From Trichococcus pasteurii (GTDB lineage: Bacteria > Bacillota > Bacilli > Lactobacillales > Aerococcaceae), in assembly GCF_900112935.1 (NCBI RefSeq), contig NZ_FONM01000001.1, positions 124,001-188,000 on the forward strand: DNA of 64,000 nucleotides, in the 5' to 3' direction. Shown here piece by piece: positions 1-64,000 of the stretch (its first letter is position 1; each line of letters opens with the position of its first letter). Made by a program: the position numbers and the translations under genes. The notes beneath the pieces were generated by a model, which was given only the letters and a program-made list of their open reading frames with translations, had not been told where the DNA came from and did no database searches.

Positions 1-711
1 CGAATAGGCCGCGCGTCTCGGCAACGAAAAAAGATCGCTCTCATCATAAAACAGAACGTTTGAAGAAATGACATCCATCGCGTTTGGCGGGAAACCGATA
101 TCGCTGACGATCAGTTTTCCTGTGTGCAAAGAACCTGGGTAGAGCAACTGGCCGATTTTTTCGATCCCGAAGGTGATGGTCACATCCGCCCGGACGGCGG
201 TTCCCAGCACTTGCCCATTGTCGGCGGAGATGCCGGATGGGATGTCGACAGCGAAGACATATCCGTGGAACTCGTTCATGAGTTCAATCGTCTCCGCGTA
301 TTTCCCTTCTGCCGGCCTGTCCAATCCGATGCCGAAAATCGCATCGACCAAGACGGTGTAGCCTTTGAAATTGATTTCGCGGACGTCATCCCAGATGACC
401 ATGTCCAAGTTTTCGATGATGTCGAGTTGTTTTTTTGACTCAGCAGACAATTTTTCGCGTTCGCCGATCAGAAATACATCCACTTGGAAGCCGTGGTTCA
501 ACAAAATGCGTGCTGTTGCCAGTCCGTCGCCGCCGTTGTTGCCTGAACCGCAGATCACCAGGATGATGTCCTCTCTTGAGATGCGTTCTTCCATGGCTGT
601 GACGACCTGATTCGCCGCATTTTCCATCAGCACCATGGCTGGGATGCCGATCTCATCGATCGTAAAGGCGTCGATTTTCTTCATCTGTTGGCTGTTGACA
701 AGTTTTTTCAT
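1..711 (-). CDS. nnrE: NAD(P)H-hydrate epimerase, probably N-terminal half of bifunctional NnrE-NnrD (partial)
   Basis: Repairs hydrated NADH/NADPH by epimerising the S and R forms. The reading frame starts at ATG 711-709 behind a good AGGAGG site and runs off the window edge after 237 codons. It begins MKKLVNSQQMKKIDAFTIDE and has the YjeF N-terminal signature CGSGNNGGDGLATAR, then VDAIFGIGLDRP and the catalytic-region VDIPSGISADNG. The last visible residues, LPRRAAYS, resemble the linker into the ATP-dependent NAD(P)HX dehydratase domain, so a fused NnrD probably follows outside the window. That second domain is inference. Family identity is secure. Confidence 0.9.
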   Translation of the reverse strand, partial: MKKLVNSQQMKKIDAFTIDEIGIPAMVLMENAANQVVTAMEERISREDIILVICGSGNNGGDGLATARILLNHGFQVDVFLIGEREKLSAESKKQLDIIENLDMVIWDDVREINFKGYTVLVDAIFGIGLDRPAEGKYAETIELMNEFHGYVFAVDIPSGISADNGQVLGTAVRADVTITFGIEKIGQLLYPGSLHTGKLIVSDIGFPPNAMDVISSNVLFYDESDLFSLPRRAAYS

Positions 712-762
712 TGAATATTCCTCCTGAGGGTTGGTGGATGTCAATCCATTTTCACATTTGAC

Positions 763-792
763 ATTATACCATTCTTAGTGCGGGAAAGAATA
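763..792 (-). promoter_or_regulatory. Predicted promoter of nnrE
   Basis: On the minus strand an extended -10 (TGGTATAAT, hexamer at 763-768) lies about 50 nt upstream of the nnrE start. The -35 region (TTCTTT-like) is poor, as is usual for extended -10 promoters. Confidence 0.5.
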
Positions 793-897
793 CGGGGAGC
801 CTGATATAGCTCTATCCAAGGCGGAATCTAATGATTGCTTTAACAAATCGTGGCGTTTTTGCACAACAATTTTCTGAAAACTTAGGGAAAACAGTCA

Positions 898-926
898 TTC
901 ACTTTTTATAAGCAATGTGATAATCT
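898..926 (+). promoter_or_regulatory. Predicted promoter of the U32 gene pair
   Basis: TTCACT (898-903), 17-nt spacer, TAATCT (921-926), about 30 nt upstream of the first U32 gene. Confidence 0.5.
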
Positions 927-956
927 TATCAAGGAACTCGAATAAGGGAGGAATGT

Positions 957-1880
957 ATGATGATCGAGCTGATTGCAACAGCCGAGTCAGTAGCGCAAGC
1001 CAAGGAATTGGTGGATTGCGGAATAGACATAATATATATAGGAGAGGATGAGTACGGACTCCGTTTGCCGTATTCCTTCACCAGAGAGGAACAGCGCGAG
1101 GTCATTGCCTATGCGCAGGAAAAAGGCGCGCAGGTCAGTGCCGCGGTGAATGCGATTTTCCATAACGATCGGATCAACCAAGTGGCCGAATATCTGGCTT
1201 TCCTGCGTGAAGCGGAAGTCGACAGCATCACGTTGGGCGACCCTGGCGTAGTGCAGGTGATGCGGGAACAGGATTTGTTCATTCCGTACCGTTATGACGC
1301 ACAAGTCATGGTGACCTCAAGCGGACAGATCAATTTCTGGGCGAAAAGGGGAGCTGTCGGTTCCGTGTTGGCCCGTGAAGTGCCTTTCGAGGAAATGAAG
1401 AAGCTGATCCCGGGCGCTTTGGTGCCGGTCGAAGTGCTGGTGTACGGGGCCACTTGCATCCACCAATCGAAACGTAACCTGCTTGAAAATTATTTCAATT
1501 TCATCGAGAAAGAGGAAGCGGTGAACAAAGAACGCGGATTGTTCATCTCGGAGCCGAAAAAAGTGGATTCCCATTATTCCATCTATCAGGACCGCAACGG
1601 GACGCATATCTTCGCCAACAATGACCTGGATCTGATGCCTCATTTGGGCGAACTGACGGCTATCGGCGTTTCGCAATGGATGTTGGACGGTTTGTTCACC
1701 CCAGGAGAAAATTTTGTCGCAATCGCGAAACTGTTCGTGGAGGCGCGTGAAGCCCTCGCGGAAGGGAACTGGACGGAAGAATTGGCTGAACGTTTGGATG
1801 CCGAACTGCACGCTCTGCATCCCGCCAACCGTGAACTGGATTCCGGGTTCTATTCCAAGGATCCGAACGAAGTCGTCTGA
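957..1880 (+). CDS. trhP1: Peptidase U32 family protein, TrhP1/YrrN type
   Basis: 307-residue U32-family protein, the shorter partner of a tandem U32 pair. In Bacillus subtilis the corresponding pair yrrN-yrrO (trhP1-trhP2) is needed for prephenate-dependent 5-hydroxyuridine formation at tRNA position 34; I transfer that role by family and gene order. Seen in the sequence: an N-terminal strand with IYIGEDEYGLRLPY, VLAREVPFEEM in the middle and VLVYGATCIHQSKRNLL, matching the U32 TIM-barrel layout. The start is ATG 957, with SD AGGGAGG five nt upstream; ATG 960 is equally possible. The partner gene follows after 36 nt. Confidence 0.85.
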   Translation: MMIELIATAESVAQAKELVDCGIDIIYIGEDEYGLRLPYSFTREEQREVIAYAQEKGAQVSAAVNAIFHNDRINQVAEYLAFLREAEVDSITLGDPGVVQVMREQDLFIPYRYDAQVMVTSSGQINFWAKRGAVGSVLAREVPFEEMKKLIPGALVPVEVLVYGATCIHQSKRNLLENYFNFIEKEEAVNKERGLFISEPKKVDSHYSIYQDRNGTHIFANNDLDLMPHLGELTAIGVSQWMLDGLFTPGENFVAIAKLFVEAREALAEGNWTEELAERLDAELHALHPANRELDSGFYSKDPNEVV

Positions 1881-1916
1881 TACTTTGATACCGAAAGAAA
1901 GAGAGTGTACACACAC

Positions 1917-3155
1917 ATGCGAACAATAACAAAGAAGCCCGAGGTCTTGGCCCCGGGCGGAACATTGGAAAAATTGAAGACAGCCATCCACTACGGAGCT
2001 GACGCCGTCTATATCGGCGGAGAAGCGTACGGTTTGCGCAGCCGCGCAGGCAACTTCGACTATGAGGAAATGGCGGAAGCAGTCGCTTTTGCGCATAGCC
2101 ACGGTTCGAAAATCTATGTCGCCGCCAACATGGTCACCCATGAAGGCAACGAGGAAGGCGCAGGCGAATTCTTCCGCACGATCCGCGATATCGGCATCGA
2201 TGCGGTGCTGATTTCGGATCCCGCGCTGATGGGAATCGCCGTGACCGACGCACCCGGCTTGCCGATTCATTTGTCGACCCAGGCTTCCGCGACCAACTAC
2301 CAGACGCTCAATTTCTGGGCGAGCGAAGGCTTGGAACGCGTCGTTTTGGCCCGTGAAGTATCGATGGCAGAAATTCAGGAAATGAACGAGAAGACCGATG
2401 TCGAAATCGAAGCCTTCGTCCATGGGGCGATGTGCATCTCCTACTCGGGCCGTTGTGTCCTGTCCAACCACATGTCGAACCGTGATGCCAACCGCGGAGG
2501 CTGCGCGCAGTCTTGCCGTTGGAAATATGGCTTGTTCGATATGCCGTTGTTGGGGCAGCAGAACCCTGTAGGTGCCGGCGAAGAAGGCATCGAAGAGAAA
2601 TTCTCCATGAGTGCAGTCGATCTGTCGATGCTGGAGCACCTGCCCGACCTGATCGAGAGCGGCGTAGACAGCCTGAAGATAGAAGGGCGCATGAAATCGA
2701 TCCACTACGTGTCGACTGTCGTTAATGTTTACCGCAAAGCCGTGGATGCTTACTGCGCCGATCCCGATCATTACGAATTGAAGCAGGAATGGGTGGATGA
2801 ATTGTGGAAAGTCGCCCAACGCGAATTGGCGACCGGCTTCTTCTACAAAGATCCTACCGAGGATGAACAGCTCTTCGGCCAACGCCGCAAAATTCCGCGC
2901 TACGGTTTCGTCGGCCAAGTAATGGCCTACGATCCGGAAACGCAGATGGCCACTATTCAGCAACGGAACAATTTCGGTGTCGGGGACGAAATCGAATTTT
3001 ACGGTCCCGGCCTGCGCCACAATAAGCTGACTGTGGAAGCCATCTGGAACGAACACGATGAAGCGATCGACCGTGCACCCAATGCCATGATGATCGTGAA
3101 GATGAAAGTTCCTTTCGCGGTTGAACGTTTCGATATGATCCGCAAAAAGAAATAG
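1917..3155 (+). CDS. trhP2: Peptidase U32 family protein, TrhP2/YrrO type
   Basis: 412 residues from ATG 1917 (an in-frame GTG at 1905 is an alternative; neither has a strong SD). It opens EVLAPGGTLEKLKTAIHYGADAVYIG-like, then VLAREVSMAEI, the U32 signature EAFVHGAMCISYSGRC and a cysteine cluster (GGCAQSCRWKY) that is usual in these iron-sulfur-type U32 proteins. A C-terminal beta-barrel-like segment follows (FVGQVMAYDP, NFGVGDEIEFYGPG). Known role of the family: tRNA U34 hydroxylation together with the preceding protein. Probably co-transcribed with it; the downstream riboswitch promoter starts a new unit. Confidence 0.87.
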   Translation: MRTITKKPEVLAPGGTLEKLKTAIHYGADAVYIGGEAYGLRSRAGNFDYEEMAEAVAFAHSHGSKIYVAANMVTHEGNEEGAGEFFRTIRDIGIDAVLISDPALMGIAVTDAPGLPIHLSTQASATNYQTLNFWASEGLERVVLAREVSMAEIQEMNEKTDVEIEAFVHGAMCISYSGRCVLSNHMSNRDANRGGCAQSCRWKYGLFDMPLLGQQNPVGAGEEGIEEKFSMSAVDLSMLEHLPDLIESGVDSLKIEGRMKSIHYVSTVVNVYRKAVDAYCADPDHYELKQEWVDELWKVAQRELATGFFYKDPTEDEQLFGQRRKIPRYGFVGQVMAYDPETQMATIQQRNNFGVGDEIEFYGPGLRHNKLTVEAIWNEHDEAIDRAPNAMMIVKMKVPFAVERFDMIRKKK

Positions 3156-3175
3156 AAAAAGTGTAAGCTTAAGAT

Positions 3176-3204
3176 TTGCTTTTTTCGGGCTTACCGTTTA
3201 TATT
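3176..3204 (+). promoter_or_regulatory. Predicted promoter of the riboswitch-ATPase unit
   Basis: TTGCTT (3176-3181), 17-nt spacer, TATATT (3199-3204). Transcription would start near 3211, just upstream of the aptamer. Confidence 0.6.
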
Positions 3205-3230
3205 GATTAAGAACTGAATAGAAGTTTTTC

Positions 3231-3325
3231 CGTAAGGGAGTAACTAGCAGCTTTGCTGTGGCAATGCCAACAATAAGTAGATCCGAGAGGGTCTTCTGGT
3301 ATTGCCTTAAATAGTGAGACTTATG
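3231..3325 (+). promoter_or_regulatory. yybP-ykoY (manganese) riboswitch aptamer
   Basis: P1 pairs CGTAAG (3231-3236) with CTTATG (3320-3325). The conserved 5' element GGGAGTA follows P1 directly (3237-3243), and AGTGAGACTTATGCC forms the 3' conserved part. An internal helix pairs GGCAATGCCA (3260 region) with TGGTATTGCC (3298 region). This layout matches the Mn2+-sensing yybP-ykoY class, and the next gene is a cation P-type ATPase, the usual partner. The 3' strand of P1 is shared with a terminator, so ligand binding should turn the gene on. Confidence 0.87.
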
Positions 3326-3370
3326 CCTAACGTTTCTTGAGAGAGACGTTAGTGCAAAAGTCTCTTTTTT
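3316..3370 (+). terminator. Riboswitch-controlled terminator
   Basis: GAGACTT (3316-3322) pairs with AAGTCTC (3358-3364), enclosing an 11-bp helix CTAACGTTTCT/AGAGACGTTAG, followed by TTTTTT. The first strand takes residues 3320-3322 from aptamer P1, so aptamer and terminator are mutually exclusive. Confidence 0.85.
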
Positions 3371-3483
3371 ATTAGTTATTTGCGGAAAACAAGGAGGGAA
3401 GCGCGGCGAAAACTTGAAGCAGGAAACAGATAAGGGAGCAACGGCTGGTTAAAAATAGATATCCAATAACAGGGGGATTTCAG

Positions 3484-6207
3484 ATGGAAAACGAAAGAAC
3501 AACCACGAAAACGATAGCGGCAAAAAAGAATGCGGGCTACCCGCACAATAACAAACCTGGAGGGGATTCCTTGGCGGCATACCAGAAAAGCTTAGAGAAT
3601 ATTTTTGCGGAAACGGGCAGCACTAAAGAAGGTCTCGATGAACAGTCCGTCAAAACGAAGCAAGCGGAGCACGGGTTCAACGAATTGGAAACGAAGGAAC
3701 GAGATTCGGTCCTGAAGTTGTTTGTTGAGACGTTCAAGGATGCAATGGTTCTGGTGTTGCTGGCTGTTGCTACCATTCAGATGGTGATGGGGCATGCAGC
3801 AGAATCATTGATCATCTTTGCAGTTCTGATGATCAATGCGATTGTCAGCGTCATCCAGACAAGGAAAGCAGAAGGCTCGCTGGATGCATTGAAGAGTTTG
3901 TCCGCTCCGATGGCAAAAGTTAAAAGGGCCGGTATGAGGCTGACCGTTCCTGCTAGGGAATTGGTCATCGGAGATATCGTCAGCCTGGATGCTGGTGATT
4001 ATGTCCCGGCAGACGGTCGACTGTTTGAAGCGAGTGCGCTCAAGGTGGATGAAGGGATGCTGACCGGGGAGTCCATCCCCGCCGATAAAGAAGTGATGGA
4101 TATCAACGGAGCAGTTCCGGTGGGCGATCGCTCGAATATGGTCCATAGCGGAACGCTGGCTGTGTACGGCCGGGGAGAATTCATCGTCACCGCCATCGCC
4201 AACGACACCGAAATCGGTAAGGTGGCGAACTTATTGGATAATGCGTTGGCAAAGCAAACGCCGCTGCAAAAGAATCTGGAGCATTTCAGTAAAAAATTGG
4301 GTGTGGGCATCCTGATGCTTTCCGGACTTATTTTCGGAATCCAGTTCATCCGTATGATGGCGGAGGGAACGACGGATATCGGGTCCGGCGTACTGAGCGC
4401 CTTCATGTTCGCTGTCGCCGTCGCGGTTGCAGCGATTCCGGAAGCCCTGCAGTCGATCGTGACGATTGTCCTTTCGATCGGGACGAAAAAGATGGCCAAG
4501 AAACATGCGATCATCCGCAAATTGTCTGCAGTAGAAACGTTGGGATCGACCAGCATCATAGCCACCGATAAGACAGGAACTTTGACCCAGAATAAGATGA
4601 CAATCGTCGACCATTATTTGGTGAACGGCCAATCCGGTAGTTTCAATGCTCATCCGCAGACCTGGTCATCCGATGAGCAGCGCTTGATGCAGGTCGCCGT
4701 CTTGGCTAATGATGCCAACATCAATATGGACGGACACGAGGTGGGGGACCCCACGGAAGTAGCCATGATCGCCTTCAGCAATAAAATTAATCAGCCATAC
4801 GATGAGCTAAGGAAAGCTTATCCGCGTGTGGCGGACTTGCCTTTCGATTCGGAACGCAAACTGATGTCGACGGTCCACACAATCAACGGGGAGCATCTGT
4901 TGCTGACGAAAGGCGGCCCGGATGTGGTTTTCGGGCGCAGTACCAAAGTTTTGATTGATGGAGAAGTGGTGCCGTTGACGAATGAAATCCTTGAAAACAT
5001 CAAGGAAAAGAATGAACATTTTTCGGATCGTGCCCTCCGCGTATTGGCTTTCGCCTATCGGCCGATGGAGGCAGCAGAGGCGCTCGATTTCGATGCGGAG
5101 CATGATCTGATTCTGGTCGGGCTTATGGCGATGATTGATCCACCGCGCGAAGAGGTTTATGGCGCTGTTGCGGAAGCCAAGAAAGCAGGCATAAAAACGG
5201 TGATGATCACCGGCGACCATAAAACGACAGCGCGCGCGATTGCCCGCGATATCGGCATTTCGGGAGAGGACGACCTTGCTTTGACCGGACAGGAGCTGGA
5301 CAACCTAAGTGATCGGGAATTGGATGCTGTTTTGGAACGTGTATCCGTCTATGCTCGGGTATCTCCTGAGAACAAAATCCGGATTGTCCGCGCATGGCAG
5401 AATAAAGGTCATGTCACTGCGATGACGGGTGACGGGGTGAACGATGCTCCGGCTTTGAAGCAAGCAGACATCGGCATCGCCATGGGCAGCGGAACGGATG
5501 TCGCCAAAGAGGCGGCAGCGATGGTGCTGACCGACGATAATTTCGTTTCCATCGTCAGCGCGGTCGGAGTAGGCCGCAACGTCTATGACAACATCAAGAA
5601 AGCCATCGCCTATCTCTTCTCGGGCAACTTGGGGGCCATCATCGCCATCATCGCAGCGCTGCTGATGGACTGGGTAAATCCATTCACAGCACTGCAACTG
5701 CTGTTCATCAACTTGGTCAATGATTCGATTCCCGCGATTGCATTGGGTATGGAGAAGGGCGAGCCTGATGTGATGAGTCGCAAACCAAGGGATCCAAACG
5801 AGGGCATTTTCTCCGGAGATACGCTCGTTTCTGTCATCTACCGAGGGATACTGATCGGGGGAGCCGTCATCCTTTCGCAATTCATCGGTATGGTTTATTC
5901 TGCCGAAATTAGTGTGGCGATGGCCTTCTCAACTTTGATCATCGCGCGTACTTTACAGACGTTTCCTGCGCGTTCTAATTCCCAGACAGCTATCGGAGCG
6001 GGTTTCTTTTCGAATAAATATGTCCTTTATGCTGTAGCTTTCTGCAGCACATTGTATGCGGCGACTTTGTTGCCGGCGGTGCGCGGCATCTTCTCGATAC
6101 CGGCCGACTTCGGCTTGGTGCATTTCGGGATAGCAGCAGGACTGGCCTTGACCGCCGTCGCGTTGATGGAAGCGACGAAACTGATCATCAAACGAGTCAG
6201 AAACTGA
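3484..6207 (+). CDS. P2A-type cation-exporting ATPase, probably Mn2+ (or Ca2+)
   Basis: 907-residue P-type ATPase pumping divalent cations across the membrane. Landmarks: N-terminal cation-ATPase domain, TGES actuator loop at 194-197, M4 motif AIPEAL (P319-E320), phosphorylation motif DKTGTLT with Asp362, hinge TGDGVNDAPALK at 648-659, and M6 NLVNDS at 743-748. These are the hallmarks of the P2A (SERCA/PMCA-like) group. Length and all catalytic residues are intact. The yybP-ykoY riboswitch upstream argues for manganese export, as for Lactococcus YoaB and pneumococcal MgtA; Ca2+ cannot be excluded from sequence. Start ATG 3484 has SD AGGGGG. Single-gene unit ending at a bidirectional terminator. 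Confidence 0.92.
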   Translation: MENERTTTKTIAAKKNAGYPHNNKPGGDSLAAYQKSLENIFAETGSTKEGLDEQSVKTKQAEHGFNELETKERDSVLKLFVETFKDAMVLVLLAVATIQMVMGHAAESLIIFAVLMINAIVSVIQTRKAEGSLDALKSLSAPMAKVKRAGMRLTVPARELVIGDIVSLDAGDYVPADGRLFEASALKVDEGMLTGESIPADKEVMDINGAVPVGDRSNMVHSGTLAVYGRGEFIVTAIANDTEIGKVANLLDNALAKQTPLQKNLEHFSKKLGVGILMLSGLIFGIQFIRMMAEGTTDIGSGVLSAFMFAVAVAVAAIPEALQSIVTIVLSIGTKKMAKKHAIIRKLSAVETLGSTSIIATDKTGTLTQNKMTIVDHYLVNGQSGSFNAHPQTWSSDEQRLMQVAVLANDANINMDGHEVGDPTEVAMIAFSNKINQPYDELRKAYPRVADLPFDSERKLMSTVHTINGEHLLLTKGGPDVVFGRSTKVLIDGEVVPLTNEILENIKEKNEHFSDRALRVLAFAYRPMEAAEALDFDAEHDLILVGLMAMIDPPREEVYGAVAEAKKAGIKTVMITGDHKTTARAIARDIGISGEDDLALTGQELDNLSDRELDAVLERVSVYARVSPENKIRIVRAWQNKGHVTAMTGDGVNDAPALKQADIGIAMGSGTDVAKEAAAMVLTDDNFVSIVSAVGVGRNVYDNIKKAIAYLFSGNLGAIIAIIAALLMDWVNPFTALQLLFINLVNDSIPAIALGMEKGEPDVMSRKPRDPNEGIFSGDTLVSVIYRGILIGGAVILSQFIGMVYSAEISVAMAFSTLIIARTLQTFPARSNSQTAIGAGFFSNKYVLYAVAFCSTLYAATLLPAVRGIFSIPADFGLVHFGIAAGLALTAVALMEATKLIIKRVRN

Positions 6208-6222
6208 TGAATTCCTGAAATT

Positions 6223-6265
6223 AAAAAAAACGGCCGGGGAAATTGGATTCCCTGGTCGTTTTTTG
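6223..6265. terminator. Bidirectional terminator between convergent genes
   Basis: Hairpin CGGCCGGGGAA/TTCCCTGGTCG with G-U pairs, flanked by an A-run on the left and a T-run on the right; it serves the ATPase gene and the leftward MFS gene. Confidence 0.8.
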
Positions 6266-6280
6266 CGATTAAAGCTATTA

Positions 6281-7471
6281 TCAAGAAAAAAGGCGTTCTT
6301 TCGGCTGAGCCGGTACTTTGAACAGCAAGGCAATCACCGCAGCGAGAACCGTAAAGACGAAAAGGATCAAGTAGAGATAATTGAGCCCTACATTATCGAT
6401 TACCGGACCCGCCATCAATTGGAAGAAGATGGTGCCGATGTTCCTGGAAAGCATGGCGACGACTGCAGTTCCTGTAGCGATCAGTTTCCGGTTCAGCAAG
6501 GTAGAGACCATCTTGAGGTTCAGCATGATGAAGGTTCCGGAAGCGAAAAACTTGGTCAATACGGTCGCTATCGAAAGCACTAAAAAGTCATCCGACAGGA
6601 AATTGATCAGATATTCCGTTCCTGAAAGGAACAAAACGGCCAGAAGCAGCTGCTTATTCGTGAAATGGTCCATGAAGCGGTGTGAAAAAGCCATCGCGAT
6701 GACTTCCGCAAACAAGGCTACGGTTAAGGTCGTGCTGACAATTGCGACCGGGGCTCCCGTATCGGTCAAAAGCAGCGGAAGATAACTGGTGTTGACCGTG
6801 TTCGTGCCGAAAATGATGAAAGCCAAAAGCAGATAAGTGATGAAAAGTTTATTCTGGAATATATTTCTGATTGTATGCCCCCCGGAAATCTCTTCTTTCT
6901 TCTCGGCTGGCTGTTCTGAAGAGACAATTGGTTGCTCCGGTTTTGGCAACGTATAAAGGAACACGATGCTTGCGAAGTAGCAGGCGAGATAGAGAATAAA
7001 AATGGATTTTGGAGACAGAAAATCATAGATGATCCCTGAAATTTGTTGCCCGGCCGCATAGCCGATTGTTCCCCAGAGGCGAATTTGGCCGAATCTGTAA
7101 GGACTGTTGGCCGCGAGCACATCAAACAGAGGTGCGAGTCCCAAGGTGATGGCGTTCGCCAATCCGTAAACGAGCCCAAAGAGCCAGTTGCCTGTGAAGA
7201 AAAAGAGTCCCATGCTGATGACGGCTGAGATCAGGACGTAGATGGTCACCGTTTTACGCGTTCCCCATTGCTCGTTTGAATAACCGATCAGTCCTTGGAT
7301 GATGAGTGCGATTATGTTTGAAAGGATCAGGATGAATGAAATTTCCGACCCGTTTTTTCCTATGTCGCGCATGTAGACGGTGATCAATGATGACAAAGCC
7401 GCCATGGACATAAAGTAGAAGATGAATAATATCACATATTGCTGATACAAACGCTCCTTAAAATACCCCAT
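6281..7471 (-). CDS. MFS transporter
   Basis: 396-residue, 12-helix major facilitator protein. The cytoplasmic loop after helix 2 has GYSNEQWGTRK, a variant of the MFS G-x-x-D/N-R-x-G-R/T-K/R motif, and a second cytoplasmic loop after helix 8 has HRFMDHFTNK. It looks nearest to the LacY/nucleoside-symporter-like branch (MFS_1-like), but the substrate cannot be read from sequence. I start at ATG 7471 (MGYFKERLYQQY), with GGAGG 11 nt upstream; a longer in-frame extension to 7570 lacks a ribosome site. It is a single-gene unit, convergent with the ATPase. Confidence 0.8.
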   Translation of the reverse strand: MGYFKERLYQQYVILFIFYFMSMAALSSLITVYMRDIGKNGSEISFILILSNIIALIIQGLIGYSNEQWGTRKTVTIYVLISAVISMGLFFFTGNWLFGLVYGLANAITLGLAPLFDVLAANSPYRFGQIRLWGTIGYAAGQQISGIIYDFLSPKSIFILYLACYFASIVFLYTLPKPEQPIVSSEQPAEKKEEISGGHTIRNIFQNKLFITYLLLAFIIFGTNTVNTSYLPLLLTDTGAPVAIVSTTLTVALFAEVIAMAFSHRFMDHFTNKQLLLAVLFLSGTEYLINFLSDDFLVLSIATVLTKFFASGTFIMLNLKMVSTLLNRKLIATGTAVVAMLSRNIGTIFFQLMAGPVIDNVGLNYLYLILFVFTVLAAVIALLFKVPAQPKERLFS

Positions 7472-7641
7472 CGAAATGCATTCCTCCAATAAGTTCACTA
7501 GTATACAATATTCTAACACATGATCCGGTGATAAAGCTGTTTCTTTCTTAATTTGAAAAGTGCTTCGCAAATCTCACACCAATTCTCCATAAAATTGTAA
7601 AAAGCGTTCGAAATCGGCCGTGCATCAAGCTAGGGATGCGC

Positions 7642-7647
7642 TATAAT
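7642..7647 (+). promoter_or_regulatory. -10 element upstream of the serine hydrolase
   Basis: Perfect TATAAT at 7642-7647, about 40 nt before the start codon; no convincing -35 hexamer. Confidence 0.45.
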
Positions 7648-7685
7648 GATAGACAACTATACTAACGGAAAGGTGATGTCTGCTG

Positions 7686-8708
7686 ATGTATCCACAAACC
7701 CAAAAGAAAATCGCTGAAATGCTGAAAGGCAATGTTTTCCCAGGAGCGAGCTACACCTTCATCGACATGGACAAAACAGAAACGCGAATGGTCGGATCGG
7801 CGGCGATCCTGCCTGAACGGGAATCCTTACGGGAAGGCATGCTCTATGATGTGGCATCTTTAACAAAAGTGATCGTCACGACGACGCTGCTGCTCCAGCT
7901 ACAAGAAGAAGGGGCAATCAACTTCGAAGATCCGGTGCAGGCGTATCTGCCCGAGTTCCCTTCTGCTGCGGTGACGATCCGCCATCTGCTGACGCATACT
8001 TCAGATCTGAAAGGCTATATCAAAAACCGCGATGCGTTGACTGCCGATGAACTCATTGCCGCCTTGATCGCCCTTACGCCAGGAGAGAATCTAGGCAAAA
8101 ATGTGGTCTATACCGATACCGGATTGCTCCTTGCGGGCTTCATCATCGAGAAGCTGACCGGAAAATCGGTGGAAAAAAATTTTGAAGAACGCATCAAACG
8201 TCCTCTTGCCATGACGGAAAGTACCTTCCATCCGACCGATCCGATGCGCTGTGTTCCTACGCAGAACCACCCGACAAGAGGTATAATCCGGGGCGTTGTG
8301 CATGACCCCAAAGCGCTGTCTTTGGGAGGACATTGCGGGAGTGCCGGCTTGTTCGCACCAATGAAAGATTTGATCCGCTTCTCCCGGATGATGCTGCATT
8401 TTGGGGAATGGGAAGGCCAACGGATTTTGCGTGAAGAAAGTATCCGTACATTGCTGAGGGATTGGGGGAATGTCCCGAGCCAGCCACGCTCTTTGGGATG
8501 GAATCTGATTCAGGAAGGGGAAGATTTTGTATTGTGGCACACCGGTTATACCGGAACGTTTATGATACTGGATCTGAACCAGCAAACAGCGTTCATACTG
8601 CTTTCGAACCGGGTCCATCTCAAAGACCATAGACCCGAGTGGATCGCGGTCCGCGACGAGCTGATCGCCATATATAGGAAGGAAGCCCGGAAGGAAACAG
8701 CAGAATAG
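7686..8708 (+). CDS. Serine hydrolase, class C beta-lactamase/PBP-like family
   Basis: 340 residues. The acylation motif SLTK (Ser58, Lys61) sits in YDVASLTKV; the second motif region reads VYTDTGLL (Tyr-x-Asp in place of Tyr-x-Asn), and the third reads WHTGYTG (HTG). No signal peptide or membrane anchor is visible, so it is probably cytoplasmic and esterase- or peptidase-like rather than a secreted beta-lactamase. Start ATG 7686 is preceded by AAAGGTGATG. Single-gene unit with its own terminator. True substrate unknown. Confidence 0.83.
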   Translation: MYPQTQKKIAEMLKGNVFPGASYTFIDMDKTETRMVGSAAILPERESLREGMLYDVASLTKVIVTTTLLLQLQEEGAINFEDPVQAYLPEFPSAAVTIRHLLTHTSDLKGYIKNRDALTADELIAALIALTPGENLGKNVVYTDTGLLLAGFIIEKLTGKSVEKNFEERIKRPLAMTESTFHPTDPMRCVPTQNHPTRGIIRGVVHDPKALSLGGHCGSAGLFAPMKDLIRFSRMMLHFGEWEGQRILREESIRTLLRDWGNVPSQPRSLGWNLIQEGEDFVLWHTGYTGTFMILDLNQQTAFILLSNRVHLKDHRPEWIAVRDELIAIYRKEARKETAE

Positions 8709-8710
8709 CA

Positions 8711-8742
8711 AAAAAACGCCACTTTTAGGATGGCGTTTTTTT
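8711..8742 (+). terminator. Terminator of the serine hydrolase gene
   Basis: AAAAAACGCCA, 9-nt loop, TGGCGTTTTTT; A-run on the left makes it symmetrical. Confidence 0.85.
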
Positions 8743-8939
8743 GCTGTCCTTGGATGGACAAAGTTCTTTAGAAAGTGGGCGGCGAAGTTGCAGCTTCACC
8801 GATCCGGTTCGGAGATCCAAAGAAAAAGAGTAGTTTCTCTCAGTAACTAAAGAGTATACAGTGATACTCTGAATATAGTATGACAGCTGATTAACATTTT
8901 GGATAGTATCAAATGAGAAAATTCACATGAAAACTGCTA

Positions 8940-8968
8940 TTGAAAATTCCACTGACAATTGATAAGAT
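8940..8968 (+). promoter_or_regulatory. Predicted promoter of pyrP
   Basis: TTGAAA (8940-8945), 17-nt spacer, TAAGAT (8963-8968). Transcript start near 8975, just before the PyrR-binding hairpin. Confidence 0.6.
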
Positions 8969-8981
8969 AGTGAAAGTAAAG

Positions 8982-9080
8982 TCCTTTAATATGATTCAGA
9001 GAGATCATGAAGGGTAACAAATCACATACATTTGATACCTTAGGTCCTTTTGCAAATAAACGTCAAAAGGGTATTTTTTT
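8982..9080 (+). promoter_or_regulatory. PyrR-dependent attenuator in the pyrP leader
   Basis: Three alternative hairpins are visible. The PyrR-binding loop (8982-9014) has ATGAT/ATCAT closing TCAGAGAG, with an outer CCTTT/AAGGG helix, and reads GATTCAGAGAGATC then GAAGGGT, close to the PyrR consensus. The antiterminator (9010-9041) pairs GGTAACAAAT with ATTTGATACC. The terminator (9036-9080) pairs CCTTTTG with CAAAAGG before TATTTTTTT. Antiterminator overlaps both others, the classical PyrR arrangement: UMP-bound PyrR stabilises the first hairpin and allows termination. Confidence 0.82.
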
Positions 9081-9104
9081 GCCCAAAAACTAGGAGGAAA
9101 AGGT

Positions 9105-10433
9105 ATGGCAATCAACCAAAAACCGTTATTATTGGACGTGGACGAAAAACCGGAAGTTCTGAAAGGCATTCTGTTGAGTTTTCAACACGTTTTTGCAATG
9201 TTCGGAGCAACGATATTAGTTCCGCTAATTTTAGGGATGCCCGTCTCGGTCGCTTTGTTCGCGAGCGGAATCGGCACCCTGATTTATCAGGTGGCAACAA
9301 AAGCGAAAGTTCCCGTCTATCTGGGATCTTCGTTCGCCTACATTACAGCAATGGCTGTGGCCATTGAACAAATGGGTGGAGACATCAAGGCCGCACAGAC
9401 AGGCGTCATCATGGTGGGGCTTGTCTATGTCCTGATCGCTGGACTTGTCAAAATGCTGGGTACGAAATGGATCGACAAATTGCTGCCTCCGATCGTCATC
9501 GGACCGATGATCATGGTCATCGGTTTGGGACTGGCTTCGTCTGCAGTAACCAATGCCGGCTTCGTGGTGGATGGGGATATCCGTCATATCATTGTGGCGA
9601 TTGCAACTTTCCTGATCACTTCGTTCATCAACACGAAAGGGAAAGGCTTTTTCAAAATCATACCTTTCCTGATCGGAATCATCGGAGGATACGTCATCGC
9701 ACTTTTCATGGGTCTGGTCGATTTCCAACCTGTATTGGATGCGAAATGGTTCGAACTGCCGGGATTCTATCTACCGTTTGAAACACCTTGGTTCAATTCT
9801 TACGATCTCTATTTCGGGCCGGAAACATTGGCCATCATCCCAGTCGCATTGGTTACGATTTCTGAACATATCGGTGACCACACTGTTTTGGGCAAAATCT
9901 GTAACCGTCAATTCCTGAAAGATCCGGGTCTTTCCCGGACGCTTATGGGCGATGGTGTAGCGACTGCGGTTTCAGCTTTCATCGGTGGACCGGCGAATAC
10001 GACTTACGGCGAAAATACCGGCGTCATCGGGATGACGCGCATCGCATCCGTTTCCGTCATCCGTAACGCTGCCTTCATCGCAATCGGTTTGAGCTTCTTC
10101 GGAAAATTCACTGCGCTGATTTCAACCATCCCAACATCTGTATTGGGCGGGATGTCCATTCTGTTGTATGGTGTCATCGCCAGCAATGGTCTGAAAGTAC
10201 TGATCGAAGAACAAATCGATTTCAACCACGTCCGCAACCTGATCATCGCCAGCTCGATGCTAGTGCTGGGACTGGGCGGCGCGGTTCTGGATATCGCAGG
10301 CGTTGTTACCTTGTCAGGTACAGCATTGAGCGCTATTACCGGTATTACGTTGAACTTGGTTCTGCCGCATGAAGAAGCGTATAATCCAAAACATCCGATT
10401 CATAAAAAAGAAGAGCACAAACACAACCATTAA
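9105..10433 (+). CDS. pyrP: Uracil permease (NCS2 family)
   Basis: 442-residue membrane protein of the nucleobase-cation symporter-2 family that imports uracil with protons. Seen: the N-terminal SFQHVFAMFGATILVP motif of UraA/PyrP proteins, repeated hydrophobic helices, the family region EHIGDHTVLGKIC and GGPANTTYGENTGVIGMTR. The C-terminus is short and His-rich (HKHNH). Start ATG 9105 has SD AGGAGG. The PyrR attenuator ahead of it supports uracil rather than xanthine as substrate. Single gene between the attenuator and a bidirectional terminator. Confidence 0.93.
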   Translation: MAINQKPLLLDVDEKPEVLKGILLSFQHVFAMFGATILVPLILGMPVSVALFASGIGTLIYQVATKAKVPVYLGSSFAYITAMAVAIEQMGGDIKAAQTGVIMVGLVYVLIAGLVKMLGTKWIDKLLPPIVIGPMIMVIGLGLASSAVTNAGFVVDGDIRHIIVAIATFLITSFINTKGKGFFKIIPFLIGIIGGYVIALFMGLVDFQPVLDAKWFELPGFYLPFETPWFNSYDLYFGPETLAIIPVALVTISEHIGDHTVLGKICNRQFLKDPGLSRTLMGDGVATAVSAFIGGPANTTYGENTGVIGMTRIASVSVIRNAAFIAIGLSFFGKFTALISTIPTSVLGGMSILLYGVIASNGLKVLIEEQIDFNHVRNLIIASSMLVLGLGGAVLDIAGVVTLSGTALSAITGITLNLVLPHEEAYNPKHPIHKKEEHKHNH

Positions 10434-10440
10434 TGCATAC

Positions 10441-10484
10441 AAAAAGGCATCGCCACTCAATTTCAGAGCGGCGATGCCTTTTTT
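10441..10484. terminator. Bidirectional terminator after pyrP
   Basis: AAAAAGGCATCGCC/GGCGATGCCTTTTTT hairpin between convergent pyrP and the MetE-like gene. Confidence 0.9.
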
Positions 10485-10530
10485 CTATTGGGATTTTTGG
10501 GTGCTTAGACCAAAAAAACTATGCGAACTA

Positions 10531-11649
10531 TCAGTCGCCCCAGACTTCGTCAGCGATCTGTTTGACCAAAGCCAATTTCGCCCACTGTTGCTCTTCCGTC
10601 AGATTGTTTCCTTCTTCGGTCGAAGCGAAGCCGCATTGCGGGCTCAGGCATAATTGCTCCAACGGCACATACTTGGTTGCTTCAGTGATGCGTGCTTTGA
10701 CTTCGGCGATATCTTCCAATTCCGGTGTTTTTGAAGTGATCAAGCCTAGGATAATTTGGCCGTCGCCTGTGTAGTAGCGCAATGGTTCGAACCCACCAGC
10801 ACGGTCAGTGTCGTATTCCAGAAAGAAGCCGTCAAAGCCGGTTTCGCCGAACAGTTCTTTCGCAATAGGCTCATAAGCGCCTTCTTGCGAGTAGGACGAG
10901 CGGAAATTGCCGCGGCAGATATGCGTCGTGACGACCAGATCTTCAGGCAGACCGATCTGGATATTTTTGACGTTTTCAGTAGCGACGCGTTTCAATTCAT
11001 CGTAAGTTTCCTGAGAACCGAAGATTTCCAATGATTTGTCCGAGCAAAGGTCGCCCCAGAAAGTGTCATCGATCTGGATGTAACGGTTACCCAACGAATA
11101 GAAGTGCAGGATCGTATCGCGGTATGCTTGCTGCAGATCGGCAGCGTACTCCTCCAAAGTAGGATAAATTTCTTCGTTGCGGAAACCGATGCGGATCAAC
11201 TGGTTCGGGCTTGGAATCGATACTTTCGCAACAGCTCTGTCGCCGACTGCTTCAGTCAAAAAGGCATAGTCCGCAAAGAAAGGGTGTTCCGGATTAAAAG
11301 CAATCTTGCCGATGTTGCGCACACTGTGGGCGCTGGTCACAACGTTGTGGAATTGTTTTCCCTGCGCCGCAAGGTAACCTTCAAAGCCCAAGAGGTTCTC
11401 AAGAAAATCGAAATGCCAATAAGAGCGTCTGAATTCTCCGTCCGTGATTCCTTTGTAGCCAAGTTCAATCTGTTTTTCGACGATTCGTGTGATCTCGACA
11501 TTTTCTATTTCGCGCAGGGCTTCCTTCGTGATTGTGCCTTCAGCCAGCTCTTTGCGGGCTTTTTTGATGCTTTCGGGACGCAAGAAGCTTCCTACGTGGT
11601 CTGCGCGGAAGGGCGCTTTCGTTCTGCTTAAAGTTGTTTGGGTTGTCAT
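10531..11649 (-). CDS. MetE-like cobalamin-independent methionine synthase family protein (YxjG/YxjH type)
   Basis: 372 residues, matching the stand-alone C-terminal catalytic module of cobalamin-independent methionine synthase. Seen: FRADHVGSFLRP at the N-terminus, ITDGEFRRSYWHFDF, IQIDDTFWGDL, THICRGNFRSS (His and Cys typical of the zinc site) and LSPQCGFAST near the C-terminus with the second zinc cysteine. It probably methylates homocysteine from a small methyl donor; the donor is not known for these short proteins. Start ATG 11649 follows AAGGA; the longer frame upstream runs through the T-box and is not used. A methionine-type T-box controls it. Confidence 0.86.
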   Translation of the reverse strand: MTTQTTLSRTKAPFRADHVGSFLRPESIKKARKELAEGTITKEALREIENVEITRIVEKQIELGYKGITDGEFRRSYWHFDFLENLLGFEGYLAAQGKQFHNVVTSAHSVRNIGKIAFNPEHPFFADYAFLTEAVGDRAVAKVSIPSPNQLIRIGFRNEEIYPTLEEYAADLQQAYRDTILHFYSLGNRYIQIDDTFWGDLCSDKSLEIFGSQETYDELKRVATENVKNIQIGLPEDLVVTTHICRGNFRSSYSQEGAYEPIAKELFGETGFDGFFLEYDTDRAGGFEPLRYYTGDGQIILGLITSKTPELEDIAEVKARITEATKYVPLEQLCLSPQCGFASTEEGNNLTEEQQWAKLALVKQIADEVWGD

Positions 11650-11680
11650 GATAATTTCCTTCTTTCGTTTGATTTTTTGT

Positions 11681-11975
11681 AAAAAAATACGTCCTTGCGC
11701 ATGATGCTGCGCAAGGACGTATGAAAGATTCACCGTGTTACCACCTTGGTTCAGAAAAACCTCTCGATTTTTCCCTTAACCAGTACGCCGCAGCAAATCG
11801 CTGTTCCGGGATACTGTGATGCTGTAACGGGCATTCCCGTGGGGGGCTAAGGTTCTAAAAAGAGCGTTCGCCGTCCACTCACTCGAAGACCATTTTCCGG
11901 ATAGCATCCCTGTCCTCTTCTCAACTGCCGAGGTTCTCTGTGCATTTCGTCCACCCGTACTTATCTTTTCAATGT
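11681..11975 (-). promoter_or_regulatory. T-box leader, probably tRNA-Met responsive
   Basis: On the minus strand: a Stem I region with AGAGA and the CCTC/GAGG distal hairpin around GGCAGTTGAGAA, a T-box AACCAAGGTGGTAACACGG at 11731-11751, and then a perfect 15-bp terminator (11687-11701 with 11708-11722, 6-nt loop) followed by T7. The specifier I favour is ATG at 11893-11891, in GGAAAATGGTC; this is inference, but it fits the MetE-like gene downstream and the known use of Met T-boxes in Lactobacillales. Confidence 0.9.
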
Positions 11976-11999
11976 GAATTTATTTTGAAATTTATATAC

Positions 12000-12028
12000 A
12001 TAATAACAAGTGGATAAGAATGAGTCAA
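12000..12028 (-). promoter_or_regulatory. Promoter of the T-box/MetE-like unit
   Basis: Minus strand TTGACT (12028-12023), 17-nt spacer, TATTAT (12005-12000). Start near 11993. Confidence 0.75.
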
Positions 12029-12096
12029 ACCTTTTTTTAATCTTTTTTTCATCTTGGTGCATTTTGACACGCACTTTTTTCTGTGCAAGAAGGAAA

Positions 12097-12125
12097 TTGC
12101 AATTCATAACATGAGGGTATATACT
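12097..12125 (+). promoter_or_regulatory. Promoter of arsenic unit 1
   Basis: TTGCAA (12097-12102), 17-nt spacer, TATACT (12120-12125), directly followed by an ArsR-type operator. Confidence 0.7.
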
Positions 12126-12126
12126 T

Positions 12127-12148
12127 CATATAGATAGATGTCTATGTG
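12127..12148 (+). promoter_or_regulatory. ArsR-type operator 1
   Basis: Imperfect palindrome with core TAGATAGATGTCTA (12131-12144), sitting at the transcription start. It belongs to a set of four related 14-mers in the island, consensus TWGAWRRANNTCTA. Confidence 0.72.
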
Positions 12149-12214
12149 AAGGCGTTAAGGGCGACAGAACGGGCTAGGGTGCCTCAAAAGACATCAGGAA
12201 AAGAGGAACTGTAT

Positions 12215-12505
12215 ATGACGATTGAATACAAAAACTACGCGAAATGTCTGAAAGTGTTGTCGGACGAAACCAGATTGGAAATCATGGATTTATTGTCGGA
12301 AGGTGAAATGTGCGCCTGTGCGTTATTGGATCAGTTTTCGATCACCCAACCGACTTTGTCCTATCACATGAAGATGATGAAGGACTGCGGCTTGGTTGAC
12401 AGCAGAAAAGACGGTATTTGGGTCAAATACTCCGTGAATCATGAAAAGTTGGATGAGTTGAAGGACTTTTTCCAGACTATGGCCAAACAAAACACCACTG
12501 TATAA
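12215..12505 (+). CDS. arsR: ArsR-family metalloregulator 1
   Basis: 96-residue winged-helix repressor. The metal-binding motif GEMCACALL places Cys33 and Cys35 at the usual alpha-3 ELCVCDL position of arsenite-sensing ArsR proteins; Cys11 could be the third ligand. The recognition helix is TQPTLSYHMKMMKDCGLV, nearly the same as in the second ArsR of this island, which suggests a shared operator. Start ATG 12215 has AGAGGA nine nt upstream; the longer frame upstream has no such site and would begin inside the operator region. Followed 24 nt later by a CxxC protein in the same unit. Confidence 0.9.
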   Translation: MTIEYKNYAKCLKVLSDETRLEIMDLLSEGEMCACALLDQFSITQPTLSYHMKMMKDCGLVDSRKDGIWVKYSVNHEKLDELKDFFQTMAKQNTTV

Positions 12506-12529
12506 TTCATTCGAAAGCGGGGAATGGAA

Positions 12530-12763
12530 ATGGAAATAAAAATTTTGGGACCGGGCTGCCGCAACTGCGAGAAACTGCAGGCAAACGCAACCGAGGCGCT
12601 GAAGAAGATCGGCATGGAAGCAACCATCATTAAAGTGGAGGACCCGAAAGAAATCGCAAAGTACGGTATCATGCAGACTCCGGGGCTGGTTATCAATGAA
12701 AAGGTCGTCTCTTATGGGCGGATTCTGACGCCCAAACACATTGCAGAGCTCCTGCAAAAGTGA
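12530..12763 (+). CDS. Thioredoxin-like small redox-active disulfide protein 1
   Basis: 77 residues, single thioredoxin-fold domain of the redox-active disulfide protein 2 type (MTH895/TM0996-like). The redox pair is GCRNC (Cys10, Cys13) after the first strand, and the cis-proline strand reads MQTPGLVIN. I start at ATG 12530 rather than 12524 because the GCGGGG site then has a seven-nt spacing. Co-transcribed with arsR 1. Such proteins often accompany ArsP-type permeases; a role in reducing metalloid or permease thiols is likely but unproven. A near-copy lies at 14001. Confidence 0.85.
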   Translation: MEIKILGPGCRNCEKLQANATEALKKIGMEATIIKVEDPKEIAKYGIMQTPGLVINEKVVSYGRILTPKHIAELLQK

Positions 12764-12794
12764 TGAATAGAGAAAATCCTATCCTTGCATCGAC

Positions 12795-12843
12795 AAGCTG
12801 CGGAAACCGGGGTGCTGCTCCGGAATTATCGCAGCTTTTTTTA
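12795..12843 (+). terminator. Terminator of arsenic unit 1
   Basis: AAGCTGCG/CGCAGCTT around an inner CCGG/CCGG hairpin, then T7. Confidence 0.82.
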
Positions 12844-12871
12844 TAGTGCCTCAGAACCCGAAAACAACACA

Positions 12872-12901
12872 TTGACATTCATCTATGTGTCGGCGTATAC
12901 T
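12872..12901 (+). promoter_or_regulatory. Promoter of arsenic unit 2
   Basis: Consensus TTGACA (12872-12877), 18-nt spacer, TATACT (12896-12901). A half-site CATCTATG lies within the spacer. Confidence 0.75.
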
Positions 12902-12904
12902 GAT

Positions 12905-12924
12905 ATATAGATAAACATCTATAT
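12905..12924 (+). promoter_or_regulatory. ArsR-type operator 2 (perfect palindrome)
   Basis: ATATAGATAAACATCTATAT, two 8-bp arms around AAAC, placed just downstream of the -10 box. Core TAGATAAACATCTA matches the island consensus. Confidence 0.82.
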
Positions 12925-12963
12925 GATAGGTGGAAAAATATAAATTAGAAGGTGCAGTTCATC

Positions 12964-13968
12964 ATGGGGATTTTTCAGTGGTTAAATGATCAATTATTAA
13001 AAATGCAGTGGCTCAGCGATTTGGTCGCTGTGCTTGTCCGGGATGTCTTCGGATTGGACCTCGCCAGCAGGGTAGGAGGCAGCATCCACTTCTTCATCTA
13101 CGACGTCATCAAAATCTTCATCCTGTTGTCGGTATTGATTTTCGGTATTTCTTACGTGCAAAGCTTCTTCCCGCCTGAGCGGACGAAGAAAATATTGGGA
13201 CGCTTTGATGGCATCACCGCCAATATTCTGGCGGCGTTGCTTGGGACGATTACACCATTCTGTTCCTGTTCCTCGATTCCGCTTTTCATCGGCTTCACCG
13301 GATCGGGACTGCCGTTGGGTGTGACGTTCTCGTTCCTGATCTCTTCGCCATTGGTCGATCTGGCATCCATCATCCTTTTGGCCAGCATCTTCAATTGGAA
13401 GATTGCCATCGCGTATGTCGTTGTGGGTTTGATCCTTGCGGTTGTAGGCGGAACCTTCATCGGGAAAGCGCACCTGGAGGACCAGGTCGAGTCCTTTGTT
13501 TTCGGCAGCCCGACGGTTGAACTGGAGGAAGCCGAGTTGACAAGGAAGGACCGTGTCGATTATGCAGTCGATCAGGTGAAGGAAGTCGTCCAGAAAGTCT
13601 GGCTTTACGTGCTCCTTGGGGTCGGCATCGGGGCTGCCATCCACAACTGGATTCCCGAATCCGTCATAACGGCTCTGTTGGGTCAGGATAAATGGTATTC
13701 GGTATTGGTTGCGACGTTCGTCGGCATTCCGATGTACGCGGATATTTTTGGGACGCTGCCCATTTCCGAAGCGCTTGTCGCAAAAGGTGTCGGACTAGGA
13801 ACCGTGCTTTCCTTCATGATGGGCGTAACGGCATTGTCCTTGCCGTCGATGGTCATGCTGAAACAGGTCGTCAAACCGAAATTGTTGGGCCTCTTCTTCG
13901 GAATCGTGGCAGTCGGCATCATCATCATCGGCTATGTGTTCAATTTCTTGGGACCTATTTTTATGTGA
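12964..13968 (+). CDS. ArsP_1/DUF318-type permease
   Basis: 334-residue membrane protein of the ArsP_1 permease family, whose best-studied member exports trivalent organoarsenicals. Hydrophobic helices are interrupted by the diagnostic TPFCSCSSIPLFIGF (Cys100, Cys102) and a second SSPLVDLAS element; the C-terminal half repeats the pattern with GIPMYADIFGTLPISEALV. ATG 12964 is preferred (AGAAGG about 11 nt upstream); a GTG at 12952 would add four residues. It is followed after 32 nt by a CxxC protein, and the pair has its own promoter and ArsR operator. Substrate inferred to be an arsenical; another soft metal or thiol compound is possible. Confidence 0.85.
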   Translation: MGIFQWLNDQLLKMQWLSDLVAVLVRDVFGLDLASRVGGSIHFFIYDVIKIFILLSVLIFGISYVQSFFPPERTKKILGRFDGITANILAALLGTITPFCSCSSIPLFIGFTGSGLPLGVTFSFLISSPLVDLASIILLASIFNWKIAIAYVVVGLILAVVGGTFIGKAHLEDQVESFVFGSPTVELEEAELTRKDRVDYAVDQVKEVVQKVWLYVLLGVGIGAAIHNWIPESVITALLGQDKWYSVLVATFVGIPMYADIFGTLPISEALVAKGVGLGTVLSFMMGVTALSLPSMVMLKQVVKPKLLGLFFGIVAVGIIIIGYVFNFLGPIFM

Positions 13969-14000
13969 TCAAAAAAATAATAAACAGGAGGAATATCATC

Positions 14001-14234
14001 ATGGAAATCAAAATTTTGGGTATAGGCTGCAAAAATTGCGTGAATTTGGCTAAGAACACGGAAGAGGCATTGAAGGAACTGGGGATGGAAGCAACCATCA
14101 CAAAAGTGACCGACATGAAGGACATCGCAAAATACGGCATCATGCGCACACCAGGATTGGTCATCGACGAGAAAGTCGTATCCTACGGTAAAGTCGCCAG
14201 TACGGAAGAAATCACAGAATTGTTGAAAAAATAA
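14001..14234 (+). CDS. Thioredoxin-like small redox-active disulfide protein 2
   Basis: 77 residues, a close paralogue of the protein at 12530 with the same GxGCxNC redox motif (GCKNC, Cys10 and Cys13), KYGIMRTPGLVIDEKVVSYG and the same length. Strong SD AGGAGG. It is co-transcribed with the ArsP-type permease, which suggests it services that transporter or reduces its cargo. Retention of two copies in separately promoted units is unusual. Confidence 0.85.
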   Translation: MEIKILGIGCKNCVNLAKNTEEALKELGMEATITKVTDMKDIAKYGIMRTPGLVIDEKVVSYGKVASTEEITELLKK

Positions 14235-14243
14235 AAATTTTCG

Positions 14244-14286
14244 GAAGTGCCGGGTGGGGAATTATTCTCTGTCCGGCACTTTCTTT
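14244..14286 (+). terminator. Terminator of arsenic unit 2
   Basis: GAAGTGCCGG/CCGGCACTTTC hairpin followed by TTTG; modest T-run. Confidence 0.7.
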
Positions 14287-14306
14287 GCACAAATTCTATT
14301 TTGTGT

Positions 14307-14335
14307 TTGACTGTAGATTGAAGAAGTTCTATATT
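14307..14335 (+). promoter_or_regulatory. Promoter of the ArsD-like gene with ArsR-type operator 4
   Basis: TTGACT (14307-14312), 17-nt spacer, TATATT (14330-14335). The operator-like 14-mer TTGAAGAAGTTCTA (14318-14331) fills the spacer and touches the -10 box; it is the weakest match of the four. Confidence 0.62.
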
Positions 14336-14407
14336 GTAAAGGTAACAAAAAAATTTTAAGCTATCAAAAGCTATTCAAAATACAAACAAGCTAAGGGGAA
14401 ATGAATC

Positions 14408-14950
14408 ATGACAAACATTACTATTTTTGAACCGGAAACAAGCAGCAGCTTGTTCAGTAGCCAGGATGCCCTGCGCATTGCAGCAGTAATGGAGGCTTTG
14501 GAAGGCTTGGAGAATTACGAGGCATTGCTTTTTAATTTGACCGATGATGCGGATCAATTCACGCTAAACAAGGCCGTTAACGAAAAAATCGAGGCGGAAG
14601 GCAATAGCGTCTTGCCAATCACTGTTGTGGATGGAGCAATCGTTAAAAGCGGCAGCTACCCGACCAACGATGAAATCACAAGCTATATCGGCGTCCGCTT
14701 CATTGAAGAGACAGAAGGCTCTTGTGGTTGCGGAGGCTGTGGTTGTGGCGGTTCGGAGGAATTTGCCGAAGCAGAAGAAGTAGAAAAAGAAGAAAAAGAA
14801 GAAAAAGAAGAATCTGGCTGCTGCGGCGGCAATGGCGGAAAAGGCGGCTGTGGCTGCGGTGGTCATGGACACCATCATCACCATAAGCATGAGGAAGCTG
14901 CAACAGCAAGTAAGGGCTCATGCGGTTGTGGACAGGGCGGCTGTTGCTAG
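14408..14950 (+). CDS. arsD: ArsD-like protein with Ser-substituted N-terminal site and Cys/His-rich C-terminal tail
   Basis: 180 residues. Residues 1-100 follow ArsD, the arsenite metallochaperone: TIFEPE at the start, LLFNLTDDADQF, LPITVVDGAIVKSGSYPTNDEI and a terminal IGV. The three cysteines that ArsD needs to hold arsenite (12, 13, 18) are all serine here (ETSSSLFSS). The C-terminal 80 residues are added: CGCGGCGCGG, an acidic Glu/Lys run, CCGG, CGCGG, a seven-His stretch (GHGHHHHHKH) and CGCGQGGCC, 12 cysteines in all. No arsA ATPase, ArsD's normal partner, is in the window. A metalloid or metal buffer is likely; regulation by ArsR is inferred from the operator. Confidence 0.75.
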   Translation: MTNITIFEPETSSSLFSSQDALRIAAVMEALEGLENYEALLFNLTDDADQFTLNKAVNEKIEAEGNSVLPITVVDGAIVKSGSYPTNDEITSYIGVRFIEETEGSCGCGGCGCGGSEEFAEAEEVEKEEKEEKEESGCCGGNGGKGGCGCGGHGHHHHHKHEEAATASKGSCGCGQGGCC

Positions 14951-14957
14951 CAAAAAT

Positions 14958-15006
14958 AAAGAATACTCGTGTCTCGGGATACCCCGGCTCGAGTTTCTTT
15001 TTCAGC
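14958..15006 (+). terminator. Terminator of the ArsD-like gene
   Basis: AAAGAATACTCG/CGAGTTTCTTT arms with a GC-rich inner part (CGGG/CCCG), then TTTTTC. Confidence 0.72.
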
Positions 15007-15030
15007 GATAGATAGAAAAACTTCTATATA
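15001..15030 (+). promoter_or_regulatory. Promoter of arsenic unit 4 with ArsR-type operator 3
   Basis: TTCAGC (15001-15006), 18-nt spacer, TATATA (15025-15030). Operator TAGAAAAACTTCTA (15013-15026) overlaps the spacer and -10 box. Confidence 0.65.
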
Positions 15031-15049
15031 AAAAGGAGCATCAGCAATC

Positions 15050-15394
15050 ATGGATTATGAAAATTATGCAAAAATCGCAAAGGCTTTGGCCGACCCGAAG
15101 CGCGTAAAAATTGTCGATATGCTTTCCTGCGGGGCCATGTGTGCCTGCGACATACTGGAACATTTCGATTTTACCCAGCCAACTTTATCCCATCACATCA
15201 ATCTGTTGGTGAAGGCGGGACTGGTGACGACGGAAAAATCCGGCACATGGCATTATTACGATCTGAATAAAGACGCTTTCGAAAAATTCAAGGTAGATAC
15301 AGCGGAACTGATGGCCAATACACCGGCCTGCATCTGTGAACCGGTGCGGTCAAAAGCTATGTGTACAACGGAAGAAAAAGAAAAGATCAAATGA
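15050..15394 (+). CDS. arsR: ArsR-family metalloregulator 2
   Basis: 114-residue winged-helix repressor with the alpha-3 site CGAMCACDIL (Cys27, Cys31, Cys33) and an extra C-terminal cysteine set (ACIC at 93-96 and Cys105) missing from the first ArsR. Recognition helix TQPTLSHHINLLVKAGLV is close to that of ArsR 1. Start ATG 15050 after AAGGAG. First gene of a unit with acr3 and the CoA-disulfide reductase. Two repressors with different thiol sets could respond to different inducers while sharing operators. Confidence 0.9.
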   Translation: MDYENYAKIAKALADPKRVKIVDMLSCGAMCACDILEHFDFTQPTLSHHINLLVKAGLVTTEKSGTWHYYDLNKDAFEKFKVDTAELMANTPACICEPVRSKAMCTTEEKEKIK

Positions 15395-15444
15395 CGCAAG
15401 GAATGCTATAAAGAGCGTAAAACAATAAATGGAGGTATAATATA

Positions 15445-16524
15445 ATGAGTGGAAAAGAGCAAACAAGCATCTCGTTCTTCAATAAGTATCTGAGTGTCTG
15501 GGTAGCAATCTGTATGGTGGTGGGGGTTTTGATCGGTAAATATCTACCGGCCATCCCTGAATTTTTCGGGAAATTCGAATATGCGAACGTCTCGATCCCG
15601 ACAGCCGTCTTGATCTGGGTCATGATTTACCCGATGATGATGAAGGTGGATTTCCAAAGCGTCTGGGACGTCGGGAAGAATCCGAAAGGACTTTATGTCA
15701 CTTGGGCAGTGAACTGGCTGATCAAACCGTTCACCATGTACGCCATTTCAGCTTTTTTCTTTTTTGTCGTCTTCAAGAATTTCATTACGCCCGAATTGGC
15801 GACGGAGTACTTGGCCGGTGCGATTCTCTTGGGAGCTGCCCCGTGTACGGCTATGGTGTTTGTCTGGAGCCAATTGACAAAAGGCAATCCAGCGTACACT
15901 GTCGTTCAGGTTGCGACCAATGATCTGATCATTCTGGTAGCCTTCATTCCAATCGTCAAATTTTTACTGGGTGTCAGCAATGTAACGGTTCCTTGGGATA
16001 CCTTGATTTTGTCCGTTGTGTTGTTTGTCGTGATTCCGTTGGTCGGTGGCGTTTTGACGCGGATCTTCGTCACAAAGAAAAAAGGCGTCGCTTATTTCGA
16101 GAAGGATTTTCTTTCGAAATTTGACGGCGCAACTACAGCAGGGTTATTGTTGATGCTGGTCTTGCTGTTCTCTTTCCAAGGAGAGGTCATTCTGGAGAAC
16201 CCGTTGCACATTTTGATGATCGCAGTGCCTTTGATCCTGCAGACATTCCTGATTTTCTTCATTGCCTATTTTGCAAGCAAGGCCTTGAAGCTTCCACACG
16301 CAATCGCCGCACCAGCCGGGATGATCGGCGCATCGAACTTTTTTGAATTATCGGTCGCTGTTGCCATCGCGTTGTTCGGAATGGATTCTCCGGCAGCTTT
16401 GGCTACAGTGGTTGGCGTCCTGACAGAAGTGCCGGTGATGCTGATTTTGGTGAAAATCGCCAATTCTACAAGACAGTGGTTTCCCGGAAAAGAAACAAGG
16501 GTAGTGAATCCTGTAAAGCGATAA
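15445..16524 (+). CDS. acr3: Acr3-family arsenite efflux transporter
   Basis: 359-residue, ten-helix arsenite/proton antiporter of the Acr3 (BART) family. The conserved cysteine lies in LGAAPCTAMVFVWS (Cys134), and the C-terminal part has IGASNFFELSVAVAIALFG, the second family signature. Start ATG 15445 after GGAGG. It follows arsR 2 by 50 nt and precedes a flavoprotein by 34 nt. No ArsA ATPase is seen, so export is presumably driven by the proton gradient. Confidence 0.95.
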   Translation: MSGKEQTSISFFNKYLSVWVAICMVVGVLIGKYLPAIPEFFGKFEYANVSIPTAVLIWVMIYPMMMKVDFQSVWDVGKNPKGLYVTWAVNWLIKPFTMYAISAFFFFVVFKNFITPELATEYLAGAILLGAAPCTAMVFVWSQLTKGNPAYTVVQVATNDLIILVAFIPIVKFLLGVSNVTVPWDTLILSVVLFVVIPLVGGVLTRIFVTKKKGVAYFEKDFLSKFDGATTAGLLLMLVLLFSFQGEVILENPLHILMIAVPLILQTFLIFFIAYFASKALKLPHAIAAPAGMIGASNFFELSVAVAIALFGMDSPAALATVVGVLTEVPVMLILVKIANSTRQWFPGKETRVVNPVKR

Positions 16525-16558
16525 AATAATCCATCTTAACTGAAAAGGAGAATTTATT

Positions 16559-18226
16559 ATGAAAATCATCGTAATCGGTTCGGTAGCGGCGGGCACCTCC
16601 GTTGCAGCCAAAGCGCGCAGAAATACAGAGGAAGCGGAAATCGTCGTCTATGACCAAGGTAAGGACATTTCCTATTCCGTCTGCGGTATCCCCTACAAAA
16701 TCGGCGGGGAAGTCGATTCAGTGGATCGCTTGACGCCGCGTGATGCGAAATGGTTCAAAAAGAGATACGATGTCTCCATCTTTACGGAACATAAAGTGAC
16801 GAAAGTTGATCATGACTCCAAAAAGATTCAAGTTAAAGATCTGAAGACAGGCGAAATCAAAGAGGACCATTATGATGTGTTGGTTTTTGCGACAGGTGCG
16901 GCCCCCCTTACGCCTCCGCCGTTCGATCAGGGTGAATATGATAATGTTTTTCATGTCCGCAACATCCAGGATCTTCGTGACATAGAAAGTTATTCGGAAG
17001 CGAACCAACCGAAAAAAGCGCTGATCATCGGTGCCGGGTTCATCGGTCTGGAAATGGCAGAACAACTCGTGTACAAGGGGTGGAATGTCACTATCGTTCA
17101 GTTGGAAAATCAAGTGATGCCGCCGATGGATGCGGATATGGCTTTCCGCGTGGAGGAAGTGTTGATGGCCAATGGGGTGCATCTGCACCTCGGGGATACC
17201 GTCAAGACCATCGAAGGTGAGGGAGTCGTCAAAAAAGTGGTGACGACAAAAGGCGCCAACATCGAAACAGATATCGTCATTCTGGCTGCCGGCGTGCGTC
17301 CGAACACCGAGCTGGCGAAAGAAATCGGCGTCACGATCGGAGCGACGGGTGCGGTTGCAGTCAACAGCAAACTGCAGACGAATGTCCCGGATGTTTATGC
17401 GGTCGGAGACGTCGCCGAAAGCTTCTCGGTCATCACAGGCAAACCGATCTACCGTCCATTGGGCTCTACGGCCAATAAGATGGGACGGATCGCCGGAGAC
17501 GTGATTACCGGCGGCGACCTGGAGCACAGGGGCGTCTTGGGTACCGGTATTTTTCGCGTATTCAATCTGCATGTTGGCCAGACAGGCATGACCGAAAGAG
17601 AAGCGAAGGCAGCCGGTTATTCCGTGGAAGTCCTTTACAACATCAAGCCGGACCACGCCGAATACCTTGGCGGCAAGGAACTGGTCATCAAGGCTTTGGC
17701 AGATAAAGCTTCCGGACGCGTCTTGGGCGCGCAAATCGTGGGCTTCCAGGGTGTGGACAAGCGGATCGATGTCCTTGCCACGGCCATCACCTTCAAGGCG
17801 AAAGCAGAAGACCTATTCCACTTGGATTTGGCTTATGCACCGCCGTTCGCTACAACAAAAGACCCTATCCATTATACAGGCATGGCATTGGATAACGCCT
17901 TGCACGGAAATCCTTTGATGACGCCGGCCCAATTGGTCGAAACGCAACATAAAGGCGAAACCATCCAGGTGGTAGATACGCGTTCCGCCAAGGACTTCGA
18001 GAAGGGCCATGTCCAAGATGCAATCCACATCCCGTTGGGGGAACTGCGTGCCCGCGCCGGTGAGCTTTCCAAAGAGATCCCGACAGTTACCTACTGCAAC
18101 AAAGGCGTGACCGGAAATGCCGCTCAGAATGTTTTGATCAATTTAGGCTTCCAGGAAGTCTACAACCTTTCCGGCGGCAATAAAAATTATCAAAGTTACC
18201 TTAAAATGCTGAAGCGAAAAAGCTGA
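16559..18226 (+). CDS. CoA-disulfide reductase with C-terminal rhodanese domain (arsenic island copy)
   Basis: 555 residues. Residues 1-445 form a class of single-cysteine pyridine nucleotide-disulfide reductases: FAD motif IGSVAAG, active cysteine YSVCGIPYKIGG (Cys42), NAD motif GAGFIGLEMAE and dimerisation-domain tail AYAPPFATTKDP. Residues about 460-555 are a rhodanese domain with its cysteine in TYCNKGVTGN (Cys513). The family reduces CoA disulfide or persulfides with NAD(P)H. Last gene of arsR2-acr3 unit; in this setting it may restore low-molecular thiols or handle sulfane sulfur made during arsenite stress. A second fusion of the same kind lies at 59171. Confidence 0.9.
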   Translation: MKIIVIGSVAAGTSVAAKARRNTEEAEIVVYDQGKDISYSVCGIPYKIGGEVDSVDRLTPRDAKWFKKRYDVSIFTEHKVTKVDHDSKKIQVKDLKTGEIKEDHYDVLVFATGAAPLTPPPFDQGEYDNVFHVRNIQDLRDIESYSEANQPKKALIIGAGFIGLEMAEQLVYKGWNVTIVQLENQVMPPMDADMAFRVEEVLMANGVHLHLGDTVKTIEGEGVVKKVVTTKGANIETDIVILAAGVRPNTELAKEIGVTIGATGAVAVNSKLQTNVPDVYAVGDVAESFSVITGKPIYRPLGSTANKMGRIAGDVITGGDLEHRGVLGTGIFRVFNLHVGQTGMTEREAKAAGYSVEVLYNIKPDHAEYLGGKELVIKALADKASGRVLGAQIVGFQGVDKRIDVLATAITFKAKAEDLFHLDLAYAPPFATTKDPIHYTGMALDNALHGNPLMTPAQLVETQHKGETIQVVDTRSAKDFEKGHVQDAIHIPLGELRARAGELSKEIPTVTYCNKGVTGNAAQNVLINLGFQEVYNLSGGNKNYQSYLKMLKRKS

Positions 18227-18245
18227 GTCGCTGAATGTATGCGAA

Positions 18246-18282
18246 CAAATGGAGAATCCAAAGCGGATCCTCCATTTTCTTT
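18246..18282 (+). terminator. Terminator of arsenic unit 4
   Basis: AAATGGAG/CTCCATTT with an inner ATCC/GGAT helix, then TTCTTT. Confidence 0.75.
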
Positions 18283-18364
18283 GCATTAAAATCTGATTAA
18301 GGGTGCCAATTGTCAGGACGAGTGATAGAATAAAAAGTAAGCCAAATGTTGGGAGGATGAATAC

Positions 18365-19564
18365 ATGAATTATGATTTCGAAACGCCCGTCAATCGGAGC
18401 AACACAGGATCCGAAAAATGGGCAGCCATGTACAGAAGCAATCCGAATGTGGGAAAGGATGTTTATCCCTTTTCTGTAGCGGATTTGGATATAAAAACAG
18501 CACCGGAGATCGTCAAGGGGTTGCAGGAATACATCGAAACGGCTGTAATGGGCTATGATCTGCCGACCGAAGACTATTACCGGGCAATCATTCATTGGAT
18601 GGGGAATCGCCATTCTTGGGAAATCAAGAAGGAATGGATCATCTGCACACCGGGCATCATCGCGGCGTTCTATTCCGCTATCCGGGCGTACACAGAGCCG
18701 GGCGACGGCGTCCTTTACATGGGACCGGTCTATTACCCATTCATGAAGTCAATCAAAAACACGAAACGGACGCTGATCAACAATTCATTGGTCCGAAACG
18801 GCGATCGTTACGAAATCGATTTTGAGGGCTTGGCCGAGAAAGCCAAAGATCCGAAAACGAAGCTGATGCTGTTCAGCAATCCGCATAATCCGGTCGGCCG
18901 CGTCTGGACCAAAGCAGAACTGGAGCGGATCGTCGACATCTGCGCCGCCAATGACGTTGTGATTTTGGCGGATGAAATCCACCACGATCTGATCATGCCC
19001 GGACATGTCTTCACACCGATGGCATCCATATCCGAAGCAGCCACGGACATCTGCATCACGGCAACCGCCGCCAGCAAGTCCTTCAATATCGCGGGCCTGC
19101 GCAATTCCAACGTCATCATTTCGAATCCGAAGCTTCACACAGCTTTCAAGATGGATATGGAAATGACTGGCATCGGCGGAGGAACCAACGTCATCGGGTT
19201 GAAGGCGACAGAGATTGCCTATACTGCAGCCGAGGACTGGCTGGAAGAGTTCAAAGCTTTGATCTGGCACAACCATGAGACGTTAAAGAATTTCTTGGCG
19301 AAGGAACTGCCGGAAGTTACTGTCTTCGATCTGGAAGGGACTTATCTGCAATGGATGGATTTCAGTGCCTTCGGTTTGTCGCACAAGCAGTTGGAAGAAA
19401 TCATGGAGGAAGAGGCACAAGTATTCCTGGATGAAGGCTACATATTCGGGGACGAAGGCCGCGGCTACGAAAGAATCAGCTTGGGAGCCCCTACGAAGAC
19501 GCTGATGGAAGCGATGGAGCGCCTGGTCACAGTCATGAAAAAATACCGGAAACAAAATCAATAG
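18365..19564 (+). CDS. MalY/PatB-family PLP enzyme (cystathionine beta-lyase or aminotransferase)
   Basis: 399-residue fold-type I PLP enzyme. Landmarks: VADLDIKTAPEI and GYDLP at the N-terminus, YYPFMKSI, SNPHNPVGRVW, ADEIHHDL and the Schiff-base lysine in ASKSFNIAGLRNS (Lys238), all typical of the MalY/PatB C-S lyase group. It probably cleaves cystathionine or cysteine conjugates to release homocysteine or sulfide. Start ATG 18365 after GGGAGG. Its place directly after the thiol-linked arsenic island may be chance. Confidence 0.87.
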   Translation: MNYDFETPVNRSNTGSEKWAAMYRSNPNVGKDVYPFSVADLDIKTAPEIVKGLQEYIETAVMGYDLPTEDYYRAIIHWMGNRHSWEIKKEWIICTPGIIAAFYSAIRAYTEPGDGVLYMGPVYYPFMKSIKNTKRTLINNSLVRNGDRYEIDFEGLAEKAKDPKTKLMLFSNPHNPVGRVWTKAELERIVDICAANDVVILADEIHHDLIMPGHVFTPMASISEAATDICITATAASKSFNIAGLRNSNVIISNPKLHTAFKMDMEMTGIGGGTNVIGLKATEIAYTAAEDWLEEFKALIWHNHETLKNFLAKELPEVTVFDLEGTYLQWMDFSAFGLSHKQLEEIMEEEAQVFLDEGYIFGDEGRGYERISLGAPTKTLMEAMERLVTVMKKYRKQNQ

Positions 19565-19570
19565 TGAACT

Positions 19571-19600
19571 GGGCTGTCTCGTTCGAGGCAGCCTTTGGTT
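19571..19600 (+). terminator. Terminator of the MalY-like gene
   Basis: GGCTGTCTC, GTTC loop, GAGGCAGCC, then TTTGGTTT. Related hairpins recur at 29386, 32841 and 61525. Confidence 0.65.
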
Positions 19601-19634
19601 TGGTGGTAACCCACGAGGAGTAGCGCAACGCTCT

Positions 19635-19830
19635 GCTCCGGTGAACGGAGGCTTGGCCGTAGTTCAGCTAACATTCTTGATGTGTCCTCCGATGAGCGCA
19701 GTCTGGCCGGAGCTGAGCACGAAATTCAGCGGCGTCCTCCGGCGGGTGGATCCCTCGCCGTAGCAGGAGAGCGCTCCAGCTGATTTTCCTCCGGCCAACC
19801 GTACTCTGGTTGTGCATATAACGAATATCT
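19635..19830 (+). repeat. Dispersed intergenic repeat, copy A
   Basis: About 195 bp, unusually GC-rich and full of CTCCGG/CCGGAG. Ordered blocks GCTCCGGTGAACG, TTCAGCTAACATTC, TCCTCCGATGAGCGCAG, GGCGTCCTCCGGCGGG and TTTCCTCCGGCCAACCG are shared with copy C (61576, inverted), and the first three with copy B (29485). No convincing gene. It accounts for most of the 365-bp gap before the yugP-like gene. Confidence 0.85.
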
Positions 19831-19929
19831 AAAGAATTTGATAAAATTGCATCAACGTAAGCATCCTTCATCCTTTCTTCACAATCTGATGCTATACTGT
19901 AGAGTAACTAAAAGAAAGGTTGATGAGAC

Positions 19930-20628
19930 ATGTTGTATCCATTCTTCGATAGCACCTATATATTGATCATCCTCGGTATCGTGGTTTCCATGATCGCTTC
20001 GGGATTCGTCAAACGTACCTTCAATACCTATAACCAAGTGAAAAGCCAGAACGGTTACACCGCTACGGATGCAGCGCGCTTCATCCTGGAGCAATCGGGC
20101 ATCCATGATGTTCAGATCGAGCGCGTCCGCGGAGATCTGACGGACCACTACGACTCGCGCGCCAAAGTGCTGCGCCTTTCCGACACAACAGCAAACTCGA
20201 CTTCGGTCGCGGCCATTGGCGTTGCTGCCCATGAAGTGGGTCACGCAATCCAGGACCAAAAAAATTACATTCCGTTGCGCTTGCGCGCCGGTTTGGTCCC
20301 GGCCGCCAATTTAGGCCAGACGCTTTCCATGCCGATGATTATGATCGGCGTGTTCTCGGGCATGAACCAGACGTTCCTCAATTTGGGGATCCTTTTCTTC
20401 TCGTTCAGTTTCCTCTTCCAAGTGGTCACACTGCCGGTCGAATTCAATGCATCCGGACGTGCGCTGAAGATCCTTTCGAACGGCGGCATCCTGAATGCGC
20501 AAGAAGTGCCGAAAGCCAGAAAAGTTCTTGTCGCAGCAGCCATGACGTATGTCGCGGCAGCCTTCATGAGCTTCCTGCAATTGCTCCGTCTGCTGTTGCT
20601 TTTCGGCGGCGGAAACAATGACGATTAA
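19930..20628 (+). CDS. Membrane zinc metallopeptidase, YugP family
   Basis: 232 residues. N-terminal membrane helix (about 8-27), then the zinc motif AAHEVGHAIQ (His101, Glu102, His105) and two or three hydrophobic segments, with VEFNASGRAL after the last pair, as in Zn_peptidase_2 (YugP) proteins. Cell-membrane location; natural substrates are unknown. Start ATG 19930 with AAAGG upstream. Stands alone between the repeat and a strong terminator. Confidence 0.9.
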   Translation: MLYPFFDSTYILIILGIVVSMIASGFVKRTFNTYNQVKSQNGYTATDAARFILEQSGIHDVQIERVRGDLTDHYDSRAKVLRLSDTTANSTSVAAIGVAAHEVGHAIQDQKNYIPLRLRAGLVPAANLGQTLSMPMIMIGVFSGMNQTFLNLGILFFSFSFLFQVVTLPVEFNASGRALKILSNGGILNAQEVPKARKVLVAAAMTYVAAAFMSFLQLLRLLLLFGGGNNDD

Positions 20629-20662
20629 CCAACAGGAGCGCGATCAGTCCGCCTTCCATCCG

Positions 20663-20709
20663 AAAAAGCTGCTTCGGTCCATTCCAACGGACCAGAGCAG
20701 CTTTTTTTT
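20663..20709 (+). terminator. Terminator of the yugP-like gene
   Basis: AAAAGCTGCT/AGCAGCTTTT with inner GGTCC/GGACC, then T8. Confidence 0.87.
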
Positions 20710-20843
20710 GCTGTGCTGGATCCCCCTGAAAGGCGGCCATTAAACTTGTTATCTTGGGGTAGCTATACTATAATCATGTTAGCATTTTGGAGGTCTATAT
20801 CAAGAAAGAGTTCCAAATCAAACTCTGGAAGTAGGAGCAATCA

Positions 20844-21449
20844 ATGAAGCTGGATAAACAATCACAAGACAAGCGTGTCATAGCCACAAAGAAAAACCTT
20901 CTGCAGGCGTTGATAACGCTGCTGGAAGAAAAATCCATCGAAGAAGTGACGGTAAGGGAGCTTACCCAACGTGCAAAAGTGAATCGGGGAACTTTTTACC
21001 TGCATTATGTAGACAAACATGATCTGTTGGAGAAAAATATCGATGCGCTGATCCTGGAACTCCAGGACAGAGGGAAAGCCATCACGAAAACGGTTTTATC
21101 CGATGCAGCGGAAACGGAATTCAGGCAAATAACGGTTGAGGCGTTCACGGATATCTTCAGCTACATCAAAGAAAATGAGCGTTTCTTCAGTGTTCTTTTC
21201 AATGGGAGAAGCAGTTATTCCTTTCCGCTCAAATTCAACACCTATCTGAGGGGACGGTTGGAGGAACAGCTCCGGTCGAAAAAAACCGTCATACCTTATG
21301 AACACTGGATCACCGCCGTTTCCTTCGCCTATCAAGGGATGATCTACTCCTGGGTGACGAACGGCATGAAAGATTCGCCGGAACGGATGGGCGAGTATGG
21401 GTATTATTTCATTTCCCAAAGCGTGGTGGAAATAACTAGAGGAACGTGA
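20844..21449 (+). CDS. TetR/AcrR-family transcriptional regulator
   Basis: 201 residues. N-terminal helix-turn-helix: TVRELTQRAKVNRGTFYLHYVDKHDLLEK, the TetR signature. C-terminal all-helical ligand domain of the short TetR_C type. Start ATG 20844 after TAGGAG. Followed after 49 nt by a GTPase gene without an intervening terminator, so it probably controls that gene and itself. Ligand unknown. Confidence 0.88.
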   Translation: MKLDKQSQDKRVIATKKNLLQALITLLEEKSIEEVTVRELTQRAKVNRGTFYLHYVDKHDLLEKNIDALILELQDRGKAITKTVLSDAAETEFRQITVEAFTDIFSYIKENERFFSVLFNGRSSYSFPLKFNTYLRGRLEEQLRSKKTVIPYEHWITAVSFAYQGMIYSWVTNGMKDSPERMGEYGYYFISQSVVEITRGT

Positions 21450-21498
21450 TTGTTCCGTTAAAAAGTATGTTTGCGGTTGAGCGACAGGAGGGAACGTC

Positions 21499-22689
21499 AT
21501 GGGAAGAGGCAACCTTGATTTGAATGTGGTTCAGGAAATACTGAACAAGACAAAAGAAGAAGTGGAAAACATGCATCCCGTCAATATCCTGCTTGCGGGG
21601 AAGACGGGTGTCGGGAAAAGTACGCTGATCAACAATGTCTTCCGGGAACGGATGGCTGAGACTGGCATCGGGAAACCCGTCACGAAGCATCTGCATCGAA
21701 TCGCGAAGGAAGGCATGCCGATCGTGTTGTATGATACGCGCGGGCTGGAATTGAGCCACCCGATCCAAACCGAAGTAAAGCGGGAAATCATCGAGGCCAT
21801 CAAAAAAAGCCAAAAGGAAGGATCCGACAAGGCGATCCATTTGGTCTACTATTGCATCAATGCGCATTCCTCCCGCATCGAGGAATCCGAGATCGCCTTC
21901 ATGGAAGAACTTTCCGGATTGCTGCCGGTGCTGGTCGTCCTGACGCAATCGATCGGACAGCCTGCGAATGAGCTGAAGAAATACATCGAAAACCTGAACT
22001 TGCCGATTGCCGGTGTGCTGAATGTCATGGCGGAACAGTATGCCATCACGGATGAACTGGTGATTCCGCAGAACGGATTGAAGGAACTGATCGAGCGTAC
22101 GTTTGCTCTGCTGCCGGAGGAGACGAAAGAGGCTTTTAACAACGCCCAACAGGTGGATATCGCGCGTAAAGCGAAAGCATCCCGAAGTTGGGCGACCAAA
22201 TACATCGCGACCACATTCGGCGTCGGGTTCACACCGATCCCTTTTTCCGATGCGACTCTGCTGGTGCCGATGCAGATCGGCATGCTGGCCCACATCACCG
22301 CCATCTTCGGCATTTCAATGGATAAAGCCGCCATCACCAGTGTAATCGGGGCTGTCGGCGGGACAGGCGGAGCCACTTATTTGGGGCGTTACATCGTCTC
22401 CAACCTGCTGAAGCTGATTCCCGGTGCAGGCACAATCGTCGGAGGAGTCATCAGCGGGGCTACGGCTGCCGTCCTGACGACCGCTTTGGCAATGAGTTAC
22501 ATCGAGGTGCTGACGGTCGTGGCTAAAGGGGAAAAAGACGGCAAATACCCCGATCTCAGCAACATCGAGACGCTGATGCGCGAAAAAATGCAGGAGCGCC
22601 TCAAACTGGGGGACAAGGACCAGGACGTCAAAGCAGTGCTGGACAATCTGAAGAAGAGCAATCCATTGAAAAGATGGCTGAAAAAATAG
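21499..22689 (+). CDS. Era-like GTPase with C-terminal DUF697 membrane domain
   Basis: 396 residues. GTPase motifs: G1 GKTGVGKST at 34-42 and G3 DTRG in LYDTRGLEL; the G4 motif is degenerate (LTQSIGQ in place of N/TKxD). Residues about 230-340 are a DUF697-type hydrophobic domain (FTPIPFSDATLLVP, then glycine-rich helices GAVGGTGGATYLGRY). Such proteins are membrane-associated GTPases of unclear role. SD GGAGGG before ATG 21499. Transcribed behind a TetR regulator. The short C-terminal tail is charged. Confidence 0.84.
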   Translation: MGRGNLDLNVVQEILNKTKEEVENMHPVNILLAGKTGVGKSTLINNVFRERMAETGIGKPVTKHLHRIAKEGMPIVLYDTRGLELSHPIQTEVKREIIEAIKKSQKEGSDKAIHLVYYCINAHSSRIEESEIAFMEELSGLLPVLVVLTQSIGQPANELKKYIENLNLPIAGVLNVMAEQYAITDELVIPQNGLKELIERTFALLPEETKEAFNNAQQVDIARKAKASRSWATKYIATTFGVGFTPIPFSDATLLVPMQIGMLAHITAIFGISMDKAAITSVIGAVGGTGGATYLGRYIVSNLLKLIPGAGTIVGGVISGATAAVLTTALAMSYIEVLTVVAKGEKDGKYPDLSNIETLMREKMQERLKLGDKDQDVKAVLDNLKKSNPLKRWLKK

Positions 22690-22696
22690 ACAAACA

Positions 22697-22730
22697 CAAA
22701 AACGCACAGTCGGCCGACTGTGCGTTTTTC
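22697..22730. terminator. Bidirectional terminator after the GTPase gene
   Basis: AAAAACGCACAGTCGG/CCGACTGTGCGTTTTT, perfect 16-bp inverted repeat without spacer, between convergent genes. Confidence 0.9.
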
Positions 22731-22743
22731 AGTATCCCTGATT

Positions 22744-23982
22744 TCAGATGCCGGTTACATTCAAAGGCTGTTTCAACGGTCCTTTTTTCAGTGCGAAAAG
22801 GTAACAGATGCCGTAGATGATGGCCAAACCCATCATCGCATACATACCGATTGCATAAGAGCCGGTCACGTCGTAAACGGCTCCCCAAAGCGGACCGGAG
22901 ATGGACATGCCGATGGAAGGCGCCATACCGAGGATGGACCAGATACGCGGATAATCCCCGATACCGAAGACTTCGCTCACGACCAACGGGGTCAATACAG
23001 CTGGTCCGCCGAGTCCGAACGCAAGTATGAACATAACGATCGATAAGGTCATGAACGAGCGGGTGGTCGCAAGGAAGAACAAGGCGATCACCATGCAGAC
23101 AACAACAACCGTAATGGTGATGGTTGAATCGATTTTGTCATTGATGGCCCCGACCGAAATGTTGGCAATGATCATGCCTGCCATGACGAGTGAGAACAGC
23201 GTACCCACCTGTGCAGATGTGAAGTTCATACCGCTGAAGTGCGCCGGCAGATGCTGCATCATCCCGCCTCCGAAAGCGGAAAGGAAGATACCTGTGAACA
23301 GGACGTAAAACGGTTTCATCTTTTTGGCATCTTCATAAGATATGGAAAGATCATGGATAGGTTCATTGTTTTCAGTTTGAACGGACAGTTCCTCCCCATA
23401 AGCGGTCAGGCCGACAGTGCCGGGATTTTCAACCAACAAAAAGAGGCTGTTCGGGACAGTCAGAAGCGCGAAAAGACCTGCAATCAGAAAGTAACCCATG
23501 CGCCAACCGAAGTTATCCAGAAATGTCGGCATAATCATCGAAACGATGGCTCCCGCAAGTCCTCCGGAGGCATTCAGCAAGCCCATCATTAGTCCTTTTT
23601 TGGCAGTGAACCAATTGTTGACCAACAAAATCGCCAGGAACATGGTGATCGGCATCATGAACAATCCGAGGAAAATACCTCCCAAATAAAATTGCCATAA
23701 GCGGGTGGCGAATGCCAACCAAACAAATCCTAATGAAACCCAGATGCCTCCGCCGGCCAATAACCGTTTTGCACCAAATTTAGGAAGGAATTGTCCGAAC
23801 AGAGGAAGTACGAAAACGCCGGTCAAAGTCGACAAGCTGATGTAAAGCGAAAAGGCACTGCGCGTGAAGCCTAATTCTGCGGTGATGGGCTCAACGAAGA
23901 AACCGACCGCATTCCCGGCAATGTACATGGCCATGATCAAGAAGGCCGCGGATAAAAAGGATAGATAGTGGCGTAAGGTCAT
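22744..23982 (-). CDS. MFS transporter, oxalate/formate-antiporter-like
   Basis: 412-residue, 12-helix MFS protein. GFTRSAFSLYISLSTLTGVFVLPLFGQF and KKGLMMGLLNASGGLAG are typical of the OFA/monocarboxylate branch; a 35-residue central loop contains LSISYEDAKKMKPF. Start ATG 23982 with SD AGAGGA; in-frame upstream codons would extend through the promoter. Substrate likely a small organic anion but not determined. The upstream neighbour in the same direction is a ROK regulator separated by a terminator. Confidence 0.82.
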   Translation of the reverse strand: MTLRHYLSFLSAAFLIMAMYIAGNAVGFFVEPITAELGFTRSAFSLYISLSTLTGVFVLPLFGQFLPKFGAKRLLAGGGIWVSLGFVWLAFATRLWQFYLGGIFLGLFMMPITMFLAILLVNNWFTAKKGLMMGLLNASGGLAGAIVSMIMPTFLDNFGWRMGYFLIAGLFALLTVPNSLFLLVENPGTVGLTAYGEELSVQTENNEPIHDLSISYEDAKKMKPFYVLFTGIFLSAFGGGMMQHLPAHFSGMNFTSAQVGTLFSLVMAGMIIANISVGAINDKIDSTITITVVVVCMVIALFFLATTRSFMTLSIVMFILAFGLGGPAVLTPLVVSEVFGIGDYPRIWSILGMAPSIGMSISGPLWGAVYDVTGSYAIGMYAMMGLAIIYGICYLFALKKGPLKQPLNVTGI

Positions 23983-24074
23983 ATAATAGTTCCTCTCTAC
24001 ATCGTAATTAAGTAAAATATGATTCATGTCAGATTTTCCGTATAACAAAAAGGCATCCCATAATATGGAATGTC

Positions 24075-24099
24075 GTTTCATGAAACCGAATACATGTAT
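24075..24099. promoter_or_regulatory. Two adjacent palindromes upstream of the MFS gene
   Basis: GTTTCATGAAAC (24075-24086) and ATACATGTAT (24090-24099) lie about 95-115 nt upstream of the MFS start, downstream of a candidate -10 (TAATAT on the minus strand). Possible operators of an unknown repressor, perhaps the neighbouring ROK protein. Confidence 0.4.
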
Positions 24100-24147
24100 C
24101 TGCATATAAAATATTATATTAATAATCAACAAAAAGCAAGAGAATGT

Positions 24148-24182
24148 CAAAAAAAACGTCACACCCGTAAGGATGTGACGAC
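24148..24182 (-). terminator. Terminator of the ROK gene
   Basis: Minus strand CGTCACATCC, TTAC loop, GGGTGTGACG, T8. Confidence 0.87.
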
Positions 24183-24232
24183 AGAAAGAGGCTGATTCTT
24201 TTTGAAGATTACGCTGCATATCATCCGGAATT

Positions 24233-25390
24233 TCAATCATCAAAATGCAGCTGCAGTTGCGGAACCTGGAAGAAATGCTGGAGTGCCAAAGCGATCCCGC
24301 CCAGAAGAGCTCCATTTTTTCCCAGTGTGGATAAACTCACGGGAACGTATTGCCCTGATTTTCGGTTCAATTCCGTTTGGATTGCTGTCACACAATCCGG
24401 CAACGAACGGAAAAGCTCCCCATTCAGATAGACTTTTTCCGGATCGAGCAGGCTGACGACATTGCCGATCGCGATGCTCATATGCAGCACGAGATGCTCC
24501 ACTACGTTTTTGGCTTCCTCATCGCCGGTTGTGTACAATGCGATCAGATCGGCCAACTGAAGCGCGGAATCCTTCTTCATGTCCCGGATTTCCGCAACCA
24601 AAGCAGCCGTTGAACAATACCGATTCAGGCAGCCTTGTTTGCCGCAGTCACAATCTTTGCCGAACGGATAGAGGATCGTGTGCCCCAGATTACCGGCCAA
24701 ACTGTTTTTGCTGCGGAACAGGCGGTTCTGCAATAAAATTCCGGAACCGATGCCCTCATCCAGGTCGATACTGATGATGTTCCCCGGAGAATGAGCGAAT
24801 ACAGCTTCGGCAATAACCGCCAGATTGTTCTGATTCTCCAGATAAATCGGACAGTCGATGGCGTCGCTTTCCAGATGTTTGGCGGTCAGATGCTCCAACA
24901 TTTTGTTAGTTGACGCTACTATCTCATCTTCATGCACAAAGCCGTCGATGGACACAACAATACCAACGAAGCGGAACGGCGTCTTAGCGAGGTTCTTCCT
25001 GTGGTAGAGAACTACTTCCTCGATGCTGTCGATGATATTGCTGGCCTCCACTTTTCTGACCAAATCGTACTGAGCGACGATCCTGCCTTGAAGATTGCAG
25101 ACGAGCGAAGAAATCTTTGTTTGTGTAATGGTCAAACTCATCGCGTATCCGCCATTCGCATTCACCTTCAACAACACCGGTTTTCTCCCGCCAACGACGG
25201 AACTTTGACCTGTACCGAGTTCGACGACAAGTTTTTCCTTAAGCAGTTTTTTGACAATTTCGGATACGGTTGCTTTATTGAGTCCGGAATCATGAGAGAT
25301 GGCCGCTCGTGAAGTATTGGGATGATTGATGATTGCTGTCAAAACAATGGTTTCGTTTTGTTCCCTGATTGTGTTACGGTTGACGATCAT
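24233..25390 (-). CDS. ROK-family transcriptional regulator (NagC/XylR type)
   Basis: 385 residues: N-terminal winged helix (TSRAAISHDSGLNKATVSEIVKKLL), then a ROK sugar-kinase-like domain with ISIDLDEGIGSGILLQNRL and the zinc motif GKDCDCGKQGCLNRYCS. The GHTILYPFG histidine precedes the zinc knuckle, as in NagC/XylR proteins. Probably a sugar-responsive repressor, but no sugar operon is adjacent; the nearest candidates are the leftward MFS gene and its palindromes. Start ATG 25390. Confidence 0.88.
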   Translation of the reverse strand: MIVNRNTIREQNETIVLTAIINHPNTSRAAISHDSGLNKATVSEIVKKLLKEKLVVELGTGQSSVVGGRKPVLLKVNANGGYAMSLTITQTKISSLVCNLQGRIVAQYDLVRKVEASNIIDSIEEVVLYHRKNLAKTPFRFVGIVVSIDGFVHEDEIVASTNKMLEHLTAKHLESDAIDCPIYLENQNNLAVIAEAVFAHSPGNIISIDLDEGIGSGILLQNRLFRSKNSLAGNLGHTILYPFGKDCDCGKQGCLNRYCSTAALVAEIRDMKKDSALQLADLIALYTTGDEEAKNVVEHLVLHMSIAIGNVVSLLDPEKVYLNGELFRSLPDCVTAIQTELNRKSGQYVPVSLSTLGKNGALLGGIALALQHFFQVPQLQLHFDD

Positions 25391-25578
25391 GGTGTGTCAC
25401 ACCCTTTACAAATTTTTTTGAGTTTTGGGCGCAAAAATGTGATGGATCTGAAAAATATACAAAGAAAGGCCATCTTGATGCAGAGTCGAACGTGTTCCGG
25501 GAAGTCTCCAGGAAGTGGAAATGCCTTGTATAGTAATCAGAAGTCTGGCGTTGAATGCGGTTACACAGGTGGTGAAGA

Positions 25579-25718
25579 CAAAAGTGGGCTCGTGAAAGAG
25601 CGGTGGGTGGGAGAAACAGGCACTGCGGGCATTCGTCTTTGGTTACATTTTAACACTTTTTGATGATAATTGCGAGGTTTGGATGCCCGCCAAACCCAAT
25701 AAACGAGCACTTTTTTTT
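25579..25718 (+). ncRNA. Candidate structured RNA with nested long-range helices
   Basis: In a 436-bp gap without a convincing gene, AAAAGTG..CTCGT (25580-25593, two-base bulge) pairs with ACGAGCACTTTT (25703-25714), enclosing a perfect 8-bp helix GCGGGCAT (25625-25632)/ATGCCCGC (25683-25690). An alternative small hairpin GGTTTGG/CCAAACC (25676-25696) competes with the latter. The outer 3' strand runs into eight Ts. The nesting and the T-run suggest a terminated RNA or a leader with a switch; the TauE gene has its own promoter downstream. It matches no class I recognise. Confidence 0.4.
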
Positions 25719-25767
25719 CAATTGGGTAAAGGGATTAAGCGTTTTCCGGATTGTGGCCTCTGAGTCA

Positions 25768-25796
25768 TTGTCATTTTTGGGGATAATCGGTAAAAT
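25768..25796 (+). promoter_or_regulatory. Predicted promoter of the TauE/SafE gene
   Basis: TTGTCA (25768-25773), 17-nt spacer, TAAAAT (25791-25796). Confidence 0.65.
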
Positions 25797-25826
25797 GAAA
25801 GGAATCGTGGGAGGGGGTTTTTCAGA

Positions 25827-26567
25827 ATGTTGGGTTTGAACGGAATCGAATGGATGATGTTGATCATCGCGGCGATCATCATCGGTTTTTCAAAAACGGG
25901 TATACAAGGCGCGACAATTCCGGCAGTGGCGCTCGTTGCGGTCCTATTCGGCGGGAAGGCATCAGCCGGAATCATGTTGCCGATGCTGATGCTGGGGGAT
26001 CTGATCGCCATCTTTCAGTACGGCAAACAAGGTAAATTCAGTGACGTCCTGAAATTGTTGCCAGCAGCCGTAATCGGCATCATCGTTGGAGCCGTCATGG
26101 GCAATTATCTCGACGACAAGCAGTTCAAAGCTTTGCTGGGTATCGTCGTGTTGATTTGCTTGGGGCTGTTGATCTACAGAGAGGTGGCCAAAAGAGTTCT
26201 GCCGCTTCCAAAAAATCCGATCTTCCACTGGATGGTGGGGGCTATCAGTGGCTTTTCTTCGATGGTAGGGAATGCTGCAGGGCCCATATTCAACGTTTAT
26301 GTGCTGTCGCAGGACCTAACCAAGAACAAGATGATCGGAACGACTGCGTGGTTCTTTCTGGTGATGAACCTCGTGAAACTGCCTTTTCACATCTTTATGT
26401 GGGGGACCGTCACGTGGGGGACGCTAAGGTACATGTTGCTGATGATTCCGTTCATCGCATTCGGCAGTTGGATGGGAATCACTTTCGTCAGGAAGATAAA
26501 TGAAGTGTGGTATAAACGCATCATCATGATCATGACTGCGATTGCCGCGGTCCGTCTGTTCATCTAA
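25827..26567 (+). CDS. TauE/SafE-family membrane transporter
   Basis: 246-residue, about eight-helix protein of the TauE/SafE (UPF0721) family, members of which export sulfite, sulfoacetate or related sulfur anions. N-terminal half reads IGFSKTGIQGATIPAVALVAVLFGGKASAGIMLP, the family's conserved first repeat, and the second half has GAISGFSSMVGNAAGPIFNVYVLS. Start ATG 25827 after GGAGGGGG. Single gene with its own promoter and terminator. Substrate inferred only at the level of the family. Confidence 0.88.
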   Translation: MLGLNGIEWMMLIIAAIIIGFSKTGIQGATIPAVALVAVLFGGKASAGIMLPMLMLGDLIAIFQYGKQGKFSDVLKLLPAAVIGIIVGAVMGNYLDDKQFKALLGIVVLICLGLLIYREVAKRVLPLPKNPIFHWMVGAISGFSSMVGNAAGPIFNVYVLSQDLTKNKMIGTTAWFFLVMNLVKLPFHIFMWGTVTWGTLRYMLLMIPFIAFGSWMGITFVRKINEVWYKRIIMIMTAIAAVRLFI

Positions 26568-26619
26568 AAAGAGATGCCTCATGAACGGATTTCACTCCCT
26601 TCATGAGGCATCTCTTTTT
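26566..26619. terminator. Bidirectional terminator
   Basis: AAAAAGAGATGCCTCATGAA/TTCATGAGGCATCTCTTTTT, a perfect 20-bp stem between convergent TauE and DUF1576 genes. Confidence 0.93.
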
Positions 26620-26650
26620 GCAGTCCCAAAAATCTGACTAAATAATTCTG

Positions 26651-27991
26651 TTAATTGGCTTGATCGACTTCAACTTCATCAGCCGGATCGACTGGCCCAC
26701 GCAAGGCGCGTTGGTTGGCCCGGTGAAGGTGGAATGCCTCCAGGATGGGAACCAGTATGGAAGCGACAAGTCCGCCCGAAAAGCCGTTGTTGTACAGGTT
26801 GACGCCGCCGTGGAGATAACCGATATTCATGACCAATGTCAGATGCATGGCACCGGCGATGATTCCCGCTATGTTCCCATAACGACCGGCCAACGGCGCC
26901 AAGGTTGTTCCGAACAGCGCCGAAATAAGGACGATGGTTGATTGATTATCCTGATAGTTGAGTCGGCCCATCAGAGTGACCCCGATCAGGATCGGCAGGA
27001 CGTTCTTGATGTTTTTACCGAAGGCTCCAAAGCCTATGACTGTGAAGATTCCTCCTAAAACTGGACCATTGATTTCTCCGCCCATCAGCAGAATGTAAGT
27101 CGTAGCCAAGAAACCAAGCAAAGCCATGTTGATGAGCGTCGCACCCAAACCGCCAAGTTCCAGGTAATCGGTGGACAATTGGCCCGAATGGCGCATGATC
27201 CGCTTCAAGCCATTGAAGCTCCATCCGTTGAGCCACAAGCCAATCAGGAACATGCCACTGAAAAGTGAATAGAGCAGCACAGAAAATGGGCCATTGTAGC
27301 CGCTGGCAAGAATGTTTACCGTTTCGATTTCGAAGCCAAAGTTGCGCATCAGGGAGATGAAGACCGTCCCGATGATGCCGCAGGTGAAACCGACGTTATA
27401 GAGGCTGAATCCTCTTGTGAAGGTAACGAAATGATGCGCCAGTGGGGGAATCAAGAAGCCGGAAACAAAACCGGCACCCAGCCCCAGGAGCACTCCATAG
27501 GGTTGACCGATGCCGAGGCTGAAAGAGAGCTCGCTGACCAACGGTGCCAAGGCGGTCCCGAAAAGGGCGGCCAGCAAGGATTTGTGCATCGGTACTTTTG
27601 TGACTTTTGCATACGTGAAGGCACCGATGCTGATCGGCATGGAATTGAATAAGTTCTTGCCGAAAAAGGCAAAGCCCGCAATCGTCAATATGCCGGCTAT
27701 GACGGGGCCATTTATCTTGGCATCCGCCATCCTGACGATCCATAGGGCCTGCAACGTCATCAACGAAACGTTGAATAATGCCGCTCCGACGTTCGTCAAT
27801 GCCATATAATCCGTCAACAGGTTAGCCGGAGAGGCCATGATGGTGAGGTTGCCTTCATAGATTTCCCGTGGGCTGTTGAACAGGAAGGCAACACCGCCCA
27901 TCAACAAGGCGAAACCGGTCAATAACCTAAATTTTAATCGCTCGTAGAGTTCCTCTGCGCCACTCATAGTAGGCTGTCTTTTCTGTATCAT
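26651..27991 (-). CDS. DUF1576 multi-pass membrane protein
   Basis: 446 residues, about 12 hydrophobic segments, matching the uncharacterised DUF1576 family. Two halves repeat each other: NGPVIAGILTIAGFAFFGKN in the first and NGPVLGGIFTVIGFGAFGKN in the second, each followed by a PI-x-IG segment and an FGT-x-LAPL segment. That internal duplication looks like a transporter or channel fold with two inverted or parallel repeats. Start ATG 27991 after GGGGGA. A cre-like site lies about 100 nt upstream, suggesting carbon catabolite control. Function unknown. Confidence 0.85.
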   Translation of the reverse strand: MIQKRQPTMSGAEELYERLKFRLLTGFALLMGGVAFLFNSPREIYEGNLTIMASPANLLTDYMALTNVGAALFNVSLMTLQALWIVRMADAKINGPVIAGILTIAGFAFFGKNLFNSMPISIGAFTYAKVTKVPMHKSLLAALFGTALAPLVSELSFSLGIGQPYGVLLGLGAGFVSGFLIPPLAHHFVTFTRGFSLYNVGFTCGIIGTVFISLMRNFGFEIETVNILASGYNGPFSVLLYSLFSGMFLIGLWLNGWSFNGLKRIMRHSGQLSTDYLELGGLGATLINMALLGFLATTYILLMGGEINGPVLGGIFTVIGFGAFGKNIKNVLPILIGVTLMGRLNYQDNQSTIVLISALFGTTLAPLAGRYGNIAGIIAGAMHLTLVMNIGYLHGGVNLYNNGFSGGLVASILVPILEAFHLHRANQRALRGPVDPADEVEVDQAN

Positions 27992-28090
27992 TAGTGTCCC
28001 CCAATCTTATTGTGTTGTAACTGATTAATGAAAATGAAATATGGAAATTGCTTTTTGTCGCTACGGTAAGAACCCAAGCTGACAAAATCA

Positions 28091-28104
28091 TGTAAACGTT
28101 AACT
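28091..28104. promoter_or_regulatory. cre-like site (CcpA) near the DUF1576 gene
   Basis: TGTAAACGTTAACT matches 13 of 14 positions of the cre consensus TGWNANCGNTNWCA. About 100 nt upstream of the DUF1576 start. Confidence 0.6.
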
Positions 28105-28284
28105 TACATTTAATTATACAGGTCCGCAGCGACTCTCACAATATTTATTTTCAATTTTACTAAAATCCACTAATATTTCAACAGGAAGTACACAAACAGA
28201 ACAATCTGTGCTGAACATTTGGTCCAAAAGGCAACGCCTGATCCAAAAAAGGTCGCACTTTTGTTCCGATTCAGACCGGATTGG

Positions 28285-28312
28285 TTTACTTTCGGATATA
28301 TACCGCTACAAT
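28285..28312 (+). promoter_or_regulatory. Predicted promoter of the Gfo/Idh gene
   Basis: TTTACT (28285-28290), 16-nt spacer, TACAAT (28307-28312). Confidence 0.45.
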
Positions 28313-28348
28313 ATAGAGAGAAGATACAATCATTTAGGGGGAAGAAGT

Positions 28349-29365
28349 ATGCTGACAATCGGATACATCGGAAACGGGAAAAGTGCAAACCGTTACCATT
28401 TGCCTTTTTCTTTATCAAGAAGCAACATCAAGGTCAAAACGATCTATAGCCGGAATCCGGAGAAGAGTGATTGGGAAAAAATCGAAGGCATCCACTATAC
28501 GGGAAATATCGCGGATATTCTGGAGGATGATGACATCCAATTGGTGGTCATCTGCACGCATACGAATTCCCATTATGAGTTCGCCAAACTGGCTTTGGAT
28601 CACGGTAAAAATGTGCTGGTCGAAAAACCATTCATGCCAACTTCCGAAGAAGCGGCCGCTATTTTTGCCTACGCGAAAGAAAAGGGCTTGCTGGTCCAGT
28701 GCTACCAGAACAGACGCTACGATTCGGACTTCCTGACGACCCAGAAAGTAATCGAAAGCGGCAAATTAGGCGATCTGTTGGAAGTCGAGATAGCCATCGA
28801 CTATTACCGTCCGGAAATTCCTTTGGCTATCGACAGCTTCACCAAGGATACAAGCTACCTGTACGGAATCGGCAGCCATACCATCGATCAGGTCCTTTCC
28901 TATTTCGGCAAACCGGACAGAATCCACTACGACGTGCGGCAACTATTGGGACCAGGCCGGATGAATGATTACTTCGACTTGGATTTCCATTATCAGAATC
29001 TGAAAGTTTCCATTAAATCCAGCTTCTTCAGGCTGAAGGAACGTCCGAGTTTTGTCGCTTACGGCAAAAAGGGCATGTTCGTGAAACAGACCCGAGACCG
29101 TCAAGAAGAGCACCTGAAGCTGTTCCACATGCCGAACAATTCCGATTTCGGTGTCGACCTGCCGGAGCATTACGGGGTTCTGACGTACATGGATGATGAA
29201 GGCGTCTACCATGAAGAGAAAGTGGTCTCCGAAAAAGGCGATTACGCCAGAGTCTATGATGACCTGTACAACGCAATCGTGAACGGTGCGGAAAAAGTCA
29301 CCAAGGACGAGGAAACCCTGCTGCAGATGGAAATCATCGAAACAGGGATAGAGGGTATGGTCTGA
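28349..29365 (+). CDS. Gfo/Idh/MocA-family oxidoreductase
   Basis: 338 residues. N-terminal Rossmann fold begins TIGYIGNGKSANRYHLP, with VVICTHTNSHYEFAKLAL and the catalytic-region lysine in VLVEKPFMPTSEEA (EKP motif). The C-terminal domain has DLLEVEIAIDYYRPE and GIGSHTIDQVLSYFG, where the histidine-containing GSHTID is typical. It oxidises or reduces a sugar, inositol or related polyol with NAD(P); the exact substrate is not visible. Start ATG 28349 after AGGGGGAAG; the upstream in-frame extension crosses the promoter. Confidence 0.88.
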   Translation: MLTIGYIGNGKSANRYHLPFSLSRSNIKVKTIYSRNPEKSDWEKIEGIHYTGNIADILEDDDIQLVVICTHTNSHYEFAKLALDHGKNVLVEKPFMPTSEEAAAIFAYAKEKGLLVQCYQNRRYDSDFLTTQKVIESGKLGDLLEVEIAIDYYRPEIPLAIDSFTKDTSYLYGIGSHTIDQVLSYFGKPDRIHYDVRQLLGPGRMNDYFDLDFHYQNLKVSIKSSFFRLKERPSFVAYGKKGMFVKQTRDRQEEHLKLFHMPNNSDFGVDLPEHYGVLTYMDDEGVYHEEKVVSEKGDYARVYDDLYNAIVNGAEKVTKDEETLLQMEIIETGIEGMV

Positions 29366-29385
29366 AGAGAAAGAGAATGAAAGCT

Positions 29386-29424
29386 ACCATGGGCAGCCTC
29401 GTTGCGAGGCGACCCATGGTTTCT
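29386..29424 (+). terminator. Terminator of the Gfo/Idh gene
   Basis: ACCATGGG/CCCATGGT with inner CCTC, GTTGC, GAGG; followed by TTTCTTGG. Confidence 0.75.
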
Positions 29425-29484
29425 TGGTCTTTTCTGCTTGTCCGGTAACTTTCTTTTTGAAGGGTTTGTGGCCACCGGGGGTCC

Positions 29485-29618
29485 CAGCTCCGGTGAACGG
29501 TGCCTTCGCCGAAGTTCGGCCAACATTCCGTTTGCGTCCTCCGACGAGCGCAGCCTCTCCGGAGTTGCGGATGAAAGTTACCGAAGAACTTCGGTGGGCG
29601 TACGCCTCACCGGAGCTG
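29485..29618 (+). repeat. Dispersed intergenic repeat, copy B (short form with terminal inverted repeats)
   Basis: 134 bp bounded by a perfect 12-bp inverted repeat, CAGCTCCGGTGA at the left and TCACCGGAGCTG at the right. Shares the blocks GCTCCGGTGAACG, TTCGGCCAACATTC and TCCTCCGACGAGCGCAG with copies A and C, but lacks the central GGCGTCCTCCGGCGGG block. Flanking sequence to about 29640 (CTAATATCTGAAATT) also resembles copy A. This and two terminators fill the 398-bp gap; no gene seen. Confidence 0.85.
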
Positions 29619-29709
29619 CGCACGCATATTGCTAATATCTGAAATTAATCGGGGTTAGTCTTCTTCGGTCATATGCCTCCCCGTAAAAATTATCATCTGT
29701 AAAAACAGG

Positions 29710-29755
29710 AAAATCCTTAAAATGGGTACTAATGCCCAGTTTAAGGATTTTTTTG
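29710..29755 (-). terminator. Terminator of the aldo/keto reductase gene
   Basis: AAATCCTTAAA/TTTAAGGATTT with inner GGG/CCC; T-rich on both strands. Confidence 0.85.
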
Positions 29756-29763
29756 TTGGTTAT

Positions 29764-30582
29764 TTAGTTTGCGCGGACATCTTTCAGGGCATCCAGAATC
29801 GCCACATCTTCCGGCGAAATGGTGAAATCAAGCTGCGCATTCTCGATGATGCGCGCTTCATGCGTGGACTTCGGCAAAGGCAGGGTATCCTTCTCCAGGC
29901 AATAACGGATGGATAATTGCGCCGGCGTCACGCCGTATTTTTCAGCCATCTGCTTGATTTCGGGGCTATCCAGAATAGCGCCGGTAGCTAAAGGTGAATA
30001 GGCTTCGACGACGATTTTGTGTGTTTTGCAGAATGTCAGCAAGTCCTTCTGGTCGCGGCCGATGTAGAAAGGGATCTGGTTCGCCATCGGTACGATGTCG
30101 CAATTGTCCAGGATCGCTTGCAGGTCTTTGATGGAGAAGTTCGAGACCCCGATGGCGCGGATTCGACCTTCGTCATAGAGCTGTTCCATGGCTTTCCAAA
30201 CTTGGATGTTGCCTTCGGTGCAGTCCTTGCCGATCTCGTCCCATGGCCATGGCGCATGGATCAAGTAAAGGTCCAAATAATCCAAGCCAAGATTGTTCAT
30301 GGTTTCCTCGAAATGCTGCAGCGCGCCGTCGTAATCCTTTATTTGTGCGGGCAACTTGCTTGTCACAAACACTTCTTCGCGGGCAATCCCGAAATCGCGG
30401 ATCGCTTTTCCGACATTTTCTTCATTGTGATAGGCATGTGCCGTATCGATGTGCGTATAACCGTTCTTCAAAGCCATCGTAACCGCTTCATAGGCCTCTT
30501 CGTTAGGGATTTGCCATGTTCCGAAACCGATGGAGGGAATCGATACCCCATTGTAAAAAGTGAATACATCTTTGTTTGCCAT
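29764..30582 (-). CDS. Aldo/keto reductase
   Basis: 272 residues, (beta/alpha)8 NADPH-dependent reductase of the bacterial AKR5-like group. Catalytic tetrad visible: Asp46 and Tyr51 in HIDTAHAYHNE, Lys76 in VTSKL, His109 in LYLIHAPWPW. The cofactor loop reads PLPKSTHEARI near the C-terminus. Broad substrates in this family include 2-oxo acids and aldehydes. SD AGGAGG before ATG 30582, with a cre-like site 18 nt further upstream. Single-gene unit. Confidence 0.92.
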   Translation of the reverse strand: MANKDVFTFYNGVSIPSIGFGTWQIPNEEAYEAVTMALKNGYTHIDTAHAYHNEENVGKAIRDFGIAREEVFVTSKLPAQIKDYDGALQHFEETMNNLGLDYLDLYLIHAPWPWDEIGKDCTEGNIQVWKAMEQLYDEGRIRAIGVSNFSIKDLQAILDNCDIVPMANQIPFYIGRDQKDLLTFCKTHKIVVEAYSPLATGAILDSPEIKQMAEKYGVTPAQLSIRYCLEKDTLPLPKSTHEARIIENAQLDFTISPEDVAILDALKDVRAN

Positions 30583-30599
30583 TCAATAACCTCCTGATG

Positions 30600-30613
30600 T
30601 GATAACGTTTACT
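30600..30613. promoter_or_regulatory. cre-like site upstream of the aldo/keto reductase
   Basis: TGATAACGTTTACT, 13 of 14 matches to TGWNANCGNTNWCA, about 20 nt from the start codon; position suggests repression by CcpA. Confidence 0.62.
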
Positions 30614-30784
30614 AATCTTCAGTTTAGAACAGTCAGCAGTAGATGTAAAAGGATATACCTCGAAAAGTCAAAATAGCTTAGAAATGGACAGGGGGTACGG
30701 AAGAATTATTCTGGTATTTGTTTGCAAACAAGCGAGTTGATCTGTCTTAGTCAGGTAAGGATACACCAGATGTCAGGGTTAATT

Positions 30785-30798
30785 TGAGAACGCTTTTA
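30785..30798. promoter_or_regulatory. cre-like site upstream of the M20 peptidase
   Basis: TGAGAACGCTTTTA, 13 of 14 matches to the cre consensus, about 60 nt before the start codon. Confidence 0.5.
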
Positions 30799-30856
30799 AA
30801 AAACGGTATATTTTAGACAGAGGTGAATGTTATAATTTTTCCAAGGGGGAATGATC

Positions 30857-32020
30857 ATGGGCTTCGATAGGAATCAGTATTTACGTGAATTGGAGACGAT
30901 CGTCAATATCGACAGTGGCAGCAGAAATCCTGCGGGCACACGAGAAGTGGCGGCGTTTTTGGAAGAGAAATATAGGCAGCAAGGTTTTGTTACTGAGCTG
31001 GTTTCGGTCGGTCCGGAGGTTGGACCGGTTCTGGTGGCGACGAACGCACCGGACGAACCCATCGATCTGCTCTTCATCGGCCACACCGATACTGTGTTCC
31101 TGGATGGCGAAGCGAGCAGACGGCCTTTCACGATAGAGGGAGAGCGGCTCTATGGGCCTGGCGTTTATGACATGAAAGGCTGCAGCCTGTTGACGGCCTA
31201 TTTGCTGGAAAACTTGCCCACAGAACTGAAGCAAAGCCTTAACATCTGTGTGATCCATAATCCGGATGAGGAGATCAGCTCCTTTTATTCCCGCGAAGTA
31301 ATCATTGAGAAAGCCAAAATGGCCAAGTTCGCTTTCGTCATGGAGCCGAGTTCAGCGGATGGTTCGATGATCAAGGAGAGGAAAGGCATCGAGAAACTGA
31401 AGATCCATTTCAAGGGCCGGCCATCTCACGCCGGCGACGCCCCTCAGGAAGGGCGCAGCGCCATCAACGAACTGGCTCATTGGATCGTTCGCATGAATAC
31501 TTTGATTGATTATGCTGCCGGTGTGTCTGTCAACGCGGGCACGATCCAGGGCGGCAGCGTACCGAATGTCGTCCCCGAGCACGCCCAGATGGAATTGGAC
31601 TACCGTTACTCAAATCCCACGGACGTCACGGCTTTCTTTGATATGCTGGAGGAATTGCAGGATCATGCCGCCGCAATGGAAATCGGCATTGACATCGAAG
31701 TCATCGGCAAGCGGCCGCCAATGATCGACGTTCCCGGAGCGAAAGCGTTGCGGAGCGTCTTCGAGAATGTTGGCAAGCAAATGGACACGGTCGTTTCGTT
31801 CAAAAAATCGGGAGGCGTATCCGACGCCAACTTCACTACCAGTGTCGGGGTTCCGACGGTCTGCAGCATTGGTCTGATCGGTGGAGCTTTTCATACCGAT
31901 CACGAATATGTGGAGCTGGATTCCATTCAGCAACGCTTGGATCTTTTGACGGCGGTCATAACAGAAATGAGCCGGCGGAAGATGTTCTGTGAAAGCGCAG
32001 ATCGGCTGTCCATCTCGTGA
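30857..32020 (+). CDS. M20-family metallopeptidase (carboxypeptidase G2/ArgE-DapE type)
   Basis: 387 residues. Metal ligands and catalytic residues follow the M20 pattern: FIGHTDTVF (His76, Asp78), GPGVYDMKG with the bridging Asp, NPDEEISS with the general-base Glu pair, VMEPSS, and a C-terminal GGAFHTDHEYVEL with the last His. The dimerisation lid contains RPSHAGDAPQEGRSAI. Hydrolyses an amide bond of a small peptide or acyl-amino acid; substrate unknown. Start ATG 30857 chosen for its spacing to AAGGGGG; ATG 30851 is too close. Confidence 0.9.
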   Translation: MGFDRNQYLRELETIVNIDSGSRNPAGTREVAAFLEEKYRQQGFVTELVSVGPEVGPVLVATNAPDEPIDLLFIGHTDTVFLDGEASRRPFTIEGERLYGPGVYDMKGCSLLTAYLLENLPTELKQSLNICVIHNPDEEISSFYSREVIIEKAKMAKFAFVMEPSSADGSMIKERKGIEKLKIHFKGRPSHAGDAPQEGRSAINELAHWIVRMNTLIDYAAGVSVNAGTIQGGSVPNVVPEHAQMELDYRYSNPTDVTAFFDMLEELQDHAAAMEIGIDIEVIGKRPPMIDVPGAKALRSVFENVGKQMDTVVSFKKSGGVSDANFTTSVGVPTVCSIGLIGGAFHTDHEYVELDSIQQRLDLLTAVITEMSRRKMFCESADRLSIS

Positions 32021-32053
32021 GCCCCAACGATGCAGACATGAAAAATTATAAAT

Positions 32054-32105
32054 TAAACAGCAATGCGAAGGTCCTTTTCCGGTCCTCTGCGTTGCTGTTT
32101 TTTTT
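32054..32105 (+). terminator. Terminator of the M20 peptidase gene
   Basis: AAACAGCAATGCG/TGCGTTGCTGTTT arms with G-U pairing, then T8. Confidence 0.8.
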
Positions 32106-32298
32106 GATTGATGGCGCTGTGTTCCACGACGGAAATACTTGCCGAAGAACACTGGAAGAACAGCACTTTTGCTGTTCCGGATGCGATAATAGGGCTATAG
32201 CATTTCATCCGTAGATACCGATTAGCGCAGCCTGCAGGCGGAGCAAATTGGTGATTTAATTGGATGTTTCCGGGGGATTAAGCAGAAGGGGTGGTAAC

Positions 32299-32796
32299 AT
32301 GGTGAAGATTGGTGAGAAGACAGTTGTGTCCGTAACGTGCCAAGATGTTATTCTGCAATTAGCTGAGCAATATTGTTCTGAAGGTGAGTATCTTCACTTC
32401 GGGATGAAAGAGAATCCTAAAAAATATGTATTGGTGACCGATGAAAAAATATACCTGATCAAATCCAAAGCGATGGCTGAAGACAAGCATAAAGAGGATG
32501 TGTTCAGCATCCAGTACACGCAGATGCGGAAAGAGGAATTAAGGATGAAGTTTGATGGCTGGTTTGTGGAAATGTCCACCCACTCCGCCGAAAAAAAAGA
32601 GCCTCAATTTCATATCGTGTTGGATAAAATCCAAGGCTTGCGTCCGGACGAAAAAGAAATTTCCTTAGAGAGTCCGCAACCCGTTTTGCCAGATTATCTG
32701 GAAGCGGAAATCCACTGTTTGAAAGAAATATTGGCGGAAGGCCTCATCACGCAGGAAGAATACGAGAGCGTGAAGGACAGACTTTCGGAAATGTAA
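32299..32796 (+). CDS. PH-like domain protein with C-terminal SHOCT motif
   Basis: 165 residues, no signal peptide or membrane helix. Residues 20-120 look like a bacterial PH-type beta domain (YLHFGMKENPKKYVLVTDEKIYLI, then alternating strands). The last 33 residues, LKEILAEGLITQEEYESVKDRL, are a SHOCT element, a short helical hairpin found at the C-terminus of many bacterial proteins. Function unknown. Start ATG 32299 with GGGGTGG upstream. Confidence 0.72.
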   Translation: MVKIGEKTVVSVTCQDVILQLAEQYCSEGEYLHFGMKENPKKYVLVTDEKIYLIKSKAMAEDKHKEDVFSIQYTQMRKEELRMKFDGWFVEMSTHSAEKKEPQFHIVLDKIQGLRPDEKEISLESPQPVLPDYLEAEIHCLKEILAEGLITQEEYESVKDRLSEM

Positions 32797-32840
32797 ACAA
32801 GCAGTCGGTTCCGCGGAGTCGAGATACAGAATATAGTAAG

Positions 32841-32886
32841 AAAAAACATGGAGCTGCCTCATTTCGAGACAGCTCCATGTTTTTTG
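32841..32886. terminator. Terminator of the SHOCT protein gene
   Basis: AAAAAACATGGAGCTG/CAGCTCCATGTTTTTT with inner CTC/GAG. Usable on both strands. Confidence 0.88.
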
Positions 32887-32990
32887 TGGTTTGGTACTAT
32901 GATTATCTGGTTTGAGGTCAAGTCCGTGGCGGAATTCCCCGCCTCAACCGCTTTTGGAGGGTTATCCGACAACTTCTTATGGAACTAATC

Positions 32991-33587
32991 TCAGATCGCC
33001 AAACTCGTTCTTTTGAATGTATTGAACTGATCGCGCAATAGGGCGCGCGTCAGGTGATCTTCAAATGTCACATTCAGATTCGGCAGCTTTGCGATATTGT
33101 AGATGTCGTTTGTATCTTCCACGAGCACCCAATTGTTCAATACCTTCACGACGATGGAGGACAGCGGTTCTGCATTGCTGCACTTGAACAACGTATCATC
33201 CACAAATTTTTTGAAAGGATTGACCAACTGTTCTTCCGGCAGCATGTTCTCCGCCAAGCCCAAGGCATCATCCCGATAGATCGTGAATTCTTTCTCATAT
33301 ACAGGAGGGGATTGTTTGATGAGTTCGTAATCCCGTTCCTTTATGTACGCCAAGGCGTCCTGGTAACCTTTGCGGTATTCCTTAGTGGATTTGATGCCGC
33401 TGTTCATATAGGTTTTGGCCGCGATGACTTCTTCCAAAGAATCTTCAGGAATCAACCAACCCTCTTTGTTGCTGAATTTCACGGCATCTTTGATTTTTCC
33501 TTTGCGGATCCATCTGCGCACCATTTCTTCTGAATGGGTGATATTTTTTTTGCTGAGTATTTTGACTGCTTCGGCTACGGTAAGCAT
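32991..33587 (-). CDS. Helix-turn-helix protein of unknown function
   Basis: 198 residues. The first 60 residues form an excisionase/MerR-like HTH: MLTVAEAVKILSKKNITHS, then EEMVRRWIRKGKIKDAVKF and a GWLIPEDSLEEVI hinge. The remainder is mostly helical and I do not recognise it. No recombination genes are nearby, so a chromosomal regulator is more likely than an excisionase. Start ATG 33587 after GGAGGG. Divergent from pckA. Confidence 0.68.
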   Translation of the reverse strand: MLTVAEAVKILSKKNITHSEEMVRRWIRKGKIKDAVKFSNKEGWLIPEDSLEEVIAAKTYMNSGIKSTKEYRKGYQDALAYIKERDYELIKQSPPVYEKEFTIYRDDALGLAENMLPEEQLVNPFKKFVDDTLFKCSNAEPLSSIVVKVLNNWVLVEDTNDIYNIAKLPNLNVTFEDHLTRALLRDQFNTFKRTSLAI

Positions 33588-33687
33588 TGTTTGTCCCTCC
33601 GTTGTTACTTGTTTAGTTGATTATATAGTAGCATTAAGTTTTCGGGATGTGGTGTTTCTTTTGTGTACTCCTAAACATAGTACAGAG

Positions 33688-33740
33688 AAAAAACACTAAT
33701 AAGGTGCTTGGAGCTCGATGTAACAGGCAAGTGTTTTTTT
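33688..33740 (+). terminator. Hairpin with T-run in the pckA upstream region
   Basis: AAAAAACACT (33688-33697) pairs with AGTGTTTTTT (33730-33739) across a 32-nt loop. No rightward gene precedes it, so it would end a short leader RNA or act as an attenuator before pckA. Confidence 0.45.
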
Positions 33741-33806
33741 AGTGTTCAAAATATGAAGAACATCATAAGTACACCTCGTAATCGGCACAAATACAGAAAA
33801 GCATAC

Positions 33807-33812
33807 TATAAT
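33807..33812 (+). promoter_or_regulatory. -10 element of pckA
   Basis: TATAAT 28 nt before the pckA start; -35 is poor (GGCACA), so activation or a weak basal promoter is possible. Confidence 0.45.
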
Positions 33813-33840
33813 GAAGGCATCAAAATTACGGAGGTCGAGT

Positions 33841-35484
33841 ATGGCAACAATTGAAACGTACCAAAGATCTGCATTGAAGAAGACCAATCCATTGTTAACT
33901 AAATTACGCACGACAATCGAAACGGCTTTCTACGGCAGCAATATGCATGAAGTGACGACACTTGCCGAAGCCTATGAATTGGCGAAAACATCCCCAGGGG
34001 TCATCGTAACCGACCTTCCCATCAAAGAGACTGCTAAGTTGGGTCTGCCTGAAGACGCCAAAGTGCTTGTCGAAAACGGCGGCAAAATAGTTGGACGGAC
34101 TGCTAAAGCAAGAAGAATCGTAGGCGAGGACAAAGCGGAAGATGAGCAATTGATGGCGCTGGTCCGTGACGTCATCTACCAGAACCGCACGAAGAAATAC
34201 CACCAGACTACTGGCTATGTCGGCTTGGATGAAGAGTTCATCATCAAAGCGCACATCGCATTTCCGGAAGGCAACGAAAACAATCTTTACTCCTGGTTGT
34301 TGAATTTCCAGTGGGCCAATGACACGTACAACGAATTGTACGCGCATTCAAAGAAATATGAAGAAGGGGATATCTACATCTATACGGATCCTGACTGGCG
34401 CCATCCGGATTATCCGCTGGGTCTGGCCTACTTTGAACCCGATCATAACGTCGCCTGCATTTTGGGTATGCAGTATTTTGGTGAATTCAAGAAAGGCACG
34501 CTATCCCTTGCTTGGGGTACTGCGCATCGCAACGGCTACGCTTCCTGCCACGGCGGCCTGAAAAAATTTGTGTTGAAAGACAAGAAGCGGGTCTTTGCTT
34601 TCTTCGGCTTGTCCGGTTCGGGCAAGTCCACACTGACGCATTCGAAGCACAACGGAAAGTACAAAGTGAAGGTGTTGCATGATGATGCCTTCATCATTGA
34701 TTTGCTCGACGGATCATCGATTGCATTGGAACCGGCTTACTTTGACAAGACCCAGGACTATCCGGCCGACCATCCGGAGCAGGAATATTTCCTGACGGCA
34801 CAGAACGTAGGCGTGACGAAGGATGTGGACGGAAAACGGGTATTGGTGACGGAAGACATCCGCAACGGCAACGGCCGTACCGTCAAGTCCCGTTACGTGA
34901 CGCCTGACAGAGTGGACAAGTTCCATTCGGCAATTGAGGGAATCTACTGGATCATGAAAGATGACTCCTTGCCGCCGCTCGTCAAAATCGAGAATCCGAT
35001 CCTTGCTGCCACTTTCGGAGCAACATTGGCGACGAAACGGTCGACTGCGGAAACCGCCAGAAAGGGCGAAGACAGAGACCGTTTGGTTATCGAGCCTTAT
35101 GCCAATCCGTTCCGCGTCTACCCGTTGATTGAAGATTACGAAGATTTTAAAGCCCTGTTGAGCAAAGAGGCGGTGGACTGCTACATCATCAACACCGGCG
35201 CTTTTCTGAATAAGGATATCACCAAAGACATCACACTCGGCGTGATCGAGAGCATCGTCGAAGAGACAGCCACATTCAAACCTTTCGGTGACGGAACCGG
35301 CTTGGCGTACTTGGACGTGCCCAGCTATGAACCACCGTTGCAGGACGAGAGCTATAAAAAGCTGGTGAAGGAACGGATGACGATGCGGATTGAGTTCCTG
35401 CAGACGTTCAACCAAGAACATCCGGATTTCCCGCTTCCGGATGAGGCCATCCATGCATTTGATCAAATTGTCCAATCTTTGTAA
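33841..35484 (+). CDS. pckA: Phosphoenolpyruvate carboxykinase (ATP)
   Basis: 547 residues. Interconverts oxaloacetate and PEP with ATP/ADP. Landmarks: RNRT-type region RDVIYQNRTKKYHQTTGYVG, GMQYFGEFKKGTLSL, P-loop GLSGSGKST (256-264), metal-site HDDAFIIDL and FGATLATKRSTAETARKGEDR. The P-loop and following residues differ from the usual GLSGTGKTTLS-D, so this is a divergent branch, but the length and order agree. Start ATG 33841 after GGAGG. Near the citrate/oxaloacetate cluster, it probably either makes ATP from PEP carboxylation-decarboxylation or diverts oxaloacetate to PEP. Confidence 0.9.
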   Translation: MATIETYQRSALKKTNPLLTKLRTTIETAFYGSNMHEVTTLAEAYELAKTSPGVIVTDLPIKETAKLGLPEDAKVLVENGGKIVGRTAKARRIVGEDKAEDEQLMALVRDVIYQNRTKKYHQTTGYVGLDEEFIIKAHIAFPEGNENNLYSWLLNFQWANDTYNELYAHSKKYEEGDIYIYTDPDWRHPDYPLGLAYFEPDHNVACILGMQYFGEFKKGTLSLAWGTAHRNGYASCHGGLKKFVLKDKKRVFAFFGLSGSGKSTLTHSKHNGKYKVKVLHDDAFIIDLLDGSSIALEPAYFDKTQDYPADHPEQEYFLTAQNVGVTKDVDGKRVLVTEDIRNGNGRTVKSRYVTPDRVDKFHSAIEGIYWIMKDDSLPPLVKIENPILAATFGATLATKRSTAETARKGEDRDRLVIEPYANPFRVYPLIEDYEDFKALLSKEAVDCYIINTGAFLNKDITKDITLGVIESIVEETATFKPFGDGTGLAYLDVPSYEPPLQDESYKKLVKERMTMRIEFLQTFNQEHPDFPLPDEAIHAFDQIVQSL

Positions 35485-35516
35485 AAATAATTAGATTGGT
35501 TGATCACTGATCTGAA

Positions 35517-35567
35517 AAAAACCAACAGCATTGTCCCCGTAAGTCAGGAATAATGCTGTTGGTTTTC
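35517..35567. terminator. Terminator of pckA, shared with the kinase gene
   Basis: AAACCAACAGCATT/AATGCTGTTGGTTTT hairpin between convergent pckA and histidine kinase genes. Confidence 0.87.
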
Positions 35568-35580
35568 ATTTGTTGTCGTG

Positions 35581-37419
35581 TCAGCTTTTTTGGAGTGGGA
35601 TATTTATGCAGACCGTCAAACCTTTTTGGGCTCTGTCCAGTCTGATTTGCCAATCATATTTATCAGCGATGGAAGACACCACAAACAGTCCCAATCCGGA
35701 ACCGTTGCTGCCTTTCGTGGTGAAGAAAGGATCGAACAGGTCATTGCTCTCCAATCCCTCCGCGATTCCGGGTCCATCGTCTGTGATGGACAGGACAGCG
35801 TATTCTTTGTCCTTCGTCACAATCGAGCGCTTCTGCAAACCTGCGTTGCATTCGGCATCAGCTTTTTTCAGCCTGATTCTGACATTGCCGGGGCGCGTGT
35901 CGATCGCCTGGAAGGCGTTTGTCAGCAGGTTATACAGGACCACCTGCAAGTCCTGCTTGTCGAATCCTTCAACCAGGATGCCAGGAGCGATGTCACTCTC
36001 AACTTTGATGCTCTTAGGCGTCAAGATCGTAATCTCAGAAATGGTGTCCTTGAGCACTTTTGAAAGATCGTGGACGGTATCTTGTTGCCCTTCGCTGACC
36101 TTTGAAAAACGCAATACGTTTGTGGAGAGATCCTTGCCTTTTTCCGCCGCAAGGTAGATTTCCTTCAGTTCGCTGACCAATTCCTCGTTCTCGGCGTAAT
36201 CTTCCATCAACAACTGGGCATTTCCCAGAATAGGGGTCAGGAAATTATTCATGTCGTGAACGATGGTCGTTGTCAAAAGTCCGATCGCTTCCAGTTTGCT
36301 TTCTTTCAGGATGCGTTTTTCCAATTGATGGCGCTCATTTTCAAATTTTTGTTTTTCGATGAGGCGTTGGCTCTCTTCGTAAGCCTGGTTCTTTTTGTTG
36401 TAGCCCCTTATCAAAAGAATGAAGATGAGAATTATAGCAGAAATCAGCAATAACAGACTTAATAGGATATAATTGTTTTGTATAGGTACGCGGTTGTGCT
36501 CGTAGAAATCCGAGTTGAGGGCGACTACCCAGTGCGCTGCACCGATATCGATCCATTCAAAGGCACCCAATTTCAGGACTTTGGTCGGGTTTTCTTCGTT
36601 CCACCAATAGGAATAATAACTGAGCGTCCCTTCTTCTTGAGTAAGCTGGGCTTCCTCCAAGCGCTTCAGATCGGAAAGATCCAGGTCCGGGAACTGCTCT
36701 TGACGGTCGGAGATGATATCAAGTCCGACTTGGCTTTCGACAGGATGAATGACGACTTCCATATCGGCATTCTTCACCAAGGGATAGCCGCTGTAATCAC
36801 TGGTATCGCTGAATATTTCCGCCTTGAACATATTTTCAAGGTTCAACGGTGCGATAAAATAACCGGTGATTTGGCCATCGGCTGCAACGATAGGGGAATA
36901 AAGGTTGACGAATGATTGGTTTTCCAGAAAATAATCGCTGCTGTTTTGGACGAGCGAGCCACTTCCGAGCAACGATTCCAGACTCGGGTCTGCTTTGATA
37001 TAAGATCCAGCAAGTTCTTCGGAAAGTTCCTGAAGCGTCCCATCTGCAAACTGCCAAGCTTTCGCAAAAACACCTGAGCCGTCAAGCTGGATCAACAGAT
37101 TCGTTTGATCTTCATGGGACCCCAAGTAAGTGGCGATGATCGCTTCCCTATCGGTTTCAGCGAGTGGCGCTTCCGGGTGAGCCTCGGAAGTCAGTTCATG
37201 GGAAAATTGCTGAAGCGATAAGGAACGGTTTTCGATGACAAGCTTCAGGTTATTCGTCACATAATTCAATGTGCGCATCAGTTGTTCCTGGCCGCTTTTT
37301 TTGGCATTCTGTTCCACGGTGTAGAAGCTGCCCGTGATCGTGATCAAGGTAATCGCGATGATAATAAATAACCCTGTCATGATGATGTTGATGATACGGG
37401 TCGTCGGTTTGTTTTCCAT
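35581..37419 (-). CDS. Sensor histidine kinase with extracellular Cache-like domain
   Basis: 612 residues. Membrane helix at about 10-30, extracellular sensor of about 280 residues with Cache-type features (ANVYSPIVAADGQITGYFIAPL-like strand, GYPLVKNADMEVVIHP), second helix at about 310-335, then a coiled region and kinase core. H-box VHDMNNFLTPILGNAQ with His388, N-box LYNLLTNAFQAI, G1 DDGPGI, G2 GLGLFVV. The HDMNN H-box is of the NtrB/DctB kind. Divergent from an OmpR-type regulator, sharing a 97-bp promoter region. Position beside the citrate genes suggests an organic-acid signal; that is inference. Confidence 0.87.
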   Translation of the reverse strand: MENKPTTRIINIIMTGLFIIIAITLITITGSFYTVEQNAKKSGQEQLMRTLNYVTNNLKLVIENRSLSLQQFSHELTSEAHPEAPLAETDREAIIATYLGSHEDQTNLLIQLDGSGVFAKAWQFADGTLQELSEELAGSYIKADPSLESLLGSGSLVQNSSDYFLENQSFVNLYSPIVAADGQITGYFIAPLNLENMFKAEIFSDTSDYSGYPLVKNADMEVVIHPVESQVGLDIISDRQEQFPDLDLSDLKRLEEAQLTQEEGTLSYYSYWWNEENPTKVLKLGAFEWIDIGAAHWVVALNSDFYEHNRVPIQNNYILLSLLLLISAIILIFILLIRGYNKKNQAYEESQRLIEKQKFENERHQLEKRILKESKLEAIGLLTTTIVHDMNNFLTPILGNAQLLMEDYAENEELVSELKEIYLAAEKGKDLSTNVLRFSKVSEGQQDTVHDLSKVLKDTISEITILTPKSIKVESDIAPGILVEGFDKQDLQVVLYNLLTNAFQAIDTRPGNVRIRLKKADAECNAGLQKRSIVTKDKEYAVLSITDDGPGIAEGLESNDLFDPFFTTKGSNGSGLGLFVVSSIADKYDWQIRLDRAQKGLTVCINIPLQKS

Positions 37420-37516
37420 CGTAAAAGCCCTTTCTTAAAACTGCATAGTAGCAAGATAATTACTTGACAAAACAATGTTCTGCTTGCGAAACTAGAGAAC
37501 ATTGAGGAGGAAAAAT

Positions 37517-38227
37517 ATGAACAATCAAAAAATACTCGTCGTTGATGACGATATCTCAATCCGGCGCCTTATTTGGAAGTCGTTGCAATCAACGGGCGTT
37601 CTTATTTACCAAAGTGATTCCATCGAAAAAACACTGGACATCATGACCCGTGTGACTTTTGACCTTTTTCTGTTGGATATCAGTCTGGAATATGAGAATG
37701 ACGGCTATCATCTGGCGCAGCTGATCCGCGCTGACTACCCGTTGACCCCTATTATATTTATAAGCGGCAAAAAAAGCGAGACCGATATTATCAATGGTCT
37801 CGAAACAGGGGCGGACTATTATATTACGAAGCCTTTTTCGCCAAATCTTTTGCGGGCTCAAATTTTGAGCACGTTGCAAAGAATGAAGACCATCCAGTCG
37901 CAAAAAACAAATCCAACCAGCCGTGTCCTCAAAGTGGGCGATTTTACTTTCGACAAAAATTTGTATCAACTGCAGAAGAGGGGGCAGGATATCGCCCTGT
38001 CATCCAAAGAAATCCAGTTGATGCTGTTTTTCCTGGAAAATCCGAATCAAGTTTTTTCGAAGGAGCAAATTTATGCGAATGTATGGAACGATGGGGAGAT
38101 TGATAACAACCTAATCATGGTATACATCAGCTACCTGCGCAACAAAATCGAGGATGACTCGAAAAAGCCGCGTTATTTGAAGACCGTATGGGGAATCGGC
38201 TATACGTTCAGCCCCGACGGCGAATAA
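37517..38227 (+). CDS. OmpR-family response regulator
   Basis: 236 residues. Receiver domain with acidic pocket VVDDD (10-12), phosphoacceptor Asp54 in FLLDIS and the signature lysine in YITKPFSPNLL. C-terminal winged helix (VFSKEQIYANVWNDGEIDNNLIMVYISYLRNKIEDD, RYLKTVWGIGYTF). Start ATG 37517 after GGAGG. It is divergent from the kinase, an unusual layout, since most such pairs are co-transcribed. Ends three bases before the convergent citG stop. Confidence 0.9.
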   Translation: MNNQKILVVDDDISIRRLIWKSLQSTGVLIYQSDSIEKTLDIMTRVTFDLFLLDISLEYENDGYHLAQLIRADYPLTPIIFISGKKSETDIINGLETGADYYITKPFSPNLLRAQILSTLQRMKTIQSQKTNPTSRVLKVGDFTFDKNLYQLQKRGQDIALSSKEIQLMLFFLENPNQVFSKEQIYANVWNDGEIDNNLIMVYISYLRNKIEDDSKKPRYLKTVWGIGYTFSPDGE

Positions 38228-38229
38228 GT

Positions 38230-39087
38230 TCAGAACAGATTCTCCAACTTTGCAAAAAAGATACCTAAGGATAAAAGATCGGCAGCTCCTCCTGGGCTCA
38301 AGTGTCTTTCTATCAAGACCAGGTCATAGCTGTACATCAACTCTTTCAGGTTTCCTTCATGTGAATCTTGCAGGAGTTGTTTTGTTTCCGTTTTGACTGT
38401 CTGCCAGGCGTCGATGCCTCCGCGGTGGATGATGTTGCCATCTTCGACTTGGCTCATCAACAGGAGCAGCGCCTCCAACAACAGATTCTCTACTGGCTGA
38501 CCTTGATTTGCTCTTAAAAACGGCAAAATCAGTTCGCTCAAGGCAGGGTACCCGGCTTCGGCTTCGCCACGGATGCCGGTGATGCCATAGCTAAGATATA
38601 ATTTTTCTCCATACGTCAAGGAGGTTTTGGCAGCGAGATCGGCAAAATCATCCGTCACCAATCCATGACTCATTTCCTGGGCATAGGAAAGTACTTCTTG
38701 CGTATCATTTTGTGTGAAGGGAGGCTGCAGACCCCGACCGATGCAAGCGCCGGTCGCCCCCAACAGAACGGCGAAAGAGAAGTTGGCGCCTTTATGCGTA
38801 TTGATGTTTTTGGTGGCGGCCAGCATCGCTTTTTCGGCGTGGACGCCCATTGAGCGGACTTTATGGAACAACTCTTTTGCGGTTCCTTCATGTTCGATCC
38901 CTAATTTTACATATTGGTACAGGTAAGGGCTCAGGCTGACGATGCTGTCCAAAAAAGTGAAGAAGTCCATATCGGAGTGGGCACCGCTGTTGTTGCGGTC
39001 CACCAGACCGGGTTTCGGTGTCAATGCTACCTCATAAAGGAGAGCTTTCTCAGCTTGCCCGGCAATTTCGACAAGCAACTCATTCAT
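38230..39087 (-). CDS. citG: Triphosphoribosyl-dephospho-CoA synthase
   Basis: 285 residues. Makes the precursor of the citrate lyase prosthetic group from ATP and dephospho-CoA. Family motifs: TPKPGLVDRNNSGAHSDMD near the N-terminus, NTHKGANFSFAVLLGATG in the middle and HRGGIDAW. Start ATG 39087 overlaps the upstream citO stop by eight bases, implying translational coupling; a TTG at 39102 with GGAG further upstream is an alternative start. Works with citX on the other strand. Confidence 0.92.
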   Translation of the reverse strand: MNELLVEIAGQAEKALLYEVALTPKPGLVDRNNSGAHSDMDFFTFLDSIVSLSPYLYQYVKLGIEHEGTAKELFHKVRSMGVHAEKAMLAATKNINTHKGANFSFAVLLGATGACIGRGLQPPFTQNDTQEVLSYAQEMSHGLVTDDFADLAAKTSLTYGEKLYLSYGITGIRGEAEAGYPALSELILPFLRANQGQPVENLLLEALLLLMSQVEDGNIIHRGGIDAWQTVKTETKQLLQDSHEGNLKELMYSYDLVLIERHLSPGGAADLLSLGIFFAKLENLF

Positions 39088-39790
39088 TGGTTTCAAAGTC
39101 AATTTTACGTTTCTCCATTTCTTTGACGATAAAATTCAGTGAGCGATCCAAATGTTCGTACGTGATGAGTTGGATCTGTAACGCATCTTGTGTCTTCATC
39201 CCGCGATAAATCAACCAATGCTCAGCCAATGCAAAATCGCGTCTTTCTTTCGAACTGATTGAGATGTCCCTGAAGTACATCAAATATTCTGAAAGCTTCA
39301 TAACGATTGATTTCAAGCGCAGCATCTGACTCTTTTCGTAAATGAACTCATTGAATTCAAAAAATTTCTGCTGCAATTCCTCTACTTTATCTTCTTGATT
39401 CAGCACTTCGCAATGTTCCAAATGCAGGCGCATCGTTTTGAAATCCTCGGCTGTCATCAGCTTCATGGCTGTTGTTGTAGCGAGGGTATCCAGCGCTTTG
39501 CGGATATCGTAGATTTCGTACGCATCTTTGATGCTGATTCCTTTTACGACGACGCCGACTCCAGGGACGTGTTTCACTAAATCTTCTTCGGTCAACTTTT
39601 TCAGAGCGTAGCGGATGGGTGTGCGGCTGATGTTCATGTTCTCGGAGAATTCTTTTTCGTTGATGCGTTCTCCGGCTGGGATTTCGCCTAAAATGACGGT
39701 TTTGCGGAAAGCCTCGTAAATCAGGTCTTTAAGTGGCATATTTTGGCTAAGGTCTAAATTTTTGCTGACTGCTTTGATTATAGTGCTCAT
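39080..39790 (-). CDS. citO: GntR-family regulator, CitO-like
   Basis: 236 residues. N-terminal GntR winged helix: DLIYEAFRKTVILGEIPAGERINEKEFSENMNISRTPIRYALKKLTEEDLV. The C-terminal ligand domain is helical, FCD/UTRA-size. In Enterococcus faecalis the citrate-sensing GntR activator CitO sits beside citM and oadHDB; same neighbours here. Start ATG 39790 with AAGGGGA. Co-transcribed with citG. Candidate binding sites are the palindromes in the citM-oadH gap. Confidence 0.85.
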   Translation of the reverse strand: MSTIIKAVSKNLDLSQNMPLKDLIYEAFRKTVILGEIPAGERINEKEFSENMNISRTPIRYALKKLTEEDLVKHVPGVGVVVKGISIKDAYEIYDIRKALDTLATTTAMKLMTAEDFKTMRLHLEHCEVLNQEDKVEELQQKFFEFNEFIYEKSQMLRLKSIVMKLSEYLMYFRDISISSKERRDFALAEHWLIYRGMKTQDALQIQLITYEHLDRSLNFIVKEMEKRKIDFETNE

Positions 39791-39862
39791 CTTTTTCCCC
39801 TTCATCCTATTATTTTTTGGTTAACTATTGGTTAGTTCTAAATGAGAGCGATTCCTTTTATA

Positions 39863-39893
39863 CTAAAAAGCCGAGCAAAGTAGCCCGGCTTCC
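39863..39893 (-). terminator. Terminator of citM
   Basis: Minus strand AGCCGGGC, TACTTT loop, GCTCGGCT, TTTT. Lies just after the citM stop. Confidence 0.75.
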
Positions 39894-39919
39894 AGTCCTT
39901 ATAAGGATTATACATTTAT

Positions 39920-41263
39920 TTATTGCGGGATGTAAAGCGGCATTTGGCCGAACAATACGATTGTCACTAAGAAGATTACGAAAATTCCTAGTGCATATTT
40001 CGCAGATTCTTTCTGCCAAGCGCCCATATCCAATCCAGTCAAACGAAGCAATAGGTAGATGAATGCTACCAATGGGCTCAACAAGTGGAATGCTTGACCC
40101 ATCAGGGAAGCCAAAGCCATTTGCATGTTTGTGAATCCGTAAGAGCGACCAGCTTCCGCCAATACAGGCAAGACACCGAAGTAGAAGCCATCATTGGAGA
40201 TGAAGAAAGTACCTGGTGCAGAGATAAGGGCGATGATGATTCCCCAGAAACCAGCCAATTGTTTAGGAATGATTGTTGCGAAGCTTTCTGCCAAAGCAGT
40301 AGCCATTCCGGAACCTTGGAACAAGCCCATGAATACGCCAGCTGCGAATACCAGGATAACTACTTGAACAGCGTCGCCGCCGTTTGCGCCGATACGGGAA
40401 GATTGATCTTTAAGAGCAGGGTAGTTTACCATCAAAGCGATACACGTACCAACCAAGAACAACATCAATGGTGGCATTGAGATAGCTTCGATGAATGATC
40501 CAGCAACCAACCAACCGATTAAGCCGATTGTAAGGATACCGTTAAATACGAAGTTTTGTGGACGACGGATTTCTTGTGTTTCAGGGTCAGTAACAGTAGT
40601 CATTTCGTCGATTTCTTCATCAGTCAGGACTTTAACGCCTAGACGAGCGCGTTCTTTGCGGCCCATGTGTGGAGCAACCCAGAAAGTGACATAAAGTAAA
40701 GCCAATACCATACCAGGAGCAAGGTAAGAAAGGATGCTTGCATCAACTTCCAGAACAGCCATTGCACGAGCAGTAGGACCGCCCCATGGAAGCAAGTTCA
40801 TGATTGTGTTTTGCAGGATAACCAAGACAGCAAGGTTCATCAAGTTCATGTTTAATTTCTTATAGATAGGAATAAAAGCTGAACAGCAGATCAAAGTTGT
40901 TGTAGTACCGTCACCATTCAAGGAAACAGTGGCAGCAACGACAGCAGTTGCCATCAAGACTTTCATCGGATCGCCTTTAGCGAAGTGGATCATTTTTTTA
41001 GTGATAGGGTCGAACAGACCAGTATCCAACATGATAGAGAAGTAAAGAATAGCGAACAATAACATGATACCTGTTTTAGAAGTTGTGGTTACCCCTTCCA
41101 AAACGAATTCCCCGATGTTTCCAGAGGTAACACCCGTTGCCATAGCGATAAGCGTAAAAACAAGCGGGATGATTACTAATGCGGTGAACGGTGATAATTT
41201 CTTCTTCATGATAACGAACATGAAGATCGCGATCATTGCATAAGACAATACTGTAAGTAACAT
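39920..41263 (-). CDS. citM: CitMHS-family metal-citrate transporter
   Basis: 447 residues, about 12 membrane helices. Takes up citrate complexed with a divalent metal, proton-coupled. Seen: SLNGDGTTTTLICCSAFIPIY, NLLPWGGPTARA and the repeat-like ISAPGTFFISNDGFYFGVLPVL, all CitMHS signatures. Start ATG 41263 after GGAAGGAG; upstream in-frame codons are not used. Divergent from the oad/cit operon across a 399-bp control region. Confidence 0.92.
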   Translation of the reverse strand: MLLTVLSYAMIAIFMFVIMKKKLSPFTALVIIPLVFTLIAMATGVTSGNIGEFVLEGVTTTSKTGIMLLFAILYFSIMLDTGLFDPITKKMIHFAKGDPMKVLMATAVVAATVSLNGDGTTTTLICCSAFIPIYKKLNMNLMNLAVLVILQNTIMNLLPWGGPTARAMAVLEVDASILSYLAPGMVLALLYVTFWVAPHMGRKERARLGVKVLTDEEIDEMTTVTDPETQEIRRPQNFVFNGILTIGLIGWLVAGSFIEAISMPPLMLFLVGTCIALMVNYPALKDQSSRIGANGGDAVQVVILVFAAGVFMGLFQGSGMATALAESFATIIPKQLAGFWGIIIALISAPGTFFISNDGFYFGVLPVLAEAGRSYGFTNMQMALASLMGQAFHLLSPLVAFIYLLLRLTGLDMGAWQKESAKYALGIFVIFLVTIVLFGQMPLYIPQ

Positions 41264-41662
41264 TTTTTTTCTCCTTCCGACTATAAAAAAGTTTTTTGAG
41301 AGCACCCGATTCCTTTGATAATCAAACTAGGACGTGAATTGATTCACATTTTTTCTAATTTAAAAATCCCAAAGTTGCTTGGGTTGTCTCTCTAAGAGCA
41401 ATAATAGTTACTTTGCAAGTTAATTGAAAGCCGTTACTTTGAAAAAACACAAAAAACACACCGGAATTGAAACGCTTTCTTAAATGCGGCTTAACCAAAT
41501 ATTAAAAAAGTCTTAAACGCCCATAAACGTTGATATATCAACGTTTATGGTGTTTGCTCGTTTTTGAGAACATAAAAAAAACAATAAAACAGGCTTATTG
41601 GTCTGTTTTTAATGAGAGAAATTTCTATAATGGGATTAAATCCATAGAAAGGACGTGAGAAA
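41264..41662. other. Control region between citM and oadH, 399 bp
   Basis: Contains GTGAATTGATTCAC (41334-41347, 6-bp arms), a 12-of-14 cre-like site TGAAAGCCGTTACT (41425-41438), a weaker cre-like GAAACGCTTTC (about 41469), the 30-bp palindrome at 41521, a small hairpin with T-run at 41585-41611 (AAAACAG/CTGTTTT), and a -10 TATAAT at 41626-41631 with no good -35. The poor -35 suits an activated promoter, as expected for CitO. Confidence 0.6.
41521..41550. promoter_or_regulatory. 30-bp perfect palindrome upstream of the oad/cit operon
   Basis: Arms CCATAAACGTTGATA and TATCAACGTTTATGG meet without spacer. AAAC/GTTT-type flanks extend the symmetry. No T-run follows directly, so an operator (perhaps for CitO or CcpA) is more likely than a terminator. 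Confidence 0.6.
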
Positions 41663-41989
41663 ATGATTTTTTTCAAAGGTTTCTTTGGGAAAAAGGACAC
41701 AATAGCACCTACGCCAGTACCGTCAGCAACTGTTTCTGCAAATGCACCCGTGAATGACCTGATTGAAATTCCAGCTTTTATACCCACTGATCCGAATGAA
41801 TATGAATTAGTCAGTGTCATCGCGACAGCAATCGCTGCAGGAGATCATCCTAAATCGCAGTTTGTGGTAAAGAATATTATGAAGCGTAATCCCGAGGCTC
41901 ATCTTGTTTCGCTGATTTCCGCAAGCCTTGCGGCAGGCACTATGCCTGAAAGTAAATTTGTCGTAAAAAAAATAAGTCAGGTTAAATAA
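41663..41989 (+). CDS. oadH: OadH-like subunit of oxaloacetate decarboxylase
   Basis: 108 residues. First gene of the operon, as oadH is in E. faecalis. After a short hydrophobic N-terminus and Pro/Ala/Val linker it holds two copies of one helical motif: YELVSVIATAIAAGDHPKSQF-VVKNI and HLVSLISASLAAGTMPESKF-VVKKI. Each resembles the short helix with a VV-R/K-I end found in small subunits of sodium-pumping decarboxylases. Probably helps assemble the complex at the membrane. Start ATG 41663 after AAAGGA. Confidence 0.75.
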   Translation: MIFFKGFFGKKDTIAPTPVPSATVSANAPVNDLIEIPAFIPTDPNEYELVSVIATAIAAGDHPKSQFVVKNIMKRNPEAHLVSLISASLAAGTMPESKFVVKKISQVK

Positions 41990-42005
41990 TAAGGAGGAAT
42001 TATAA

Positions 42006-42398
42006 ATGTTAAGAAAATTCAAGATTGCAATCGATGGTAAGGAATACTTAGTGGAAATGGAAGAAATCGGCGGCGTGCAACAACCGGTTCAAGCACCAGT
42101 TGCAGCAGCACCAGCAGCTCCAGTAGCGGCACCAGCAGAACAAGCAGCACCTGCACCAGTTGCAGCGCCAGTTTCAGCAGCTTCAGGAGACGCAATGACA
42201 GCACCGATGCCAGGAACCATCCTAAGATTATTAGTGAACATCGGCGATGAAGTAAAAGAAAACCAACCATTGATGATCCTTGAAGCAATGAAGATGGAAA
42301 ATGAAGTTGTCGCAAACCATGCTGGTAAAGTAGCCGGAATCCATGTGAACCAAGGTCAAGTCGTAAATGCCGGCGATGCATTAATCACAATCGCATAA
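42006..42398 (+). CDS. oadD: Biotin carboxyl carrier subunit of oxaloacetate decarboxylase
   Basis: 130 residues. N-terminal KFKIAIDGKEYLVEMEEI, a 40-residue Ala/Pro/Val linker (visible as a GCA/CCA-rich stretch), then a biotinyl domain with EAMKMEN, biotin on Lys96, 35 residues from the C-terminus. Accepts the carboxyl group from OadA and carries it to OadB. Separate from OadA, as in E. faecalis. SD AGGAGG. Confidence 0.95.
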   Translation: MLRKFKIAIDGKEYLVEMEEIGGVQQPVQAPVAAAPAAPVAAPAEQAAPAPVAAPVSAASGDAMTAPMPGTILRLLVNIGDEVKENQPLMILEAMKMENEVVANHAGKVAGIHVNQGQVVNAGDALITIA

Positions 42399-42424
42399 TT
42401 ATTTTATTAGGAGGAAGTGAATAA

Positions 42425-43546
42425 ATGGAAACACTATTAGCAGGAATTACATCCATTACGATGGGCCAAATCGTGATGATGCTTATCGGGGCTGTCCTGA
42501 TATATTTAGGGATCAAAAAAGAGTACGAACCTACATTACTGGTGCCAATGGGACTTGGTACCATCTTGGTCAACTTCCCAGGGACAGGCGTTCTGACCCA
42601 AATGGTCAACGGAACTGAATCTGAGGGCGTTTTGGATGTTCTCTTCAAAGCGGGTATCAGCACAGAACTATTCCCATTGCTGATTTTCATCGGTATCGGT
42701 GCCATGATCGATTTCGGACCGTTATTGCAAAACCCATTCATGTTATTGTTTGGTGCAGCCGCTCAATTCGGTATCTTCTTTACGATCGTAGTCGCTATCT
42801 TCTTCGGATTCGACATCAAAGAAGCTGCTTCAATCGGTATCATCGGTGCCGCTGATGGCCCGACAGCCATCTTCGTATCCAACCAATTGTCGCCTAATCT
42901 TCTGGGACCGATCACAGTTGCCGCGTATTCTTACATGGCGCTTGTTCCGATCATCCAACCGATCGCGATCAAAGCTGTCACAACCAAAGCAGAACGTCGC
43001 ATCCGCATGACTTATAAAGCGGAAGGCGTATCCAAAATGACAAAAATTCTTTTCCCGATCATCATTACGATCGTTGCTGGTTTTATCGCACCAATTTCTC
43101 TTCCATTGGTAGGTTTCCTGATGTTCGGTAACTTGTTGCGCGAATGTGGCGTGTTGGACAGACTTTCATTGACTGCCCAAAACGAATTGGTAAACATCAT
43201 CAGTATCCTGTTGGGACTTACGATTTCCGTCAAAATGCAGGCTGATCTGTTCTTGAATCTGCAAACATTGATGATCATCGCTTTCGGTTTGGTTGCCTTC
43301 ATCATGGATACAGTCGGCGGCGTATTGTTCGCAAAATTGCTGAACTTGTTCAGAACCGAAAAAATCAATCCGATGATCGGTGGTGCCGGTATTTCCGCAT
43401 TCCCAATGTCAAGCCGTGTTATCCAAAAAATGGCTACTGACGAAGATCCTCAAAACTTTATTTTGATGTATGCTGTCGGTGCTAACGTATCCGGACAAAT
43501 TGCATCTGTTATCGCTGGTGGTTTAGTACTTGCCTTCTTTAGCTAA
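42425..43546 (+). CDS. oadB: Sodium-pumping oxaloacetate decarboxylase beta subunit
   Basis: 373 residues, integral membrane subunit that decarboxylates carboxybiotin and exports Na+. Conserved helix IV region GIIGAADGPTAIFVSNQL with the essential Asp, SYMALVPIIQPIAIKAVTT and C-terminal GGAGISAFPMSSRVIQKMA with the conserved Ser/Arg. Length slightly below the 430-residue Klebsiella protein, as for Gram-positive homologues. SD AGGAGG. Confidence 0.95.
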   Translation: METLLAGITSITMGQIVMMLIGAVLIYLGIKKEYEPTLLVPMGLGTILVNFPGTGVLTQMVNGTESEGVLDVLFKAGISTELFPLLIFIGIGAMIDFGPLLQNPFMLLFGAAAQFGIFFTIVVAIFFGFDIKEAASIGIIGAADGPTAIFVSNQLSPNLLGPITVAAYSYMALVPIIQPIAIKAVTTKAERRIRMTYKAEGVSKMTKILFPIIITIVAGFIAPISLPLVGFLMFGNLLRECGVLDRLSLTAQNELVNIISILLGLTISVKMQADLFLNLQTLMIIAFGLVAFIMDTVGGVLFAKLLNLFRTEKINPMIGGAGISAFPMSSRVIQKMATDEDPQNFILMYAVGANVSGQIASVIAGGLVLAFFS

Positions 43547-43573
43547 GAAGGTTCATTGAGAGGAGATATAATT

Positions 43574-43702
43574 ATGGTTTTTGATCCAGAAGCTTTAAAA
43601 ATTGCATTTGAATTGATGATTTTCGGTATGGGCGGCATCTTCCTGGTGCTATTCCTCCTGTATGTTGTATCGATTGTATTGATCAAACGTTTTCCAGCCT
43701 AA
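43574..43702 (+). CDS. Small OadG-like membrane protein
   Basis: 42 residues, MVFDPEALKIAFELMIFGMG then a single helix GIFLVLFLLYVVSIVLIKRF. FELMIFGMGGIFLVL matches the start of the OadG gamma subunit (usually about 80 residues), but the soluble C-terminal metal-binding part is missing. SD GAGAGGAG before ATG 43574; 27 nt after oadB and 24 nt before citC. Probably a minimal gamma subunit that anchors OadA/OadD to OadB. Too short for routine gene finding. Confidence 0.8.
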   Translation: MVFDPEALKIAFELMIFGMGGIFLVLFLLYVVSIVLIKRFPA

Positions 43703-43726
43703 AAATAAAATAAAGAAGGCTTACCT

Positions 43727-44755
43727 ATGTATGAACTGAAAAGAATCTGGATAACGCGTGTTCCAGCGGACAAAAAAGCTTGGGAAGATCTATTATCCTT
43801 AGGCGGACTGGTCCCGGACGAGCAAGTCGACTACACAGTAGGCCTCTATGACCGAAACAAATTAGTCGCTACCGGATCGACTTATCAAAACATCATCAAA
43901 CTAGTCGCTGTCGATCCTGAGTATCAAAGCGAAAATTTATTGACAAAAATCGTGATGGCTCTATCCTCCAAGCTTCACGATGAGGGCATTATCCACTTCT
44001 TTTTGTATACGAAGCCCTGCGTGGCGGTTTCCTTTGCATCTCTTGGTTTCAAAGAAATCATCCGCACAGACACGATTCTCTTTATGGAGCAAGGTTCTCC
44101 CGATTTTTCGGATTACTTGGCCTTGCTTGAGAGCCGCAAAAAGGATGCCGATCATGCGGGAGCCATCGTAATGAATGCTAATCCATTCACCAAAGGTCAT
44201 TTGTACTTAGTCGAAACGGCTGCTGCGCAAGTTGATGTTCTCTATCTTTTTGTCCTCTCTGATGACCGCTCCGAATTTTCGACGGAAGAGCGATCAAAGC
44301 TTGTAGAGGCGGGCACACAGCACCTTCCGAATGTGGTTATCCTCCCGACAAGGGATTATCAAGTGTCATCCGCTACTTTCCCATCCTACTTTCTGAAGGA
44401 TCAGGCGGTAGAAAGCATAGCCCGCGTACAGGCTGTGCTGGATGCAACCTTGTTCAAGGAGAGGATCGCGCCTGCTCTCCAAATCAAAACGCGCTTTGTA
44501 GGGGAAGAACCATTATCCCCCGTTACAGAGGTATATAACGAGAGTATGCGTGAGATTTTTTCTGATACGCTTGCCCTTAAAGTCGTTCCCCGGATCGAAC
44601 TGGATGGGCAGGTCATCAGTGCTACACGTGTACGAAAAGCATTGAAAGAAGATGATTTTCAAACAATTAAAAAACTTGTACCACCAACAACTTATATTTA
44701 TTTGGCAGAAAATTATGGAAAAGACAAATTTAGAGGTGAAAAAAGTGGAAATTAA
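43727..44755 (+). CDS. citC: Citrate lyase ligase (acetate:SH-citrate lyase ligase)
   Basis: 342 residues. Activates citrate lyase by acetylating the prosthetic group thiol with ATP and acetate. N-terminal GNAT-like part ([18 protein letters not shown]) and a nucleotidyltransferase domain with [38 protein letters not shown] and [10 protein letters not shown]. Follows the OadG-like gene and overlaps citD by 11 bases. Confidence 0.95.
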
Positions 44756-45053
44756 AAAATATGCAGTAGCTGGAACGACTGAATCAAGCGACATCATGAT
44801 CGTCGTAGAACCTAGCGATAACAACGAAGTCGCAGTGACACTGAATTCAAGCGTTGAAAAACAATATGGCGATCGTATCGAGGAAGTCATCATCGCAACA
44901 CTTAAAAATCTTGGCATCACAAGCGCGAAAGTATCCGCTGTCGATAAGGGTGCTTTGGATTGCACGATTGAAGCGCGGACAGTAACGGCCATTCACCGTG
45001 CTGCTGAAAAAGACGACTACAACTGGAAGGAGATGGACACATGGAACGTTTAA
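44745..45053 (+). CDS. citD: Citrate lyase acyl carrier protein (gamma subunit)
   Basis: 102 residues from GTG 44745, chosen because AGAGGTG lies at the right spacing and the protein then starts [16 protein letters not shown] like other CitD proteins; ATG 44715 inside citC is an alternative. Ser14 is the prosthetic-group serine. C-terminal [19 protein letters not shown] is conserved. Overlaps citC and citE at either end, so the three are tightly coupled. Confidence 0.93.
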
Positions 45054-45928
45054 GAAGAACTATGATGTTTGTCCCTGGCGCAAATGCTGCAATGCTTAGG
45101 GATGCACCCCTATATGGTGCTGATTCGATCATGTTTGACCTGGAGGATGCTGTTTCTCTGAAAGAAAAAGATTCAGCTCGGACCTTGGTGCATTTCGCAT
45201 TGCGGACATTCGACTACAGCAAATCAGAAACAGTTGTGCGTATCAACAGCTTGGATACAGTCGGGAAATTGGATATCGAAGCGATGGTTTTGGCAGGCGT
45301 GGATGTTATCCGTCTTCCAAAAACGGAAACAGCGCAAGACATCGTTGATGTAGATGAAGCGATCACTGAAGTCGAAACAAAATACGGTATCGAAATCGGT
45401 AGAACCAAAATGATGGCCGCCATCGAATCCGCTGAAGGTGTACTGAACGCCCGCGAAATCGCCAAAGCATCCACTCGCTTGATCGGGATTGCATTAGGCG
45501 CTGAAGATTACGTAACCAATATGAAAACAAAACGCTACCCTGACGGACAAGAATTATTCTTCGCAAGAAGCTATATTCTTCACTCTGCCCGTGCAGCCGG
45601 CATCGCAGCCATCGATACGGTCTACTCTGACGTTGAGAACGTGGGCGGATTCGCTCGCGAAGTCGAGCTCGTCAAACAGCTTGGTTTCGACGGCAAATCC
45701 GTGATCAATCCGCGTCAAATTCCGATCGTAAACCATATCTATGCACCAACAGAAAAAGAAATTCAACATGCTAAAGAAGTTATTTGGGCTATCAGAGAAG
45801 CTGAAGAAAAAGGTTCAGGCGTTATCTCCTTGAAGGGTAAAATGGTCGATAAACCGATCGTTGAACGTGCTGAACGTGTGATTGCTTTGGCTAAAGCCGC
45901 AAAACTTATTAGCGAGGAGGATATTTAA
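45041..45928 (+). CDS. citE: Citrate lyase beta subunit (citryl-ACP lyase)
   Basis: 295 residues, TIM-barrel HpcH/CitE protein. Splits citryl-ACP to oxaloacetate and acetyl-ACP. [32 protein letters not shown] (metal Asp/Glu), VVRINSLDT and [14 protein letters not shown] are diagnostic. Overlaps citD by 13 bases and is two bases from citF. Confidence 0.96.
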
Positions 45929-45930
45929 TC

Positions 45931-47463
45931 ATGACTGTCAATAAAGTTGGTAAAGATATACCTGAAATGTACGCTGCGCAATACGGTGTTTTCGATGGAG
46001 AATTAGCGAACATCAAAGATTACCAAGAATCCACCCGTAAAATCCATCCGGTGAAACCGCGCGACAAAAAATTGCTTGGGAGCCTTCGCGAAGCAATCGA
46101 AAAAACTGGCTTGAAAGACGGCATGACGATTTCTTTCCATCATCATTTCCGTGAGGGCGACTTCGTCATCAACATGGTAATGGATGAAATCGCCAAAATG
46201 GGCTTCAAAAACCTGACGATTGCACCAAGTTCGATCGCCAACATCCACGAACCGTTGATCGGACACATCAAAAAAGGCGTTGTCACAAACATCACATCAA
46301 GTGGTTTACGTGACAAAGTCGGTGCTGCCATCTCTGAAGGCATTCTGGACAACCCTGTTGTCATCCGTTCCCATGGCGGCCGCGCAAGAGCGATTGTACG
46401 CGGAGATATCCATATTGACGTCGCTTTCCTTGGCGCGCCAAGTTCCGATGAATACGGCAATGTGAACGGCTCCCACGGTAGAACAGCTTGCGGATCATTG
46501 GGATACGCAATGGTGGATGCGAAGTATGCGGATCAAGTAGTCGTCATCACTGACTCATTGATGCCTTACCCGAACACGCCGATCAGCATCCCTCAAACGG
46601 ATGTGGATTATGTGGTTGTAGTTGATGCGATCGGTGACCCTGAAGGAATCGCTAAGGGAGCAACCCGCTTCACGAAAAACCCTAAAGAGCTTTTGATTGC
46701 GGAATATGCTGCAAAAGTGATCACGAACTCACCATACTACAAACAAGGATTCTCTTTCCAAACCGGTACCGGCGGCGCTTCGTTAGCTGTATCGCGTTTC
46801 TTGAAAGAAGCGATGATCAACGATAAAATCACAGCGAGCTTTGCTTTGGGCGGCATCACGAACGCGATGGTTGAACTGCTAGAAGAAGGCCTTGTCGAAA
46901 AAATCATTGACGTGCAGGATTTCGACCACCCGTCCGCTATCTCATTGGGCAAAAATGCGAACCATTATGAAGTCGATGCGATCATGTATGCATCACCATT
47001 AAGTAAAGGTTCTGTCATCAACCAATTGGATACAGCTATTTTATCTGCTTTGGAAATCGATACGGACTTCAACGTGAACGTCATCACTGGTTCCGATGGT
47101 ATCATCCGTGGTGCTTCCGGCGGTCACTCTGATACAAGTGCTGCCTGCAAGATGAGCTTGGTTATCTCGCCGCTGATCCGTGGACGTATCCCGACAATTG
47201 TTGATACGGTAAACACGGTTGTCACACCTGGATCTAGCGTTGATGTAGTCGTTACCGAATTAGGTATCGCCATCAACCCAGCCAGAGAAGATCTGATCAA
47301 ACACTTCAAGACATTGGATGTACCTCAATTCACGATTGATCAACTGAAGGACATCGCGTATTCCATCGTTGGATCTCCAGATCCGATCGAATACGGCGAT
47401 AAAGTCGTTGCTTTGATCGAATACCGTGATGGCACGATAATCGATGTGGTAAAAAATGTCTAA
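45931..47463 (+). CDS. citF: Citrate lyase alpha subunit (citrate:acetyl-ACP transferase)
   Basis: 510 residues, CoA-transferase-like. Exchanges acetate for citrate on CitD. Begins with GKDIPEMYAAQYGVFDGELA, contains ISFHHHFREGDFVINMVM, SSGLRDKVGAAISEG, GSHGRTACGSLGYAMVDA and GSDGIIRGASGGHSDTSA. Full length. Overlaps citX by eight bases. Confidence 0.96.
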   Translation: MTVNKVGKDIPEMYAAQYGVFDGELANIKDYQESTRKIHPVKPRDKKLLGSLREAIEKTGLKDGMTISFHHHFREGDFVINMVMDEIAKMGFKNLTIAPSSIANIHEPLIGHIKKGVVTNITSSGLRDKVGAAISEGILDNPVVIRSHGGRARAIVRGDIHIDVAFLGAPSSDEYGNVNGSHGRTACGSLGYAMVDAKYADQVVVITDSLMPYPNTPISIPQTDVDYVVVVDAIGDPEGIAKGATRFTKNPKELLIAEYAAKVITNSPYYKQGFSFQTGTGGASLAVSRFLKEAMINDKITASFALGGITNAMVELLEEGLVEKIIDVQDFDHPSAISLGKNANHYEVDAIMYASPLSKGSVINQLDTAILSALEIDTDFNVNVITGSDGIIRGASGGHSDTSAACKMSLVISPLIRGRIPTIVDTVNTVVTPGSSVDVVVTELGIAINPAREDLIKHFKTLDVPQFTIDQLKDIAYSIVGSPDPIEYGDKVVALIEYRDGTIIDVVKNV

Positions 47464-48013
47464 TACAGCTCTTTTTACAGAAGGAGAACGCGTTACGCTA
47501 GCAGAAATGTTGGCGGTGCGTGAAAAACGCGTCGCCATCCAACGGGAATTATTGAGCAGCCAGAAAGAGGACAGTCTCTTGATGGCGCTCATGAATATCC
47601 CGGGCCCGATCAAAAACAATCCAAAGTTGGAAGCTGTCTTTACTGCAGTTTTGGAACGCATAGAAGAAGTATTGGGCAATGATCTGCCGCAAGCTTCCCT
47701 CTACCGGAATCTGAAGACGGGTGCGGAGTATTTTATCCTATCGCCATTGACGCCTGCGCAACTGAAAGAAAAAATGGTGATGATAGAGGAGACGCATCCT
47801 TTTGGCCGTTTGTTTGATTTGGATGTCCTCTGGATGGAAGGCAATGAGTTGAAGAGCATCAGCCGAACCGCATTAGGTCTGAATACGAGACGCTGCTTCA
47901 TCTGCAATCGTGATGCGAAAGATTGCGGTCGCAGTCGTCGTCACACTATAGAAGAAATGCAAGAAGCCATTTCTAAAATAATACAAGAAGGAAGTGACCA
48001 ATTACATGACTAA
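47456..48013 (+). CDS. citX: Apo-citrate lyase phosphoribosyl-dephospho-CoA transferase
   Basis: 185 residues. Attaches the prosthetic group made by CitG to CitD. HPFGRLFDLDVLW is the CitX signature, followed by LGLNTRRCFICNRDAKDCGRSRRHT, the conserved cysteine/arginine segment. Starts inside citF and overlaps oadA by eight bases. Confidence 0.94.
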   Translation: MSNTALFTEGERVTLAEMLAVREKRVAIQRELLSSQKEDSLLMALMNIPGPIKNNPKLEAVFTAVLERIEEVLGNDLPQASLYRNLKTGAEYFILSPLTPAQLKEKMVMIEETHPFGRLFDLDVLWMEGNELKSISRTALGLNTRRCFICNRDAKDCGRSRRHTIEEMQEAISKIIQEGSDQLHD

Positions 48014-49400
48014 AGAAATCCGTTTTATGGAAACGGTCTTGCGTGATGGTCAACAAAGTTTGATTGCAACACGTATGCCGCTATCGGACATGTTGCCGAT
48101 CATCAAAACCATGGATGAAGCCGGATACCACTCCATCGAAATGTGGGGAGGGGCTACCTTTGATTCTTGTATCCGTTATTTGAACGAGGATCCTTGGGAA
48201 CGTCTGCGCACGATCCGTAAAGAAGTCAAAAATGCAAAACTGCAGATGCTTTTGCGTGGACAGAACTTATTGGGATACAAACACTATTCCGATGATGTCG
48301 TCAGCGCATTCGTCGAAAAATCGATCGAAAACGGGATCGATGTTGTGCGTGTCTTCGATGCGTTGAATGACCTACGCAACCTGAAGACAGCCATCGATAT
48401 CACCAAAAAGGCTGGCGGCCATTGCCAGACTGCAATCTCCTATACAACCAGCGAATTCCACACAGTCGACTATTTCGTCGGCTTGACGAAGGAAATGGCT
48501 AAAATGGGCGCAGATTCCATCTGCATCAAGGACATGGCCGGCGTGTTGACGCCAGCCGTCGCTTTTGAATTAGTAAGCAAAATCAAAGCTGCCGTGGATC
48601 TGCCTTTGGAAGTCCACACACATGCGACAAGCGGCATTGCTGAAATGACCTACTTGAAAGCTGTTGAAGCCGGTGCTGATATCATCGACACAGCCATTTC
48701 CCCATTTGCTGGCGGCACAAGCCAACCAGCTACGGAATCCGTCGCAATCGCGTTGGAAGGTCTGGGTTACAACACGGGTCTTGATAGGAACAAACTTGCA
48801 GAAATCGCCGATCACTTTGCACCGATCCGTGATCGTTTCCGCAACGAAGGCATCCTGAACCCGAAAGTGAAGGACGTCGAGCCGAAAACATTGCTGTATC
48901 AAGTACCAGGCGGCATGCTTTCCAACTTGTTGAGTCAACTGACTGAACAAGGCCTGCAAGACAAATACGACGATGTATTGGCAGAAGTTCCGAAAGTGCG
49001 TGCAGACTTAGGCTATCCTCCATTGGTTACACCGTTATCGCAAATGGTCGGTACGCAAGCCTTGATGAACGTCATCTCAGGCGAGCGCTACAAACTTGTG
49101 CCTAATGAAATCAAGGAATATGTAAGAGGTCAATACGGCAAACCGCCAGTAGCGATTTCCGCAGAAATCACGAAAAAAATCATCGGCAACGAAGGCATCA
49201 CAACAGTGAGACCTGCCGATCTGATCTTGCCGCAAATGCCTAAATTTGAAAAAGAGATCAGCCAATACGCTAAATCCACAGAAGACGTCTTGATGTACGC
49301 TTTGTTCCCGCAACAAGCAAAAGACTTCCTTGGACGCAGAGAAGACAGATTCTACGATGTTCCAGTACAGACGATCGATGTTTCTATCGACGTACAATAA
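48006..49400 (+). CDS. oadA: Oxaloacetate decarboxylase alpha subunit (carboxyltransferase)
   Basis: 464 residues, lacking the C-terminal biotin domain of the Klebsiella enzyme; OadD supplies biotin. Carboxyltransferase TIM barrel: FMETVLRDGQQSLIATRM, EMWGGATFDSCIRYLNEDPW, SICIKDMAGVLTP (carbamylated lysine position) and VHTHATSGIAEMTYLKA (metal histidines). C-terminal PYC_OADA part contains YQVPGGMLSNL. Start ATG 48006, since GTG 47994 is too near the SD. Last gene before a strong terminator. Confidence 0.95.
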   Translation: MTKEIRFMETVLRDGQQSLIATRMPLSDMLPIIKTMDEAGYHSIEMWGGATFDSCIRYLNEDPWERLRTIRKEVKNAKLQMLLRGQNLLGYKHYSDDVVSAFVEKSIENGIDVVRVFDALNDLRNLKTAIDITKKAGGHCQTAISYTTSEFHTVDYFVGLTKEMAKMGADSICIKDMAGVLTPAVAFELVSKIKAAVDLPLEVHTHATSGIAEMTYLKAVEAGADIIDTAISPFAGGTSQPATESVAIALEGLGYNTGLDRNKLAEIADHFAPIRDRFRNEGILNPKVKDVEPKTLLYQVPGGMLSNLLSQLTEQGLQDKYDDVLAEVPKVRADLGYPPLVTPLSQMVGTQALMNVISGERYKLVPNEIKEYVRGQYGKPPVAISAEITKKIIGNEGITTVRPADLILPQMPKFEKEISQYAKSTEDVLMYALFPQQAKDFLGRREDRFYDVPVQTIDVSIDVQ

Positions 49401-49415
49401 GCATCTGTAATGAAA

Positions 49416-49461
49416 TAAAAGCTCCAAGCATACCTTTACCGGTGCGCTTGGAGCTTTTTTG
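49416..49461. terminator. Terminator of the oad/cit operon
   Basis: AAAAGCTCCAAGC/GCTTGGAGCTTTTTT hairpin between convergent oadA and lplA. Confidence 0.9.
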
Positions 49462-49541
49462 CATAATGTTATACAACAAGTGCGCCTGCTTCATTAATCG
49501 AAATGAAGGGGCTTCTTGCGCTTTTTCAAAGTGGAAGAAGC

Positions 49542-50531
49542 TTATGCTTCCGGAAACAAAAGGGCCACGATATCGTTTGTTGTGATGCAGTACAACTGCC
49601 CTTCAGACAATACTGGCGTTAAACGGTTTGCTACATCTGATTTGTCGAAACGGCTTCCGCGCAGGGCAGACTCGAGGGTTTCGATATCTATCGAACTGAA
49701 GAAGTCACCGGAAATTTGACAGTCCTGGATGACGTAATGATCGAGCTGGAGAGCGATTTCGATGCGTCCTCCGGGCAAACGGCCGGAAACGCAGAAATTT
49801 GCCTCCCGTGATTGACCATAGTTCCATTCCCAGCGGCGGTATTTTTGTTCAGCTAGCTGCTGCACGGCTTCATACTGTTCCGGAGAGAGCTCGAGGATGT
49901 GTGCTTCCTGACCCAAGATGTTCCGGCGGAATTCGTCAGCAAACCAGTTTCGTTCAGTCTTAGGTGCTACATGATTGGCGATTAGGGCGGTGCGTTCACG
50001 CACCGAATCAACGCCCTTGCTGCGCAGTTTTTCGGGATCGACCTTCAAGGCAGCCGCCATATGCTCGATATTCGTATCGAAAAGGAGGGTCCCATGATGG
50101 ACGGTAAAGCCCGCTTTCATATATTGGGCATTTCCCGATATTTTTTGACCGTGGATGGCGATATCGTTCCGGCTGTTCCGCTCTGCTGGAATACCAAGCG
50201 TTTGCAAGGTATGGATAATTCTGTCCATATAAGGTTCGAAATCTATCACTTGATTTTGACCATCCACGATGAAGCTGTATTGGTAGCACCCTTCATCGGT
50301 GTAAATGGCACCACCGCCGGAAGGTCGCCGGACAACATCGATTTTTTCGGCATGGATATAGGATGAATCAATTTCCTTGAACGCATTCTGGTATTTTCCC
50401 AGCATCACGGTAGGGCGCGTCTGCCAAAATAAAAACAAGGCGTCTTCCTCTGCCGGGAAGTTTGTTATGCAGTATTCTTCCAAGGCAAAGTAGAAAGCGG
50501 CATCCCGTTCCTCGCATGAAATCGTATACAA
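49542..50531 (-). CDS. lplA: Lipoate-protein ligase A
   Basis: 329 residues. Activates lipoate with ATP and attaches it to lipoyl domains. RRPSGGGAIYTDEGCYQYSFI is the lipoate-binding RRxSGGGAVYHD-type motif, SRNDIAIHGQKISGNAQYMKAGFTVHHGTLLFD the central motif, and there is a C-terminal accessory domain (WEWNYGQSREANFCV). Last gene of a lipoyl domain-lipA-lplA operon, 12 nt after lipA. Confidence 0.93.
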   Translation of the reverse strand: MYTISCEERDAAFYFALEEYCITNFPAEEDALFLFWQTRPTVMLGKYQNAFKEIDSSYIHAEKIDVVRRPSGGGAIYTDEGCYQYSFIVDGQNQVIDFEPYMDRIIHTLQTLGIPAERNSRNDIAIHGQKISGNAQYMKAGFTVHHGTLLFDTNIEHMAAALKVDPEKLRSKGVDSVRERTALIANHVAPKTERNWFADEFRRNILGQEAHILELSPEQYEAVQQLAEQKYRRWEWNYGQSREANFCVSGRLPGGRIEIALQLDHYVIQDCQISGDFFSSIDIETLESALRGSRFDKSDVANRLTPVLSEGQLYCITTNDIVALLFPEA

Positions 50532-50543
50532 TAGTTTTCCTCC

Positions 50544-51407
50544 TTATTGGGTATGAACGGATTCGACAGCGGCACGGGCACGGTAGGAGCTTCGCACAAG
50601 CGGTGAACTGGCTACATATTTGAATTTTTTCGCCATGCCTGTCCGTTGGTATTCAGCAAAAGTTTCCGCGGGTACATATTCATGCAATGGATAGTGCTTC
50701 GCTGAAGGTTGTGAGTATTGGCCGATTGTCAAAAAGTCCACATCGACTGCACGTAAATCATCCATCAATTCATTGATTTCGTCGGCTGTTTCGCCTAAGC
50801 CAAGCATAATGCCCGTTTTCGTCAAAATGCTGGGATCTTGTTTTTTGACATATTCCAGTACGTCCAGAGAACAATCATAAGTGGCGCGGTGACGAATTTT
50901 CGGTGAAATGCGGCGCACGCTTTCCATATTATGGTTAAATACATCTGGTTTTGCCGCAATGACTTTATCGATCGCCAACTGGTCTCCTTGGAAGTCGGGT
51001 GTCAGTACTTCGATCATTGTGTGTGGATTCTGTTTGCGTACTTCTTCGATGACTTCAGCAAAGTGGCCAGCTCCGTAATCCGGTAAATCATCGCGGTCGA
51101 CGCTTGTGATCACAACATATTCCAAACCCATTTTTTTGACTGCTTGAGCTAGTTGTTGAGGCTCTTTTTCATTGACAGGGCCTGGCCTGCCATGGGTAAC
51201 ATCGCAAAAACGACAACTCCGCGTACAAATGCGCCCCAAAATCATAAAGGTTGCTGTACCGCTGCTGTAGCATTCGCCCATGTTTGGACAGCTGGCTTCA
51301 TTGCACACGGTATTCAATTCGAGTTCGTCCATTAATTGTGTTACTTTTTCAACGGCTTCTGGGTTATAGCGCACTTTGAACCATTGTGGTTTTGTTTCCA
51401 AAATCAT
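50544..51407 (-). CDS. lipA: Lipoyl synthase
   Basis: 287 residues, radical SAM enzyme that inserts two sulfurs into octanoyl chains. Auxiliary cluster CNEASCPNMGEC (Cys35, 40, 46), radical SAM cluster CTRSCRFC (Cys61, 65, 68) and the C-terminal RSSYRA motif (auxiliary-cluster serine) are all present. Twelve bases downstream of a free-standing lipoyl domain and 12 upstream of lplA. Confidence 0.96.
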   Translation of the reverse strand: MILETKPQWFKVRYNPEAVEKVTQLMDELELNTVCNEASCPNMGECYSSGTATFMILGRICTRSCRFCDVTHGRPGPVNEKEPQQLAQAVKKMGLEYVVITSVDRDDLPDYGAGHFAEVIEEVRKQNPHTMIEVLTPDFQGDQLAIDKVIAAKPDVFNHNMESVRRISPKIRHRATYDCSLDVLEYVKKQDPSILTKTGIMLGLGETADEINELMDDLRAVDVDFLTIGQYSQPSAKHYPLHEYVPAETFAEYQRTGMAKKFKYVASSPLVRSSYRARAAVESVHTQ

Positions 51408-51419
51408 TCCTCCTGAAGG

Positions 51420-51659
51420 TTAGAGTATGTCGATAATTGCGATAGCTTCACCGGTTTGGACGGTATCATTTTCCTTGACCAAGGTTTCTACTAGCACGCC
51501 GTTAAAGTTACTCTCGACTTCGCTGACGACCTTATCCGTTTCAACCTCGAATAATACTTCACCAGCTGCGATTGAATCTCCGATGTTTTTCGTCCAGATT
51601 CCAAAAATGACTTCATCGTTTTTCGGATTGATTTTCGGCATCGTTACCGTTTGTTTCAT
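51420..51659 (-). CDS. Free-standing lipoyl-domain protein
   Basis: 79 residues, one biotinyl/lipoyl hammerhead domain and nothing else: TVTMPKINPKNDEVIFGIWT, then FEVETDKVVSEVES with the lipoyl lysine at Lys43 (DKV, so lipoyl rather than biotinyl). Not a GcvH (about 125 residues) and not part of an E2. Start ATG 51659 with GGAGGG. First gene of an operon with lipA and lplA, which presumably modify it. No E1, E2 or E3 of a 2-oxoacid dehydrogenase, and no glycine cleavage genes, are in the window. Confidence 0.87.
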   Translation of the reverse strand: MKQTVTMPKINPKNDEVIFGIWTKNIGDSIAAGEVLFEVETDKVVSEVESNFNGVLVETLVKENDTVQTGEAIAIIDIL

Positions 51660-52084
51660 GAGCTTCCCTCCTTCGTTTTTTTGTTGAGCATACACAGTGA
51701 TAGTTTTAGAATGGTACAGTTTTCGTTTCGTTTGAAATCATTGCATCCGGGTTAGGAATATGAAATATTTTAATCACTTTATCATTTTAACGGTTCCCTC
51801 AGCTTTATTCAAGAGGGGTTGATGAAGAATGGCAAATATGCTAAATACCTCCCGTCTTCACCATTATATTAATGAGGAAGACGGGAGGTGCTCATTTTAT
51901 TCGTACTTTGGATCACCAGCAAAAAGCATGCCGGGATGCTTGCGCCGGAATTTCATTCAGTAAGGATGCATTTGATGTCCACTGCTATGAAAACGGTTTG
52001 AATTCCGGTAAAATAATACAGAAAAATAAGGTGTTTATCGAGGGGCAGGATCTTGCTGTAGATAACGCCCAGCCGTGGAACAGT
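51660..52084. other. 425-bp gap with one strong hairpin
   Basis: Holds the promoter side of the lipoyl operon on the right and the hairpin at 51847. A 103-codon rightward frame exists but overlaps both the hairpin and the thioesterase gene and has no ribosome site. I see no gene in the rest. Confidence 0.5.
51847..51889. terminator. 13-bp hairpin after the thioesterase gene
   Basis: ACCTCCCGTCTTC/GAAGACGGGAGGT, 17-nt loop. The T-run is weak on both strands, so termination is uncertain. Confidence 0.45.
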
Positions 52085-52612
52085 TCAGCGATCCCAAATC
52101 TGTTTGGTGGAAAGGCCGGCAAGCAGCCGGCTGTTCTGGTTGCGTTTGACCAGATTGTTGATCCTGCGTTCCTCGTATCCTGAACAAATCATCTTTTCTT
52201 CCTCCGACTCAGGCCGGATCAGCGGCATAACAAAGTCCGGATCCGAGCTGTCGGTGATGACGAATGTCAGGAAAGCGTAGGCGCAGATGCGGCTTTCGCC
52301 TGTGCGTACATCCGTGGCGGTCAGCTTGGCGAAGGCTTCCACGGAAGTGTTTCCGCAGCCGGAAACGTAAGCCTCCACATAGATGGCCTCATTTTTCCAG
52401 ACGGGTTGGATGAAGGCGACCAAATCGACAGTCGCGGTGAAGGAAGGGCGCTTGACGAAGTTGAACACGGCTCTGCCGCAGGCTGAATCGAAGTGCGACA
52501 TGATTTCGCCGCCGAACAGGGTATCTTTATCGTTCAATTCGCTGTAGGACACGAAAGCAGTGCGTACGTTTCGCGTCTGGTTGCATGTCAGTTGTTTTTT
52601 TGTATGGTCCAT
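52085..52612 (-). CDS. Acyl-CoA thioesterase, hot-dog fold
   Basis: 175 residues. ELNDKDTLFGGEIMSHFDSACGRAVFNFV is the catalytic helix with the Asn/Asp pattern of the YciA/YkhA-type hydrolases, and TVDLVAFIQPVWKNEAIYVEAYV the dimer strand. Hydrolyses acyl-CoA thioesters. The C-terminal tail of about 40 residues (EEERR-rich) is unremarkable. Single gene. Confidence 0.88.
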   Translation of the reverse strand: MDHTKKQLTCNQTRNVRTAFVSYSELNDKDTLFGGEIMSHFDSACGRAVFNFVKRPSFTATVDLVAFIQPVWKNEAIYVEAYVSGCGNTSVEAFAKLTATDVRTGESRICAYAFLTFVITDSSDPDFVMPLIRPESEEEKMICSGYEERRINNLVKRNQNSRLLAGLSTKQIWDR

Positions 52613-52829
52613 ATCATCATTCCTTATTTTTGGTTGTTTTTTTCATTGTATCATAGCTTTCGGCTTCAGAAGTGTATTCCGGTTGCTTTTGCATTTTGTC
52701 GGTCGAGGTTTCTGGTTTGTATCCGTTTGCATAACGTTATAAAATGGACACAAGAGATGCATTCCCTGCAGAAAGGAACGCTCCTTGCATCTGTCCGCCG
52801 AAACCAGCAGAAGAAAAGAGGGCTCGCCA

Positions 52830-54164
52830 ATGAACAGAAAACTGATGCGCCTGCTGATTGTTGCCGCTTATATCCTTCTCCCTGTGCTTATCGCTGCAGT
52901 CGCGCTCAGGAACAGAAGCTTCCTTTTCGCAGGACCGCCTTTTTTGGGGATCGTGTCCTATACATGGCTTTTGACGGGAGTCATCATCGCATCCCGTCCG
53001 AGGTTTATCGAACGCTACTTCAGCTTGGACAAGCTGAATCGATTTCATGCCATCATGGCCGTCGTCGCTTTGTCGATCGGAGTCACGCATAAATTATGGG
53101 TGACGCTTCTCTGGGGCTGGGTATACCGCTATTCGACCATCTTCGGGGACCTGGCCATCATCTTTTTTTTGACCATCGCTGTCCTTTCAGCTCTCATCAT
53201 GACCAACTGGTTCGGACGAAAAAAAATCGTCAAAACGGCCAAAACAACCCTCAAAAAATATCCGGTCGCCAACTACGAGAAAATGAAATTCGTCCATAAT
53301 TTCAACATTGTCGCCGCCACTTTTTTGGCTATCCATGTCTTGACCATGACCGTGATCGTGCAGGGAGACTACCTTGCCGCCGCCATCCTCGGAGGCTATT
53401 TCGCTTTGGCATTTGGCCTGTACATCAACCATAAATTCCTCAAACCCGCCAGACTCAAGAAAAACCTGTTCACTGTCACCGCCACAAGACCGGAAAAGGG
53501 CAATGTTCTGGAAGTTCATCTGAAACCTGACAACGGCGAACTATTCCCTTACCAAGCCGGGCAGTTTGTCTTTCTGCGCCTGTATGACGCGCAATATTCA
53601 TCGGAAGAGCATCCTTTCTCGCTGATCAGTGCCCCGCAGGATCGGGATGAAGCCGCATTGGCCATCAAGGATTCCGGTGATTACACCCACAGGTTCCAAA
53701 CGCTGCAGCCGGGCGTCAAAGCGTCGCTGGAAGGCCCTTACGGCGGAATGTGGCATGTCCAGGAAGGCATGCACGATAAAACAGTGAGTATGGTCATGTT
53801 TGCGGGAGGAATCGGGATCACGCCGATGCTGGGGATACTGGAAAACAGCGCGCGCCTGCGATTTCCGAACAGAACAGTATTGATCTGGAGCCTGAAAAAT
53901 CAGGATGAATATGGCTTTACCGATAAACTCCAATCTTTGAAGGACAGGCTCCCGGATTTCCGTTTGGTGCCTTTCTTTGCCAATGAGAGCGGCTTTCTCG
54001 ATGAAGGGAAAATCGATACGATTCTCCAGGACAATGAAATCCGATTTGAGGCTGCCGAGTACTTGTTGTGCGGTCCGCCACCATTCATGAATGCCGTCGA
54101 AGCAGTTTTGCTTAAAAAAGGTGTTCCCAAAGACCGCATCCATTATGAAACATTTGGTTTATGA
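52830..54164 (+). CDS. Ferric reductase-like membrane flavoprotein
   Basis: 444 residues. Six N-terminal helices (ferric reductase-like domain; His in VTHKLWVTLLW and in FVHNFNIVAATFLAIHVL as possible heme ligands), then an FNR-type module: FAD site EEHPFSLISAP, GPYGGMW, NAD site GGIGITPML and C-terminal LLCGPPPFMNAVE. It should pass electrons from NAD(P)H via FAD and heme across the membrane. Start ATG 52830; a weak SD. Seventeen bases later comes a cytochrome b5-like lipoprotein, a plausible outside partner. Confidence 0.9.
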   Translation: MNRKLMRLLIVAAYILLPVLIAAVALRNRSFLFAGPPFLGIVSYTWLLTGVIIASRPRFIERYFSLDKLNRFHAIMAVVALSIGVTHKLWVTLLWGWVYRYSTIFGDLAIIFFLTIAVLSALIMTNWFGRKKIVKTAKTTLKKYPVANYEKMKFVHNFNIVAATFLAIHVLTMTVIVQGDYLAAAILGGYFALAFGLYINHKFLKPARLKKNLFTVTATRPEKGNVLEVHLKPDNGELFPYQAGQFVFLRLYDAQYSSEEHPFSLISAPQDRDEAALAIKDSGDYTHRFQTLQPGVKASLEGPYGGMWHVQEGMHDKTVSMVMFAGGIGITPMLGILENSARLRFPNRTVLIWSLKNQDEYGFTDKLQSLKDRLPDFRLVPFFANESGFLDEGKIDTILQDNEIRFEAAEYLLCGPPPFMNAVEAVLLKKGVPKDRIHYETFGL

Positions 54165-54181
54165 TGAAGGAGGAACCGACA

Positions 54182-54583
54182 ATGCCCAGAAGAAAATTGA
54201 GCATGATGCTGCAAGTAGGACTGACTGGCCTGCTGTTGGTCGCATGTGCGCCTGCCACTGTTGAAGACAGCGCAACAACGAGTTCCGAAGTCGTATCGGT
54301 CAGCAGTTCATCTGAAGAGGGCGCAACGGACAGTTCCGCCACAGAAATGCGGACCTTCACGCTCGAAGAACTCAGCCAATACAACGGCAAGGATGGTCAG
54401 CCGGCATATGTAGCCGTCGATGGGGTCGTCTACGATGTCACAAATGTGGAAGCTTGGAAAAACGGAGACCATAAATTGGGATTGACTGCAGGCAATGAAC
54501 TGACGGAGGAAATCACCAACCAGTCGCCCCACGGCCTAAAGGTCCTTGAAGGTCTGCCGATAGTCGGCGAGCTTGTCGAATGA
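54182..54583 (+). CDS. Lipoprotein with cytochrome b5-like domain
   Basis: 133 residues. Signal peptide with lipobox LLLVACAP, lipidated Cys22, then a Ser/Thr-rich linker (SATTSSEVVSVSSSSEEG-like) and a cytochrome b5-like heme/steroid-binding domain from about 60 (FTLEELSQYNGKDGQPAYV, VDGVVYDVT, WKNGDHKLG, NQSPHGLKVLEGLP). The classical HPGG heme ligand is not present; histidines in GDHKLG and SPHGL could serve. SD AAGGAGG. Extracellular, membrane-anchored, transcribed with the ferric reductase-like gene. Confidence 0.87.
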   Translation: MPRRKLSMMLQVGLTGLLLVACAPATVEDSATTSSEVVSVSSSSEEGATDSSATEMRTFTLEELSQYNGKDGQPAYVAVDGVVYDVTNVEAWKNGDHKLGLTAGNELTEEITNQSPHGLKVLEGLPIVGELVE

Positions 54584-54954
54584 TTTTATGAGAATAAAAC
54601 AGAAAATGGAGCCTTCCTTGGGAGAGCTCCGTTTTTCGATTGGAAGGTACTTTGACAAAAAAGTGACAATCCTGCATGGCTTCTTTTTTGTGCGTCGGGG
54701 GTCTTCTAAAGTGTTTTTTTATCAAATGAAATGGCTTCATAGAGCGGTTTCCAAAAAGTAATAGGGCTAGCCGTTACGCGCTGCAGGCCAACAGTTCAAT
54801 TTTGAACAGAATCCGAACCTTTTGAAAACGGGGTGTAAGTGCCTTCATTTTTTTGGATAAAATGCCTATACTTGTTCTTGTAGGAAAGACGGTGCTGACG
54901 CCAACGCGCTGCAGTACCGATCTGTTCCAGAACTATTTTGAGAGGGGACAAATC
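54584..54954. other. 371-bp gap before the GH3 gene
   Basis: Contains the terminator at 54603 and, near 54867, a candidate -10 TATACT without a good -35. No gene seen. Confidence 0.45.
54603..54636 (+). terminator. Terminator of the reductase-lipoprotein unit
   Basis: AAATGGAGC/GCTCCGTTTTT hairpin. Confidence 0.8.
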
Positions 54955-56718
54955 ATGAGAGTCGATTTAACTACTAAACCTTATAACTTGGATGCCGAGG
55001 GAATCAAGTGGGTCAAAGATACGATTGCAGGCATGTCTGTCGAAGAGAAAATCGGACAACTGTTCATAAATATGGGATCAGAACGTACAGAGGAATATTT
55101 GACTGGCGTATTAAATAACTATCATATCGGGGGAGTCCGCTACAATCCTGGCATGGCAGAAGAAGTATATGAGCAAAACAAAATTCTGCAGGAAAACAGC
55201 AAAATTCCTTTATTGATCGCAGCAAACACGGAAGCAGGCGGTAACGGAGCTTGTAAAGACGGCACCTATATCGGCGTTGAAGTGAAAATCGCTGCCACAA
55301 ACGACACGAAGTACGCATATGAAATGGGCCGCGTTTCCGGTGTTGAAGCTGCTGCTATCGGCTGCAACTGGAGTTTCGCTCCAATTGTGGACATCAACCG
55401 CAACTGGCGCAACCCGATCATCGCAACACGTACATGGAGTGGCGATGTGGACAAAACGATCGCATTGTCGTTGGCATACATGAAGGGTATCCAAGAAAGC
55501 GGCATTGCACCAGCTGCAAAACACTTCCCTGGGGACGGAATCGACGAACGCGACCAACATTTATCATTCAGCGTAAACCCATATTCTACTGAAGAATGGG
55601 ATGCTACTTTCGGAAAAGTGTACGGCACCTTGTTCGATGCCGGCTTACCTTCCATCATGGCAGGTCATATCTCCTTGCCTGAATACGTGAAACACTTCAA
55701 CCCTGAAGCAACTGTTCAAGAACAAATCTTGCCGGCTACTTTGAACAAATACATCCTGACTGACTTATTGCGCGACAAAATGGGCTTCAACGGCCTGGTT
55801 GTTACCGATGCCAGCCACATGGTTGCGATGACTTCTGCTATGAAACGCCAAGATATGCTGCCGACAGCTATCGCAGCAGGTTCTGACTTGTTCTTGTTCT
55901 TCAACGATCCGGACGAAGATTTCCAATGGATGTTGGATGGCTACAACAACGGCGTCATCACGGACGATCGTTTAGAAGAAGCTTTGACACGTATCTTGGG
56001 TACAAAAGCTGCTTTAGGCCTACACAAAAAAGCGAAAACAGAAATCTTGCCATCCAAAGAAGAAGCAATGGCTAAAATCGGTTTGCCTGAAAATAAAGCA
56101 ATCGCAGTTGAAGTTGCCGACAAAGCGATCACTTTGGTCAAAAACAACCAAAACATCTTCCCGATTTCACCAGAAAAGACAAAACGTGTCCTGTTGGTCA
56201 ATGTTGAAGGCCATAAAGGCGGCTTCGGCGCAATGATCGGCGGCGAAGCGGTTCGCCCTGTCGATACATTGAAAGGAATCCTGGAAGCTGAAGGCTTTGA
56301 AGTTTCCATCTGGGAATCCACAGAAGAACGGATCAACAAATTGCCGGAAGAAGAAAGAGCCGCTGCCGTTGCGAACGTGTATGCTCAAAAACGTCCGATC
56401 AAAGAATTGATTGCAGCCTACGACTTGATCATCAACGTAGCTTCGGTGCAACCGAACACAGATCAACGCATCCAATGGCCAGCTTCAAAAGGAACACCGG
56501 ACATTCCTTTCTATGTCCATGAAATCCCGACAATCTTTGTATCTGTACAAGCACCGAACCACTTGGCTGACGTGCCGCAAGTGCAAACATACATCAACAC
56601 GTACGACTCAAAAGATTTCACCTTGCAAGCCCTAGTCAACAAAATGGTAGGCCGTTCCGAATTCACTGGTGTCTCTCCAGTAGATGCATTCTGCGGATTC
56701 CTGGACACGCGTTATTAA
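54955..56718 (+). CDS. Glycoside hydrolase family 3 protein, NagZ-like
   Basis: 587 residues, two domains. The TIM-barrel domain has GQLFINMGSE, KHFPGDGIDERDQH (Asp200 and His202, the dyad used as acid/base by bacterial GH3 N-acetylglucosaminidases) and VVTDASHM with nucleophile Asp285. A second alpha/beta domain follows from about 380. No signal peptide, so cytoplasmic. Probably a beta-N-acetylglucosaminidase in cell-wall recycling; beta-glucosidase cannot be ruled out. Start ATG 54955 after GAGAGGGG. A-rich codons, as in the citrate operon, suggest high expression. Confidence 0.88.
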   Translation: MRVDLTTKPYNLDAEGIKWVKDTIAGMSVEEKIGQLFINMGSERTEEYLTGVLNNYHIGGVRYNPGMAEEVYEQNKILQENSKIPLLIAANTEAGGNGACKDGTYIGVEVKIAATNDTKYAYEMGRVSGVEAAAIGCNWSFAPIVDINRNWRNPIIATRTWSGDVDKTIALSLAYMKGIQESGIAPAAKHFPGDGIDERDQHLSFSVNPYSTEEWDATFGKVYGTLFDAGLPSIMAGHISLPEYVKHFNPEATVQEQILPATLNKYILTDLLRDKMGFNGLVVTDASHMVAMTSAMKRQDMLPTAIAAGSDLFLFFNDPDEDFQWMLDGYNNGVITDDRLEEALTRILGTKAALGLHKKAKTEILPSKEEAMAKIGLPENKAIAVEVADKAITLVKNNQNIFPISPEKTKRVLLVNVEGHKGGFGAMIGGEAVRPVDTLKGILEAEGFEVSIWESTEERINKLPEEERAAAVANVYAQKRPIKELIAAYDLIINVASVQPNTDQRIQWPASKGTPDIPFYVHEIPTIFVSVQAPNHLADVPQVQTYINTYDSKDFTLQALVNKMVGRSEFTGVSPVDAFCGFLDTRY

Positions 56719-56726
56719 TCAATAAG

Positions 56727-56772
56727 AAAAAACTTCACAAGTCCGCACTCCGCGAGCCTGTGGAGTTTTTTT
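56727..56772 (+). terminator. Terminator of the GH3 gene
   Basis: AAAAAACTTCACA/TGTGGAGTTTTTTT hairpin. Confidence 0.8.
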
Positions 56773-56938
56773 GCGCTTTTTTCCAGTACTGATGCCCCCT
56801 CCCGCTAGCCAACCTTCCCGAAAACTTATTTGCAAGTGCATGGTAGTGGTGATAAAATGAAAGAAATTTCATTTATCAAAAAATGAATAATAGAGCCTGA
56901 AAATGGCCCGAATGCGTACAGCCAGAGGAGGCAAAACG

Positions 56939-57433
56939 ATGTATAACGAATTGAAGGAAAAGATTCTGAAAATTATTGAAAAGAACAACAAACTGACTGA
57001 TGAAGAAGTTGCGGTCATGTTGGGCGTTGCCACAGAAGAAGTGGCGATTGCGGTGAAAGAACTGGAAGCGGACAAAATCATCTGTGGCTACCATACCTTG
57101 ATCAATTGGGACAAGACCGGCGATGACGAAGTTTCTGCCATCATCGAGCTGCGCGTAAATCCGCAAAGAGGGTCCGGCTTCGACCGTATCGCAGAAAAAG
57201 TCTACCAATTTCCGGAAGTGGAGACCGTTTTCTTGATGTCCGGCGGGTTTGACTTTATGGTGCAACTGAAGAAAGCTCCGATGAAAGAGATCGCTCTGTT
57301 TGTTGCGAAACGTCTTTCTGTCATCGATGAAGTACAATCAACCACTACTCATTTCGTATTGAAACGTTATAAAGACCATGGCACGTTGTTCGTGGATGAG
57401 GATGAGGACAAACGGATGGTGCTGACTCCATGA
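56939..57433 (+). CDS. Lrp/AsnC-family regulator
   Basis: 164 residues. N-terminal HTH (KLTDEEVAVMLGVATEEVAIAVKELEADKII), then a RAM ligand domain (VSAIIELRVNPQRGSGFDRIAEKV, VFLMSGGFDFMVQL). Amino-acid-responsive family. Start ATG 56939 after AGAGGAGG. It shares four bases with the aminotransferase gene, so it most likely senses that enzyme's substrate or product and controls the pair. Confidence 0.88.
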   Translation: MYNELKEKILKIIEKNNKLTDEEVAVMLGVATEEVAIAVKELEADKIICGYHTLINWDKTGDDEVSAIIELRVNPQRGSGFDRIAEKVYQFPEVETVFLMSGGFDFMVQLKKAPMKEIALFVAKRLSVIDEVQSTTTHFVLKRYKDHGTLFVDEDEDKRMVLTP

Positions 57434-58611
57434 GAAATCCGATAAATGCTAAGGTGCGCGAAATCAAACCTTCCGGCATCCGGAGATTTTTTGATATTGC
57501 GAATGAGATACCCGGAGTGATCTCTTTGGGGGTAGGCGAACCCGACTTTGATACTCCTTGGATTGTGCGTGACGAAGGCATGTATACCCTCCAAAAAGGG
57601 CGCACCTTCTATACAGCAAATGCCGGGTTGGCCGAACTGCGCGAAGAAATTTGCCGCTACCTGGAACGCCGCTATGATCTGCACTATTCCCCCGAGGATG
57701 AAACCGTCGTTACGGTGGGCGGAAGCGAAGCCATCGATTTGGCTTTGCGTGCGATGTTGGATCCGGGCGACGAGGTCGTCTATGCGGAGCCGTGCTACGT
57801 TTCCTATCTTCCGTGCATCGTATTGGCTGATGGGGTTCCGGTTGCTATCCCGTTACAGGAGAAGAACCAATTCCGTTTGACGAAAGAAGAACTGGAAGCT
57901 GCAATCACTCCGAAAACAAAAGTACTGATTCTTTCCTATCCCAACAACCCGACTGGGGCCGTTATGACCAAAGAGGATCTGGAAGCGATCGCTGAAGTCG
58001 TCATTGCCAACGACCTATTCGTTATCACCGATGAAATCTATAGTGAACTTTCCTACAATGGACATCATGTCAGCATTGCCGCTTTACCGGGAATGAAGGA
58101 ACGGACTGTGTACATCAATGGATTCTCGAAAGGGTATGCGATGACTGGGTGGCGTTTGGGCTATGCAACCGCTCCGCCGATCATCATGGAACAGATGATC
58201 AAAATCCATCAATTCGCAATTATGGCAGCACCGACGACAAGTCAATACGCCGGCATCGTTGCGTTGCGGAATTGCGATGATAATGTTGCCGAGATGCGTG
58301 AAAGCTACAATCAACGTCGCCGTTATTTAATGAAAATCCTAAAAGATCTGGAACTGCCATGTTTTGTGCCTTATGGCGCCTTCTATATCTTCCCGAACAT
58401 AACCGAATTCGGCTTGACTTCGGAAGAGTTCGCTACCCGTTTGGTCCAGGAGGAGAAAGTGGCCGTTGTGCCAGGATCGGCCTTCGGCGAAAGCGGAGAG
58501 GGCTTTATCCGCATTTCCTACGCTTATTCAATCGAAGAGCTGAAAGAGGCCTTCGAACACATAAAAAGCTTTATCGAACGCCTACGTGCAGAGAAGAAAA
58601 GCAATCAATAA
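57430..58611 (+). CDS. Class I/II pyridoxal-phosphate aminotransferase
   Basis: 393 residues. VISLGVGEPDFDTPW, SYPNNPTGAVMTKEDLEAI, ITDEIYSELSY and the Schiff-base lysine Lys234 in NGFSKGYAMTGWRLGY mark fold-type I aminotransferases of the PatA/aspartate-aromatic group. It could act on aromatic amino acids or on N-acetyl-diaminopimelate; sequence alone does not decide. Overlaps the Lrp gene by ATGA. Confidence 0.9.
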   Translation: MRNPINAKVREIKPSGIRRFFDIANEIPGVISLGVGEPDFDTPWIVRDEGMYTLQKGRTFYTANAGLAELREEICRYLERRYDLHYSPEDETVVTVGGSEAIDLALRAMLDPGDEVVYAEPCYVSYLPCIVLADGVPVAIPLQEKNQFRLTKEELEAAITPKTKVLILSYPNNPTGAVMTKEDLEAIAEVVIANDLFVITDEIYSELSYNGHHVSIAALPGMKERTVYINGFSKGYAMTGWRLGYATAPPIIMEQMIKIHQFAIMAAPTTSQYAGIVALRNCDDNVAEMRESYNQRRRYLMKILKDLELPCFVPYGAFYIFPNITEFGLTSEEFATRLVQEEKVAVVPGSAFGESGEGFIRISYAYSIEELKEAFEHIKSFIERLRAEKKSNQ

Positions 58612-58613
58612 GG

Positions 58614-58660
58614 AAAAGACTGCAGAATTGCGTTCCTACGCAACTTTTGCGGTCTTTTTT
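58614..58660 (+). terminator. Terminator of the Lrp-aminotransferase unit
   Basis: AAAGACTGCA/TGCGGTCTTT with an inner TTGCGT/ACGCAA hairpin, then TTTTTC. Confidence 0.82.
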
Positions 58661-58786
58661 CTCTGTGTCAGCGGTAAAGGAGCGTTTAAGCCGGAAAGGA
58701 AGCTTGTGTGTTTCATTTTTTCGGTATAAGAAGAATGGCTTTGTATCAAGCTTTTCGAAAATATTTTATTTTTTGGATAAAAATGG

Positions 58787-58815
58787 TTTACAAAATATAC
58801 CCTATGGGGTATTAT
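58787..58815 (+). promoter_or_regulatory. Promoter with CstR-type operator
   Basis: TTTACA (58787-58792), 17-nt spacer, TATTAT (58810-58815). The palindrome ATACCCTATGGGGTAT (58797-58812) fills the spacer. It closely resembles the operator of the persulfide sensor CstR, whose homologue is the last gene of the operon. Confidence 0.87.
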
Positions 58816-58859
58816 AAATCCATAAGCGATTGATACTACTTACGAAAAAGGAGCCAAGT

Positions 58860-59174
58860 ATGCTATTTAATTTATTCAACAGTATGCCTTCCGTATCCAC
58901 TCAGGAATTGGAAGCAAAATTAACCGAGAAACCACAAATAATCGATGTCCGCGAACCCAACGAATTCATCGGAGGACATATACCGGGAGCAAAAAATGTT
59001 CCTTTGAGAAAAGCGGAAACATATACCCCTAAGGGTAAAGTTTATGTGATCTGCCAATCAGGTGCACGTAGCAAACGTGCAGCAACTATCTTAAAATCCA
59101 AAGGCTACGATGTAGTCAATGTCAAAGGTGGCATGTCCGCATGGTCAGGCCCTACAAGAGGAGGAAAACTATGA
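58860..59174 (+). CDS. Single-domain rhodanese 1
   Basis: 104 residues. IIDVREPNEFIGGHIPGAKNVP and the active-site loop VICQSGARSKRAA (Cys then SGARS) mark a catalytically complete rhodanese. Transfers sulfane sulfur between thiols. N-terminal FNLFNSMPSVS precedes the domain. Start ATG 58860 after AAGGAG; overlaps the next gene by four bases. Confidence 0.92.
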   Translation: MLFNLFNSMPSVSTQELEAKLTEKPQIIDVREPNEFIGGHIPGAKNVPLRKAETYTPKGKVYVICQSGARSKRAATILKSKGYDVVNVKGGMSAWSGPTRGGKL

Positions 59175-60826
59175 TGAAAATTGTTATTATCGGTGGAGTG
59201 GCAGGCGGTATGTCCGCTGCAACACGTTTGAGAAGATTGAATGAAGATGCAGAAATCATCGTTTTGGAAAAGGGACCGTTCGTTTCCTTTGCGAACTGTG
59301 GCTTGCCTTACTATGTTTCAGGCGATATCCAAGAGCGCAGTGATCTCTTGGTCCAAACCCCAGAGCAACTGCGCGCGCGGTTTGACTTGGATGTCCGTCC
59401 TTTCAGCGAAGCGATCGCAATCGATCCTGATAAAAAAGAAGTGACTGTCCGTTCAAAAGAGGGCGACTACCAACTGGCTTACGATAAAGTGATTTTATCC
59501 CCAGGTGCGAAGCCATTCGTGCCGCCAGCAGAAGGTTTGTCCGAAGCTAAAAATATCTTCACGATGCGCAATGTACCGGATGTGGATGCTGTCACAGGTT
59601 TCATCCTTGAGCATAAACCGAAAAAAGCGGTTGTCATCGGAGCGGGATTCATCGGTCTTGAAATGGCTGAGAGTTTAGCGCACCGCGGCTTGGCTGTGAC
59701 GATTGTTGAAAAGGCACCGCATGTCTTGCCGCCATTCGATGAAGAAATGGCTGCCTACTTGGCGGATGAATTGAAAGCGAATGGCGTGACGCTGTATACA
59801 GGAGTTGCGGCCACAGCTTTCCAAAATGAAGGCAAAACGATCGTCCTGGAAAATGGCGTGACATTGGATAGCGATTTGACCATCATGTCAGTCGGCGTCC
59901 AGCCTGAGAACAGCCTGGCAATCTCTGCGGGTATCGAAACAGGCATGCGCGGCGGCATTCTGGTGGATGAAAACTACGAAACAAGCAAAAAAGACATCTA
60001 TGCAGTCGGTGACGCAATCATCGTGAAGCAACAAATCACTGGTGAAGACACCATGATCGCTTTGGCTTCGCCAGCGAACCGCCAAGGACGCCAAGTTGCT
60101 GACGTCATCAGCGGATTGAACAGAAAAAATAAAGGCAGCATCGGTACCGCGATCGTGCGTGTATTCGGTTTGGCCGGCGCTTCCACAGGTCTGAACGAGC
60201 GCCAATTACAGCTGTCAGGCAAAGAGTTTGCAGTCGTGCATATCCAAGGAAAGAGCCATGCCGGATACTATCCGAATGCATCCGCAATCGTCCTGAAATT
60301 GATTTTCCATCCGAAAACCGGTGAAATTTACGGAGCGCAAGCTATCGGTGCGGATGGCGTTGACAAACGCATCGACATCATCGCTACAGCAATCAAAGGG
60401 AATTTGACGGTCCAAGATTTGCCGGAATTGGAATTCACTTACGCACCACCGTTCGGATCAGCGAAAGATCCAGTCAACATGGCCGGATACGCAGCCACAA
60501 ACATCATCGAAGGCATTTCTGAATCCATCCAATGGTATGAATTGGAAAAGATGCAGGAAGCAGGCTATCAATTGTTGGACGTCCGCGGTGAGGGCGAAAT
60601 TGCCAGACTTGGTGCCTTGAAGGGTGCAATCAATATCCCTGTCGACGATTTGCGTGCACGCATTGGAGAATTATCGAAAGAAACACCGATCATCGTCAGC
60701 TGCCAAAGCGGATTGCGCAGCTACATAGCAGAACGTGTATTGAAACAAAATGGATTTACAGTCAAAAATTTAGATGGTGCATTCAGCTTATATGCAACCG
60801 TCAGACCAGAAAAGGTGGTAAAATAA
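59171..60826 (+). CDS. CoA-disulfide reductase with C-terminal rhodanese domain (persulfide operon copy)
   Basis: 551 residues. FAD motif IGGVAGGMSAATRLRR, active Cys43 in FANCGLPYYVSG, NAD motif GAGFIGLEMAESLAHRG and AYAPPFGSAKDPVNMAGY. Rhodanese domain from about 465 with VSCQSGLRSY. NAD(P)H-dependent reduction of CoA disulfide and CoA persulfide; the rhodanese domain can pass sulfur to it. Paralogue of the protein at 16559, but with different residues around the active cysteine. Second gene of the operon. Confidence 0.93.
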   Translation: MMKIVIIGGVAGGMSAATRLRRLNEDAEIIVLEKGPFVSFANCGLPYYVSGDIQERSDLLVQTPEQLRARFDLDVRPFSEAIAIDPDKKEVTVRSKEGDYQLAYDKVILSPGAKPFVPPAEGLSEAKNIFTMRNVPDVDAVTGFILEHKPKKAVVIGAGFIGLEMAESLAHRGLAVTIVEKAPHVLPPFDEEMAAYLADELKANGVTLYTGVAATAFQNEGKTIVLENGVTLDSDLTIMSVGVQPENSLAISAGIETGMRGGILVDENYETSKKDIYAVGDAIIVKQQITGEDTMIALASPANRQGRQVADVISGLNRKNKGSIGTAIVRVFGLAGASTGLNERQLQLSGKEFAVVHIQGKSHAGYYPNASAIVLKLIFHPKTGEIYGAQAIGADGVDKRIDIIATAIKGNLTVQDLPELEFTYAPPFGSAKDPVNMAGYAATNIIEGISESIQWYELEKMQEAGYQLLDVRGEGEIARLGALKGAINIPVDDLRARIGELSKETPIIVSCQSGLRSYIAERVLKQNGFTVKNLDGAFSLYATVRPEKVVK

Positions 60827-60827
60827 A

Positions 60828-61124
60828 ATGTATCAATCAATTACAATGCCGGAATTCGAACAATTATGGAAAAAAACTCCTGTCAAACTAGTGGACGTAC
60901 GTGAAGCGGACGAATATGCGCATGCGCATGTCGAAGGTGCCATCTCTATGCCTTTAAGCGGGTTGGAAGACACTGCGGATCAACTGAATAAGGATGAAAA
61001 TTACTATGTTATGTGCCTGAGCGGGGCTCGCTCAATGGCAGCTTGCCAATATCTTGCTTCAAAAGGCTACAAAGTAACCAACGTAATGGGAGGCATTTCG
61101 GCCTGGAGGGGTGAAGTTGTGTGA
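60828..61124 (+). CDS. Single-domain rhodanese 2
   Basis: 98 residues. KLVDVREADEYAHAHVEGAISMP and the active loop VMCLSGARSMAAC, with Cys plus a further Cys six residues after the loop. One base after the reductase stop. Overlaps the regulator gene by four bases. Confidence 0.92.
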   Translation: MYQSITMPEFEQLWKKTPVKLVDVREADEYAHAHVEGAISMPLSGLEDTADQLNKDENYYVMCLSGARSMAACQYLASKGYKVTNVMGGISAWRGEVV

Positions 61125-61384
61125 ACCAATACAACAAAAATATAATCAACCGCATTAAGCGTGCGGAAGGACAAATGCGCGGCATACTTGCCATGATGGA
61201 AGATGGAAAGAACTGTTCCGACGTTGTGACGCAATTGTCCGCAGTCCGATCCAGCATCGACCGCGCAATGGGCATCATCGTTGCGGAGAATCTGGTCGCC
61301 TGTGTGAATGACCAGGAAATGGACGGCATCTCAAAAGAAGAAAGTGTGCAGCAAGCAATCAATCTGTTGGTTAAGAGCAGATAG
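61121..61384 (+). CDS. cstR: CsoR-family persulfide sensor, CstR type
   Basis: 87 residues, GTG start 61121. CsoR/FrmR fold: NRIKRAEGQMRGILAMMEDGKNCSDVVTQL with Cys32 and AENLVACVND with Cys61. CsoR copper sensors have His three residues before the second Cys (HLxxC); here that position is Asn57, so copper binding is unlikely and a two-cysteine persulfide-sensing CstR is favoured. The operator palindrome at 58797 and the rhodanese/reductase partners agree. Confidence 0.92.
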   Translation: MNQYNKNIINRIKRAEGQMRGILAMMEDGKNCSDVVTQLSAVRSSIDRAMGIIVAENLVACVNDQEMDGISKEESVQQAINLLVKSR

Positions 61385-61396
61385 AGCGAGAAGAAT

Positions 61397-61499
61397 CGCG
61401 TTTAGACACCCGTACGTTGGAGCAACCTGCTGCCGTTCACCTCTTTTGTGGACGACAGCAGGTTGCGAAACGGTAGTGGTGTCTGCGAGTCAGAACGCG
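61397..61499. repeat. Long imperfect inverted repeat downstream of cstR
   Basis: Nested arms: CGCGTT/AACGCG outside, AGACACC/GGTGTCT (61404-61410, 61478-61484) and an inner 11-bp GCAACCTGCTG/CAGCAGGTTGC (61422-61432, 61456-61466). No T-run follows, so not a simple terminator. Could be a processed RNA, a mobile-element remnant or a DNA cruciform. Confidence 0.6.
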
Positions 61500-61524
61500 T
61501 TTGATAGAGCGTGACAAATGTAAG

Positions 61525-61563
61525 CAGTGGCTGTCTCGAAATGAGATGGCCTCTGTTTTTTTT
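61525..61563 (+). terminator. Terminator of the persulfide operon
   Basis: TCTC/GAGA with flanking GGC/GCC and CAG/CTG pairs, then T8. Same hairpin type as at 19571 and 32841. Confidence 0.75.
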
Positions 61564-61575
61564 GTTGCCTGCTAT

Positions 61576-61768
61576 CAATATGTGGTTAACTGCGGTTGGC
61601 CGGAGGAAACAACTTTTTGAGCGGTCGCCAGCTCCGGCGAGGATCCGCCCGCCGGAGGACGCCGGTAACATTCAGCCTCACTTCCGGCCAAGCTGCCCTC
61701 ATCGGAGGAAGGAATCAGAATGTTGGCCGAACTCCGGCGAAGCCTACGTTAACCGGAGCACACATGCA
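61576..61768 (-). repeat. Dispersed intergenic repeat, copy C (inverted)
   Basis: On the minus strand the blocks GCTCCGGTTAACG, TTCGGCCAACATTC, TCCTCCGATGAGGGCAG, GGCGTCCTCCGGCGGG and TTTCCTCCGGCCAACCG appear in the same order and spacing as in copy A. Ends carry GGTTAAC/GTTAACC in inverted orientation. Confidence 0.87.
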
Positions 61769-61803
61769 AAACAATAAACTCCGTACCCCGGCACCCAATT
61801 ATT

Positions 61804-61831
61804 TTGTCTCCATTCCCCGTTCTGATACACT
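61804..61831 (+). promoter_or_regulatory. Predicted promoter of the ABC transporter pair
   Basis: TTGTCT (61804-61809), 16-nt spacer, TACACT (61826-61831). Confidence 0.5.
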
Positions 61832-61896
61832 GGATATGAAGAAGTTTTTATATTCTGTAAGGGCAGTGCTTCGCTATCAGAGAGGGTGTTTTTCAG

Positions 61897-62811
61897 TTGG
61901 GAAAAATCATTGAGGTTAAAGGCTTATCAAAGCGTTTCGGAGATGTGCAGGCGGTCAAGAACATCGATTTCCATGTGAATGCCGGCCAGCTTTTTGCATT
62001 TTTGGGGCCGAACGGAGCCGGCAAGTCAACGACGATCGATATCATCTGCACACTGCTGCAGGCGGACAGCGGGGAAGTCAGGATCAACGGTTATACTTTG
62101 GGCAAGGATGACTTTGCGATCCGTTCTGATATAGGCGTGGTCTTCCAAACGAACTTGTTGGACAAACTGTTGACCGTTAAGGAAAATCTTGAGGTCAGAG
62201 GGAGTTTTTACGGATTGTCCAAATCTGATTGGGAACCGGCATTCCTCAGAGCGACTCAGGCTGCCGGGGTGACGGAATTTTTGGACAGGCCGTACGGAAA
62301 GTTGTCCGGTGGTCAGAAGCGGCGGGCGGATATCGCGCGGGCCTTGATCAACACGCCAAAGATTCTCTTTTTGGATGAGCCGACTACCGGATTGGATCCC
62401 CAAACCCGCAAGAATGTTTGGGATACGATCCGGAGACTCCAAGCGGAGCACGGGATGACGATTTTTCTGACGACGCATTACATGGAGGAGGCGGCCAGCG
62501 CAGATTATGTTGTCATCATCGATGAAGGGGAAATCATCGCGGAAGGGACCCCGGATGCGCTGCGGGAAAGGTACAGCTCTGACGTATTGAAGCTGCGCAC
62601 CGAAGCAGTTTCCGAGGTGAGCCGCATTTTGGATGCCCAACAGGTGGAGTATGAGGTGCAGCAAGATCTTTTCCGTGTGAAATTAGGCAAAACATTGGAT
62701 GCACTGCCCATTCTGGAGCAGTGCAAACCTTACCTGACTTATTTTGAAGTGGTGGCGGGTTCAATGGATGATGCCTTCATTGCGATAACAGGAAAGCAGG
62801 TGCAGGAATGA
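61897..62811 (+). CDS. ABC transporter ATP-binding protein (DrrA-like)
   Basis: 304 residues, TTG start at 61897 behind GAGGGTG. Walker A GPNGAGKST, Q-loop VVFQTNLLDK, signature LSGGQKRRADIARAL, Walker B ILFLDEPTTGLDP, H-loop TTHYMEEA; a C-terminal DUF4162-like segment follows (EVSRILDAQQVEYEV). Drug/lipid-exporter or antibiotic resistance subfamily by motif; cargo unknown. Overlaps its permease by ATGA. Confidence 0.9.
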   Translation: MGKIIEVKGLSKRFGDVQAVKNIDFHVNAGQLFAFLGPNGAGKSTTIDIICTLLQADSGEVRINGYTLGKDDFAIRSDIGVVFQTNLLDKLLTVKENLEVRGSFYGLSKSDWEPAFLRATQAAGVTEFLDRPYGKLSGGQKRRADIARALINTPKILFLDEPTTGLDPQTRKNVWDTIRRLQAEHGMTIFLTTHYMEEAASADYVVIIDEGEIIAEGTPDALRERYSSDVLKLRTEAVSEVSRILDAQQVEYEVQQDLFRVKLGKTLDALPILEQCKPYLTYFEVVAGSMDDAFIAITGKQVQE

Positions 62812-63662
62812 TACCGATCGTTGGGCGCAACATCAAAATATTTTTCAGGGACAAAGCGAATGTCTTCTTTTCCCTGTTGGCAGTGCTGATCATCATCGGA
62901 CTCTACGTCTTTTTCTTGGGTAAAAATTTGACTAGCGCTTTGGGGGACTCGATAGGAGCGCAGTACGTCATGGACAGCTGGATCATGTCCGGTGTCATTT
63001 CGGTTTCCGGAGTCACGACGACCATGGGGGCATTCGCTGTCATGATCGATGACCGGGCCAATAAAATATTGAAGGACTTTACGGTTTCACCGATCCGTTC
63101 GAGCAGATTGGCGGCAGCCTATATCCTGAGTTCCGTGGTGGTGGGCTTCATCATGAGTATCGTAACGTTGGTGCTGGCCGAAGCGTACATCTTCCTCAAC
63201 GGAGGAGAGCTGTTGGCTCCGCTTGCCATGCTGAAGATGCTCGGACTGATCCTTCTCACGGTGTTGACCAGCAGTGCGATGGTCTATTTCCTGACCTCCT
63301 TCTTCCAAAGTCAAAACGCTTTCGCGACAGCCAGCACGATCCTCGGCACCATCATCGGCTTCCTTGCCGGGGTGTATGTGCCGATCGGACAGTTCTCGGA
63401 TAGTGTGCAGACGATCATCAAGCTGTTTCCGATGACCTATTCGGCTTCCCTGATGAGGCAAGTGATGATGGAGGAACCTTTAGGGATCTCGTTCGAAGGG
63501 GCTCCGGTTGAAGTGTTGGATGCCTTCAAACTGATGATGGGCCATACCATCCGCTTCGGGGAATCCGCAGTGACTCCCTTCACCAGCATCCTGATCCTGA
63601 TAGGCACCGCGCTGTTGCTCTACGGCATGTCCATCCTGAACATCTCCAGAAAAGCGAAATAA
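62808..63662 (+). CDS. ABC-2 type permease
   Basis: 284 residues, six hydrophobic helices with a large first extracellular loop; N-terminus IPIVGRNIKIFFRDKANVFFSLLAVLIIIGLY and the central GVTTTMGAFAVMIDDRANKILKDFTVSP are typical of ABC-2 permeases. Forms an exporter with the preceding ATPase. Substrate unknown. Confidence 0.9.
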   Translation: MIPIVGRNIKIFFRDKANVFFSLLAVLIIIGLYVFFLGKNLTSALGDSIGAQYVMDSWIMSGVISVSGVTTTMGAFAVMIDDRANKILKDFTVSPIRSSRLAAAYILSSVVVGFIMSIVTLVLAEAYIFLNGGELLAPLAMLKMLGLILLTVLTSSAMVYFLTSFFQSQNAFATASTILGTIIGFLAGVYVPIGQFSDSVQTIIKLFPMTYSASLMRQVMMEEPLGISFEGAPVEVLDAFKLMMGHTIRFGESAVTPFTSILILIGTALLLYGMSILNISRKAK

Positions 63663-63663
63663 G

Positions 63664-63703
63664 CAAAGAACCGATGGCCTCGCATTGAGTGCCATCGGTT
63701 CTT
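63664..63703. terminator. Bidirectional terminator after the ABC pair
   Basis: AAAGAACCGATGGC/GCCATCGGTTCTTT hairpin between convergent genes. Confidence 0.85.
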
Positions 63704-63709
63704 TCGTGA

Positions 63710-64000
63710 TCAGAAAAGATTTTTGATCTTCTCGATGTTTTTGATGATGACGGATGTTGTGCCATCGGGATTATTGATGAATTCCACAACATCCGGATCT
63801 TTGTAAAGCTCCAGAGGAATGCTGATTTCGATGCCGTTATCGAGCCTGAATTTTTGTTTGGAATATTTCGGCCCGGCGACTGCCGCTTCCGCCGGGGCAC
63901 GATCGACATAACCCAGTTCCTCGACCTGTTCGAAATATTTCTGTTTCTTGGCGAAGTTATCACCGAATAAGGCTTCAGCGATCTTTTCGTTATCGATGAG
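63710..64000 (-). CDS. C-terminal end of a probable nucleoid-associated protein (NdpA/YejK-like; partial)
   Basis: 96 residues of a leftward gene whose start is outside the window. Ends with KFRLDNGIEISIPLELYKDP, VVEFINNPDGTTSVIIKN and KIKNLF. This C-terminus looks like the Gram-positive members of the 37-kDa nucleoid-associated protein family (PF04245). Only the tail is seen, so the name is tentative. Confidence 0.6.
   Translation of the reverse strand, partial: LIDNEKIAEALFGDNFAKKQKYFEQVEELGYVDRAPAEAAVAGPKYSKQKFRLDNGIEISIPLELYKDPDVVEFINNPDGTTSVIIKNIEKIKNLF

Follow-up and report, generated by a model that had tools for sequence, protein, structure and literature searches.

The window, i.e., the whole stretch of 64 kb analysed here (G000:C26:124001-188000, from a genome of Trichococcus, family Carnobacteriaceae, with 3.2 Mb and 100% completeness), carries an ars cluster whose genes all lie on the + strand in the order arsR1, thioredoxin-like gene, ArsP permease, thioredoxin-like gene, ArsD-like gene, arsR2, acr3 and CoA-disulfide-reductase-like flavoprotein. 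Table 1 summarizes the genes and the putative control elements. Small ArsE-type thioredoxin-like genes (12524-12763 and 14001-14234) flank the ArsP permease gene on both sides. The main finding concerns the ArsD-like protein, which is a real, conserved, genus-level variant of the known ArsD family.

Table 1. Genes, protein regions and candidate control elements of the ars cluster (positions in the window)
Feature	Position	Strand	Basis
ArsR/SmtB-family regulator 1 (arsR1)	12146..12505, likely ATG start 12215	+	Pfam HTH_5 60 bits; NCBIfam HTH_metalloreg 93 bits, above cut-off
Small thioredoxin-like protein, MTH895/ArsE family	12524..12763	+	TIGR00412 93.5 bits, cut-off 62
ArsP-family permease	12952..13968	+	Pfam ArsP_1 227 bits; below cut-offs of the SaoE and SO_0444 models
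Second small thioredoxin-like protein, MTH895/ArsE family	14001..14234	+	TIGR00412 104 bits, cut-off 62
Strong hairpin with weak T run, possible terminator of the upstream unit	14243..14283	+	RNA fold -26.9 kcal/mol, z -6.2; missed by terminator scan
Promoter-like site of arsD, TTGACT, 17, TATATT	14307..14335	+	10/12 consensus matches
ArsR-type operator-like inverted repeat ATTGAAGAAGTTCTAT, within the promoter spacer	14317..14332	.	11/12 specified bases
ArsD-like protein, 180 aa (main finding)	14408..14950	+	ORF; Pfam/NCBIfam scans; alignment; AlphaFold2
ArsD (thioredoxin-like) fold domain, residues 1-102	14408..14713	+	AlphaFold2 pLDDT; Foldseek
Rebuilt loop, residues 10-18 ETSSSLFSS, replacing an AMCCxTGVCGPSxD type loop	14435..14461	+	58-row alignment
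Tail, residues 103-180: 12 Cys, 7 His, Gly-rich and Glu-rich blocks	14714..14947	+	pLDDT; residue count
Hairpin followed by T run 3' of arsD, possible terminator	14960..14998	+	RNA fold -15.4 kcal/mol, z -2.5; missed by terminator scan
ArsR-type operator-like inverted repeat ATAGAAAAACTTCTAT, before arsR2	15012..15027	.	12/12, best site in window
ArsR/SmtB-family regulator 2 (arsR2)	15050..15394	+	HTH_metalloreg 91.8 bits, cut-off 55
Acr3 arsenite efflux transporter	15445..16524	+	TIGR00832 376.5 bits, cut-off 282.8
CoA-disulfide-reductase-like flavoprotein with C-terminal rhodanese domain	16559..18226	+	Pfam Pyr_redox_2, Rhodanese; below CoA-disulfide reductase equivalog cut-offs

Pfam ArsD (PF06953) matches residues 1-114 along positions 1-117 of its 123-position profile with 66.5 bits (cut-off 27). 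In the AlphaFold2 model, mean pLDDT per ten residues is 85-96 over residues 1-102, but drops to 66 at residues 11-20, and the top PDB matches found by Foldseek are the ArsD crystal structures 3ktb, 3mwh and 3kgk (target TM 0.80-0.87, E 5e-9 to 2e-6). The statement of the preliminary description that the ArsD fold is kept is therefore borne out. The window protein reaches 54.5 bits against the NCBIfam ArsD metallochaperone equivalog NF033727, below the cut-off of 90, and two other proteins of the same type, here called Ser-type (tailed ArsDs with a Cys-less loop), score 56.3 and 55.6 bits. The protein is a member of the ArsD fold family that fails the tests defining an ArsA-directed metallochaperone.

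The fold domain is followed by a tail composed of CGCGG, GCCGG and HHHH/HHHHH blocks with Glu-rich spacers, in which pLDDT stays below 50 across residues 103-180. The tail had been noted before, and the count agrees: 12 Cys and 7 His stand in the last 75 residues, a sum of 19, compared with 15 in the next-best 75-residue stretch among the window ORFs of at least 75 aa. Nine complete fetched Ser-type tails contain 9-14 Cys. Tails in Trichococcus vary in length (56-95 residues) and in His content (5-18, with 1 His in the tail of the genome G065), and a His run is present in the genome G064 and in the Ser clade. The composition suggests that the tail may bind metals or metalloids. Both the Cys/His-rich, low-complexity composition and the low pLDDT would fit a metallothionein-like buffer, and the tail is probably disordered, although low pLDDT alone is no proof of disorder.

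Cys12, Cys13 and Cys18 of ArsD, which bind arsenite, had all been described as converted to Ser in the window protein. By simple count, residues 12, 13 and 18 are indeed Ser. In MAFFT alignments of 5 sequences, of the 13 Trichococcus proteins and of 58 ArsDs, Ser12 and Ser13 face Cys12 and Cys13, but a five-residue gap spans GVCGP, including Cys18, so that the equivalence of residues 12-18 is upheld for the first two positions and not for Ser18. This indicates a loop that was shortened and rebuilt rather than three Cys-to-Ser swaps; the position of the gap is uncertain by a few residues, and the loop is without Cys under either placement. In the 58-row alignment, a chosen subset of 83 distinct ORFs together with the window protein from which a row with the CC pair only was left out, all 11 Ser-type proteins have a Cys-free loop and all 45 other ArsDs chosen have C, C and C. 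Changes fixed in the Ser type (11/11 versus at least 35/45 of the others) comprise A10E, M11T, C12S, C13S, T15L, the deletion and then F16, S17 and S18 in the loop and, by the same criterion and in window numbering, L21A, R41L and P48A beyond it; the others have Leu at position 21 in 44/45, Arg at position 41 in 44/45 and Pro at position 48 in 43/45. L69 and P70, which we take to occupy the place expected for the cis-proline of the thioredoxin fold, are invariant across all 58 aligned ArsDs. Codons 11-19 show synonymous variation only in 11/11 Ser-type genes.

An ArsD match is present in each of the 13 Trichococcus genomes examined, and the homologue search proposed in the preliminary description recovered the Ser-type protein in 11 of them. 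Ten of these 11 genomes are at least 98% complete; the other, G070, is 51% complete, and its arsD-like gene runs into a contig edge. The remaining two, G064 and G065, encode a tailed ArsD keeping C12, C13 and C18, and these are also the 2/13 genomes with a full-length arsA. No full-length arsA was detected in the 11 Ser-type genomes, where matches to the ArsA of a congener are confined to 41-42 residues of the P-loop; for G070 this absence is not secure because of its completeness of 51%. With regard to the window, the earlier statement that ArsA is missing stands: none lies in the cluster, and the sole match of the congener's ArsA (583 aa) in the genome is a 41-residue P-loop (E 7.7e-4, 19 bits) in a 254-aa frame. 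Pfam ArsA_ATPase, a model with a low cut-off that also finds matches in 14/14 control genomes, has three matches in the window genome, two of them above the cut-off (33.9 and 25.7 bits). These were rejected as arsA and, from reading the proteins themselves rather than from a family search, are considered a ParA-like protein of 274 aa, a ParA/Soj-like one of 254 aa and a third of 397 aa whose start is receiver-like.

Acr3 is encoded in 10/13 Trichococcus genomes, i.e., in 10 of the 11 Ser-type genomes, and was not found in G064 (63% complete), G065 (100%) and G070 (51%). ArsB scored above its cut-off in 0/13, with weak matches below the cut-off in 9. The arsD-like gene adjoins arsP in 12/13 genomes including that of the window, the exception being G065, in which the tailed arsD lies at a contig end apart from arsA and a second, tail-less Cys-type arsD is located downstream of arsA. 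The order in G064 is arsR1, trx, arsP, trx, tailed Cys-type arsD, arsA, arsR2, CoADR-like gene and MIP channel, with arsA 14 bases downstream of the tailed, triad-bearing arsD. Two other genomes of the family (L055 and L056) show arsD, arsA, a second arsD, arsR, acr3 and the CoADR-like gene; arsA of L056 is split into two ORFs. On the simplest reading, the ancestor would have possessed both arsA and acr3, of which G064 and G065 lost acr3 and the others arsA. Because the 13 genomes are related, as few as one or two events may underlie the match between arsA and the triad.

The sequence of these changes was deduced from a maximum-likelihood tree of 74 distinct ArsD domains, in which the tailed Cys-type protein of G065 is sister to a group formed by the tailed Cys-type protein of G064 and 10 Ser-type rows (supports 100/99, 99/93 and 100/100). 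With 106 columns for 74 rows, the deep forks are poorly resolved and the three Trichococcus nodes are well supported; identical domains were merged, and the tree omitted the window's own row, 11 ORFs below 85 bits, 6 missed by the start pattern and 1 that was too short. The Ser form is thus nested within the tailed Cys form, which places the gain of the tail before the loss of the triad. The earlier proposal that the metal site moved from the triad to a tail acquired in its place is contradicted by this order and by G064 and G065, where tail and triad occur together. Loss of the loop appears to have gone in step with loss of arsA.

Two other origins of the present arrangement were considered and set aside. 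Replacement of the N-terminal domain by recombination onto an old tail has left no sign, because the fold domain and the tail have diverged about equally between the window genome and G064: the fold domain shows 70% amino acid identity with 16/28 four-fold sites differing, and the tail 72% with 10/24. For copying of the CGCGG tail from another gene, the pattern TGYGGNTGYGGNGG was counted in the genome, where it occurs 6 times versus 4 for the backwards pattern. Three of the 6 copies are inside the arsD-like gene; the remaining 3 lie in frames without a comparable Cys/His tail, one of which (L144) is a short frame starting ACCGCGGC.

The arsD-like gene is under purifying selection. Pooled over codons 1-100 of the 11 Ser-type genes, pN is 0.052 and pS 0.42, giving a ratio of 0.12. 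In 7 or 8 Ser-type genomes, pN/pS amounts to 0.046 for arsP, 0.047 for acr3, 0.072 for arsR2 and 0.123 for the ArsD domain, which indicates that constraint is looser in the latter than in its neighbours. A relic ArsD on its way to loss would account for this difference as well as for the missing ArsA and the vanished transfer loop. This reading is disfavoured and very improbable, given a pN/pS of 0.12, a frame that is open in 11/11 Ser-type genomes as far as the contigs reach, purely synonymous variation of the loop codons in all 11 and an operator-like site that has been kept.

Beyond Trichococcus, ArsDs with the triad prevail. Own-profile searches of the fetched order and phylum stretches gave 107 ArsD-like ORFs, near-copies included, which comprise 84 with CCxxxxC, 3 with CC only, 10 of the Ser type and 10 remote ones below 60 bits. 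For 81 of the 84 CCxxxxC proteins arsA is found in the fetched stretch; the other three are the tailed copy of G065 at its contig end and the ArsDs of G050 and G153. The latter two genomes have no match of arsA length, and their tail-less, Cys-intact ArsD is encoded about 390 bases from acr3. Loss of ArsA therefore need not bring loss of the triad, and a general rule that the former forces the latter was rejected. All 12 ArsDs fetched from the 35 phylum matches besides the window have CC and C with arsA in the stretch, although that of L071 is broken by a stop. The class search contributed seven regions with 9 arsA genes and 9 ArsDs, of which 7 carry the triad and 2 the CC pair alone. Overall, PF06953 matches were obtained in 98/395 order genomes and 67/398 class genomes, the Cys loops being read in the fetched loci.

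The three CC-only ArsDs of the order and phylum stretches are encoded 4 bases from arsA. ArsD paralogues adjacent to arsA that have the CC pair without the third Cys were seen at L080:6275-6583, L083:3768-4076, L084:3740-4048, L147:16911-17261 and L148:12274-12624.

The layout had been supposed to be undescribed. This is supported for the combination of tail and Cys-less loop, which among ArsDs of at least 85 bits (own profile) was seen only in Trichococcus, and does not extend to the Cys-rich tail as such: the ArsDs of L069 and L070, from other classes of Bacillota, carry 10-11 Cys in a C-terminal tail that spans 55-56 residues but differ in their intact triad, their adjacent arsA and a tail without His. 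Among the matches listed from the open-licence PMC literature, no ArsD of this layout was found in titles and abstract openings. A search of genome contigs gave at least 588 pattern matches, which led to 2 loci, both in Trichococcus; no relatives were detected in viral contigs among 500 pattern matches, and among the best 30 of 158 plasmid records none covered 80% of the query.

The arsD-like gene is probably transcribed separately, under an ArsR-type operator of its own, as suggested by the elements around it (Table 1). A consensus scan of 11700-18400 found no more promoter-like sites (11, against 8.4 with sd 2.3 in shuffles) or terminator-like sites (4, against 7.0) than chance would give. 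The promoter match is thus weak by itself; we infer the separate arsD transcript with this in mind. Scored against the consensus ATAGAA-N4-TTCTAT, which was drawn from the scored sites themselves, only the arsD and arsR2 sites attain 11/12 or better in the 64 kb window, and five of the seven sites with at least 10/12 fall within 12130-15027. Allowing up to 2 mismatches, a related operator pattern matches the window 6 times, with one site counted on each of the two strands; shuffled sequences averaged 1.6 matches and in no case reached 6. The arsD site shares its type with the ones that precede arsR1, arsP and arsR2, and in 13/13 Trichococcus genomes a site of at least 10/12 stands some 90 bases upstream of the start codon. 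It is a putative target of ArsR.

The classical reference for this protein is the ArsD metallochaperone of the E. coli R773 type (PF06953, NF033727). For R773 ArsD, chaperone activity has been linked with Cys12, Cys13 and Cys18, and regulation with the vicinal pairs at the C-terminus (PMC4562236). The window protein shares the thioredoxin-like ArsD fold, the place in an ars cluster and C-terminal Cys pairs with this type; it differs in lacking the Cys12/13/18 loop, in its score of 54.5 against the NF033727 cut-off of 90, in a genome where no ArsA was found and in a much longer tail with His blocks. Closest to it are the tailed Cys-intact ArsDs of G064 and G065, which have in common with it the start MTNITIFEP, the kind of tail, the distance of the operator-like site and, in G064, the cluster. 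They differ in keeping C12, C13 and C18, in genomes with arsA where no acr3 was found, and in scores of 119 and 125 bits against NF033727, above the cut-off.

Taken together, the best explanation, whose chance we place a little short of even, is a lineage-specific repurposing of ArsD, in which an arsenite-induced protein would use its tail to buffer a thiophilic metalloid or to hand it over to Acr3 or ArsP. The ancestral ArsD would have combined the arsenite-binding triad with a C-terminal tail that was already long and Cys-rich and subsequently became rich in His as well. Most Trichococcus would then have lost the ArsA ATPase while keeping Acr3, and the transfer loop would have been dismantled by conversion of Cys12 and Cys13 to Ser and deletion of five residues with Cys18, leaving an ArsD fold whose disordered tail consists of CGCGG/GCCGG and HHHH blocks. 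The gene would be expressed on entry of arsenite, antimonite or another thiophilic metal sensed by ArsR, and the tail may bind the metalloid and buffer it until export by Acr3 or ArsP. The nearest functional parallel to such a buffer is the tail of E. coli SlyD (PMC7055735), described below. The role of the tail need not have changed in the process, as it also occurs beside the triad and arsA in G064. Further points against this explanation are the Cys-intact ArsDs of G050 and G153, the constraint on the ArsD domain, looser than on its neighbours, and the variable length and His content of the tail. It is tentatively suggested that this ArsD outlived its ATPase, gave up its arsenite site and acts, in the manner of a metallothionein, through an inducible disordered Cys/His tail that buffers metalloid or feeds Acr3 or ArsP.

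The main rival is a metalloid-sensing secondary regulator that would bind the ars promoters or ArsR and be released when its tail Cys pairs bind As(III); the chaperone half of the double role of ArsD would have been lost, and the regulatory half kept and enlarged. The window protein, without the three N-terminal Cys and with multiplied C-terminal Cys, has the shape expected of it, and the link between the C-terminal pairs of R773 ArsD and regulation is matched by Bacillus CDB3 ArsD, which has no such pairs and was found not to bind DNA (PMC4562236). Nevertheless, in Ochrobactrum tritici the Cys12-Cys13 pair of ArsD is also named in inducer binding, and constructs without arsD had similar resistance, leaving a regulatory role unsupported (PMC2440759). 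Two ArsR-family genes already flank the arsD-like gene, and Pfam and NCBIfam scans of the protein revealed no DNA-binding domain. Such a regulator is a serious rival, though considered unlikely.

Doubtful to a like degree is a store or detoxifier of transition metals (Zn, Ni, Cu), of the SlyD or metallothionein type, for which the location in an ars cluster would be incidental. In chemical terms As(III) does not favour a His run as its ligand, and the His blocks of the tail make a zinc, nickel or copper store possible; the CGCGG, GCCGG and HHHHH blocks with Glu-rich spacers presumably resemble the tails of SlyD. Behind its folded domain, E. coli SlyD carries a C-terminal tail that is unstructured and contains much His, Cys, Asp and Glu; the protein can bind as many as 7 Ni(II) and is regarded as a Ni store (PMC7055735). 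The folded domain of SlyD is of the FKBP type and its biology that of nickel, and the comparison is one of composition, with no homology claimed. Against such a store speak the operator-like site, of one type with the sites of arsR1, arsP and arsR2, and the adjacency of arsP in 12/13 Trichococcus genomes.

Chaperoning independent of an ATPase is improbable. The ArsD fold would dock on Acr3 or ArsP and the tail deliver arsenite to the permease, in keeping with a fold maintained under selection and with Acr3 retained in 10/11 Ser-type genomes while arsA was not found; positions 41, 48 and 21, however, changed together with the loop, and the old contact surface may be altered.

The repurposing of ArsD outlined above would be of interest for two reasons. 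The chaperone function of ArsD is linked to its Cys triad, and under the Pfam model the window protein would still be annotated as ArsD. In addition, Trichococcus offers a natural comparison of the same tailed protein with triad and ArsA (2 genomes) versus without the triad where ArsA was not found (11 genomes), which makes it testable what use ArsD has once ArsA is gone and what the C-terminal Cys of ArsD do alone. If true, a folded carrier has turned into a metallothionein-like protein, with the states before and after both alive in one genus.

Several minor observations concern related loci. In G064 (L037:7148-12376), arsD, arsA, ArsP and a MIP-family channel are joined in one cluster, with no acr3 and no ArsB above the cut-off in a genome of 63% completeness; ArsA may work there with ArsP or the MIP-family channel. 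The window genome encodes a second, remote ArsD-like protein (L053:6284-6610, G000:C32:60283-60543) of 109 aa with 33 bits in Pfam and one Cys; no ars gene was seen near it, and matches of similar score occur in 6/13 Trichococcus genomes, the window's included. ArsD-like proteins of another genus (L138:3818-4198, also L030, L031 and L032) have a shifted CCGGSEEC or CCGGSPTC near residues 17-24 and no ArsD loop. In three genomes of another genus of the family, remote ArsD-like proteins below 40 bits (L050:5177-5557, L051:5485-5829 and L052:5324-5680) combine an N-terminal loop without Cys with a short Cys/His-rich end (CSCGHHH, CCCGHHH); their stretches contain no match to arsA, acr3 or arsP, and a lipoate-ligase-family gene is adjacent in 3/3.
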